Shown here: in pieces, positions 1 to 33,344 of the stretch
Position numbering within the stretch: the first letter of the stretch is position 1
Layout of the letters: each line of letters opens with the position of its first letter
From: Chitinivibrionia bacterium
Lineage (GTDB): Bacteria > Fibrobacterota > Chitinivibrionia > Chitinivibrionales > Chitinivibrionaceae
Reading direction: 5' to 3'
DNA length: 33,344 nt
Assembly (NCBI GenBank): GCA_009779925.1
Contig: WRAZ01000024.1
Location: 1-33,344, forward strand
Made by a program: the position numbers and the translations under genes
Notes under the pieces: model-generated
What the model was told of the DNA's origin: nothing
Seen by the model: only the letters and a program-made list of their open reading frames with translations
The model's database searches: none

Positions 1-1020
1 AAAAAGGTGGAAATGGCGTGCTACGAGGGCATTCCGCACTTGCTTATGCCTGTGGTAACGGAGGTAGAAAACGCGGTAAAAGTCTTGGAATGCGCGGTAA
101 AAGAGATGATGTATCGCTACGATTTGCTTAAAAAAGTCGGCTCAAAAAACTTGGACTCATTTAACGAAAAAGTCGCCAACCGCGAATTAGACAAATTGGT
201 AAGCCGCGGAGAATTAGACCAAAGCGAAAACAAAAAAATGTGCTACATTGTGGTAATTATCGACGAATTGGCAGACCTTATGATGACGGCTGGCAAAGAG
301 GTTGAAAAATACATTCAGCGCATAGCCCAACTCGCCCGAGCGGTCGGAATTCACTTAATTGTAGCGACCCAACGCCCGGACACCAAGGTTATCACAGGAA
401 ATATTAAGGCGAATTTACCGTCGCGAATAGCTTTCCGCGTTATGAGCTACATTGACAGCCGCACAATTATCGACAGCAAAGGCGCGGAACAGTTGCTCGG
501 AAACGGCGATATGCTTTACCTCAAAAACGGCGCGCCGAAAATCATTCGTTATCACGGGGCGTTTATCAGCGAAAAAGACGTGGAAAACCTTGTGGAAAAC
601 ATAAAAAACCAAGGCTACAAATGCGAAAATCTGCCGTCGTTCGACATAAAAGAAGAGCCCGATTACGGCGACAACGACGTTTCTTACAACGACGGCTACG
701 GTGGTCGCCCAACGTCGGATTACGGCTCGGGCGAAGGAATTGCAAAAGCATACAGTAGCGCGGGTCGCCGCAAATTAGGCAATCGCGACGAAATGTTTGA
801 AGAAGCGGCGCGGCTTATCGTTATCAGCAAACTCGGCTCAACGTCGAGCATCCAGCGGCATCTTAATCTCGGCTATGCGCGCGCAGGACGAGTGATGGAC
901 GAATTGGCGGCGGCGGGAATTGTCGGTCCGCAGGAAGTTATCGGAAAGCCGCGCAAAGTTTTAGTGAGCGAAAATGAATTGGAAAATATTTTGGAGAGTT
1001 TATCTCAGGAAAGCGAGTAA
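1..1020 (+). CDS. ftsK: DNA translocase FtsK, C-terminal part (5' end outside window)
   Basis: FtsK/SpoIIIE is the membrane-anchored hexameric DNA pump that clears and resolves chromosome termini at the division septum. The reading frame is open from base 1, so the gene begins upstream and no start should be assigned here. The window begins inside the RecA-like motor (YEGIPHLL, just after the missing Walker A). Walker B is seen as VVIIDELADLMM, followed by IVATQRPDTKVITG and the LGNGDMLY segment. After an acidic, Tyr/Gly-rich linker the last ~70 residues form the winged-helix gamma domain (QRHLNLGYARAGRVMDEL), which in the family reads KOPS/SRS polarity sequences. The stop lies two bases before uppP, so the two are probably co-transcribed. 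Confidence 0.95.
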   Translation, partial: KKVEMACYEGIPHLLMPVVTEVENAVKVLECAVKEMMYRYDLLKKVGSKNLDSFNEKVANRELDKLVSRGELDQSENKKMCYIVVIIDELADLMMTAGKEVEKYIQRIAQLARAVGIHLIVATQRPDTKVITGNIKANLPSRIAFRVMSYIDSRTIIDSKGAEQLLGNGDMLYLKNGAPKIIRYHGAFISEKDVENLVENIKNQGYKCENLPSFDIKEEPDYGDNDVSYNDGYGGRPTSDYGSGEGIAKAYSSAGRRKLGNRDEMFEEAARLIVISKLGSTSSIQRHLNLGYARAGRVMDELAAAGIVGPQEVIGKPRKVLVSENELENILESLSQESE

Positions 1021-1022
1021 AA

Positions 1023-1832
1023 ATGGAAAGACTTTTTGACTTTTTGAACGCGGTTATTATCGGAATAGTACAGGGCTTAACGGAGTTTTTGCCCATTTCA
1101 TCTACGGGGCACATGTTGATTGCCGAGCAATTTTTGCGGGGAAATTACAGCGACGCATTTTTTGTCCTCATACAAGTGCCGACGATTGCCGCCGCCGTTC
1201 TTGTATTTCGCAAGGACATAGCGGGATTTTTTACAAATTACAAAGACCCGCAAACCAGAGATTATGTTCTCAAGCTGTTTGTTGCATTTTTTATTACGGG
1301 GGTCGGCGGTTTTACGGCGAGCAGACTTGGCATTACTTTGCCCGAAAGCGTTTTGCCCGTCGCTATTGCGCTTATTGTCGGAGCAATAATAATTTTTGTA
1401 GCGGAAAACCGTTTCAAGAAGAGCGTATCGCTCTCAAACATAACTTGGACGGTGGTAATTGCCGTAGCGGTCGGACAGATAATCGCGGCAATATTTCCCG
1501 GCTCTTCTCGTTCGGGAATGGCGATTATGGGCGCGTTGCTTGTAGGACTAACACGTCCCGAAGCGGTTAAATTTTCGTTTTTGGTCGGCATTCCGACAAT
1601 GTTTGCGGCAGGCGGCTACAAATTACTCGGAGAAGTAAAAGCGGGAACGGCTGGCAATTTGTTTTTGCCCGAATACATTGTAGCATACGTCGTAGCAACC
1701 GTTGCGGCGTGGCTTACGGTAGTTTGGCTGCTTAAATTCGTTCAAACGAGAGACTTTATTCCGTTTGCGTGGTATAGAATTGCGCTTGGCGTACTTTTGC
1801 TGGTATTGTTTGGGGTTGGGGTTATTTCGTAA
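1023..1832 (+). CDS. uppP: undecaprenyl-diphosphatase UppP (BacA)
   Basis: Integral membrane phosphatase that recycles undecaprenyl diphosphate to the monophosphate lipid carrier used for peptidoglycan and O-antigen; overproduction gives bacitracin resistance in known members. Both family signatures are present: the Glu-rich motif GLTEFLPISSTGH (residues 18-30) and the phosphate-binding PGSSRSG (159-165). Several hydrophobic segments cover the rest. The 269-aa length matches the usual ~270. The ATG lies two bases after the ftsK stop and the Shine-Dalgarno-like AGGAAAG is inside the ftsK end, which suggests translational coupling. A strong terminator follows. Confidence 0.95.
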   Translation: MERLFDFLNAVIIGIVQGLTEFLPISSTGHMLIAEQFLRGNYSDAFFVLIQVPTIAAAVLVFRKDIAGFFTNYKDPQTRDYVLKLFVAFFITGVGGFTASRLGITLPESVLPVAIALIVGAIIIFVAENRFKKSVSLSNITWTVVIAVAVGQIIAAIFPGSSRSGMAIMGALLVGLTRPEAVKFSFLVGIPTMFAAGGYKLLGEVKAGTAGNLFLPEYIVAYVVATVAAWLTVVWLLKFVQTRDFIPFAWYRIALGVLLLVLFGVGVIS

Positions 1833-1850
1833 AAGGAAATAATAAAAGAC

Positions 1851-1882
1851 AAAAAAGCGCTGATTTACGTCAGCGCTTTTTT
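1851..1882. terminator. bidirectional intrinsic terminator between uppP and the convergent small gene
   Basis: A perfect 13-bp inverted repeat (A-run, GCGCTGA / TCAGCGC, T-run) surrounds the 6-base loop TTTACG. The flanking A- and T-runs let it act on both strands: after uppP on plus and after the 142-aa gene on minus. Confidence 0.9.
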
Positions 1883-1915
1883 ATTTGTATTTGTTGGCGT
1901 TGCACTATGCAAACC

Positions 1916-2344
1916 TCAATCGTTCAACCCCAACTTCTCCAATTCTTTCAGCGACATTGTCAGAATTGCAGACATAAATTTCTTCTTTGCGTTTTGGTTG
2001 TATTCCAAGTAATTCAGAAGCACGGTGGTTGAGATAATATCTTTGGTCAGTATTCGACGAAGTTTTGTCCAACTGCAATCGTTTGCGTAAAAATCCAAAA
2101 TTTTGTTTAGACTTTCATTTTCTATTGTCGGGTTATCACGGCAATCTTTTTCTGCTTCTAATTCCAACTGGCTTTTTTCGGCAAGTTTTTTGAAAATGCT
2201 TTCTCTGACGTAGTGTTCACAATATTGAATATCAACAAACTTTTTTATTTTGTTGCAAAAATATTTAACTTCTCTAAAAGAAGCGCCACGGTACTGACAG
2301 TCGGTGCAATCGCCTTCTTTCACGTTTTTTTGTTCATTTTCCAA
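1916..2344 (-). CDS. small Cys-rich protein of unknown function, coupled to the sensor-phosphatase
   Basis: I do not recognise this 142-aa protein. The N-terminal third carries CTDCQYR, YFCNK and QYCEHY, four cysteines and a His spaced like a small zinc site. The rest is charged and probably helical, ending in a Leu-rich helix (SLKELEKLGL). The start is TTG, two bases after the stop of the upstream sensor-phosphatase, so it is very likely the second gene of that operon and translationally coupled. The ATG a few bases further in is in another frame and closes at once. It could be a partner or target of the phosphatase, but that rests on position only. Confidence 0.65.
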   Translation of the reverse strand: MENEQKNVKEGDCTDCQYRGASFREVKYFCNKIKKFVDIQYCEHYVRESIFKKLAEKSQLELEAEKDCRDNPTIENESLNKILDFYANDCSWTKLRRILTKDIISTTVLLNYLEYNQNAKKKFMSAILTMSLKELEKLGLND

Positions 2345-2346
2345 TA

Positions 2347-4869
2347 TTATTCCATTCTGTAAATACTTATTATTGTAGTATCGTCAAATCTGTCGGTTGT
2401 CTTTCTGAAACCGTTCACATCTTCGCAAATTGCGGTTGTAGCATCCTGTGAACTGCTGTATTTTCGCTCGGTAAGTTTTTGACGCAAACGCTTGGACGTG
2501 TAAAATTTCTTCTGTTTGTTTTGTGTATCGGTAACGCCGTCTGTGTATAAAAACAGCAACTCGCCCTTTTCGATAACACAGGATTGCGCCGAAAAATTCG
2601 CCGATTCGCAAATTCCTATCGCAGGACTTGTCGGTTTTAATTCCGCTCGTATTTCACTGTCGGCAGAAAGCAAAAATCCGGGAGTATGCCCTGCGTTTAT
2701 GTATTCAAAAACGCCATTATGCGGGTTCAGAACTCCGAAAAGAAGCGTGGTAAACATAAAACGCCCCTTGTTTTTCTCGTTGTATTCGGCAACGTAGTCG
2801 TTTGTCGGAAGAACGGATTTGAGCGGAGTGTCGCCGTTCTGAGAGCAGTTGTCGGTCAAAACTTCCAAAAGGGTTTTGGTTAGCGCCATAAAAAGCGCGC
2901 TCGAAACGTCTTTTCCGCTGACATCTGCAATAAGTATAACAATTTTATCATCACTGAGGCGATAAATGTCGTAAAAATCGCCAGAAACTTCTCTTGCGGG
3001 CTCATACACAGCGGCAATGTTGAAACCGTCGGGTTGATATATGGTTTTCGGCAGGAAACTTCTTTGAATGTCGCTACCGAGTTCTAATTCGTGTCTTACG
3101 CTTTCGAGTTCGCGGTGCTCTCGTTTTTGTACTTCTTTTTGGCGGCGCAGAAGTTGCTCGGTATGAATGGTTTCCGAAGTCAATTTGCCCAGAATTTCAA
3201 ACGTACTGCAATCGCAATCTAAACGGCTGTCCAAAACAAAATACAAAACGCCAAATTTGTTGCTACGGAAATAAAGCGGCTCTGTAACAATCACAAATGG
3301 CTTTTTAGCGCTGTCCAAAACCAACTGCGGTAAAATGCCGTTTGCAGTGTCGGGGGCGACATTCACCCGTTTCCCGTTTTTTACTGCAAGAACAAGCTGC
3401 GTCTTGGCAAACGTACTTATGGACGACTGTTTATATTGCACAAAAAAGAAAGTGGAAAATCCGAGTTCGGGAAATCTTTTCGCCATAACATCCAAAATTC
3501 CTTCATAACATTCTGCGTTGGAAATTTCAAGTTTAAACTCGAACATCGCAAGGAAATCGGCTCTTGTTTTGAGTTGTTTTGCGCTCTCATATTGATTAAG
3601 CATATCAAATCTCAAATCACCCGCGCGCGACAAAAGCATATCGGCGTAAGCAAATCTTTCGCGGGTAAGGTGCGCAATGGCATAATACCAAAAAACGCGA
3701 AATATTTGCGAAAGCTTTGTAAGTTTGCTTCCTTTCATAACCGTGTCGCGAAATTCCTTACGTATATATTTTAAAAACATTTCATTTTCTTGGGTATTTA
3801 CGTCGTCGCAGAATGAATAGGTTAAGCCGCGAAGTTGCTCTTTATCGAAACTTCCCGCCTCGTGCGTGTTCAGGAAAAACTCCAAAACTTTATTGTACAA
3901 GTCTTCTTTTGACAATTTTTCTTTTGTAAGAACGGAAGTCAGCAGGGCTTTTCGGACGCGCCCTTTCGGAATATCGTAATCAAAAAAGCAGCCGCAAGAA
4001 TGGCGTTTTACAAGTTCTGTGCGAAGCATTACGCCTTGCGAAATGTCTTTTCCGTCGAGTTTTTCCAAAAGCATTATAAGCGCTTCTTCACCGAGGCGGC
4101 GCAACGGCTGGTCAACGGAAGTCAGCGGCGGAAATGCGCATTTGCCTTCGTTTGTGTTGTCAAATCCTACAACCAAAACGTCCTGAGGAACGCTCAAACC
4201 GAGTTCTTTAAGAGTTTCCATAACACCGAAAGCCGTTTCGTCGTCAATACATACAATAGCATCGTACGGAATTTTTCCTCCGTTTGCTTTTGCTATTTTT
4301 AATACTGCGTCCGAACCTGATTTTCTGTCGAAATTTCCGGAAAAAATGCTTTCTTGCGGAAGTGATAGTCCGCGCAAATTCAATGTTTCCGTAAAAGTGT
4401 TGAGACGCTCGGCTACTTCCGAATTATTTTCAGGACCGCTTACAAACGCAAAATTACTGCATTTGTGTTCTTCTGTCAGGTGGATTGCCAACTGCATCAT
4501 CCCACTGCGGTTATCTATGGTTGCCGCGGGAATTTCACTCGACAAAGGAAGTATGGACACTATCGGAATGTCGCCGTAGCCCGAAATAAATTTGTCGATT
4601 TTTTCTTTCGATATATAACTGCAAAGCGAACCGCTTATTATTATTCCGTCGATTGATGCGAATTTCGGAATTTCGTAAAGCACATTTCGATTGGGTTCGT
4701 ATTGGTCGCTCGGCGAAACTTCGAGAGAGCCTCCCAAAAGAGCGACAACATTTACATTTCTTTCCTGCGAAACTTTTTTTATGCCGTTCCACACTCCCGA
4801 CTGATAATATCCGTCCAGACTTTCTATTAAAACGGCAATAGTTTTTTCTGCCTTATCGATTTTTTTCAC
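2347..4869 (-). CDS. LacI-type periplasmic-binding-like sensor fused to PP2C (SpoIIE) phosphatase
   Basis: An 840-aa cytoplasmic signalling protein. Residues ~10-295 form a LacI/RbsB-type sugar-sensor fold (AVLIESLDGYYQSGVWNGI, the FAFVSGP strand, DAIVCIDDETAFGVMETLKELG, then VGFDNT and PPLTSVDQPL). There is no helix-turn-helix before it and no signal peptide or membrane segment. Residues ~300-570 are an unassigned helical plus GAF-like region, followed by a coiled coil (~575-605). The C-terminus is a SpoIIE/PP2C serine phosphatase with SGDFYDIY, IADVSGKDVSSALFMA, INAGHTPG and LYTDGVTD, which carry the metal-binding aspartates. Inference: ligand binding to the sensor controls dephosphorylation of an anti-anti-sigma or similar partner. 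The start is GTG with AGGAG seven bases upstream. Confidence 0.85.
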   Translation of the reverse strand: MKKIDKAEKTIAVLIESLDGYYQSGVWNGIKKVSQERNVNVVALLGGSLEVSPSDQYEPNRNVLYEIPKFASIDGIIISGSLCSYISKEKIDKFISGYGDIPIVSILPLSSEIPAATIDNRSGMMQLAIHLTEEHKCSNFAFVSGPENNSEVAERLNTFTETLNLRGLSLPQESIFSGNFDRKSGSDAVLKIAKANGGKIPYDAIVCIDDETAFGVMETLKELGLSVPQDVLVVGFDNTNEGKCAFPPLTSVDQPLRRLGEEALIMLLEKLDGKDISQGVMLRTELVKRHSCGCFFDYDIPKGRVRKALLTSVLTKEKLSKEDLYNKVLEFFLNTHEAGSFDKEQLRGLTYSFCDDVNTQENEMFLKYIRKEFRDTVMKGSKLTKLSQIFRVFWYYAIAHLTRERFAYADMLLSRAGDLRFDMLNQYESAKQLKTRADFLAMFEFKLEISNAECYEGILDVMAKRFPELGFSTFFFVQYKQSSISTFAKTQLVLAVKNGKRVNVAPDTANGILPQLVLDSAKKPFVIVTEPLYFRSNKFGVLYFVLDSRLDCDCSTFEILGKLTSETIHTEQLLRRQKEVQKREHRELESVRHELELGSDIQRSFLPKTIYQPDGFNIAAVYEPAREVSGDFYDIYRLSDDKIVILIADVSGKDVSSALFMALTKTLLEVLTDNCSQNGDTPLKSVLPTNDYVAEYNEKNKGRFMFTTLLFGVLNPHNGVFEYINAGHTPGFLLSADSEIRAELKPTSPAIGICESANFSAQSCVIEKGELLFLYTDGVTDTQNKQKKFYTSKRLRQKLTERKYSSSQDATTAICEDVNGFRKTTDRFDDTTIISIYRME

Positions 4870-4982
4870 AATGAACTCCTGCTTTTCTATAAATTAGCAA
4901 TACATAAAGATAACTTTTCGGCAAGCATAAAATCAACAAAAAAACAAAAAAACGTATTATTTATCAATTTTCACTTAAATAC

Positions 4983-5012
4983 TTGACATAAAGGCGGGCG
5001 TTTAATTATTTT
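4983..5012 (+). promoter_or_regulatory. promoter of rpmE
   Basis: A perfect TTGACA -35 (4983-4988) is followed after 18 bases by TATTTT (5007-5012), part of the TAnTATTTT-like element that recurs before genes in this window. It sits ~35 bases before the rpmE start. Confidence 0.6.
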
Positions 5013-5045
5013 ACGGGCGAATTTTTATGAAATATCGGAGGAACA

Positions 5046-5261
5046 ATGAAAGAGGGTATTCATCCCAAATATCAGGCAGCTAATTTTACCTGCTCCTGTG
5101 GAAACGTAGTAAAGACAAGTGCGACAATAGGCAATCAGCACATTGAAATTTGCAGCAACTGTCATCCGTTTTATACCGGAAAGTCGAAATTGGTTGATAC
5201 GGCAGGACGTGTAGAGAGATTTAACGCTCGATACGCCGCTTTGAAAACAGTAGCAAAATAA
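5046..5261 (+). CDS. rpmE: 50S ribosomal protein L31 (zinc-binding type)
   Basis: L31 bridges the large and small ribosomal subunits. The 71-aa protein opens with [10 protein letters not shown] and carries the zinc-type Cys set (CSCGN ... [11 protein letters not shown]), followed by the family's [10 protein letters not shown]. The length is normal. GGAGG lies five bases upstream of the ATG. It has its own promoter and a terminator directly after it, so it is probably monocistronic. Presence of the Cys residues suggests the zinc-replete paralogue; no cysteine-free copy is seen here. Confidence 0.97.
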
Positions 5262-5291
5262 GCTCGTTTTCCGAATTGTATTATATTTATT

Positions 5292-5327
5292 AAAGGGAAA
5301 TGGAACAGTCATCATTTCCCCTTTTTT
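5292..5327 (+). terminator. intrinsic terminator after rpmE
   Basis: AAAGGGAAATG (5292-5302) pairs with CATTTCCCCTTT (one bulged C) across a 10-base loop, followed by a T-run. Confidence 0.8.
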
Positions 5328-5367
5328 GTCGTTTTGTTATTTTGTCCATTAAATAAAGGAGGCGGTT

Positions 5368-6462
5368 ATTAAGGCAAAAATTGAAACACTAATTAAACAT
5401 TATGAAGAATTATCTCAAATAATGCAAGAGCCTGACTTCGTCTCTGACTTGAAGAAAATGCAGGAAATAAGCCGTGAACACAGCAACATAGAAAAATGCC
5501 TTCCGATATTCAAAAAATATCTGAGCACTCTTGCCGCAATAGACGAAGCCGAAGAAATTTTGAGTAGCGAAAGCGACGTGGAATTTTTAGACCTCGCCAA
5601 AACCGAGCTGACCGTTGCGCGCGAAATCTTACCGGAAATAGAGAGCGAAGCGCAAGTTTTGTTAATTCCTAAAGAGCCGAACGACTCGCGCAATGCAATT
5701 GTAGAAATCCGCGCGGGAACAGGCGGCGACGAAGCGGGGCTTTTTGCGGGCGATTTATACAGAATGTACAAATACTACGCCGAAAGCAAAAGATGGAAAA
5801 TGGAATTGATGAACATAAGCGAAGGCGAAAAAGACAGCATAAAAGAAGTGTCAATCCTGATAAGCGGCGAAGATGTTTACGGAACGCTCAAATTTGAGTC
5901 GGGAGTTCACAGGGTGCAACGAGTTCCCGAAACCGAAACGCAAGGGCGAGTTCATACCTCGGCGGCAACAGTGGTTGTTCTTCCGGAAAGCGACGACGTC
6001 GATGTGGAAATAGACGAAAAAGATTTGCGCATAGATTATTTCAGAGCAAGCGGCGCAGGCGGTCAGCACGTAAATAAGACGGATTCCGCCGTTCGACTGA
6101 CGCACTTTCCAAGCGGGCTTGTGGTAAGTTGCCAAGACGAGCGCAGTCAAATAAAAAACCGCGCAAAAGCAATGAAAATCTTGCAATCGCGCCTTTTGGA
6201 CTTGGAAATTCAAAAGAAACAGGAAAGCGAATCCTCGGCGCGACGGTCTATGGTCAGCACGGGCGACAGAAGCGCAAAAATCCGAACATACAACTATCCG
6301 CAAGGGCGCGTAACCGACCACAGAATAAATTTAACGCTCTACAAATTAGAACAAGTTATGGCGGGCGATATTCAGGAACTGATAAAAGGCTTGGCGCAAG
6401 CAGATTTGCAAGAAAAAATTTCGGCGCAAGGATATGTCGTTGCAAGCCAGAAAAATTCTTGA
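5368..6462 (+). CDS. prfA: peptide chain release factor RF1, with apparent AUU start codon
   Basis: RF1 ends translation at UAG and UAA. The first ATG in frame (5422) has no Shine-Dalgarno sequence and would remove 18 residues of conserved N-terminal helix. Reading back in frame gives [16 protein letters not shown], which matches RF1 N-termini. The only well-placed start is ATT at 5368, five bases after AAAGGAGG. With it the protein has 364 residues and GGQ falls at 231-233 (E. coli RF1 233-235), and the stop-codon-reading PxT is PET at 187-189. The gene overlaps prmC by 29 bases. The RF1 assignment is secure; the start is inferred. Confidence 0.93.
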
Positions 6463-7258
6463 CCAAATTCTGCAAAACGCGCAAATCACAGATAAATCCG
6501 AAGCGCAGGAAGTCATTTGCTATGTATGCAAATGCAAAAAAAACGACATACTTTTAGCCGAGAACTTTAAGGTTTCGGAAAATCAAATAAACGAGATACA
6601 AAGAATAGTAAACTTGCGAGAAAAAGGCTTGCCTCTCGCATATTGTATGAACGCCGCGTATTTTTACGACCGAGAATTTTACGTAAACGAAAACGTACTT
6701 ATCCCCCGCTTTGACACCGAAATTCTAATTGAAGAAATCTTAAAAAACGAAAACCTTTGCGAAAAAAAGGTATTGGAACTCGGCGCAGGAAGCGGAATTA
6801 TCTGCGAAACACTGCAAAGCAAGCGCCCAAACTGGAACATAGCTTCCGTTGATATTTCCCAAAACGCTTTGAATGTCGCAAGAAAGAACTGCCAAGAAAA
6901 AATCCTGCTTATAAACAGCGACAAATTCAGCGCAATTTCGCCCGAAAATCAATTTGACGTCATAGTTTCAAATCCGCCGTATATTGAAAGCGAAACAATA
7001 AACGCGCTCGACGAAAGCGTAAAGGATTTTGAGCCGAAAATCGCTCTTGACGGCGGCGAAAGCGGACTTGAGTTTTATGAATACTTGGCAAAAAACGCTA
7101 ACTATTTTTTGAAACCCGACGGGCGAATTTATGTAGAAATCGGGTTTAATCAGGGCGAAAGCGTTTCGAGTATTTTTAAAGAAAACGGGTTTGGCAAAGT
7201 CGAGATTATTAAAGATTTTGGCGGAAATTGGCGGGTTATAACAGCTTGCGTCGTTTAA
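6434..7258 (+). CDS. prmC: release factor glutamine N5-methyltransferase PrmC (HemK)
   Basis: Methylates the Gln of the GGQ loop of RF1/RF2 using S-adenosylmethionine. The 274-aa protein has an N-terminal helical domain, the linker VLIPRFDTE, the SAM-binding LELGAGSG (114-121) and the catalytic NPPY (180-183). It begins inside the 3' end of prfA in another frame, the classical arrangement that keeps enzyme and substrate together. It ends 74 bases before clpP, which has its own promoter. Confidence 0.95.
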
Positions 7259-7270
7259 TTCGCGTTTTTA

Positions 7271-7300
7271 TTGCTCGGCATTTGTGGCAAATAGTATTTT
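7271..7300 (+). promoter_or_regulatory. putative promoter of clpP
   Basis: TTGCTC (7271-7276) and TAGTATTTT (7292-7300), the latter being the recurring -10-type element of this window; the clpP start is 33 bases downstream. Confidence 0.45.
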
Positions 7301-7332
7301 TGAGCAAGAAATTTTAAGAAGAAAGGTAATTT

Positions 7333-7923
7333 ATGTCGCATTTAATTCCTATGGTTGTTGAATCAAGCGGGCGCGGCGAACGCTCTTACGATATTTACTC
7401 GCGCCTCCTCAAAGAAAGAATTATATTTTTGGGCGGGCAAATTAACGACGCAGTAGCCGACGTGGTTATGGCGCAGCTTATATTTTTGGAATACGAAGAC
7501 CCCACAAAAGATATAACTTTATACATAAACTCACCCGGCGGCTACGTGTCTTCGGGACTTGCAATTTACGACACAATGCGTTTTATTCGCCCCAATGTTT
7601 CCACCATCTGCATAGGTCAGGCGGCGAGTATGGGAGCGGTTTTGCTTGCGGCGGGAACTCCGGGAAAACGATTTGCGCTCCCCCACTCAAAAATTATGAT
7701 ACACCAGCCGATTGGCGGCGCGACGGGTCAAGCGAGCGACATAATTATCCACGCGAAAGAAATATTGCGCATTAAAAAAGATTTGTCGGAACTTCTTGCG
7801 GAACACACGGGAAAATCCGCCGATACTATATATAAGGATACCGACCGCGACAACTTTATGTCGGCGCTCGAAGCAAAAGAATACGGTATCGTTGACGACG
7901 TTTTGAAAGAACGGAAAGAATAA
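7333..7923 (+). CDS. clpP: ATP-dependent Clp protease proteolytic subunit ClpP
   Basis: Serine peptidase that forms the two-ring proteolytic chamber and works with ClpX or ClpA. The full catalytic triad is present: Ser99 in GQAASMGA, His124 in MIHQP and Asp173 in TDRDNFMSA. The 196-aa length is normal for the mature-type subunit. AGAAAGG precedes the ATG. clpX begins four bases after the stop, so the two are an operon. Confidence 0.97.
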
Positions 7924-7927
7924 AAAA

Positions 7928-9211
7928 ATGAACGTAGTAAATAAGCAGAAAATATGCTCCTTTTGCGGAAAAAACTCTAAACAGACAAAAGAGCTGATTA
8001 AGGGACTTGCCCCCGACGCATATATATGCAACGATTGCGTAGAAGTTTGCTTCGGAATGCTTCACGCAAAAAGCAATTTGTTGCCCTCTGCAAAAACGCA
8101 AAGCGGCAACGCGGTTGGCGGCGGCGCGCTTGCAAAATACGAAGACATTCCCACGCCCAAAGAAATGAAAGCGACTTTGGACAAATACATAATCGGACAA
8201 GAAGCCGCCAAAATCGGCGTGGTAGTCGCCGCATACAACCACTACAAACGCCTTAATTCGCGAATTATGACCGACGAAGTGGAAATCGAAAAGTCGAACA
8301 TTCTTCTTTTGGGACCTACGGGAACAGGCAAAACGCTGCTCGCGCAAACTATGGCGAAAATCCTGCAAGTTCCTTTCGCCATTGCCGACGCAACCGTTCT
8401 TACGGAAGCGGGATACGTAGGCGAAGACGTGGAAAATATCTTGGTGCGCCTCGTAAATGCCGCCGACGGCGACGTAGCAAAAGCGCAACACGGCATAATA
8501 TACATCGACGAATTCGACAAAATCAGCAGAAAATCCGAAAATTGGTCAATAACGCGCGACGTTTCGGGCGAGGGCGTTCAGCAGGCGCTTCTTAAAATTT
8601 TGGAAGGAACGGTAGCGCATATTCCACCGCAAGGCGGGCGCAAACATCCCGAGCAAAAACTCTTGGAAATTAACACGCGCGATATTTTGTTTATTTGCGG
8701 CGGCGCATTTGTCGGAATTGAGGACATAGTAAAAAAACGCACGGCAAAAGGCGGAATGGGTTTCACAGGGAAAATCGTAAGCAAAGACTCGTCGCAGTTC
8801 AGCGAATTGCTCCACTTATGCGAGCCCGACGACTTAACAAAATTCGGTATAATTCCCGAACTTATAGGCAGAGTTCCCGCAATTTACGCGCTCGACCACC
8901 TTACCAAAGAAATGCTTATGCAAATCCTTTTGGAGCCAAAAAACTCCATAGTAAAGCAATACAAAAAACTCTTTGAAATAGACGGCGCAAAACTTTCGTT
9001 CGAGCAAGAAGCGTTAGATAAAATAGTAGAAATCGCCGAAGAAAAGAAGACAGGCGCGCGCGGACTTCGCTCCGTAATCGAAATGTCGCTTATTCCTATA
9101 ATGTACGAATTGCCGTCGAAAAAAGACGTCGGCGAGGTTATAATTACAAAAGAAGTAATAACCGACAAAGGCGAACCGAGATATATGACAAAAAGGGCGA
9201 AAGCGTCGTAA
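7928..9211 (+). CDS. clpX: ATP-dependent unfoldase ClpX
   Basis: AAA+ unfoldase that recognises tagged substrates and threads them into ClpP. The N-terminal zinc domain has CSFC and CNDC (C10, C13, C34, C37). Walker A is GPTGTGKT (129-136), the pore loop GYVG lies at 162-165 and Walker B is IIYIDEFDK. The C-terminal lid domain includes TGARGLRSV. At 427 aa it is full length. It sits four bases after clpP and three bases before ispD, so ispD probably shares the transcript. Confidence 0.97.
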   Translation: MNVVNKQKICSFCGKNSKQTKELIKGLAPDAYICNDCVEVCFGMLHAKSNLLPSAKTQSGNAVGGGALAKYEDIPTPKEMKATLDKYIIGQEAAKIGVVVAAYNHYKRLNSRIMTDEVEIEKSNILLLGPTGTGKTLLAQTMAKILQVPFAIADATVLTEAGYVGEDVENILVRLVNAADGDVAKAQHGIIYIDEFDKISRKSENWSITRDVSGEGVQQALLKILEGTVAHIPPQGGRKHPEQKLLEINTRDILFICGGAFVGIEDIVKKRTAKGGMGFTGKIVSKDSSQFSELLHLCEPDDLTKFGIIPELIGRVPAIYALDHLTKEMLMQILLEPKNSIVKQYKKLFEIDGAKLSFEQEALDKIVEIAEEKKTGARGLRSVIEMSLIPIMYELPSKKDVGEVIITKEVITDKGEPRYMTKRAKAS

Positions 9212-9214
9212 TTT

Positions 9215-9895
9215 ATGAGCGTTTCGGCAGTTATTGTCGCAGGAGGAATGGGCAAACGTCTCGGGAAAGAAATCCCCAAGGCGTTTGTTCTTGTAGGCGA
9301 TAAAGAAATCTTTCTTTACAGCGCGTTAGTTTTCGACAAAATGCGAGCGATAAACGAGATAATAATAGTAGTTCCCGAGCAAGCAATCGAAGAAGTCAAG
9401 CAAAAAACGAGCAATTTTTCAAAAAAAATCATTGTTGTCGGGGGAGGATGCGAGCGGCACAATTCGGTAGAAAACGGCGTTAAAGCGGCAAGCGGCAAAA
9501 GAGTGTTAATTCACGACGCGGCGCGCCCTTTTATCACTCTCGGACTTGTAAGCGAACTTTTGGAACGTTGCAAAGACCCAAAAATCTGCGGCGTTATTTC
9601 CGCAAATCCCGTCGTGGACACCGTCCGAAAATTCGACAACGAAATCTGCGGCGAAACCATAAACCGCGACGAACTGATAGCCGTCGGCACCCCGCAAATT
9701 TTCGACAAAAAACTCCTCCTCGAATGCTTTGAAAAAATAGACGATTTAGATAAAATCCCCACCGACGAAGCGATGCTTGTGCAGAATTTCGGACATAAAG
9801 TCGCGTGGGTTAAGGGGAGCAAGCTTAATTTTAAAATAACAAGCCCCGAGGATTTGGTGTTGGCGGAGGCTATAATAGGGATGAGAGGCGGATAA
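9215..9895 (+). CDS. ispD: 2-C-methyl-D-erythritol 4-phosphate cytidylyltransferase IspD
   Basis: Third step of the MEP isoprenoid pathway, making CDP-methylerythritol from MEP and CTP. The 226-aa protein has the nucleotide-binding AVIVAGGMGKRLGKEIPKAF at its start, then IHDAARPF, and ends KITSPEDLVLAEAI, all typical. No ispF follows. It closes the plus-strand operon and borders the accessory stretch; its 3' end is echoed at 10866-10917 and 12769-12791. Confidence 0.95.
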   Translation: MSVSAVIVAGGMGKRLGKEIPKAFVLVGDKEIFLYSALVFDKMRAINEIIIVVPEQAIEEVKQKTSNFSKKIIVVGGGCERHNSVENGVKAASGKRVLIHDAARPFITLGLVSELLERCKDPKICGVISANPVVDTVRKFDNEICGETINRDELIAVGTPQIFDKKLLLECFEKIDDLDKIPTDEAMLVQNFGHKVAWVKGSKLNFKITSPEDLVLAEAIIGMRGG

Positions 9896-9948
9896 CCGTC
9901 GTTTCTTTTGAAAAAGTAGCAGGGAAAAGAAATCTCCCCCGCTTTGTG

Positions 9949-10080
9949 TTAAATTGGCTTCAAACTACTAAACTGTTGAAGCAAGCCTTTCCGCTCTAAA
10001 TGCTCGTATAAAAGTATTATAGCCGATAAAATCGCACCAACCGCCATAAAAGGAGTGCCGAATGTTATCAATGCTTCCAT
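9949..10080 (-). CDS. 43-aa single-span membrane peptide
   Basis: A short open frame whose ATG overlaps the stop of the upstream 75-aa gene (TAATG), the usual sign of translational coupling. It has one predicted transmembrane segment (PFMAVGAILSAIILLY) followed by a charged tail (EHLERKGL). I recognise no family. With its partner it could be a small membrane complex or a holin-like pair, but no lysis gene is near. Confidence 0.5.
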   Translation of the reverse strand: MEALITFGTPFMAVGAILSAIILLYEHLERKGLLQQFSSLKPI

Positions 10081-10307
10081 TATTTACCACCTTTCGAAAA
10101 AATTGTCCCAAACAAAAGACCACCTGCCATAAACGCAAAACCTATTTTTGTATCCCATTCGTCCGTCAATACCATTGCTGCAAGAAACACAAGCACGCTG
10201 TAGAAGAACAAACTACTATAATCACTACGCCTTGCCGCTAAATATTCTCCTGCTCGCGATAAGCAATAACCTAAAATCTGTACAATCTGTTGAAAAAACG
10301 CTCTCAT
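10080..10307 (-). CDS. 75-aa membrane protein with two predicted spans
   Basis: Not recognised. Two hydrophobic segments are visible (LFFYSVLVFLAAMVL and GFAFMAGGLLFGTIF) after a basic/aromatic N-terminal helix. The gene has its own promoter with good spacing (10323-10351), and GCGAGG lies upstream of the ATG. It is coupled to the 43-aa peptide. Size and layout resemble phage holins or small envelope-stress proteins; neither is supported by context. Confidence 0.6.
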   Translation of the reverse strand: MRAFFQQIVQILGYCLSRAGEYLAARRSDYSSLFFYSVLVFLAAMVLTDEWDTKIGFAFMAGGLLFGTIFSKGGK

Positions 10308-10322
10308 TTATAAAACCTCGCT

Positions 10323-10351
10323 ATTATACACATAAAATACTTTTTTTACAA
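10323..10351 (-). promoter_or_regulatory. sigma-70-like promoter for the 75-aa/43-aa membrane protein pair
   Basis: On the minus strand TTGTAA, a 17-base spacer and TATAAT, ending 15 bases before the ATG. A small inverted repeat AATTCC/GGAATT (about 10350-10370) touches the -35 box and may be an operator. Confidence 0.7.
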
Positions 10352-10433
10352 TTCCATACGCAAGGAATTTCTTTTTATTCTCCGAAATCACCCTGATTCA
10401 AATATGACAAGCAAACTAAAATCGTTCCCATAT

Positions 10434-10517
10434 TTATATATCTTCTTTCCAAAGTCGCATAATAAGAAAAAGAAAACTAGCAAACATACAAGCAAGAAAA
10501 ACCACAAAAAATGCCAT
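10434..10517 (-). CDS. 27-aa hydrophobic membrane peptide, copy A
   Basis: A tiny gene with start, Shine-Dalgarno (AGAAAGGTAGG) and stop all conserved in three paralogous copies. It begins MAFFVVFLACMF and ends FLFLIMRLWKEDI: one membrane-spanning hydrophobic stretch with a short charged C-terminus. Differences from copies C and D fall largely in third codon positions or swap one hydrophobic residue for another, while FLFLIMRLWK is invariant, which supports real translation. The mRNA carries the long structured leader. The properties resemble type I toxins or small regulatory membrane peptides; the function is unknown. Confidence 0.7.
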   Translation of the reverse strand: MAFFVVFLACMFASFLFLIMRLWKEDI

Positions 10518-10768
10518 AACAACCTACCTTTCTGCCGCCTTAGGCAAATATTAAATTTTTTTAAGCAAAAAACAGCAAGGGCTGTTCTGCCGAAATTCAT
10601 ATTATTTTGCAGAAAAAGATGAATGTATATCTGGACTTGAAATTTAATGTACCAAAACCGCCGACAAAACAACCCCAAGAGCTGTTTCGCAATTTTGGCA
10701 AAAAAGATATTTCAAAGAACAGATATAAAGTCAAGAATTAAATTCTCAACTATTTATCTTTTTCTGCA
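10518..10768 (-). ncRNA. structured 5' leader RNA, copy A
   Basis: Leader of the 27-aa peptide A. Closing stem P1 is a perfect 13-bp pairing of 10756-10768 with 10608-10620. The inner hairpin 10693-10698/10652-10657 has a loop segment reading GGGGTTGTTTTGTC on the minus strand (complement of 10663-10676). This can pair, using G-U wobbles, with the conserved GGCAGAACAGCC (complement of 10580-10591) located 16 nt after P1. A short hairpin ACAGC/GCTGT competes for the same bases. The start codon is 62 nt further on. Confidence 0.75.
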
Positions 10769-10773
10769 TACAC

Positions 10774-10853
10774 AAAATACTATTTTTTCGTGGCGGAGTG
10801 GGAGATTTTTGTAGTTTTCATAAAAATGATAGATACAAACAAGTAAATTGTTT
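10774..10853 (-). promoter_or_regulatory. promoter and palindromic operator, unit A
   Basis: On the minus strand TAGTATTTT (10774-10782) lies five bases before P1 of leader A. About 55 bases upstream is the perfect palindrome AAACAAGTAAATTGTTT (10837-10853). The whole ~80-base block is conserved in units A-D. Confidence 0.65.
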
Positions 10854-10865
10854 AGATAATCGATT

Positions 10866-10917
10866 GATTTGACGCTTGCAGAGGCTGTAATAAACACAAT
10901 GTGTTTCTTTTGAAAAA
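10866..10917 (+). pseudogene. echo of the ispD 3' end (copy near unit A)
   Basis: Bases 10866-10888 resemble ispD 9851-9873 and, read in the same frame, give DLTLAEAV against DLVLAEAI. Bases 10903-10917 (GTTTCTTTTGAAAAA) are identical to 9901-9915 just after the ispD stop. This looks like a degenerate duplicate of the end of ispD and its flank. Confidence 0.5.
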
Positions 10918-10950
10918 AACTGGACAAGTATAGAAAATAATACTTACAAC

Positions 10951-10979
10951 AAAGAAAAAGCGGGCAATTTTTACCCGCT
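10951..10979 (-). terminator. intrinsic terminator after the outer-membrane protein gene
   Basis: On the minus strand AGCGGG, a 9-base loop and CCCGCT, followed by TTTTTCTTT. It lies 13 bases past the stop of the 483-aa gene. Confidence 0.8.
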
Positions 10980-10991
10980 ATTTTCAAATTT

Positions 10992-12443
10992 TTACCTGCT
11001 TCCCCAACCTACATATACGCCGGCTCTTAACGAAAGCGAATGACTTGCTTTTCTCTTGGTGCCAATTTTGTCTAAAAATTCTCTGTCGAGAGAATCAAAT
11101 TCTCCCGAACGAACTAATCTTTCATATTCTGCTACCCAAAGTTTATAGCCCAAAGAAACGTACGCTCGCCCGAAAGCAATACCAAAACTCGGATTAAAAT
11201 AAAAACTTGGATAAATGCTTATTTCATCTGTATCAGATGACCACATACTATAAACAATCGCAATGCCGGCGTCTGCGTCAATAATCGGCGATATATGTCC
11301 TTCGACAAGGTAAAAACGAGACCTCAAAAAAACCGGGGTTAAAATGTGGTGGTGGTATCTGTAAAGAATTTCGCCCTCATCCCAACGAACTCTGTCTTCA
11401 TCGACAACAACAAGCCCAGATTGCCGCCATCGCAATCTATCTATACCATCATTAGTTTGAACAAGAGTAATGTTAAACCCGACACCTAAACCAAGTGCAA
11501 AATGTCTATTAATTACCGCGCCCGAAATAAGATTACCTCCTCCCGAACTTATTCCGTAATCGCCAAGTCCGAAAGAAAAATTACCCTCAGACATAAAAAA
11601 AATTCGCGGACGTTCAACAAATATTACGTTGTCTGTATTGTTGTTGATGACAGCGCTACTAGGTGTATTAAAACCGACTTCGCTTGTTTTTCCCGCTCTT
11701 CCGCTCACTGTTCCCGATACCGTATTGTTTAACAAGGTTGTAGAGTGTCGCGCAACACTGACTATTCCGCCTGTACTACTCATTGAGCTTCCTTCTATAT
11801 TTCCTGAAAACGAACTGTTTGTAATTCTTGTTTTTTTCAAAGCGTGGCGAACTATTCCTCCTGCACCACCGCCAATTACATTTGTTGCAGAAACATTGAC
11901 GTTATCTATTGTAGAATTTTCAGTGTGTCTTGCAATGCTTGCCGCTGTGAAAAACGAATGCGAAATGTTTAGATTTCGGACAACAGCATTCCTTAATTCG
12001 GCACCAAAAAAACTCACGCCGTATAATCCTCTGATATAATGTCCGTTTCCATCAAACACTCCGGAAAATTGTGATAGACCTCGATGTAAATAAAATCTTC
12101 GTCTGACAGAATCAAAGTCTGTAGGTCTACTTGCCCGCGACCAAGTGTTGCTTCCGGTTGTGTCAAAAACCATAAGGTCGGTCAAGAGGTGTATTTCTCT
12201 ACCCGCAAATGTTGCTCCCCTGCTCCTCCCCCTATTGACACGCAAGCGCTGAAATTCTATAAAATCTTCAATCGTGCGAATTTCAAGAATTCTTTCGCCT
12301 GCAATAAATTGCTCTGCGAAAGTGATTTCAGATACGTCTTCAATTCGTTCAAATTCTTCTTCAATACTTTGATTTTGCCCAAAAGCAAATATCACCGAAA
12401 ATAAAATGCTAATCACCGTACATTTTAATTTTGATAACCCCAT
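10992..12443 (-). CDS. exported GLUG-repeat / beta-barrel outer-membrane protein
   Basis: A 483-aa protein with a signal peptide (KLKCTVISILFSVIFAFGQ). Residues ~95-275 contain repeats of the GLUG / beta-helix type (FSGVFDGNGHYIRGLYG, then AVVRNLNIS, STIDNVNVS, TRITNSSFSGNI and LLNNTVSGTVSG), common in surface adhesins. The last ~200 residues alternate hydrophobic and polar residues like outer-membrane strands (SFGLGDYGISSGGG, FALGLGVGFNITLV, AYVSLGYKLWVAEY, SLSLRAGVYVGWGSR). A surface structural or binding role is likely and no enzyme motif is seen. The ATG has GAAAGGTGGG upstream and follows leader RNA B and the shared operator. Confidence 0.8.
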   Translation of the reverse strand: MGLSKLKCTVISILFSVIFAFGQNQSIEEEFERIEDVSEITFAEQFIAGERILEIRTIEDFIEFQRLRVNRGRSRGATFAGREIHLLTDLMVFDTTGSNTWSRASRPTDFDSVRRRFYLHRGLSQFSGVFDGNGHYIRGLYGVSFFGAELRNAVVRNLNISHSFFTAASIARHTENSTIDNVNVSATNVIGGGAGGIVRHALKKTRITNSSFSGNIEGSSMSSTGGIVSVARHSTTLLNNTVSGTVSGRAGKTSEVGFNTPSSAVINNNTDNVIFVERPRIFFMSEGNFSFGLGDYGISSGGGNLISGAVINRHFALGLGVGFNITLVQTNDGIDRLRWRQSGLVVVDEDRVRWDEGEILYRYHHHILTPVFLRSRFYLVEGHISPIIDADAGIAIVYSMWSSDTDEISIYPSFYFNPSFGIAFGRAYVSLGYKLWVAEYERLVRSGEFDSLDREFLDKIGTKRKASHSLSLRAGVYVGWGSR

Positions 12444-12670
12444 ACTTAAAACCCACCTTTCAAATGGTAATATTAAACAGCAAAATGGCTGTTCTGCCGA
12501 AATTCAAATTCTGCAACAAATCGTGAAATTCTCTGTATTGATAATTAACAGTGTGCCTTTGGGAACAAACAGAACAACCAAAAAGGTTGCCTTGTTCTCA
12601 AAAGGCAAAAAAAAACAATCAAAGAACAGAGAACAGCGAGAGTAAAATCTCACTATTCACGATTTGTTGC
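12444..12670 (-). ncRNA. structured 5' leader RNA, copy B
   Basis: Leader of the 483-aa outer-membrane protein. P1 is a perfect 15-bp stem (12656-12670 with 12513-12527). The inner arm pairs GCCTTT-rich segments around 12555-12606, and its loop reads GGTTGTTCTGTT on the minus strand. The complementary GGCAGAACAGCC is the reverse of 12487-12498, 14 nt after P1, followed by the competing hairpin AACAGC/GCTGTT. The start codon is 43 nt further on. Its architecture is the same as copies A and C-F. Confidence 0.78.
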
Positions 12671-12676
12671 GGAAAG

Positions 12677-12756
12677 AAAATACTATAATTTCGTGTAGGA
12701 GTGGTGAATTTTTGTAGTTTTCATAAAAATGATAAACACAAACAAGTAAATTGTTT
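12677..12756 (-). promoter_or_regulatory. promoter and palindromic operator, unit B
   Basis: On the minus strand TAGTATTTT (12677-12685) six bases before P1, and the palindrome AAACAAGTAAATTGTTT at 12740-12756, with the intervening bases closely matching unit A. Confidence 0.65.
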
Positions 12757-12768
12757 AGATAATCGATT

Positions 12769-12791
12769 GATTTGGTGCTTGCGGAGGCTAT
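12769..12791 (+). pseudogene. echo of the ispD 3' end (copy near unit B)
   Basis: 21 of 23 bases match ispD 9851-9873. In the same frame it reads DLVLAEAI, continues VKAK and stops. The short piece has no start and no upstream ispD homology. Confidence 0.5.
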
Positions 12792-12828
12792 TGTAAAAGC
12801 TAAATAGGTATTTGAGAGATAGTTTGTG

Positions 12829-13221
12829 TTATAATCCCACTTTAATTTTGCAAAAATCGTATATTTTTTGCGTTCTGTTCAAGACAATTTCTACTATTTC
12901 GTCATATAATTCCGTATTATTGGGGTATTTCACCTCAACGCCGTAAGGATTTACAAATGCGCATAATTCTTGTATATCTTCAAAAGAATGGTCGCGGTCA
13001 ATACATAAATTACACAACATATTTAAATCGTGAATTTTTAATAAATCCCAATCTTTGCCTATCAAAAACGCCTTTAACATTTTTTCTGCACATTGCTGAC
13101 AATGATAGCAAGAAATATATAGTTGCTTGGGATTAACTTCGTAAAAAAGATGTTTCGCGACAAACAAGTCGTCGGTGGCAAATTTTATCCACTCTGCCAC
13201 AAATTTATTGTTATCTTGCAT
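12829..13221 (-). CDS. HEPN-domain protein
   Basis: A 130-aa all-helical protein with the HEPN family core YISCYHCQQCAEKMLKAFLI and KIHDLNMLC, and the closing helix RTQKIYDF. HEPN proteins paired with minimal nucleotidyltransferases act as toxin-antitoxin or phage-defence modules. The RNase motif R-x4-6-H of active HepT-type toxins is not visible here, so this may be a non-catalytic HEPN subunit. It starts 11 bases inside the end of the nucleotidyltransferase gene, so the two are made together. Confidence 0.85.
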   Translation of the reverse strand: MQDNNKFVAEWIKFATDDLFVAKHLFYEVNPKQLYISCYHCQQCAEKMLKAFLIGKDWDLLKIHDLNMLCNLCIDRDHSFEDIQELCAFVNPYGVEVKYPNNTELYDEIVEIVLNRTQKIYDFCKIKVGL

Positions 13222-13531
13222 ACAAAAGGACTCCCTCTCTTTTAACTTTTCGTTCTATTGAGGCAAAGCCGCTCCGTTCTTCAAAAAAACTTTTCTTTTC
13301 TGCAAGCACGTCAATGGGTATATTAAATTTTGCCTTTGCGATGTTCAGCGAAATTTGCTCTAAAATGGGATATTTGCTTTCGATGTCGTCTTTAAGCACT
13401 ACAAAAAAATCGTAATCGCTGTTTTGGTGCGTAGTTCCGTAGGCGCGCGAGCCAAACAGATAAATATTTTCACAATCTGTTGTTTTGAGAATGGTATCTT
13501 TTACCCGCAATGCCTCATTGTCTATTTGCAT
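13211..13531 (-). CDS. minimal nucleotidyltransferase (MNT) partner of HEPN
   Basis: A 106-aa protein of the DNA-polymerase-beta-like minimal nucleotidyltransferase family. It has the diagnostic GS-x10-DxD motif (GSRAYGTTHQNSDYDFFV) and the later aspartate strand FNIPIDVLAE. In type VII toxin-antitoxin systems the MNT AMPylates and silences the HEPN toxin. AGGGGG lies upstream of the ATG. The pair sits directly downstream of peptide C and could receive read-through from that promoter. Confidence 0.88.
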   Translation of the reverse strand: MQIDNEALRVKDTILKTTDCENIYLFGSRAYGTTHQNSDYDFFVVLKDDIESKYPILEQISLNIAKAKFNIPIDVLAEKKSFFEERSGFASIERKVKREGVLLYAR

Positions 13532-13611
13532 ATAATCCCCCTGTTTTTATTAGAAAATAATATTCGCCACAAACAAAAAGGCTGACAATATATGCCAATA
13601 TGTTCCCATAT

Positions 13612-13695
13612 TTATATATCTCCTTTCCAAAGTCGCATAATAAGAAAAAGAAAAGCAATAAACACGCACGCAAGAAGAACTACAAAAAACTCCAT
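13612..13695 (-). CDS. 27-aa hydrophobic membrane peptide, copy C
   Basis: Paralogue of copies A and D, exactly 27 codons. It begins MEFFVVLLACVF and ends FLFLIMRLWKGDI. The Shine-Dalgarno AGAAAGGCAGG is conserved. The alternative frame over the same DNA contains a stop in this copy, so the 27-codon frame is the one kept open in all three. It is followed ~80 bases on by the MNT/HEPN genes. Confidence 0.7.
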   Translation of the reverse strand: MEFFVVLLACVFIAFLFLIMRLWKGDI

Positions 13696-13926
13696 AACAA
13701 ACCTGCCTTTCTGTCGTTTTCGACAAATATTAAAATTTAAAACAAAAACAGCAAGGGCTGTTCCGCCAAAATTCATATTTTTTGCAGTAAAGTATGAAAA
13801 GACCTATATTTGGTTATACGCCAAAAAGAAGATAGAACAGCCCAAACGGACGTTCTTCTTTTTAATATGTATAACGAAAGAATAGAATGGAAGTTAGAAT
13901 AAATCTACTTTCCATACTTTACTGCA
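13696..13926 (-). ncRNA. structured 5' leader RNA, copy C
   Basis: P1 pairs 13913-13926 with 13783-13796 (14 perfect bp), extendable to 19 bp with one G-U on the minus strand. The inner hairpin is a perfect 10-bp stem (13854-13863 with 13823-13832) whose loop contains GGGCTGTTCTA on the minus strand. The downstream partner reads GGCGGAACAGCC (reverse of 13756-13767), 15 nt after P1. The start codon is 60 nt further on. Confidence 0.78.
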
Positions 13927-13931
13927 CCAAG

Positions 13932-14012
13932 AAAATACTATTTTTTTCGTGGCGAAGTGGGAAATTTTTGCAGTTTTCACAAAAATTATAGATACAAACA
14001 AGTAAATTGTTT
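13932..14012 (-). promoter_or_regulatory. promoter and palindromic operator, unit C
   Basis: On the minus strand TAGTATTTT (13932-13940) five bases before P1, and the palindrome AAACAAGTAAATTGTTT at 13996-14012. Confidence 0.65.
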
Positions 14013-14054
14013 AGATAATCGTTTTGGCGAAATAGCGTCATTGTGTTCCCGTAT

Positions 14055-14138
14055 TTATATATCGTCTTTCCAAAGTCGCATAATAAGAAAAAGGAAACTA
14101 ACAAACATACACGCAAGAAGAACTACCAAAAATACCAT
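14055..14138 (-). CDS. 27-aa hydrophobic membrane peptide, copy D
   Basis: Third paralogue, 27 codons, beginning MVFLVVLLACMF and ending FLFLIMRLWKDDI, with Shine-Dalgarno AGAAAGGTAGG. Together with A and C it shows conservative hydrophobic exchanges in the N-terminal half, an invariant FLFLIMRLWK, a variable residue 25 (E, G or D) and a final Asp-Ile. A single-span inner-membrane peptide is the most likely product. Confidence 0.7.
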   Translation of the reverse strand: MVFLVVLLACMFVSFLFLIMRLWKDDI

Positions 14139-14359
14139 AGCAACCTACCTTTCTGCCGTTTTCGACAAATATTAAAACATTAAAAAGCAAAACAGCAAGG
14201 GCTGTTCCGCCAAAATTCATTGTTTTTTGCGAAAATTTAGAATTGTCCCACATCAAAAAGACAGGCTACATAGGCAGAACAGCCCAAGAAAGGAAATTCT
14301 AACCTATCTGTATAAATAAAATGTGGGGGACAAAATCCCCACAATTCCAAATTTTCGCA
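14139..14359 (-). ncRNA. structured 5' leader RNA, copy D
   Basis: P1 pairs 14341-14359 with 14228-14246 (19 bp, one G-U on the minus strand). Inside, ATAGG/CCTAT (14270-14274, 14303-14307) closes a loop reading GGGCTGTTCTGCC on the minus strand, complementary to GGCGGAACAGCC (reverse of 14200-14211) located 16 nt after P1. An extra G/C-rich hairpin at 14322-14342 competes with P1. The loop also contains CCTTTCT, complementary to the Shine-Dalgarno AGAAAGG of its own gene. Confidence 0.75.
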
Positions 14360-14364
14360 TCCAC

Positions 14365-14443
14365 AAAATACTATTTTTTCGTGGTAAAGTGGGAGATTTT
14401 TATATTTTTTGCAAAATGATAGATACAAACAAATAAATTGTTT
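14365..14443 (-). promoter_or_regulatory. promoter and palindromic operator, unit D
   Basis: On the minus strand TAGTATTTT (14365-14373) five bases before P1, and the palindrome AAACAAATAAATTGTTT at 14427-14443. The operator is also ~55 bases upstream of the divergent dapA-like gene and could serve both. Confidence 0.65.
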
Positions 14444-14497
14444 AGATAATCGCTTTGGAGAAATATTATTTTTACGTCCAAAAAAGGAGAAAATAAA

Positions 14498-15355
14498 ATG
14501 CTCAACAAACTAATATTTGAAGGCATTGTAGTTGCCGCCGCTACACCGATAAAAAACAACGAAATCGACGAAATTTCGCTTGTAAAGCACTTGGATTTTC
14601 TGCAAAAAAGCGGGATTAAATCTATACTTTCGGGCGGGACTACGGGCGAATTTTTCTCGCTTGGACACGAAAGACGGCAGAAATTATTTGAAATCACACG
14701 GAAAAACTTTTCGGGCGAAGTTATCTGCAACGTTTCTGGAACGTCGCTTTTTGATGTCAGAAACGAAATTCTCTTTGTGCAGGACATCGGCGCGGACGGC
14801 ATAACGCTGATACCGCCTTTTTATTTGGCGAACGCGCCTGTTGACGGCGTAATAAAGTTTTTTAACGAAGCGGTGAGCATTCTGAAAATCCCGTGTATGC
14901 TTTACAATTTTACAAAGCACACGCAAAACAAAATTACTCCGCAAATTCTTTCTTCCGTGCCGCACGCCGCGCTTAAAGATTCGGACAGAGACGAGGCGCT
15001 TATTGCGCATACTCCCGCGTTTTTGTGCGGCGGCGATTCGCAAATTCTTGACTTTTACCAAAAAGGCGCAAAAGGCGCGGTGTCGGTTATGGCGAATTAT
15101 TGTCCGAGCCTTGTAGTGAAAATCTGGAAAGAATTGCAAAGCGGTGATATGGTCGGCGCGCAAAAAACGCAAAAAGAAATTTGCGAAATTGCGGCAACAT
15201 TCAGAAAGGACGACCAAATCGCAAGAATAAAATATGCGCTATCCCTTATAATAGACGGCTACGGCAAAGAAATGCTGCCACCGCTTTTGGAAGCCGACAA
15301 CGCGGCAAAAGCAGAAATCGACAAACTGTTTCCGGAATTTTGCAATTTTCGTTAA
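14498..15355 (+). CDS. DapA / N-acetylneuraminate lyase family aldolase
   Basis: A class I aldolase (TIM barrel) of the dihydrodipicolinate synthase superfamily, 285 aa. The Schiff-base lysine is K160 (HAALKDS), the assisting tyrosine Y136 (MLYNFT) and the pyruvate-binding motif GGTTGE (46-51). DapA would condense pyruvate and aspartate semialdehyde for lysine and meso-diaminopimelate. However, the segment after the tyrosine (FTKHTQN) lacks the Arg that genuine DapA uses to bind its second substrate, so the substrate is uncertain. AAGGAG precedes the ATG. The TAA stop is part of the -35 element of the next gene. Confidence 0.85.
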   Translation: MLNKLIFEGIVVAAATPIKNNEIDEISLVKHLDFLQKSGIKSILSGGTTGEFFSLGHERRQKLFEITRKNFSGEVICNVSGTSLFDVRNEILFVQDIGADGITLIPPFYLANAPVDGVIKFFNEAVSILKIPCMLYNFTKHTQNKITPQILSSVPHAALKDSDRDEALIAHTPAFLCGGDSQILDFYQKGAKGAVSVMANYCPSLVVKIWKELQSGDMVGAQKTQKEICEIAATFRKDDQIARIKYALSLIIDGYGKEMLPPLLEADNAAKAEIDKLFPEFCNFR

Positions 15356-15379
15356 AGTATTAACTTTTTCTGCCGATAT
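15353..15379 (+). promoter_or_regulatory. sigma-28 (FliA-type) promoter of the flgM-like gene
   Basis: TAAAGTAT (15353-15360), 11 bases, then GCCGATAT (15372-15379), against the FliA consensus TAAAGTTT-N11-GCCGATAA: 14 of 16 positions match with the exact spacing. The gene start is 47 bases downstream. Confidence 0.8.
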
Positions 15380-15426
15380 ACATAACAAGGATAGGTATCG
15401 GACAACTTAAAAGGAAGAAGGTCGTT

Positions 15427-15747
15427 ATGGTTTTAACACAAATAACAAGCACTCTTGCGGCTGATTTTCGCAAAATTGACGGAGCCTCTCGCGCCAGAGA
15501 CGAGAAGACCGATAATTTTGCAGTAAGAAGCAAAGCCGCGGACAGGACTTCGCTTTCTTCCGAAGCGCGGGAAGCGGGAGCAAACGCCGCCGCAATGAGA
15601 GTTTTGGCGCAAAGGGTTGAAGCGCAACCTGATGTTCGTCAAGACAGAATTGAGGCGACTCGCCAAAGAGTTGAAAGCGGATTTTATAATTCCGAAGAAT
15701 TTGCCTCAAACTTGGCAGACCGCTTAATCTCGGAATTCGGGCGCTAA
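15427..15747 (+). CDS. flgM: FlgM-like anti-sigma-28 factor
   Basis: FlgM binds sigma-28 and holds back late flagellar genes until it is exported through the finished hook. The 106-aa product has the expected plan: a disordered, polar N-terminal half and a C-terminal sigma-binding part (SLSSEAREAG, then DVRQDRIEATRQRVESGFY and ASNLADRLI), very like the V-R-x-E/D-R-(I/V) ... G-x-Y ... A-x-x-L pattern of FlgM. The sigma-28-type promoter directly upstream makes the call much stronger, since flgM is normally in its own regulon. No other flagellar gene is in the window. Confidence 0.75.
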   Translation: MVLTQITSTLAADFRKIDGASRARDEKTDNFAVRSKAADRTSLSSEAREAGANAAAMRVLAQRVEAQPDVRQDRIEATRQRVESGFYNSEEFASNLADRLISEFGR

Positions 15748-15778
15748 TTAAGCGAAGGAAAAAACCAGAAAACTAATC

Positions 15779-15807
15779 GCGGAAGTATTTTTACTTCCGC
15801 TTTTTTT
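15779..15807 (+). terminator. intrinsic terminator after flgM
   Basis: GCGGAAGTA, TTTT, TACTTCCGC: a perfect 9-bp stem followed by seven T. Confidence 0.9.
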
Positions 15808-15809
15808 AT

Positions 15810-16604
15810 TTAAGGCAGAATAAAAGATAATAATTCATTACCGAATACCACAGAAATAAGCATTCCTGCGCAAAGATACGGACCAAACGGAATATGTTTG
15901 CCGCTTTCAACCTTTTTAAGAGAAATCAGCGCAACGCTGATTACCGCTCCGACAAAACTACCAAAAAATATTGTCGCAAGCGCCGCCTGCCAACCAAAAA
16001 GCGCGCCGAACCAAAACAATAATTTAATATCGCCGCCGCCCATTGCCTCGTCTTTTTTGAGGATAATTTTTCCGAAAAATCCCGCCAAAAGCAAAGAGCC
16101 GCCGCCGACAAGCGCGCCTGTAATTGACTGAAGCGGCGTAATCCCGTCGGGCAAAAACGAAACCGCAAGCGCAAGAATAACGCCCGTAATTGTCAATTCG
16201 TCGGGGATAATGTAGTGCTTAATGTCGATTATCGCAATAGGAAGAAAAAGCAAAAGAGTGAAATATTGCAAAAATACCTCTATCCAATTCCACCAATTTC
16301 CTGCGAGCGCCCACTGAATTTGCTCGCCCAAAACAAGCGCCAAAAACACGGAATAAATTCCTGTAGCAAGCTCAATCAAAGGATACTGAATTGAAATTTT
16401 AATCTTACATTCTTTGCATTTTCCGCGAAGAAAAATATAGCTTAACAACGGAAGATTTTCGTACCACGCAAGTTCGTGCCCGCAATTTAAACATCGCGAG
16501 GCAGGGAAAATCACGCTTTCCTCACGCGGCAAACGAAAAATCAGTACATTGAAAAACGAGCCGAAAAGAAGCCCGTAAATAAACGCAATTATTGCTATTG
16601 CCAC
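15810..16604 (-). CDS. pilD: type 4 prepilin peptidase / N-methyltransferase
   Basis: An inner-membrane aspartyl protease (family A24) that cleaves and methylates type IV pilins and type II secretion pseudopilins. It opens with a membrane segment and GSFFNVLIFRLP. The cytoplasmic zinc domain has CLNC and CKEC (C38, C41, C63, C66). The catalytic aspartates lie in IIDIKHYIIPDE and MGGGDIKL. Multiple membrane spans cover the 264 aa. The start is GTG, three bases after the stop of the upstream small secreted protein. Confidence 0.95.
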   Translation of the reverse strand: MAIAIIAFIYGLLFGSFFNVLIFRLPREESVIFPASRCLNCGHELAWYENLPLLSYIFLRGKCKECKIKISIQYPLIELATGIYSVFLALVLGEQIQWALAGNWWNWIEVFLQYFTLLLFLPIAIIDIKHYIIPDELTITGVILALAVSFLPDGITPLQSITGALVGGGSLLLAGFFGKIILKKDEAMGGGDIKLLFWFGALFGWQAALATIFFGSFVGAVISVALISLKKVESGKHIPFGPYLCAGMLISVVFGNELLSFILP

Positions 16605-16607
16605 TTA

Positions 16608-16949
16608 TCAGTTCTGTCTTTCAATTCCTACAACGCCGCCGTTTTCTATGATAAACATAAGGCGATTTCTGTCAACTCTGTAATGCCACATTTCCTGCAC
16701 TGCCCAAGGCTGTCTGACAGTATCTATTCTTCTGGGCGAGCCAAACATAAAACGAAGCGTTTCTGTTCTTATCCCTATCTGAAACTCGCCGCTCATAAGA
16801 GCGCTTCTGTCAAAATCGGGTAAGTCGGGATTTTGTCTGATAAAATTATCAATTTCGGCGTTAGAATGCCGCAACGGAAAGGTAATCGCCATAGCCGACG
16901 AAAGAAACAAAGCACAAACAATACAAACCACAAACGCAATTTTTCTCAT
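16608..16949 (-). CDS. small secreted protein of unknown function
   Basis: The start is placed at the ATG with AAAGGAG upstream (16949), giving 113 aa. The longer frame has no ribosome site. A clear signal peptide (MRKIAFVVCIVCALFLSSAMA) precedes a ~90-residue domain. Its segment IGIRTETLRFMFGSPRRIDT followed by MWHYRVDRNRLMFIIENGGVVGI resembles the SmpA/BamE/OmlA fold (threshold-of-binding 'GxP' turn, then a Trp-Tyr strand), but the similarity is weak. It probably shares a transcript with pilD. Confidence 0.75.
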   Translation of the reverse strand: MRKIAFVVCIVCALFLSSAMAITFPLRHSNAEIDNFIRQNPDLPDFDRSALMSGEFQIGIRTETLRFMFGSPRRIDTVRQPWAVQEMWHYRVDRNRLMFIIENGGVVGIERQN

Positions 16950-16981
16950 AAATTCTCCTTTAAGAAATGAAATTTTCACCT

Positions 16982-17014
16982 AAAATAATAAATTCCCCGC
17001 AAGCAAAACCGCAA
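16982..17014 (-). promoter_or_regulatory. putative promoter of the small secreted protein / pilD unit
   Basis: On the minus strand TTGCGG, an 18-base spacer and TATTATTTTA. The layout and bases are almost the same as upstream of lpxC (30310-30342). Confidence 0.45.
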
Positions 17015-17058
17015 AATGTGAATTTTCAGAAAAAAATGACCGACTGTTGTTGCGAAAA

Positions 17059-18282
17059 TCAAAACTCAACCCGAAAATACCCCGACAAGCCAGAAAGTAA
17101 TATCGTTTTCCATACATTTTTTCGGTTGCTTGTTTCGTTAATTATTGGGCTTTCTTCTACGTCGTTTGCTCGAAATTTGTCTAAACCCCAAGGCGCGGCG
17201 AAGATTTTTCGCATTCCGAAGTGAATTTTTGCTCTGTTTTTTATGTTTAAGGGCGGGCTTTCGAGCGAATATCCAAGAAATGCTAATCCTGTGTTTTTTA
17301 GGTCTAAGTACATTTCTCTCTGTTTTTCTCTGCCGCCGAATAATCTTTTGTATAAGTAATGGACATCCGCGCTGAATTCACCGCCGATAATATTTGCCGC
17401 GCCGAGCATAAATAAATGATTTAAGCGGCGAGCTTGCAATTCAAACGAAAGGGCAGTCCAAAGAGCAAGCGCGTTTGCTTCTCCGTCTATATCGAAAAAC
17501 ATATACGGAAACAGAAAATATTGCTGATTTGCAGGATTTATGGAGCCGTCTGCCGAAAAAGAAGCGTAGTTTAATCCCAAAATTCCGTAAATGTTCGATA
17601 ATTTTTGCGGTTTGGAAAACAAATGCCTGTAATTTATTCCCAAAACGTAATTATCGGAATTAAAAAGCGGCATTTCTGCGTTATTTACGATATTTATGTC
17701 AAAAGTTTGATACGAAATATTCAGTTTATGCCTTTCTTTGTGTTCTGCCGACAAGCCGAAATGCAGAAAGAGAGGAATATCGGGTTTCCCGAAAAAATAA
17801 TAAAAGCACCCGTCGTCAAATTTTCCTTTGCCGAGCAAAAAAGACGGGGTAAATCGGAAATCGCGAATATTTAGCTCCACGTTTGAGCCGATATAAAAGC
17901 CCTTTGCGCCCTCGTTTGTAATTTTTATTTGATCTCCGCGATGCCGAAAGCGCGTTTCTATTTCGGATTGACTGAAAAAGCCTGCGAAAATTTGGGGTGA
18001 AATTGCGTTGAAGTCGAATTTTACAGAATAATCGGCTCTGATAATTTCGCTTGTAAACCAAGGCATATTCGAGCCGATTTTAAGAAATCCCAAGCGATTA
18101 CGGAAAAATTTTGGGTTGTCATAATTTATGTCGGCATTCCAAAAAAATATTCGGTCGTCTTGCAAATGCAGTAAAATTCCGCTTTCGCTTGAAAGTTCAA
18201 AGTTTTGGGCAAGGAGGGGTTTCAGTAAAACCAAAACCCAAATCCAAGCCCTGAAAAACAATACTTTTTTTGAAAACCTCAT
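17059..18282 (-). CDS. outer-membrane beta-barrel protein
   Basis: A 407-aa protein with a signal peptide (RAWIWVLVLLKPLLAQ) and many alternating amphipathic segments with aromatic girdles (for example GFYIGSNVELNI, RFTPSFLLGKGKF and YVLGINYRHLF), ending in YFRVEF. A final Phe after alternating hydrophobics is the usual BAM recognition signal. No enzymatic motif is seen. The ATG overlaps the stop of the upstream lipoprotein gene by four bases (ATGA), so the two are coupled and may work together at the outer membrane. Confidence 0.8.
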   Translation of the reverse strand: MRFSKKVLFFRAWIWVLVLLKPLLAQNFELSSESGILLHLQDDRIFFWNADINYDNPKFFRNRLGFLKIGSNMPWFTSEIIRADYSVKFDFNAISPQIFAGFFSQSEIETRFRHRGDQIKITNEGAKGFYIGSNVELNIRDFRFTPSFLLGKGKFDDGCFYYFFGKPDIPLFLHFGLSAEHKERHKLNISYQTFDINIVNNAEMPLFNSDNYVLGINYRHLFSKPQKLSNIYGILGLNYASFSADGSINPANQQYFLFPYMFFDIDGEANALALWTALSFELQARRLNHLFMLGAANIIGGEFSADVHYLYKRLFGGREKQREMYLDLKNTGLAFLGYSLESPPLNIKNRAKIHFGMRKIFAAPWGLDKFRANDVEESPIINETSNRKNVWKTILLSGLSGYFRVEF

Positions 18283-20468
18283 CGCGTTATGTTGTGATAC
18301 TTCTCAAAAAGTATTCGTGCAAGCGGCGCGGGAAGCGCTTCTACTAACTCATAAGCGTTTTCGCCTATTACGTCGGGATAAAGCACAACGCTCGATATTG
18401 GCACAGTTCTGAATCTCATACCGATTGTTCGCCCACCTTCCGTTAAACTCATATAATTTTCACGCGTAAGCCGTGTATTGCCGCTGAAAAACGCGGGAAC
18501 TCCGTTGCTTTCGGTTTCAAACAAATTGTTCAGAGAAAAATGACCTTCCGTAAAAAGTAGCCCGACATTCATTCCGAAAACAACGTCCGACCTTTGCGAA
18601 TTGGGCCAAGCGCCTCTTGTCGGGTCTGAGGGCACCCAAAAGTTGCCGCCGTTTTGAATTGACGAAATCAGTATTCCCAAGCCCTCGTTTATTGTTTGAT
18701 GAGCGTCTTTTACTGCCTTAGGATACAAATCGCTGTTCATTATTGCGGAATACGACTCTCTTATTCCCGTAATTGACGAAACAAAACTTGCTTTTGCCGC
18801 CGCCATTCTTCCCGCTCTTGGTTTCAAAAAGTTATTTACAAACGGCAAATCCGCTCTGTTCATTTGCTCCACTCGACCGTACCAATAGTTTTCGTTGTTC
18901 TGCCAAGCGTGGCGGAATACGTTAAGATTGGTGTTCCAATCATAAGCCGTAAGCCACTGTAAACTTGCTTTTACGCCTGTCATTGCGGATACCATAGCGT
19001 TTACTTCCGCCCAGCCGATTTGGTCGTGCTCGGTAATAATGCCGTCCAAATGCAAAGCCTCAATAAAGTGCCTGTGAAGCGTAATTCTTGTGTTCGGAGT
19101 GCTTCGCAATCTTGCAATTCGGTTTAAGGCGTTTTCATAACTTTGCCCGAAAACAGAGCCGATAAGTTCGTCCAAAGCGTCGTTTAAGCCGTTTGTGTTT
19201 CTGTCGATAAGGTTTGCAAACAAAAGCAAAGTCCAAGTTTCGGGGCTTGGCGCGCCCGTAGATGTAAGCGTTTGACTATGCCAAGAATTAGCCCCTCTGA
19301 GCCATTCAACGTTTGCTAATCCGGGGAATGAAGAAGATCTGGTCTCAATTATCGGCTGTTCTCTAACTAATGTCCATACCATCTCCCATTCGCCATCATA
19401 GTCCCAAGTGAAATCCCAATTCTCGGGTTCACAATTCTCTATTTGTATACCATAAGCACCTAAACAAACAGTTTCGCAATCTATGGGTTGATAATTAGTA
19501 TCCCTGCAAATAAGCGTACCGTTCCAAACCCATCTTCCAACATAATACCCCGATCTTTCAGGCACATTTCCCGACCAACTCCAATCTCTATCACAACCCG
19601 ATCTACAAGTAGGGTCTTCTCCAATCCACATAGCCCACCCCCCTTGTCCTTCGTTTGCAGTCGGAACAAAAAAACTTCCTAGTAGCCATTCCCGCTCGTA
19701 GCTTCGTAGCCAGTCGTTAGAGAATAAGGCGTTAAGACGATTGGGATAATCCGTAAAACCAAAGCGGTCTCTGAATAAATCCACAACTCTGCGGTCTATG
19801 CTTATTCTTGCGATATGCGCCAATGCCGAGTAAATAATAGCCCTCGGATTGTTGTTATCCGCTTGAAACGCCCGCTCAAAGTAGTTTATCGCTTGGTCGT
19901 ATTGCCCGTTTCTCAGAGCGATGTTGCCGAGAAGAATAAGGTCGTCGGCGTTATCGTTGTTGTTGCCGCCGCCTTGAGGCTCTACCATAAAAAACAACGC
20001 ATTTGCACTGAACGACTGCCCTGCAAATGTCGCATTTTGACGGAAAAACACTACCGTTGCTTCCATCATTCTGCCGAATAATCCCATTTCTCCGACCCAA
20101 ATCAAATAAGCACCCGCCGATCTGCCTTGAGCGGAAATGTTTTCGTTCGGAGCGTTTTCGCTTGCAACGCTGTAGCCGTTTTCAATAAGCCACGCAACTA
20201 AATTGTCGAAACTTTCTTCGTCGGAATCGTTCCATCTCAGCACAATTTCATTGCCTTGAGAAGTTTTTGATTCCACAAGCGTTCCGCTTACCTTTTCTCC
20301 GTCGAAACCTTCAAGCCCCACCAATGTGAAATCACCTTGAGGCGGTATTTTTATTTCGCCGTTTTCTTTTTCGCCGCCGCCATTATCGTCGGAACACCCG
20401 ACAAAAACAAAACACATCGCTGCAACCAGCAGCGCCCACACGCTAAACACCTTGGTAAATTTACCCAT
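18279..20468 (-). CDS. large lipoprotein with TPR repeat
   Basis: The start is set at the ATG nine bases after GGGAGG; an in-frame TTG just before it is too close to the ribosome site. The 729-aa product has a lipoprotein signal ending VFVGC (lipid-bearing Cys25), then a Gly/Glu/Asp-rich linker. There is a TPR-type repeat (LGNIALRNGQYDQAINYFERAFQADN) near residue 190. A Cys/Trp-rich insertion follows (near DPTCRSGC to IENCEPENW), then a long helical region. The family is not recognised; it is probably anchored in the outer membrane and acts with the beta-barrel protein encoded next. Translation follows leader RNA E. Confidence 0.8.
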   Translation of the reverse strand: MGKFTKVFSVWALLVAAMCFVFVGCSDDNGGGEKENGEIKIPPQGDFTLVGLEGFDGEKVSGTLVESKTSQGNEIVLRWNDSDEESFDNLVAWLIENGYSVASENAPNENISAQGRSAGAYLIWVGEMGLFGRMMEATVVFFRQNATFAGQSFSANALFFMVEPQGGGNNNDNADDLILLGNIALRNGQYDQAINYFERAFQADNNNPRAIIYSALAHIARISIDRRVVDLFRDRFGFTDYPNRLNALFSNDWLRSYEREWLLGSFFVPTANEGQGGWAMWIGEDPTCRSGCDRDWSWSGNVPERSGYYVGRWVWNGTLICRDTNYQPIDCETVCLGAYGIQIENCEPENWDFTWDYDGEWEMVWTLVREQPIIETRSSSFPGLANVEWLRGANSWHSQTLTSTGAPSPETWTLLLFANLIDRNTNGLNDALDELIGSVFGQSYENALNRIARLRSTPNTRITLHRHFIEALHLDGIITEHDQIGWAEVNAMVSAMTGVKASLQWLTAYDWNTNLNVFRHAWQNNENYWYGRVEQMNRADLPFVNNFLKPRAGRMAAAKASFVSSITGIRESYSAIMNSDLYPKAVKDAHQTINEGLGILISSIQNGGNFWVPSDPTRGAWPNSQRSDVVFGMNVGLLFTEGHFSLNNLFETESNGVPAFFSGNTRLTRENYMSLTEGGRTIGMRFRTVPISSVVLYPDVIGENAYELVEALPAPLARILFEKYHNITR

Positions 20469-20712
20469 AATCCACAACCTCCCGCTGTTTTTGACAGCAA
20501 ATTAAATGTTAAAATCAGACAAAAGCAGCTTAAAGGCTGTTCTGCCGATCATAAAAGTTCTGCAACAAACAATAGATTACGATATTCCGCGAATAATCAG
20601 TGCGAAAACACAGACAGAACAACCTCATAAAGGACATTCTGTGTTTTCACACATAAAAAAATAAAAATTTAACAAATTACGGAGTAAATATCCGCAATCT
20701 ATTATTTGTTGC
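20469..20712 (-). ncRNA. structured 5' leader RNA, copy E
   Basis: Leader of the lipoprotein/OMP operon. P1 pairs 20693-20712 with 20562-20581: 20 bp, both non-Watson-Crick positions being G-U on the minus strand. The inner hairpin pairs 20638-20652 with 20600-20614 (15 bp, one G-U). Its loop reads GAGGTTGTTCTG on the minus strand and can pair with GGCAGAACAGCC (reverse of 20535-20546), 15 nt after P1. The start codon is 66 nt further on. Confidence 0.8.
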
Positions 20713-20718
20713 ACCGAT

Positions 20719-20727
20719 AAAATACTA
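20719..20727 (-). promoter_or_regulatory. promoter element before leader E
   Basis: On the minus strand TAGTATTTT, six bases before P1. The palindromic operator of units A-D is not found upstream here. Confidence 0.5.
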
Positions 20728-20790
20728 TATGTTCTATGAGCGTGAGAAATTATTTTGAAAACTTTGGTTTTTCATTACAAATCGAGAAAT

Positions 20791-22167
20791 TCAATCGTTT
20801 CTCTGCAATCGCCACGGAATAATAATGCCGCCGCGAAATCCTACCCACCCGCTGGTTTCGGGACGAAGCGCTCGGCTTATTGCACTCCCGTCGCCGTCGC
20901 CCAATATCGGTGTAATGGAGAGTTCTATAAAATATGTGGGATGAAAATTTTCTCCGATTGGTGAAAGAGCCGCCCGAACACTCGTTATCCACGTGTCGTT
21001 GCGCGCGCTCCTCGACGAAAGAGTTCTTCTGCCGCGTTCATTTCTTTCGGTTATATTGTTCAACATTATTTTTTCGCGCTGATAGCCCGTTAAAATCGCA
21101 AGCGACAAAATTTCGTTTCCTGCGCGAAAACCGATTTGCCCCGAATACGACCTCAGTATCATAGTCGGCTCTAAATCCCCAAACCTGTCGTATTCCACCC
21201 AAAAGCCGTTATCAAAATCAATATCGACGGGTATATCGAACGATTTTCTGTATCTTGACCCCGCAAAACCTTGTCCGTATTCCAACGACATTATCCACTG
21301 CCTGTGCCCAATCCATATTTTATTAAACGCCGAAAATCCTCTGTGATTAGTCCCGATAACAGGTCCGTCGTTAAAAAGCCCTATAAGTTCGCGAAAAATA
21401 GGTTCTGTTGCTATTCTGTGTTGAAAAGCAAACGCCAAAACTTCTATTGTAAACGGTTGTTGGCTTAAATAATCTCTCCAAAAACTGCGTAATTCTTTCA
21501 ATTCGTGCCATACGGGAGGTCTCGGACAGCCGCGATAAATGCCGAAAACATCAGGGCAAAGGTCAACACTGTCGGGAAAGCCGTCGCCGTCTCGGTCGTG
21601 AGTGGAAGGTAATTGTATATGAAAACGCGTAAGCCTGTTCGGAAAAACGGTAATGGTCTGCTCAATCCCGTGAAACCCGTGTGCCGATACGGCAAGGCGA
21701 TGCTCGCCTGCTTTTATGTCCCTGAAAAGCGTACCTACCCCCGCAAGGTCTGAGTTAAGAAAAATTCTTGCCTCGTCGGGCTCAGTTTCAATAAATATAG
21801 TCCCTTGTCTTTCAACAAAAGAAAGACGTAAATTCAGTATTTCACCCGCTCGCACATCGACAAAAGTATCTATCGGCATATATCCTATGCCGCCGTGCCA
21901 AGAAATTCTGTGTCGCCCCATAGGCAAAACAATTCTCTGGGTTTCAGACTCTATATCGTTATTTATAAGGTATGGAATGTTGTTCGGCGCGATCGGAAGA
22001 TTTAGAATTCCGAAAGAATGCGTACCGAAAACAAAAAAAGTATCAGCCGAATGCGCCGTCTCAAAGTCCCGCGCTTCGGCTGTTTGATAATCTTGAGCGA
22101 AAAGGCACGATGTTAATACGACTTGCAGAAGCAAGAAACTTATTATCGTCGAACGCTTCTTGTACAC
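20791..22167 (-). CDS. exported PEGA / thrombospondin-type-3 repeat outer-membrane protein
   Basis: A 458-aa protein with signal peptide (IISFLLLQVVLTSCLFAQ). Around residues 130-195 is a PEGA-like module (GTIFIETEPDEARIFLN ... GVGTLFRDIKAGEHRL). Then DRDGDGFPDSVDLCPD is a calcium-binding thrombospondin type 3 repeat, as found just before OmpA-type anchors, though no OmpA domain follows. The last ~200 residues look like outer-membrane strands (GQIGFRAGNEILSLAILTGYQ, TYFIELSITPILG). The likely start is GTG, overlapping the preceding small gene by 25 bases. A wall- or surface-associated structural role is inferred. Confidence 0.75.
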   Translation of the reverse strand: MYKKRSTIISFLLLQVVLTSCLFAQDYQTAEARDFETAHSADTFFVFGTHSFGILNLPIAPNNIPYLINNDIESETQRIVLPMGRHRISWHGGIGYMPIDTFVDVRAGEILNLRLSFVERQGTIFIETEPDEARIFLNSDLAGVGTLFRDIKAGEHRLAVSAHGFHGIEQTITVFPNRLTRFHIQLPSTHDRDGDGFPDSVDLCPDVFGIYRGCPRPPVWHELKELRSFWRDYLSQQPFTIEVLAFAFQHRIATEPIFRELIGLFNDGPVIGTNHRGFSAFNKIWIGHRQWIMSLEYGQGFAGSRYRKSFDIPVDIDFDNGFWVEYDRFGDLEPTMILRSYSGQIGFRAGNEILSLAILTGYQREKIMLNNITERNERGRRTLSSRSARNDTWITSVRAALSPIGENFHPTYFIELSITPILGDGDGSAISRALRPETSGWVGFRGGIIIPWRLQRND

Positions 22168-22436
22168 TCTCTTCTCGCATTCTCACAACGCATAATACTG
22201 CTGTTGAGGACTTGCATCATTTCTCTTTTTTGCGTACGTTCGTCTTCGTCGTTTTCGGTCATTGCCTCAACTTCTCTCTGCAAATCCCAAGCGTACGCAC
22301 ACACTTCTCGCATAAAAACGCATTCGGCGGTCGTATCGGCAATCGTTCCCTCGGGCTGATTTCTTCTTGAACCTGCGAATGCACTGCAGGCAAACACAAA
22401 CAACAAAAACAATACTGTCAATTTAGCAAATTTCAT
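22143..22436 (-). CDS. small secreted four-cysteine protein
   Basis: A 97-aa product with a clear signal peptide (MKFAKLTVLFLLFVFACSAFA). The mature part is helical and charged with four cysteines (ECVF, EVCAY, MRCENA, RECTR), spaced as two pairs that could form disulfides in the periplasm. No family is recognised. GAAAGGACGG precedes the ATG. Its 3' end overlaps the PEGA/TSP3 gene, so the two are co-expressed and may interact. Confidence 0.7.
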   Translation of the reverse strand: MKFAKLTVLFLLFVFACSAFAGSRRNQPEGTIADTTAECVFMREVCAYAWDLQREVEAMTENDEDERTQKREMMQVLNSSIMRCENARRECTRSVRR

Positions 22437-22471
22437 ATTCTTAACCGTCCTTTCTAAAAAACACTGTTTTT

Positions 22472-23377
22472 TTATTTTTCGTCAATTGCGCCCTCTACAA
22501 GGCGATCTATTCCACAAGCCATCGAACTTAATCCATTATCTACATAAACAACCGTTCCCGTTATAGCCGCCGCCATCGGCGACAACAAAAACGCCGCGGG
22601 ACACGCCACAAAATCCGCTTCCATCTCTTGTCTGAGCGGGGCGTTGTGCGCCGAATATTTTATCATTCTGTCGATAAATCCTATCGCCTTTGCCGCTCGG
22701 CTTCCCAAAGGTCCCGCCGAAATTGTATTCACTCGGATGTTCCATTTTCTGCCGCATTCAAAAGCAAGGGTACGAGTATCTTGTTGCAAAGCCGCTTTTG
22801 CCGCGCCCATTCCGCCGCCGTATCCGGGAACTGTTCTGTCAGCGGAAAGGTAAGAAAGCGAAATAACCGAGCCGCCGGCATTCATATTAGAACCAAACTG
22901 CTTAACAAGCGACACCAAAGAATACGACGAAGCCGAAAACGCCGCCAAATATCCTGCGCGAGAAGTTTCCAAAAGGTCGTTTTTCACTTCGGGACCGTTT
23001 GCCAAAGCGTGAACAAGAATATCTATTTTCCCGTATTTTTCCGCCACTTTTTTCGCAACTTCGCTGACCGTGTATCCCGTAATTCCCGCGTATCTTTTGT
23101 TTTCTTTTATGTCTTGCGGAACGTCTTCGGGATAGTCAAAAACCGCGTCGAGAGGAAATATCTCGGTGATTTTCATTTCGCTTCCGTCGGGCAGTTTTGT
23201 GTCGAGTTTGTTTCTTTCGAGCGATTTTACAAATAACTCAAGGACGGGAGGCCAAGTTCCTACCAAAATTGTCGCGCCTGCTTCCGCAAGCCTCTTTGCG
23301 ATAGCCCAACCGTATCCGTGGTCGTCTCCCACGCCGGCGATAAACGCAATTTTTCCTGTTAAATCAATAGACAGCAT
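22472..23377 (-). CDS. fabI: enoyl-[acyl-carrier-protein] reductase (NADH), long plant/chlamydia-like FabI
   Basis: Last reductive step of each fatty-acid elongation cycle and the target of triclosan in known members. The short-chain dehydrogenase fold begins [20 protein letters not shown]. The catalytic region is [20 protein letters not shown], the variant typical of the ~300-aa plant and chlamydial enzymes rather than the ~260-aa enterobacterial form. The C-terminal [13 protein letters not shown] is the usual end of the fold. AAGGAG lies before the ATG, 19 bases downstream of the YugP-type gene. Confidence 0.93.
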
Positions 23378-23396
23378 TTTAAATTCTCCTTAATTT

Positions 23397-24107
23397 TTAA
23401 CGACGACCGCCGATAAGTCCCGACCGCCAAAGATAGTAAAGTAATGTTAGAAGCGAAGTAATAGCCGACGCAAGATATGTCAAAAACGCCGCGTTTAAAA
23501 CCGCTCCCGCCGATTGCGCCTCAATTCTGTCAACCGCTCCGCTTTCCACCATAAGCAATTTTGCTCTGTGAGACGCGTCCCATTCCACAGGTAAAGTAAT
23601 TATAGAAAACAAAACTGAAGCCGAAAACAAAATTATTCCTGCGATTATAAGATTATTGCCGAAAATCGGATTGGAATTACTAAGCAAAAAACCCGCAATC
23701 AATACAATATACGAAAATTTCGAACTTATGTTTACCGTAGGAACCATAGCCGAGCGAAAATTCAACCACATATAGCCCTGTGCGTGTTGCAATGCGTGCC
23801 CTGCTTCGTGGCAGGCAACTCCGATTGCGGACAGAGAATTTTCTCCGTAAACCTGCGGCGACAAACGCAAAACCTTTGAGCGCGGGTCGTAATGGTCTGA
23901 CAAATGCCCGCTTACCTGCTCAATACGAACGTCGTTGACTCCCGCGTCCGCCAAAAGCCGACGAGCCGCCTCCGCCCCCGTAAGCCCTTTTGCCGAACGA
24001 ATTTTTGAATATTTTTTAAAAGTGCCTGAAGTCATAAGAGAAGCTATGCCCGCCAAAAGGAGCCCCGGCAAAGCAAATGCAAGATACATCGGGTCAAAGC
24101 CAATCAT
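23397..24107 (-). CDS. YugP-type membrane zinc metallopeptidase
   Basis: A 236-aa membrane protein of the neutral zinc metallopeptidase family (YugP, PF04298). The active site HEAGHALQH is clear, preceded by SGHLSDHYDPRSKVLRLS, which is diagnostic for the family. There is an N-terminal membrane segment and two or three C-terminal ones. The start is placed at the ATG eight bases after AAGGAGG (24107); a start six codons upstream would lie before that site. The substrate is unknown. Confidence 0.9.
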   Translation of the reverse strand: MIGFDPMYLAFALPGLLLAGIASLMTSGTFKKYSKIRSAKGLTGAEAARRLLADAGVNDVRIEQVSGHLSDHYDPRSKVLRLSPQVYGENSLSAIGVACHEAGHALQHAQGYMWLNFRSAMVPTVNISSKFSYIVLIAGFLLSNSNPIFGNNLIIAGIILFSASVLFSIITLPVEWDASHRAKLLMVESGAVDRIEAQSAGAVLNAAFLTYLASAITSLLTLLYYLWRSGLIGGRR

Positions 24108-24158
24108 AGTTCCTCCTTTTTTCAATAAGCGTTAACACTACACAAATAACATTTTAAA

Positions 24159-24234
24159 TGGTACAGGCGGAAGGGGTCGAACCCTCAACCTTCTGATCCG
24201 TAGTCAGATGCTCTATCCATTGAGCTACGCCTGC
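24159..24234 (-). tRNA. tRNA-Arg (ACG)
   Basis: A complete cloverleaf with 7-bp acceptor stem (one terminal G-U), anticodon loop CTACGGA, TTCGACC T-loop and an encoded CCA (24159-24161). Confidence 0.95.
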
Positions 24235-24277
24235 ACATAAAAAACCGTCGTAAAATATTATTTTTCACACGCCTCTG

Positions 24278-25015
24278 TCAAGAGGTTTTCTGATTTTGAG
24301 CGTTTTCGGTCAAAACAAACAACGATCCACAATTTTCGCACGCAACCAAAACGGCGCTTGAAAAGATTTTTTTCAAAAGGTTCGGGCTTATAACCTGTCC
24401 GCAATACGAACACTTCTTACTGTCCGCAGATATGTGCGCAAGCACTTTTCCGCTTCTTTTACGCCCAAGCAAAACAGCATCATACATCTTTAGCAAATCT
24501 TCATCCACTTTCGGACAAAGCGCATTTTTTTCGCTTGTGGTCGCCGCAATATCGTCGTCAATCGAGGCAATTTTGCTCGTCAATTCTTCAATTTGCGGAG
24601 AATTTTGCGCAATCACTCCGTCAACTTCTTCTTGCGCCGCCTTAAATTCTTCTTGCAACTGGGGCAATTTTTCTTTAAGCTTCGCAATGCTTTGCTTTGT
24701 TTCCGCCACAACTGTCTTGCGAGTTCTTATTTCTTTTTGCACGGCGTCGAATTCCTTATTGTTTTTTACGGAAGTCAAACGCTCGTGGCTTCGAGCAAGT
24801 TCATTGTTGTGAGTTTCAAGGTCGATATTTGCCGACGAAATATCCTTTTCCAACTTTTCCAAATTGCTTTTTGTCAAGTCTCGCGACTTTTCTTTTTGAC
24901 CTATTACTTCTTTTAATTCTGCAAGTTTCAGAGGATACTCAAGTTTAGAATTTTCAAGTTGGGCGATTTTTATATCTAAAGTTTCTATTTCCAAAAGTTT
25001 ATTTTCAAAGGACAT
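24278..25015 (-). CDS. coiled-coil protein with C4 zinc ribbon (CT398/CdsZ-like)
   Basis: 245 aa. Residues ~5-180 are a long antiparallel coiled coil rich in Leu, Glu and Lys. The C-terminus has a four-cysteine zinc ribbon (CSYCGQ ... ACENCGSLF) of the zf-RING_7 type. In chlamydia and Helicobacter the homologues bind sigma-54, flagellar or type III secretion partners; the role here is unknown. GGGAGG precedes the ATG. It lies between two minus-strand tRNA genes. Confidence 0.85.
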   Translation of the reverse strand: MSFENKLLEIETLDIKIAQLENSKLEYPLKLAELKEVIGQKEKSRDLTKSNLEKLEKDISSANIDLETHNNELARSHERLTSVKNNKEFDAVQKEIRTRKTVVAETKQSIAKLKEKLPQLQEEFKAAQEEVDGVIAQNSPQIEELTSKIASIDDDIAATTSEKNALCPKVDEDLLKMYDAVLLGRKRSGKVLAHISADSKKCSYCGQVISPNLLKKIFSSAVLVACENCGSLFVLTENAQNQKTS

Positions 25016-25062
25016 CTAAACCTCCCTGCTATTTTATGTTCATATTGCCTTAAATTAAGAAG

Positions 25063-25136
25063 TGGGCGCACAAGGGCTCGAACCTTGGACTAACGGATTA
25101 TGAGTCCGCTACTCTAACCGACTGAGTTATGCGCCC
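25063..25136 (-). tRNA. tRNA with CAT anticodon (elongator Met, possibly Ile2)
   Basis: Acceptor GGGCGCA/TGCGCCC, anticodon loop CTCATAA, T-loop TTCGAGC; no encoded CCA. It is not an initiator type. Elongator Met and lysidine-modified Ile cannot be separated by eye. Confidence 0.9.
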
Positions 25137-25204
25137 AAAAAACTACCGCAATATACGTTTTTTTCGCAGTGGCTGTCAAGGGGGAAAACAAAATTAAAGC
25201 GTTT

Positions 25205-25930
25205 TCATACGGAACTGCCCGTTTCTATTATCCTCATCATATCTTTTACAGCGGCATCCAAGCCTACAAAAACTGCGCGCGAAATTATAGAATGACCGAT
25301 ATTTAACTCTGCAATGCAGTCAATCGCCGCAACTGCCGCCGTGTTATGGTAATTCAGTCCGTGCCCTGCGTTCACGATAAGTCCCAATTTGTGCGCATAA
25401 GCCGCCGCGTCCTTAAGGCGTTCGAGTTCGTGCATTTGCTCCTTGCCTCTTGCGTTTGCGTAATTGCCAGTGTGCAATTCTATATGGCTCGCACCAATTT
25501 TCAGCGCCGCTTTAATCTGGTCGAAATCGGGGTCTATAAAAAGCGATACACCGATGTTATTTTCCATTAATTTTGCGATTTTATCCACAAGCTCTTTCTC
25601 GTGTCCACGAACAGGAAGCCCGCCTTCCGTGGTTTTTTCCGCGCGTTTTTCGGGAACAAGCGTTGCAATATTCGGACGAACATCCACGGCAATCGCCACC
25701 ATTTCCTGCGTTGCCGCCATTTCCAAGTTAAAAGATGTCGTCGAAATCTGCCTTATCAAATAAATGTCGTTGTCGTTAATGTGGCGCCTGTCTTCCCGAA
25801 GGTGCGCCGTAATTCCCGAAGCCCCTGCAATTTCCGCCAACGCCGCTCCGTGAACCGGGCTTGGCTCGATTCCGCCTCTTGCCTGACGAAGCGTGGCTAT
25901 GTGGTCGATATTTACGCTGAGTTTTGCCAT
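25205..25930 (-). CDS. pdxJ: pyridoxine 5'-phosphate synthase PdxJ
   Basis: Final ring-closing enzyme of the DXP-dependent vitamin B6 route, joining 1-deoxyxylulose 5-phosphate with 3-amino-2-oxopropyl phosphate. The 241-aa TIM barrel shows the family blocks LSVNIDHIATLRQARGG, GITAHLREDRRHI, VPEKRAE.TTEGGL, SLFIDPD and VNAGHGLNYHN. AAGGAG precedes the ATG, 16 bases after the stop of the deacetylase-like gene, so they are probably co-transcribed. Confidence 0.96.
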   Translation of the reverse strand: MAKLSVNIDHIATLRQARGGIEPSPVHGAALAEIAGASGITAHLREDRRHINDNDIYLIRQISTTSFNLEMAATQEMVAIAVDVRPNIATLVPEKRAEKTTEGGLPVRGHEKELVDKIAKLMENNIGVSLFIDPDFDQIKAALKIGASHIELHTGNYANARGKEQMHELERLKDAAAYAHKLGLIVNAGHGLNYHNTAAVAAIDCIAELNIGHSIISRAVFVGLDAAVKDMMRIIETGSSV

Positions 25931-25946
25931 ATATTTTTCTCCTTTT

Positions 25947-27158
25947 TTATAAGTGTGTTATCGGTACTAATCTTATTCCCCGTCTTGCAATATTGGGCAA
26001 AACGTTAATAAATGCCTGTACAAAATTGTCGTCCGCCGCAACAAAAATTGTGGAATTTCTGTTTTGCGCAACCCTCTCGGCAACTGAGTTTATCTGCCTT
26101 TCCCATTCGGCAACGCTAAGCCCTCTTGCACCGTCCGCGGGCAACCAAAAAGTTATGGTATCGTAAGGAGCGTTAATTTCGCGCGCAACTTCTCTTGCCG
26201 TCGAAGTTCGGGCAGTGCGGCGAGCGTCCACAAACATTATGTTGCGCCTTCTTATGGTATTCAGAAAATTTTGCGCGGTAGTTCGGGAATTAAGCACAAG
26301 ATTTCCCGTTTGCGCAAAAAAACCGACCGCGTTCGGATACATCCTTGTAAGCATATTCATTCTTTCGTTTATCCGGCGACGATTGTCTGCCTGCCTGATT
26401 GTGTATCGTCTCTGCTCAAAATGCGTCTGGTTATCCTCGATGGGAATTTCAATTAAGACGGGCAAGAGCAACTGGCTAAAAATTTCGGGAACGGTATCTC
26501 TCACTTCTCTGCGACGTCTTTCTTCCTCTTCACCGTCGGGAGAAACCGAATGAATAACGGAAGAATTCACCTGCCAAGGCGTTAAAACAAAACTCAACGG
26601 CTGACCGAGTTCCAAAAGCGCAAGACTTTTTTCGGGCGATAACCTATCAAGTCCCCTTATCAAAAACGCCGCGCGCGCGCTTGGCGCCGCAACTTCGTTG
26701 GTTATTACTATTTCACATATAATTTTTTCGCTCGGTCGCCGTTTGTTTTCAAAAACCATTCGGACAAATTCCCGCCGCCCCGCTACTCGTCCTCTGCGAA
26801 CGTGCATAGATTCCACTATTCGATATTCCGTATTTTCGACGACGGCAAATATCTGCATAACAAATTCTTCTATAAGTTTCGCGCGCGGGAAGCGAATTGT
26901 TATAACGGTCTGTAATTCTTCCAAGTCGATGTCGGTGGTAAAATTATCGTCGTTTATCCCAAAGGAGCGAGCGGTTATGCGTAATTTTTCCTCAAACAAA
27001 AAGTCCCGTCTCTGAATAAACGCCGCCGAGGTCGAAAACTCGCTCTGCCCTCCCCCGATTGCGGCTCTGACAATCAGCAAAATCACGACGGACAAAAGCG
27101 CCGCCGCCAAAATTGCGGCAGGGATAATTACTATGAGTTTTTGCTTTTTATCGTTCAT
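25947..27158 (-). CDS. divergent polysaccharide deacetylase (YibQ-like), membrane anchored
   Basis: A 403-aa protein with one N-terminal membrane anchor (LIVIIPAAILAAALLSVVILLIV). The C-terminal ~200 residues follow the PF04748 (YibQ) plan: an N-terminal strand pair, a segment with YPNAVGFFAQ in place of the usual NHMGS, then IMFVDARRTARTSTAREVAREINAPY and a final FVAADDN helix. The canonical metal ligands are hard to see, so activity is doubtful. Residues ~40-190 are not assigned. Promoter TAGTATTTT lies at 27187-27195 on the minus strand. Confidence 0.65.
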   Translation of the reverse strand: MNDKKQKLIVIIPAAILAAALLSVVILLIVRAAIGGGQSEFSTSAAFIQRRDFLFEEKLRITARSFGINDDNFTTDIDLEELQTVITIRFPRAKLIEEFVMQIFAVVENTEYRIVESMHVRRGRVAGRREFVRMVFENKRRPSEKIICEIVITNEVAAPSARAAFLIRGLDRLSPEKSLALLELGQPLSFVLTPWQVNSSVIHSVSPDGEEEERRRREVRDTVPEIFSQLLLPVLIEIPIEDNQTHFEQRRYTIRQADNRRRINERMNMLTRMYPNAVGFFAQTGNLVLNSRTTAQNFLNTIRRRNIMFVDARRTARTSTAREVAREINAPYDTITFWLPADGARGLSVAEWERQINSVAERVAQNRNSTIFVAADDNFVQAFINVLPNIARRGIRLVPITHL

Positions 27159-27186
27159 TTACGCGCTTTCCCCAAAATGTTCGCGT

Positions 27187-27195
27187 AAAAATACT
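27187..27195 (-). promoter_or_regulatory. promoter element before the deacetylase-like / pdxJ unit
   Basis: On the minus strand TAGTATTTT, about 28 bases before the start codon, with TTGATA 13-15 bases upstream of it. Confidence 0.4.
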
Positions 27196-27238
27196 ATTTT
27201 TCCACATATCAATTCAGTAATTATCGGAAATTAAGTGT

Positions 27239-27955
27239 ATGAAAACGATTTTTTTAAGTCAAATAGACCCGCAAAACCAAATGCCGCTTGAGAGCGAACT
27301 ATTTGAACGCGCAAAATTGTCCGACGAAATAATTTTACTAATATATTCTTGGAACGGCGATGTAATATCGACAGGCAAACTGCAAAAACACCTAAAAATC
27401 GACCGAGAAAAATGCAAAAAAGACGGCGTAAAAATTGTAGAACGCATAACAGGCGGCAGAGCGGTTTTGCACTCAAACGATATATGCTATTCGATTTCGA
27501 TACCGCAGATTTTTGTGAAACAGACAGGCGAAAATTTAAAATCCGCAATTTCATCGATTTCAAAACCGATAGTAAAAACATTGATAGATTTTGGTATTAA
27601 AGTAGATTGCAAAACAGAGGACAAGCGCAATTTGCACAGCGATTTTTGTGCCGAAACACAAACCTTCGGCGAAATCAGCGTTGGTGGCAAAAAACTTGTG
27701 GCAAGCTCGCAGGTTTATACGCCGCAAGGAATTTTACAGCACGGAACTATTCCGATAACTGCGGATTATCGAAGAATTTGCGATTATTTTGAGGGGGATT
27801 GTGAAGAGGTAAGGGAGTTTTTGCGAAGAAACACAACTTATTTGGACGAAATTTGCAATGATTTTAAAGCAGAAAGTTTTATTATGGCATTGGCGAGAAA
27901 TTTTGAGGAGTTGGCGAAAAACCTCTCCCAAAGCGGTGTTTCTCTCGATTTATGA
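27239..27955 (+). CDS. LipM-type octanoyltransferase / lipoate-protein ligase family
   Basis: 238 aa of the BPL/LplA/LipB fold. The substrate loop ERITGGRAVLH (69-78) is diagnostic. The FCAETQTFGEISVGGKKLVASSQ segment aligns with LipM, with a cysteine at residue 137 at the position of the LipM nucleophile and the Lys-containing GGKK after it; LQHGTIPI closes the core. LipM moves octanoyl groups from ACP to GcvH in the first step of lipoate synthesis. A lipoate ligase role is the alternative. The stop codon lies inside a long palindrome. Confidence 0.82.
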   Translation: MKTIFLSQIDPQNQMPLESELFERAKLSDEIILLIYSWNGDVISTGKLQKHLKIDREKCKKDGVKIVERITGGRAVLHSNDICYSISIPQIFVKQTGENLKSAISSISKPIVKTLIDFGIKVDCKTEDKRNLHSDFCAETQTFGEISVGGKKLVASSQVYTPQGILQHGTIPITADYRRICDYFEGDCEEVREFLRRNTTYLDEICNDFKAESFIMALARNFEELAKNLSQSGVSLDL

Positions 27956-27988
27956 AAATTGGAAGTCAGACTTCCAATTTTCATAAAT
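27948..27988. repeat. perfect 41-nt palindrome spanning the stop codon of the LipM-like gene
   Basis: Two 20-base arms are exact inverted copies around a single central base (27968). The left arm covers the last two sense codons and the TGA stop. As RNA it forms an 18-bp hairpin with a 5-nt loop, without a T-run. It may act as mRNA stabiliser, terminator or protein-binding site. Confidence 0.85.
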
Positions 27989-28075
27989 ATATTAGGGAGA
28001 GATAAGTTAAATCGCATTTTAATCGCAGTTTCCGAGAGCAAATATTATTTTAATCCGCAAAAAGCGCTATTATTT

Positions 28076-28300
28076 ATGAAAAGAGGAAAACATTTGAAAA
28101 TACGAAATTTCTACTCATACGTCCCCGACGACGAAAAGCAATGTTCCTTCTGCATAGGAAAAAACGGCGAGGCAAAGAGGTTATATTCCTCTGCCCAAGA
28201 AGCCGCCGAAGTGGCGAGACATCAAATGTCAGTAAATAAGGTTTCGCTCAAAGAGTACCCTTGTCCGTATGGCGCGGGGTGGCATTTGACGAGTGGGTGA
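28076..28300 (+). CDS. small Cys-containing protein of unknown function
   Basis: The open frame runs from further upstream, but the palindrome and lack of a ribosome site argue for the ATG at 28076 (74 aa); a TTG at 28094 with AGAGGA upstream is an alternative. The protein has CSFC near the N-terminus, a charged helix (SSAQEAAEVARHQMSV) and the ending YPCPYGAGWHLTSG. This matches small proteins ending CPxCGxWHLTS, but here the second Cys of that motif is Gly. A zinc-binding or tRNA/nucleic-acid role is a guess. Confidence 0.55.
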   Translation: MKRGKHLKIRNFYSYVPDDEKQCSFCIGKNGEAKRLYSSAQEAAEVARHQMSVNKVSLKEYPCPYGAGWHLTSG

Positions 28301-28344
28301 GGCGCACGTTTCGCTTGGAATTTTTAATAAAAGCGAACGCTATC

Positions 28345-28384
28345 AAATAGACAGATAATTTTTTCGGATTGTCTGTCTATTTTT
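28345..28384 (+). terminator. intrinsic terminator after the LipM-like gene and small protein
   Basis: AAATAGACAGA (28345-28355) pairs perfectly with TCTGTCTATTT (28372-28382), followed by T's. Confidence 0.75.
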
Positions 28385-28411
28385 CCACAGCGGCGCTTCT
28401 CTCAATATCGA

Positions 28412-28792
28412 TTAAAGAACGTCCCAATATCCAAAACCTGCTTCTATTGTGTTGTCCAAGCAGAAAAAGCTGAGAATTTCTCCGTTTCTCTTTGTATAAA
28501 CCATAAATATATGTACTCCGCCTATGTTAATTCTGGCTAGGCTCTTATTAACGCGAAAAACCTCGACTGCACGACCTGCCACTACATAATCAATCGGTAA
28601 TCGCGGAAGTTTTCTTCCTCTTTCTAATATTATATTTCTGTTAGGCATTTTTAGTACAACTCTTGTATAATTAGTAATACTGACTCTTTCTTGCCACTCT
28701 TTCGCTTCTTGACTATCCCAGTCAACATTCTGCGCCCACACACTTACATAAAATACCATCAACATCAACACTGTTTTAGCGAATACGCCCAT
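28412..28792 (-). CDS. small secreted protein controlled by leader RNA F
   Basis: The start is the ATG at 28792: AGAAAGG lies upstream and a signal peptide begins there (MGVFAKTVLMLMVFYVSVWA). The longer frame reads through the structured leader and is not used. The mature ~105 residues are rich in beta-type segments (TRVVLKMPNRNIIL, INIGGVHIFMVYTK) and end in FGYWDVL. The family is not recognised. Signal peptide and leader link it to the other leader-controlled envelope genes. Confidence 0.72.
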   Translation of the reverse strand: MGVFAKTVLMLMVFYVSVWAQNVDWDSQEAKEWQERVSITNYTRVVLKMPNRNIILERGRKLPRLPIDYVVAGRAVEVFRVNKSLARINIGGVHIFMVYTKRNGEILSFFCLDNTIEAGFGYWDVL

Positions 28793-29018
28793 AATACCGC
28801 AACCTTTCTGCCGTTTTTCAGCAATTTTTTTAAGTTCAGACAGAAACACAGCAAAGGCTGTTCTGCCCATAATCAATTGTTTCACGACAAACACCGAAAA
28901 ATGTTCCATTATTTAAATAGAAGCCTCAACGCAGCAGAACAACCTTATGAGGGAAGTTCGCGTTGAGGTATAATAAAAATTACGAAAAAGTAGAAAACTA
29001 CATTTTCGGCATTTGTCG
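28793..29018 (-). ncRNA. structured 5' leader RNA, copy F
   Basis: P1 pairs 29003-29018 with 28885-28900 (16 bp, two G-U on the minus strand). The inner hairpin is a perfect 9-bp stem (28960-28968 with 28924-28932), and its loop reads AAGGTTGTTCTGC on the minus strand. The complementary GGCAGAACAGCC is the reverse of 28856-28867, 17 nt after P1, followed by the competing ACAGC/GCTGT hairpin. The start codon is 63 nt on. The likely -10 is AATTATTTT (29027-29035). Confidence 0.78.
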
Positions 29019-29233
29019 TAGGCGGTAAAATAATTTATGCGCGATATAATTTACGGATTTCACTCCTAAAACTTATCAAAAAGACAAAGTCTGAAAATTC
29101 TATTCCGCAAACTTATCCCTGCTCGATTTCTGCAGAACTTAAAAAAAGCACTCAAGCCTCGCCTCTTTATTGCCGATATATAGTAAAAAACACTAAAAAA
29201 CGCACAAAATACCGCATTGTTTAATTGCCAAAA

Positions 29234-29241
29234 AGTATTTT
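29234..29241 (+). promoter_or_regulatory. promoter element before the TPR gene
   Basis: AGTATTTT followed by TG, the recurring -10-type element, 35 bases before the start codon. The rest of 29036-29275 shows no gene. Confidence 0.35.
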
Positions 29242-29275
29242 TGCGCGTAAAAGACATGGATAAAAAGGAGTTGTG

Positions 29276-30025
29276 ATGACTGATTTTCAAGCCAAAAAAT
29301 TGGAAGAAGCCGAAAATAACATACAGAACGACAATTACAATGACGCTATGCTTACACTTATTGAGTTGATTGACGAAGACCCAACTCTTGCCGCTCCATA
29401 CAACAATTTGGGCTTTATTTCGTGGCAACAGGAACGTTGGGCGGACGCTTTCGGACTATTCAGAGAAGCCGTAAGATTAGACAACACCAACGAAGATTAT
29501 TTAAACAATCTCCTTGACGCGGCGTTGAAACTCAAAAAAATCGAAGAAGTCGCTCCCATTTTTGAAAAGGCGGCGAATGATAATCACGACAACGAAAACA
29601 TCACAATAATTCACACAGCGATAACCTCGCCCGACAATGATATTTACCAAAGCGTACGCGCATATTTGCTGGGATATTGGCATCCGCTCATCGAAGAGGG
29701 TGAACGCGCCATTAAAAACGGCGAATTTGTCGATGCGATTACAGCGTTTGTTAATCACATTGATGAAGTCAGACCTTGCGCGGAAGCGTATAACGGGCTC
29801 GGAATTATACAGTTTAACGCAAAAGAATACGAAGAGGCGTTCGGACTGTTTTTTGAGTCGCTCAAATACAATCCACTCAATCAGGACGTTTATTTGAATA
29901 TGTTTGACTGCGCGCTTGAATGCGAAAGAGAAGACGCCGCGTTGCAAATTTACGAATTTTGGGCAAAAGAGTATCCGATGTTAGAGCAAATTCGCGGTGA
30001 AACCGAAATCTTAATAAAAAAATAA
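29276..30025 (+). CDS. tetratricopeptide-repeat protein
   Basis: 249 aa, cytoplasmic (no signal peptide). Two TPR clusters are visible: residues ~5-75 (AENNIQNDNYNDAMLTLIEL, then AAPYNNLGFISWQQERWADA) and ~145-215 (GEFVDAITAFVNHI, then EAYNGLGIIQFNAKEYEEAF). Such proteins are protein-protein adaptors; the partner cannot be read from the sequence. AAGGAG precedes the ATG; a GTG just before it is closer to the ribosome site than usual. Confidence 0.85.
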   Translation: MTDFQAKKLEEAENNIQNDNYNDAMLTLIELIDEDPTLAAPYNNLGFISWQQERWADAFGLFREAVRLDNTNEDYLNNLLDAALKLKKIEEVAPIFEKAANDNHDNENITIIHTAITSPDNDIYQSVRAYLLGYWHPLIEEGERAIKNGEFVDAITAFVNHIDEVRPCAEAYNGLGIIQFNAKEYEEAFGLFFESLKYNPLNQDVYLNMFDCALECEREDAALQIYEFWAKEYPMLEQIRGETEILIKK

Positions 30026-30074
30026 GATTTTTACGACTTATTTGAAATAAAAATAATTTTTTTCAAAATAAGTA

Positions 30075-30110
30075 TAAAGTATTTCAAAAAACCTGCCGAT
30101 AGCATATAAT
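30075..30110 (+). promoter_or_regulatory. overlapping sigma-28-like and sigma-70-like promoter before a small RNA
   Basis: TAAAGTAT (30075-30082), 12 bases, then GCCGATAG (30095-30102). The -35 is identical to that of the flgM promoter, with one extra spacer base. TTTCAA-N17-TATAAT (30082-30110) overlaps it. Confidence 0.5.
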
Positions 30111-30114
30111 GAAA

Positions 30115-30232
30115 AACGAAAGATGCACCTCCCTTGTGTGTTTCTGCTGAACTTCCCCAATTTGTGAAGCAGATTATCTTTAATACGTTTTTATAAAGAA
30201 AATGCTGTCTTCCCCAAGGCAGCATTTTCATT
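30115..30232 (+). ncRNA. candidate small RNA with C-rich anti-Shine-Dalgarno-like loops
   Basis: About 115 nt between the promoter and a strong terminator, with no convincing gene (only a 14-codon frame without ribosome site). It contains GCACCTCCCTTGTG, CTTCCCCAA inside a CTGCT/AGCAG hairpin, and a second CTTCCCCAA in the terminator loop. Repeated unpaired UCCC(C) is typical of RNAs that pair with ribosome sites of target mRNAs. I do not recognise it as 6S, tmRNA or SRP RNA. Confidence 0.5.
30199..30228 (+). terminator. intrinsic terminator of the candidate small RNA
   Basis: A 13-bp stem (AAAATGCTGTCTT / AAGGCAGCATTTT, one G-U) with loop CCCC, followed by T-rich sequence. Confidence 0.85.
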
Positions 30233-30309
30233 TTTCTCTTCACATTCTATTTTGCTGATAAGTTCTCGTTCTCCACGTTTTGCTGTAAAAAAACACAAAA
30301 AAGCATTCG

Positions 30310-30342
30310 TTGCCGATTTTGAGGTCGGAAATTTATTATTTT
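30310..30342 (+). promoter_or_regulatory. putative promoter of lpxC-fabZ
   Basis: TTGCCG (30310-30315), 18 bases, TATTATTTT (30334-30342); 36 bases before the start codon. Confidence 0.5.
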
Positions 30343-30377
30343 ATCTGTAAATAAATATAACGGAGGATAAACCTACA

Positions 30378-31745
30378 ATGAAACAAAGAACTATAGCAAA
30401 AAGCGCTTCCATTTCGGGAGTTGGACTTCACACCGGAGTTAAAGGAACAATTACACTTCACCCTGCGAAAATTGACAGCGGAATAACATTCGTGCGAATA
30501 GACACGCCGCAAAAAACCGAAATTCCCGCAGATATAGACTATGTTGTCGGGGATGCGCTCAGCACAGCAATCGGCATCGGCGACGTAAAAATTTTCACGA
30601 TAGAACACTTAATGGCGGCATTGGCGGCAACAAATATTTCAAACTGCCGAATTGAAATAGACGCAGAAGAAGTTCCGTTAATCGACGGCTCAGCAAGACC
30701 GTTCATTGACCTGATAACGGAGGCGGGAGTGCTGAAACAAGACGCGGAGCAGGAATTTATAGAATTTGACGAGCCGATGTGGCTTTACAACGAAAACAGC
30801 ACAGCTTTGGCGGTTTTCCCAGCGGAAGACTACTACATAACGCTTATGGTGGACTACAATTCTCCGATAATCGGCGCGCAACACACAACAATGTTTAATT
30901 TTAATAATTTTGAAAAAGATTTTGCGCCTGCCAGAACGTTCTGCTTTTTATCGGAAATTGAAGAATTGGCAAAACGAGGGCTTATTAAAGGCGGCACCTT
31001 AGACAGCGCAATGGTTGTGCAGGATATTCCGTTTGACGAAAAAATGGCGGAGGAATTGAAAGCAAAATTTCCAAATTCAAAAGAGATTTTCCCCGGAACG
31101 AACGGCTTTGTGAACAATCGCGAACTGCGTTTTCCGAACGAACTTTGCAGACACAAGGCGGTTGATTTGGTAGGCGACTTGTATCTGCTCGGAAAGCCGA
31201 TAAGAGGACACGTTATGGCGGCTCGCAGTGGACACGCGGCAAACCAAACATTCGCAAAAAGAGTGCGCGAATATCTGAAAAAGAAGAAAGAAGAACAGCA
31301 CAATATCTCATACGCCGACATTATGAAAATGCTTCCTCACCGCTACCCGTTTTTGCTTGTTGACGGCGTTGAAAAAATCATTCCCGGAGAAAAAATTTCG
31401 GCATACAAAAACGTCTCTTTCAACGACCATTTCTTTCAAGGACATTTTCCCGGAAACCCGATTATGCCGGGCGTTTTGCAATTAGAAGCGTTGGCGCAAG
31501 CAGGCGGAATTATGGTTTTATATGAAGATTTAGGCAAGGAAGAAAACGAGAACAATAAGAAAAATATGCTTTATATGGGAATAAACGAATGCAAATTCAG
31601 AAATCCCGTGCGCCCGGGCGATAAACTCGTTTTGGAAGTAAATCTTGTCAAGAAAAGGCGCAACATTTTTGTTTGCGAAGCAAAGGCGAAGGTTAACGGA
31701 AAAATAACCTGCGAAGCGGAATTAACTTGTATGGTAAATGCTTAA
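30378..31745 (+). CDS. lpxC/fabZ: bifunctional LpxC deacetylase / FabZ dehydratase fusion
   Basis: Two lipid A and fatty-acid enzymes in one 455-aa chain. Residues 1-~300 are LpxC, which deacetylates UDP-3-O-acyl-GlcNAc: zinc ligands H77 (TIEHLMAAL), H259 and D263 (CRHKAVD), and general acid H286 (SGHAANQ). After a Lys/Glu-rich linker, residues ~312-455 are FabZ, with the catalytic His356 in GHFPGNPIMPGV and Glu370 in QLEALAQAGG. FabZ supplies unsaturated acyl-ACP while LpxC commits to lipid A, so the fusion links the two pathways. The same fusion is known in Bacteroidetes, Fibrobacter and relatives. GGAGG precedes the ATG. Confidence 0.96.
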   Translation: MKQRTIAKSASISGVGLHTGVKGTITLHPAKIDSGITFVRIDTPQKTEIPADIDYVVGDALSTAIGIGDVKIFTIEHLMAALAATNISNCRIEIDAEEVPLIDGSARPFIDLITEAGVLKQDAEQEFIEFDEPMWLYNENSTALAVFPAEDYYITLMVDYNSPIIGAQHTTMFNFNNFEKDFAPARTFCFLSEIEELAKRGLIKGGTLDSAMVVQDIPFDEKMAEELKAKFPNSKEIFPGTNGFVNNRELRFPNELCRHKAVDLVGDLYLLGKPIRGHVMAARSGHAANQTFAKRVREYLKKKKEEQHNISYADIMKMLPHRYPFLLVDGVEKIIPGEKISAYKNVSFNDHFFQGHFPGNPIMPGVLQLEALAQAGGIMVLYEDLGKEENENNKKNMLYMGINECKFRNPVRPGDKLVLEVNLVKKRRNIFVCEAKAKVNGKITCEAELTCMVNA

Positions 31746-31769
31746 AACTGCGTAAGAAGAGAGAAAATT

Positions 31770-32564
31770 ATGAGCGTGCAAATAAGTGAAAAAGCGGTTA
31801 TCGGAAAAAATCTAGAACTCGGTACAGGCGTCCAAATCGCCCCATTTGCGGTTATTGAAGACAACGTCCAAATCGCGGACGGAGCAATTATCGGCTCCTA
31901 CGCGTTTATCGGAAGCAATACTAAAATCGGAAAAGATTGCCGAATTTTTAACGGAGCGAGCGTCGGCACGGTTGCGCAAGATTTAAAATACCGCGACGAA
32001 GCCGCAACCTTGGAAATCGGCGACAGAACAATAATTCGTGAGTTTTGCACTCTGAACAAGGGAACTTCGGCTAACAACGGAATTACAAAAATCGGAAGCG
32101 ATTGCGCACTTCTTGCCTATTGCCACATTGCCCACGACTGCGAAGTCGGCGACTTCTTTGTTTCCTCGAACGGCTTGGCAATGGCAGGACACACAACAGT
32201 CGGACGAAACGTAATTTGCGGCGGAAACGTCGGAATACACCAGTTCACGGTAATCGGCGATTATTCGTTTATTGGCGCTTACGCGTATGTAAATATGGAC
32301 ATTGTCCCGTATTCGCTTGTGGCAATCGCGGACGGAAGCACTTTTATCGCAGGACACAACAAGGTAGGTTTAGAGCGCAACGGTTTTACGAATGAAGACG
32401 TAAGCGCAATAAAGAAAATGTATAAACTCCTCTTCAGAAGCGGCTTAACACTCGAAGATGCAAAGGCGAAAATAGTCGCGCAGATGAGTGATGATGACAT
32501 CAGAAAGAGAATGCTTGAATTCTTAAATAAATCGCAAAGAGGACTTTTACGCACAAGAGTTTAA
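31770..32564 (+). CDS. lpxA: UDP-N-acetylglucosamine acyltransferase LpxA
   Basis: First enzyme of lipid A synthesis; it moves a 3-hydroxyacyl chain from ACP to UDP-GlcNAc. The protein (264 aa) is a left-handed beta-helix of hexapeptide repeats (VIGKNLELGTGVQIAPFAVIE onwards) with the catalytic His122 in CHIAHDC and the GGNVGIHQF turn. The C-terminal helical domain ends the chain at normal length. It lies 24 bases after lpxC-fabZ in the same operon. Confidence 0.96.
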   Translation: MSVQISEKAVIGKNLELGTGVQIAPFAVIEDNVQIADGAIIGSYAFIGSNTKIGKDCRIFNGASVGTVAQDLKYRDEAATLEIGDRTIIREFCTLNKGTSANNGITKIGSDCALLAYCHIAHDCEVGDFFVSSNGLAMAGHTTVGRNVICGGNVGIHQFTVIGDYSFIGAYAYVNMDIVPYSLVAIADGSTFIAGHNKVGLERNGFTNEDVSAIKKMYKLLFRSGLTLEDAKAKIVAQMSDDDIRKRMLEFLNKSQRGLLRTRV

Positions 32565-32592
32565 TTTACCCTTGATTTTTGCCGCGGGAATA

Positions 32593-32601
32593 TAGTATTT
32601 T
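32593..32601 (+). promoter_or_regulatory. promoter element before the tRNA pair
   Basis: TAGTATTTT, 17 bases before the mature 5' end of tRNA-Pro; TTGATT lies upstream at about 32572. Confidence 0.5.
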
Positions 32602-32617
32602 CCCATCTGAAATTTTA

Positions 32618-32694
32618 CGGAGAGTAGCGTAGCTTGGTATCGCGTCTGGTTTGGGACCAGAAGGTCGCGGGTTCAAATCCTGCCTCTCCGACCA
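32618..32694 (+). tRNA. tRNA-Pro (TGG)
   Basis: Acceptor CGGAGAG/CTCTCCG, anticodon loop TTTGGGA, T-loop TTCAAAT and an encoded CCA. Confidence 0.96.
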
Positions 32695-32701
32695 CTATTT
32701 T

Positions 32702-32775
32702 GCACCCTTAGCTCAGCTGGATAGAGCAACTGCCTTCTAAGCAGTAGGTCTCAGGTTCGAATCCTGAAGGGTGTA
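32702..32775 (+). tRNA. tRNA-Arg (TCT)
   Basis: Acceptor GCACCCT/AGGGTGT (terminal G-U), anticodon loop CTTCTAA, T-loop TTCGAAT; no encoded CCA. Seven bases after tRNA-Pro. Confidence 0.95.
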
Positions 32776-32804
32776 TTTTTCACATTCCCAAACGGGGGTC
32801 TATT

Positions 32805-33344
32805 TTGAAAATATTCGCAACTATATTCATCCTCGTTCTTGCACAAACGCTTGTTTTTGCGCGCAGTGTATCCGATTTGGAAACACAAATTCAAAACCAT
32901 CGAAACCGCGCGGATTCCCTGCAAACTTTAATTTCGAGAAGCGAGAGAAGGATTACGGAGCTTGCAAAAACAGAAGACGAGCAACTATTACGCCTCAACG
33001 AGATGGAAAAAGCAATAGAAACAAGCCTTAATCTGATAGAAATCGTGCAAAACCAAATAGACTCTTTAAGCGTTCAGAGAGAACAGACGTCTGCGGCTCT
33101 GTCGCTTACGCAATCTGCACTCGACAGTCGCAGAGAAATTATGACAAGAAGACTTGTGCAAATGTATAAAATGGGCGAGCCGACGATTTTGTCAATCATT
33201 TTGGGTGCAAATTCACCGACAGATATAGTAAATCGCATAAGATATATGCAGGATTTGAACAGATACGACAGAAATTTATTAGATACAATAAGACAAAACG
33301 AGAGTGAACTTTTAGAATTAAGCCTTGTTTACGAAGCGGAAAAC
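32805..33344 (+). CDS. EnvC-like murein hydrolase activator, N-terminal part (3' end outside window)
   Basis: The frame starts with TTG, six bases after GGGGG, and stays open to the last base (180 codons). A signal peptide (FATIFILVLAQTLVFA) is followed by a long coiled coil (VSDLETQIQNHRNRADSLQ onwards) and then RRLVQMYKMGEPTILSIILG with NRIRYMQDLNRYDRNLL. These blocks are typical of EnvC/NlpD-type activators of septal amidases and M23 peptidases. The LytM domain would lie beyond the window. It acts in the periplasm on daughter-cell separation. Confidence 0.85.
   Translation, partial: MKIFATIFILVLAQTLVFARSVSDLETQIQNHRNRADSLQTLISRSERRITELAKTEDEQLLRLNEMEKAIETSLNLIEIVQNQIDSLSVQREQTSAALSLTQSALDSRREIMTRRLVQMYKMGEPTILSIILGANSPTDIVNRIRYMQDLNRYDRNLLDTIRQNESELLELSLVYEAEN

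What the first reader, a model, noticed from the sequence alone, without database searches (positions are those of the whole stretch)
10434..14138. Three paralogous 27-aa membrane peptides hidden in the minus strand
Seen: 10434-10517, 13612-13695 and 14055-14138 each hold exactly 27 codons with the same Shine-Dalgarno, an N-terminal MxF(F/L)VV(F/L)LAC and an invariant FLFLIMRLWK. Differences are mostly silent or hydrophobic swaps. Known: type I toxins and small regulators look like this (single span, charged tail, heavily structured mRNA). Inference: either a type I toxin-like family or small membrane regulators; no antisense RNA gene is evident.
Basis: partly seen in the sequence, partly recalled or inferred. 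Interest (0 to 1): 0.8.

Follow-up and report, generated by a model that had tools for sequence, protein, structure and literature searches.

The report
Tiny membrane ORFs behind new leader RNA
Three near-identical 27-residue membrane-peptide genes in a Fibrobacterota genome are real open frames, but the bigger discovery is what sits in front of them: a previously undescribed folded RNA leader with its own promoter, present about 60 times in this genome, mostly ahead of genes for exported or membrane proteins.

Summary
The three 27-codon minus-strand ORFs exist as described. They are unlikely to be chance frames, but coding evidence is modest (P about 0.005-0.04). The important part is their "heavily structured mRNA". 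Each ORF starts 40-42 nt behind a ~200-nt leader RNA that belongs to a large family: 65 covariance-model matches in this genome (58 at 76 bits or more), at least 27 in the sister species, none in 59 other relatives. No Rfam family matches. The fold is supported by covariation: P1, 15 of 15 pairs compensated; a long-range pseudoknot, 98% paired. A fixed promoter-like motif ends 6 nt before P1. Downstream genes are mostly exported or membrane proteins (43/49 versus 8/26 controls). So the peptides are most simply members of an envelope regulon, not type I toxins; no antisense gene or toxin-family match was found. Proposed mechanism (inferred): the pseudoknot strand alternates between the pseudoknot (gene on) and a terminator hairpin (37/55 copies versus 4.9 expected), or in some copies the Shine-Dalgarno sequence (gene off). 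The signal is unknown. The copies lie in a 4.6-kb insert between ispD and dapA.

The parts
10434..10517 (-). 27-aa membrane-peptide ORF, copy A
   Evidence: starts 42 nt after leader A
13612..13695 (-). 27-aa membrane-peptide ORF, copy B
   Evidence: starts 40 nt after leader B
14055..14138 (-). 27-aa membrane-peptide ORF, copy C
   Evidence: starts 41 nt after leader C
10560..10768 (-). leader RNA copy A (P1, P2, P3, pseudoknot strand)
   Evidence: R1 133.9 bits
13736..13926 (-). leader RNA copy B
   Evidence: R1 133.3 bits
14180..14359 (-). leader RNA copy C
   Evidence: R1 122.5 bits
12467..12671 (-). leader RNA copy in front of the 483-aa exported-protein ORF
   Evidence: R1 138.6 bits
20515..20713 (-). 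leader RNA copy in front of the lipoprotein-like ORF that ends at 18279
   Evidence: R1 126.9 bits
28836..29020 (-). leader RNA copy in front of the 126-aa exported-protein ORF that ends at 28412
   Evidence: R1 122.5 bits
10663..10674 (-). pseudoknot strand in the P3 loop, copy A (GGTTGTTTTGTC, region 2)
10580..10591 (-). pseudoknot strand 3' of P1, copy A (GGCAGAACAGCC, region 3)
13831..13842 (-). region 2, copy B (GGCTGTTCTATC)
13756..13767 (-). region 3, copy B (GGCGGAACAGCC)
14273..14284 (-). region 2, copy C (GGCTGTTCTGCC)
   Evidence: found as its complement on +
14200..14211 (-). region 3, copy C (GGCGGAACAGCC)
10573..10592 (-). terminator-like hairpin that reuses region 3, copy A
   Evidence: family-wide test
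13745..13764 (-). terminator-like hairpin that reuses region 3, copy B
14186..14211 (-). terminator-like hairpin that reuses region 3, copy C
10774..10779 (-). -10-like TATTTT of leader A
   Evidence: TATTTT at -11..-6 of the P1 start is the fixed family motif
13932..13937 (-). -10-like TATTTT of leader B
14365..14370 (-). -10-like TATTTT of leader C
9896..14497 (.). 4.6-kb block between ispD and dapA that is absent in the sister species

Best explanation
The three ORFs are recently duplicated genes for a small single-span membrane protein. Each is transcribed from its own promoter and headed by one copy of a new, genus-restricted, cis-acting leader RNA that also heads about 60 genes here, mostly for exported or membrane proteins. 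Shown: the leader family, its P1/P2/P3 fold, the long-range pseudoknot between the P3 loop (GGYUGUUCUGYC) and the strand 3' of P1 (GGCRGAACARCC), the fixed promoter-like motif, and the position and type of downstream genes. Inferred: transcription starts at P1, and the leader works as an on/off switch. When the pseudoknot forms, its 3' strand is occupied and the gene is expressed. When it does not, the same strand folds into an intrinsic-terminator hairpin or, in some copies, covers the Shine-Dalgarno sequence, and the gene is off. What triggers the switch (small molecule, protein or other) is unknown. The peptides are expressed together with this envelope regulon; their own action in the membrane is unknown.
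For: 65 model matches in the genome and 27 or more in the sister species. Covariation on 84 distinct copies: 97.0% of cells paired, P1 15/15, P2 5/5 and pseudoknot 6/12 pairs with changes on both sides, against about 42% paired when partners are slid. P1 beats 20 shuffles in 74/76 copies; P3 is at least 7 bp in 69/69. TATTTT sits at -11..-6 of the P1 start in 73/80 copies, with a C-rich motif at about -35. Terminator-like hairpins reuse region 3 in 37/55 copies versus 4.9 expected, sister species 6/23 versus 1.7. GGTTG lies beside the SD in 27/63 leader genes versus 0/33 controls (Fisher P = 1.6e-6), and region 3 pairs the cognate SD better than control SDs, -9.65 versus -6.02 kcal/mol. Signal or TM N-termini in 43/49 versus 8/26 (P = 9e-7). 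Peptide ORFs begin 40-42 nt after the RNA, where other leader genes begin (mostly 20-55 nt), with intact frames.
Against: No expression data exist for this organism here. The terminator hairpin is rare in the sister species (6/23), where a different conserved stretch lies between region 3 and the SD. SD pairing is not better than controls in the sister species (median rank 0.42). For the three peptide copies themselves SD pairing is only weakly better than controls (rank 0.18-0.30). Coding evidence for the peptides is modest, and they have no homologue outside this genome. A few leader genes are cytoplasmic.
Confidence: 0.55

Rival explanations
1. The 27-aa ORFs are type I toxins: small toxic membrane peptides whose structured mRNA is silenced by an antisense RNA.
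For: Single hydrophobic span with a charged tail, several nearby copies, structured 5' leader; these resemble described type I toxins (PMC8309996, PMC9860968 abstracts).
Against: The structured leader is shared with dozens of ordinary exported-protein genes. No toxin family hit. Promoter-like sites are not above chance, so an antisense gene has no support. No relatives in 60 genomes, phages, plasmids or viral contigs.
Confidence: 0.08
2. The ORFs are not functional genes: they are hitch-hiking remnants, such as shortened signal-peptide ends, carried along when the leader was duplicated.
For: Recent duplication explains the similarity; no homologues elsewhere. T-rich DNA encodes hydrophobic residues easily. 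Other leaders are also followed by very short hydrophobic ORFs (33 aa at L061, 30 aa at L074, 20 aa at L129).
Against: No stop or indel in three copies although the leader between them has many indels. Replacements are milder than random (P 0.005-0.04). SD and start site are kept in all three. The charged tail is invariant, unlike a signal peptide.
Confidence: 0.3
3. The ORFs are regulatory upstream ORFs (leader peptides) whose translation controls downstream genes such as the HEPN/nucleotidyltransferase pair behind copy B.
For: Copy B is followed about 80 nt later by the 106-aa nucleotidyltransferase and HEPN genes on the same strand; copy A is followed by a 75-aa ORF.
Against: Copy C is followed by another promoter and leader, not by a gene; the three downstream contexts differ, whereas the peptide is the same.
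Confidence: 0.1
4. The leader is a passive 5' mRNA stabiliser or localisation element, not a switch: its long P1 at the transcript's 5' end and its pseudoknot protect mRNAs for exported proteins from decay.
For: P1 apparently begins at the transcript start; the fold is kept while helix sequences vary freely.
Against: Does not explain why region 3 is embedded in a terminator-like hairpin in 37/55 copies or why region 3 matches the SD segment, nor the conserved unpaired UUUUCRU and AAAAnUAUGA stretches.
Confidence: 0.25

Closest known systems
Riboswitches and other 5' leader RNAs with a long-range loop-to-expression-platform pseudoknot (as in SAM-IV or cobalamin classes; from general knowledge)
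   Same: Closing helix P1, internal hairpins, a loop that pairs with sequence 3' of P1, and an overlapping terminator or SD
   Different: No sequence or Rfam match; found only in two species of one genus; about 60 copies per genome; gene set is exported proteins, not one pathway; ligand unknown
Termite-flg RNA (Rfam RF01729, PMC2864571)
   Same: Candidate structured RNA known only from termite hindgut bacteria
   Different: No match to RF01729 in this genome at E <= 1
Type I toxins (Ibs, Ldr, TisB, Fst and similar)
   Same: Very short single-span membrane peptide with charged tail, several copies, structured mRNA
   Different: No family match, no supported antisense gene, leader shared with ordinary genes
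c-di-GMP riboswitches as multi-copy regulons of envelope genes (from general knowledge)
   Same: Many copies of one leader in front of surface and secreted proteins
   Different: No match to that family in the window or in the leader loci tested; different fold

Membership tests
Type I toxin-antitoxin | Small (under about 60 aa) hydrophobic single-span peptide | tested here: met
   27 aa, one hydrophobic stretch, charged C-terminus
Type I toxin-antitoxin | Antisense RNA antitoxin gene overlapping or near | tested here: inconclusive
   Promoter-like sites not above shuffles; transcripts cannot be seen here
Type I toxin-antitoxin | Sequence membership in a described toxin family | tested here: not met
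   No Pfam or NCBIfam match near cut-off
Type I toxin-antitoxin | Toxic when overexpressed | not testable with these tools
   needs an expression experiment in a laboratory strain
Cis-regulatory leader RNA (riboswitch-like) | Conserved fold supported by compensatory changes | tested here: met
Cis-regulatory leader RNA (riboswitch-like) | Consistent place directly 5' of genes, same strand | tested here: met
   SD and start codon mostly within 20-100 nt of the RNA end; a few copies lack an obvious gene
Cis-regulatory leader RNA (riboswitch-like) | Expression platform: mutually exclusive terminator or SD pairing | tested here: inconclusive
   Terminator-like hairpin 37/55 in own genome but 6/23 in the sister; SD pairing only in a subset
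Riboswitch (ligand-binding) | Direct binding of a small ligand | not testable with these tools
   needs in-line probing or similar
Any described Rfam family | Match at gathering or relaxed threshold | tested here: not met
   Window at gathering and three leader loci at E <= 5: only tRNAs and chance miRNA or snoRNA hits; RF01729 absent

The most novel reading that the evidence does not exclude
A new class of pseudoknotted switch RNA, invented or massively expanded within one (probably termite-gut) bacterial genus, gives about 60 scattered envelope genes, including micro-ORFs for 27-aa membrane proteins, a common promoter and common control after transcription start, so that one unknown signal sets much of the cell surface.
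Probability: 0.45. Interest if true: 0.8.

Novelty: new variant of a known kind. Interest (0 to 1): 0.66.

Why it matters
Few leader RNAs are known with some 60 copies per genome restricted to one genus, with strong covariation, a shared promoter and a common class of target genes. If it is a switch, it shows a whole surface-protein regulon wired through one RNA fold in an uncultured lineage. It also gives a way to find real small-protein genes: a micro-ORF behind this leader is far more credible than a micro-ORF alone.

Tried and rejected
(1) trp-like anti-antiterminator: pairing of the P3 loop's 5' side (AACARCC) with region 2 looked attractive in some copies but is at chance over the family (25 of 69 versus 25.0 expected). 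(2) Universal SD sequestration by region 3: supported only in a subset of the own genome, not in the sister. (3) Known Rfam families, including Termite-flg: no match. (4) Wide distribution: an exact-pattern scan of 84,980 species gave 82 stretches, but the covariance model confirmed only those of Chitinivibrionia bacterium Mp193P3bin36; six viral-contig pattern hits were not confirmed. (5) Peptide relatives: 60 relatives (only weak hits at E 0.06 or worse), exact 25-nt core in viral contigs, leader plus ORF in phages and plasmids: none.

Full report
OBSERVATION. The three ORFs are present at the stated coordinates, on the minus strand, each 27 codons plus stop, with the same AGAAAGG site before the ATG. 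Pairwise they differ at 8-12 of 84 positions, with 2-3 silent and 5-6 replacement codons. Random mutation of one copy to the same distance keeps an intact frame in 27-43% of trials, and an intact frame with at least the observed similarity in 0.5%, 0.9% and 3.8%. That is modest, non-independent evidence of coding constraint. Fifteen sites vary among the three copies, 13 of them in codons 1-15 and 2 in codons 16-28 (counted). The peptides occur only three times in the genome and have no credible relative in 60 related genomes, phages, plasmids or viral contigs.

THE LEADER. Aligning the three loci showed that their upstream ~300 nt are homologous too, and that a fourth copy precedes the unrelated 483-aa ORF. 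The motif GGCRGAACAGCC occurs seven times in the window versus 0.13 expected and 119 times at one mismatch or less in the genome versus 24 for the reversed control. In 23 copies a strong helix upstream of this motif was found by complementarity, aligned and tested. A covariance model (R1) finds 65 matches in the 2.5-Mb genome, 58 of them at 76 bits or more, at least 27 in the only other held genome of the genus, and none in 59 other relatives. Nine of these relatives were re-searched with laxer filters, also without a match.

ANATOMY. 5' to 3': a promoter-like block with TATTTT at exactly -11..-6 from the P1 start in 73 of 80 copies, in both species, and a C-rich motif around -35, which suggests that the transcript begins at P1; P1 of 15-20 bp; hairpin P2; a conserved UUUUCRU; P3, whose loop holds region 2 (GGYUGUUCUGYC; P3 at least 7 bp in 69 of 69); the 3' arm of P1; a conserved AAAAnUAUGA linker; region 3 (GGCRGAACARCC); an A/U-rich stretch; SD and start codon. 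On 84 distinct copies 97.0% of cells are paired, against about 42% when partners are slid. P1 has 15/15 pairs with changes on both sides, P2 5/5 and the pseudoknot region 2:region 3 6/12. Clear pseudoknot covariation is seen in the sister species, for example CUAUCUA with UAGAUAG (L135), CUACC with GGUAG (L136, L137) and GGUCG with CGACC (L142). P1 was used to choose the ends of the first 23 sequences, which biases that set; the independent shuffle test anchored only on region 3 still gives 74 of 76 copies above all 20 shuffles.

GENES BEHIND IT. Nearly every copy is followed, mostly after 20-100 nt, by an SD and start codon on the same strand. By a crude hydrophobicity rule, 43 of 49 of these proteins carry an N-terminal signal or membrane segment, versus 8 of 26 window genes without a leader (P = 9e-7). 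Pfam hits among ten of them include OmpA, GLUG-motif and LpoB-like domains. The three peptides start 40-42 nt after their leaders, like the other genes. A further copy (L061) is followed by a 33-aa hydrophobic ORF.

MECHANISM. In this genome region 3 can also form a terminator-like hairpin with the sequence just downstream in 37 of 55 copies (4.9 expected with shuffled tails); in the sister species 6 of 23 (1.7). Region 3 plus the following CCUUU is also complementary to the SD segment AGGAGGUUGYU. GGTTG next to the SD occurs in 27 of 63 leader genes and 0 of 33 controls, and cognate duplexes average -9.65 versus -6.02 kcal/mol for control SDs; this is not so in the sister species, and for the three peptide copies the excess is weak. 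The best reading is a switch in which region 3 is either in the pseudoknot (on) or in a terminator or SD duplex (off). The fold and the competition are supported by sequence; the switching, its direction and its signal are inferred. A trp-like extra hairpin was tested and rejected.

WHERE THE COPIES CAME FROM. In the sister species ispD and dapA overlap by a few bases; here 4.6 kb lies between them. This block holds the three peptide units, the 483-aa gene with its leader, a HEPN/nucleotidyltransferase pair and a 75-aa ORF. Fragments resembling the 3' end of ispD recur behind two of the leaders, so the block probably grew by repeated insertion or duplication.

TYPE I TOXIN? The size and hydrophobicity fit, but no family matches and no antisense gene is supported. 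The structured leader, which was one of the reasons for the suggestion, is not peculiar to the peptides. The definition used is that of the review PMC8309996 (abstract seen).

ORGANISM. The named record with the same leaders is Chitinivibrionia bacterium isolate Mp193P3bin36, which appears to be the sister genome (the R1 scores are the same as for G001). The isolate name and the literature on such genomes (PMC7024585, listed) suggest a termite-gut source; that is an inference.

Noticed in passing
window 9896-14497: A 4.6-kb block, mostly minus-strand genes, separates ispD and dapA, which overlap in the sister species; it looks like an accreted insertion.
   Followed up: partly
window 9851-9915, 10866-10917, 12769-12798: Pieces resembling the 3' end of ispD recur directly behind two leader copies, as if each unit had been inserted or duplicated at that site.
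   Followed up: partly
window 12829-13531: HEPN and MNT-type nucleotidyltransferase gene pair, the usual make-up of a toxin-antitoxin pair; the nucleotidyltransferase also matches PADLOC models PDC-S09.
   Followed up: no
L088-L102, L135-L142 (sister species): Many leaders there carry a further conserved stretch (TAATTCATAA...CGGCAATAACAATAACGTTTTTGCATAA) between region 3 and the SD, which is absent in this genome's copies.
   Followed up: no
L059, L077, L131: A few leaders precede genes that look, by eye, like defence or accessory genes (FRG-like, DUF1016/YhcG-like), not exported proteins.
   Followed up: no
L061:1725-1826: Another leader followed by a 33-aa hydrophobic ORF with a basic tail (MCEINIFLLILLAIIAIHIGKILCRLLSIPSSF), unrelated in sequence to the 27-aa peptides.
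   Followed up: no

Follow-up and report, generated by a model that had tools for sequence, protein, structure and literature searches.

RsaE and RoxS of the Firmicutes are small RNAs (sRNAs) that bind their targets through unpaired C- or CU-rich segments. LhrC, also from this phylum, blocks the translation of lapB by three redundant CU-rich sites (PMC4132741). In E. coli, UhpU, MotR, FliX and FlgO are sigma28-dependent sRNAs, the first three of which are reported to pair with fliC mRNA and alter flagellin levels; the set is UTR-derived and was studied as Hfq-linked by RIL-seq, and MotR and FliX pair within coding sequences (PMC10578931). The flagellar sigma factor likewise controls CjNC1/CjNC4 (CJnc10/CJnc170, or FlmR) and CJnc230 (FlmE) of C. 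jejuni, which act on the 5' leaders of flagellar mRNAs (PMC4626219, PMC11187230). CjNC1/CjNC4 are ~44-47 nt in length, have sigma54-dependent genes as predicted targets and repress independently of Hfq in an E. coli reporter, and CJnc230 binds the ribosome binding sites of its targets flgM and Cj1387c (PMC4626219, PMC11187230).

The locus described here looks like a real bacterial small RNA of an undescribed family, as judged from sequence and conservation. It lies in a 33,344-nucleotide stretch (hereafter the window) from a 2.5-Mb, 98% complete assembly, whose origin is probably the termite gut, judging by its nearest relative, a Chitinivibrionia MAG, and by what has been published on these bacteria. 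Similar to the E. coli sRNAs, the family appears to be under flagellar sigma control, but it has its own intergenic gene, predicted pairing at the Shine-Dalgarno (SD) sequence and leader, hosts in which no Hfq was detected, and no counterpart in Rfam. It shares with the Campylobacter sRNAs the flagellar sigma control and the leader of a flagellar mRNA as the site of action (both predicted here), whereas it is ~125 nt long, folds into a three-way junction and appears to target flagellin paralogues whose promoters are of the sigma28 type. Unpaired C/CU-rich binding segments are also found in RsaE/RoxS and LhrC, from which the present sRNA differs in matching no Rfam family, in its narrow predicted target class and in its flagellar promoter. 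We therefore judge it, on sequence comparison, to be a new sRNA family, set apart from its known relatives by its sequence, by where it would bind and by its selectivity among paralogues; a limited literature search found no Fibrobacterota sRNA for which a target is described. It suggests that flagellar-sigma sRNA control of flagellins extends beyond Proteobacteria and Campylobacterota to hosts in which Hfq is not detectable, and offers a possible route for many-flagellin bacteria to set their filament composition.

The features of the locus, all on the plus strand, are as follows.

30075-30102, +, sigma28-type promoter, from sequence: TAAAGTAT at 30075-30082, 12-nt spacer (30083-30094), GCCGATAG at 30095-30102
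30105-30110, +, TATAAT box over the expected start site, from a scan; lacking in most other family members
30110-30238, +, sRNA gene of ~125 nt with its start inferred from the promoter; family of 24 genomes, no Rfam match
30113-30124, +, P1 closing stem, 5' arm (partner 30176-30191), from the fold; arm-swap 0/5000 permutations
30125-30141, +, P2 stem-loop GCACCUCCCUUGUGUGU with loop CUCCCUU; near-invariant in all members, first pair covarying G-C/A-U
30143-30173, +, P3 stem-loop TCTGCT...AGCAGA with loop CUUCCCC, from the fold; arm-swap 0/5000
30176-30191, +, P1 closing stem, 3' arm, from the fold and the arm-swap test
30198-30238, +, intrinsic terminator with a 14-bp stem (30198-30229), a CCCC loop in CUUCCCCAAG and a U-rich tail, from scan, fold and comparison

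The sequence-only reading had proposed a flgM-like -35/-10 promoter with a 12-nt spacer and an overlapping TATAAT box, all of which were located at these places by sequence and scan. The pattern TNAAG(T/C)-N15-(N)CGATA recurs at identical spacing in 22 of the 23 complete sRNA family members, against a chance background of ~0.006 matches per 85-nt window; the 23rd has equal promoter spacing and one base different beside the core. This conservation is not built into the covariance model, which held no upstream sequence. A motif at fixed spacing together with a genome that encodes FliA (sigma28, E = 4e-79) is the sequence signature expected of a sigma28-dependent sRNA. The TATAAT box possibly represents a second, sigma70-type promoter that is not conserved in the sRNA family. 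Compared to the 12-nt spacer of all 23 complete members, the spacer of 13 measured divergent-flagellin promoters is one base shorter; by this comparison, the spacer length noted in the first reading is a conserved feature that sets the sRNA apart.

The three-way junction P1/P2/P3 is the minimum-energy fold in 22 members, and in G030 when P1 is forced. Against dinucleotide shuffles, the segment 30115-30238 folds with z = -5.9, much of which is due to the terminator; the core without terminator has a mean z of -2.8, with individual members ranging from -5.3 to -0.2. RNAalifold on a MAFFT alignment recovered P2 alone, because P1 and P3 are both too variable for MAFFT, and an arm-swap test was therefore used. 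The sequences of P1 and P3 are highly variable yet complementary: own arms out-pair genome-swapped arms (0/5000 permutations each), with an excess of ~5 standard deviations for P1 and ~10 for P3 when kinship is ignored.

The gene-free interval runs from the stop of a TPR-protein gene at 30025 to lpxC at 30378. It contains the C-rich segments of the earlier reading, namely CACCTCCCTT at 30126-30135 and CTTCCCCAA twice, at 30152-30160 and 30209-30217. Among these three supposed anti-SD segments, two are conserved across the family, whereas the third, in the terminator loop, is clade-specific: the CCCC loop was observed solely in the family to which the window belongs (G000, G001, G004 and G002), where it is a possible third contact with the target. 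The terminator itself stood with its hairpin, loop and T-rich tail, although the scan gives 14 pairs in place of the 13 proposed. The loops of the folded members are C-rich, and the GGA-loop hairpin array of CsrB/RsmZ-type CsrA sponges is absent from them. The expected 16S 3' end TGGATCACCTCCTTT is present in the window's genome, and P2 therefore reads as a copy of the anti-SD with one extra C, fitting the AAGGGAGG of the targets. An encoded small peptide is unlikely: the window has a 13-codon ATG frame (MKNERCTSLVCFC), the upstream ATG of G020 meets an immediate stop, and no frame is evidently common to the members.

Homologues in the order were collected by BLAST of the intergenic region, followed by a covariance model built from five sequences and a second model from 24. 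Among the 167 phylum genomes searched with the covariance models, the sRNA occurs in 24 of the 40 genomes of one Fibrobacterota order, with window 30110-30238 as the type example, and was not found in the other 127. All 24 members share CACCUCCCUUG and the second C-rich loop CUUCCC(C), and each has CACCUCCCUUGUGUG, one of them with GCGUG. The 23 complete copies all possess the three-way-junction fold, covarying stems and the sigma28-type promoter; the candidate L111 is a true family copy that lies at the edge of its contig, and L120-L123 were spurious on inspection. The conservation in 24 genomes is the decisive evidence that the locus is more than chance. It also covers promoter, fold and loops, where the sequence-only reading would have given way had nothing been conserved beyond the terminator. 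Rfam release 15 (RsaE/RoxS included if held there) gave no gathering-level match at the locus, and a relaxed Rfam search with five family members gave chance-level matches only.

In 18 of the 23 loci, across families, the sRNA directly follows the gene of a TPR-repeat protein (window 29273-30025), and a functional tie between this protein and flagella is possible. In the window the TPR gene ends ~50 nt 5' of the promoter, so the supposed sRNA might be the 3' UTR or terminator of this gene, or else a leader element of lpxC. However, all members carry a separate promoter for the RNA, with unvarying spacing, as well as a conserved fold and loops, and the TPR gene is not adjacent in some of them. 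Moreover, the terminator is located 140 nt ahead of lpxC, which adjoins the sRNA only in G000 and G001. We thus regard the absence of an independent sRNA as very improbable, and we rejected lpxC as a linked partner. The C-rich loops that the earlier reading expected upstream of lpxC in relatives are conserved as to two of them, but with lpxC as the downstream neighbour only in those two genomes.

BLAST of the sRNA against its own genome gave a sole other significant match, in antisense (E = 4e-6), to CTTGGGGAAGTTTGCGGCAGATACACACAAGGGAGGTTATTATG, a stretch of contig C4 that takes in a flagellin gene's start codon together with its SD and leader. The complementarity between the sRNA and this leader/SD is near-continuous over ~35 nt, and G001 has the same antisense flagellin-leader match with its own sequence variant. 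The duplex energy is -67.6 kcal/mol, compared to -38.3 for the runner-up of 75 own-genome leaders, and cofolding gives an interaction of about -36 to -38 kcal/mol. This ranking covers leaders from sampled genome stretches, and statements on the whole genome come from the BLAST, pattern and covariance-model searches. The target leader (L002 1387-1530) has three hairpins 5' of the SD, each with a GGGG tetraloop (UUGGGGAA); the terminator loop could meet a further GGGG hairpin in the window's family, although the predicted duplex makes no use of it. A flagellin-like gene precedes the main target (L002 480-605 / L009 ~2400-2540, minus strand), with a sigma28-type promoter, GGGGAAG sites and the SD ACAGGGAGG; it is a possible second target with a modelled interaction of -23 kcal/mol. 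We also tried TTGGGGAA as a genome-wide leader motif and rejected it, as most of the 30 copies read look coding (173 copies in the own genome against 40 of a reversed control).

To cover the order, we listed ACAAGGGAGG at 3-9 nt 5' of ATG, read nearly all of the sites and called flagellin-like genes by a profile from canonical flagellins plus one target. Of these sites, 45 lie before divergent flagellin genes and 54 before other frames. The sequence complementary to the second loop, GGGGAA, occurs at -75..-22 in 36/45 of the flagellin leaders against 3/54 of the others, or 0/51 when three controls with doubtful start calls are left out. As the 45 targets were chosen by their SD, enrichment at the SD is partly circular, whereas that of GGGGAA is not; the extended SD flank CACAAGGGAGG is present in 39/45 flagellins and 11/51 others (p = 7e-11). 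The tested target proteins match Pfam Flagellin_N, or fall just under its cut-off and match Flagellin_C. Several target leaders with repeated GGGGAA sites occur per genome. In several further genomes, covariance-model hits fall on flagellin leaders in antisense orientation. By contrast, the SDs of canonical flagellins (MRIN..., MPRIN...) are mostly of the AACAAGGAGG type, and GGGGAA is absent from all of their leaders that were read; the median predicted interaction energy is -14.7 kcal/mol for targets and -2.2 for canonical flagellins (p = 2e-7). The divergent flagellins are probably minor filament components. Taken together, pairing between sRNA and leader is strongly supported at the sequence level: as expected of an SD-occluding trans-acting sRNA, the RNA has a conserved and accessible stretch that can base-pair with the SD of its targets.

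The earlier reading had proposed GGGG-type ribosome sites as targets, of which the anti-SD idea holds, yet the targets are a particular divergent flagellin group and not a general class. An sRNA with broad anti-SD action, similar to RsaE or LhrC, which represses many G-rich ribosome sites with the divergent flagellins merely most conspicuous, would fit the likeness of the P2 loop to the 16S anti-SD and the moderate interaction of other ACAAGGGAGG genes (median -9.4 kcal/mol; p = 2e-4 against the targets). Against such breadth, the 75 ranked leaders contain one outlier, a flagellin leader, the second site is nearly restricted to flagellins, and the sRNA co-occurs with motif flagellins; we consider it quite unlikely. 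Flagellin leaders might instead be sponges that titrate the sRNA away from true targets among other genes, as the number of leaders per genome and their repeated GGGGAA sites would allow, and as in C. jejuni, where flaA mRNA titrates CsrA (PMC4894983). But the SD at the start codon is within the pairing, as in a regulated target, and neither the own-genome BLAST nor the 75 ranked leaders revealed a better alternative target, leaving little probability for sponging.

In 23/45 target leaders, against 1/54 controls, the interval from GGGGAA to the SD contains CsrA-like sites. Their sequences in L209 (~370-450), L221, L223 and similar leaders are ACAGGATGT or AGGGATG, which we take to be close to the CsrA consensus. 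CsrA is encoded in 33 of the 40 genomes, often on a contig shared with flagellin genes. In C. jejuni, flagellin is controlled by CsrA-FliW (PMC4894983), likewise post-transcriptionally and at the leader, but by a protein, whereas in the present case this region is predicted to be occupied by a complementary RNA. The sRNA might accordingly pair with leaders mainly to displace or compete with CsrA, the real regulator together with FliW, with activation, stabilisation or a change in timing as the net effect. However, the predicted pairing spans the SD itself and would be expected to block translation, and the window's own target leader, which has the longest pairing, is without a CsrA-like site. 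We consider this account unlikely, although both modes of control may coexist on the leaders, and part of the leader conservation may be due to CsrA sites.

Flagellins are present in 38 of the 40 order genomes, and the two without them are also without the sRNA. Motif flagellins occur in 23/24 sRNA genomes and in 2/14 flagellated genomes without the sRNA (Fisher p = 4e-7, kinship ignored). The two exceptions, G015 and G018 (86% and 77% complete), have target leaders with no sRNA detected, and G010 has the sRNA without an exact-motif flagellin. The flagellated G003, G021 and genera g6/g11 lack both the sRNA and ACAAGGGAGG flagellin leaders, which suggests either a joint loss or an older state; many g6/g11 genomes have flagellin frames of 600-860 aa instead. 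In addition, the nucleotide just before CUUCCCC in the sRNA changes together with the nucleotide just after GGGGAAG in the leader: GGGGAAGC leaders accompany GCUUCCCC sRNAs in 19/24 cases versus 4/24 (p = 3e-5, kinship ignored). Signs that sRNAs have in general co-evolved with the leaders of their own genome are weak, the own pair being better than cross-species pairs in 25/41 by duplex energy, and complementarity beyond the conserved core is clearest in G000 and G001.

The family, its fold and promoter motif, its complementarity to the leaders and its co-occurrence with the targets can all be read directly from the genomes; transcription of the sRNA, binding in the cell, repression and a phenotype are what we infer. 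The best explanation, which we hold to be likely, is a sigma28-dependent, trans-acting and Hfq-independent sRNA that represses divergent flagellins by pairing with their SD. We propose that sigma28 (FliA) drives an RNA of ~125 nt that folds into the three-way junction and ends at the intrinsic terminator. The P2 loop CUCCCUU, which closely resembles the 16S anti-SD but has one C more, would pair together with its 3' flank with the target SD region CACACAAGGGAGGUG, and the P3 loop CUUCCCC with GGGGAAG further upstream in the leader. Given this antiparallel order of sites (SD with P2, upstream element with P3), the leader would be held at two or three points. The covered SD would block the ribosome without Hfq and cap or delay the synthesis of divergent flagellins; translational repression is predicted from this occlusion. 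No Hfq scored over the cut-off in the 40 order genomes, where a control search recovered Hfq of E. coli and others, and hence the host is without the detectable Hfq on which an Hfq-dependent sRNA would rely.

Canonical flagellins, with mostly AAGGAGG and no GGGGAA element, would escape. As both the sRNA and many of its targets have sigma28-type promoters, an incoherent feed-forward loop that limits the divergent flagellins is predicted, in which the sRNA probably tunes which filament proteins get made. The motility link suggested by the sequence-only reading is supported by the promoter at fixed spacing in all 23 complete members, the encoded sigma28 and the predicted flagellin-mRNA targets. 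More tentatively, in a proposal that we rate just short of an even chance, the family might separate flagellin paralogues via a one-base SD expansion, by which mRNAs with GGGAGG plus GGGGAAG are silenced and AAGGAGG flagellins translated, giving an RNA-programmed filament composition without detectable Hfq. Since predictions exist for its promoter and fold as well as for its targets and the sites of pairing, the sRNA is directly testable in an E. coli reporter.

Two further observations concern the window itself. A single 455-aa frame at 30378-31745 is presumably an LpxC-FabZ fusion, and its matches elsewhere are either full-length or cover just the first ~298 residues. Another intergenic hairpin at 27155-27195 displays a TTTCCCCAAAA loop, and is perhaps a terminator with a similar loop.
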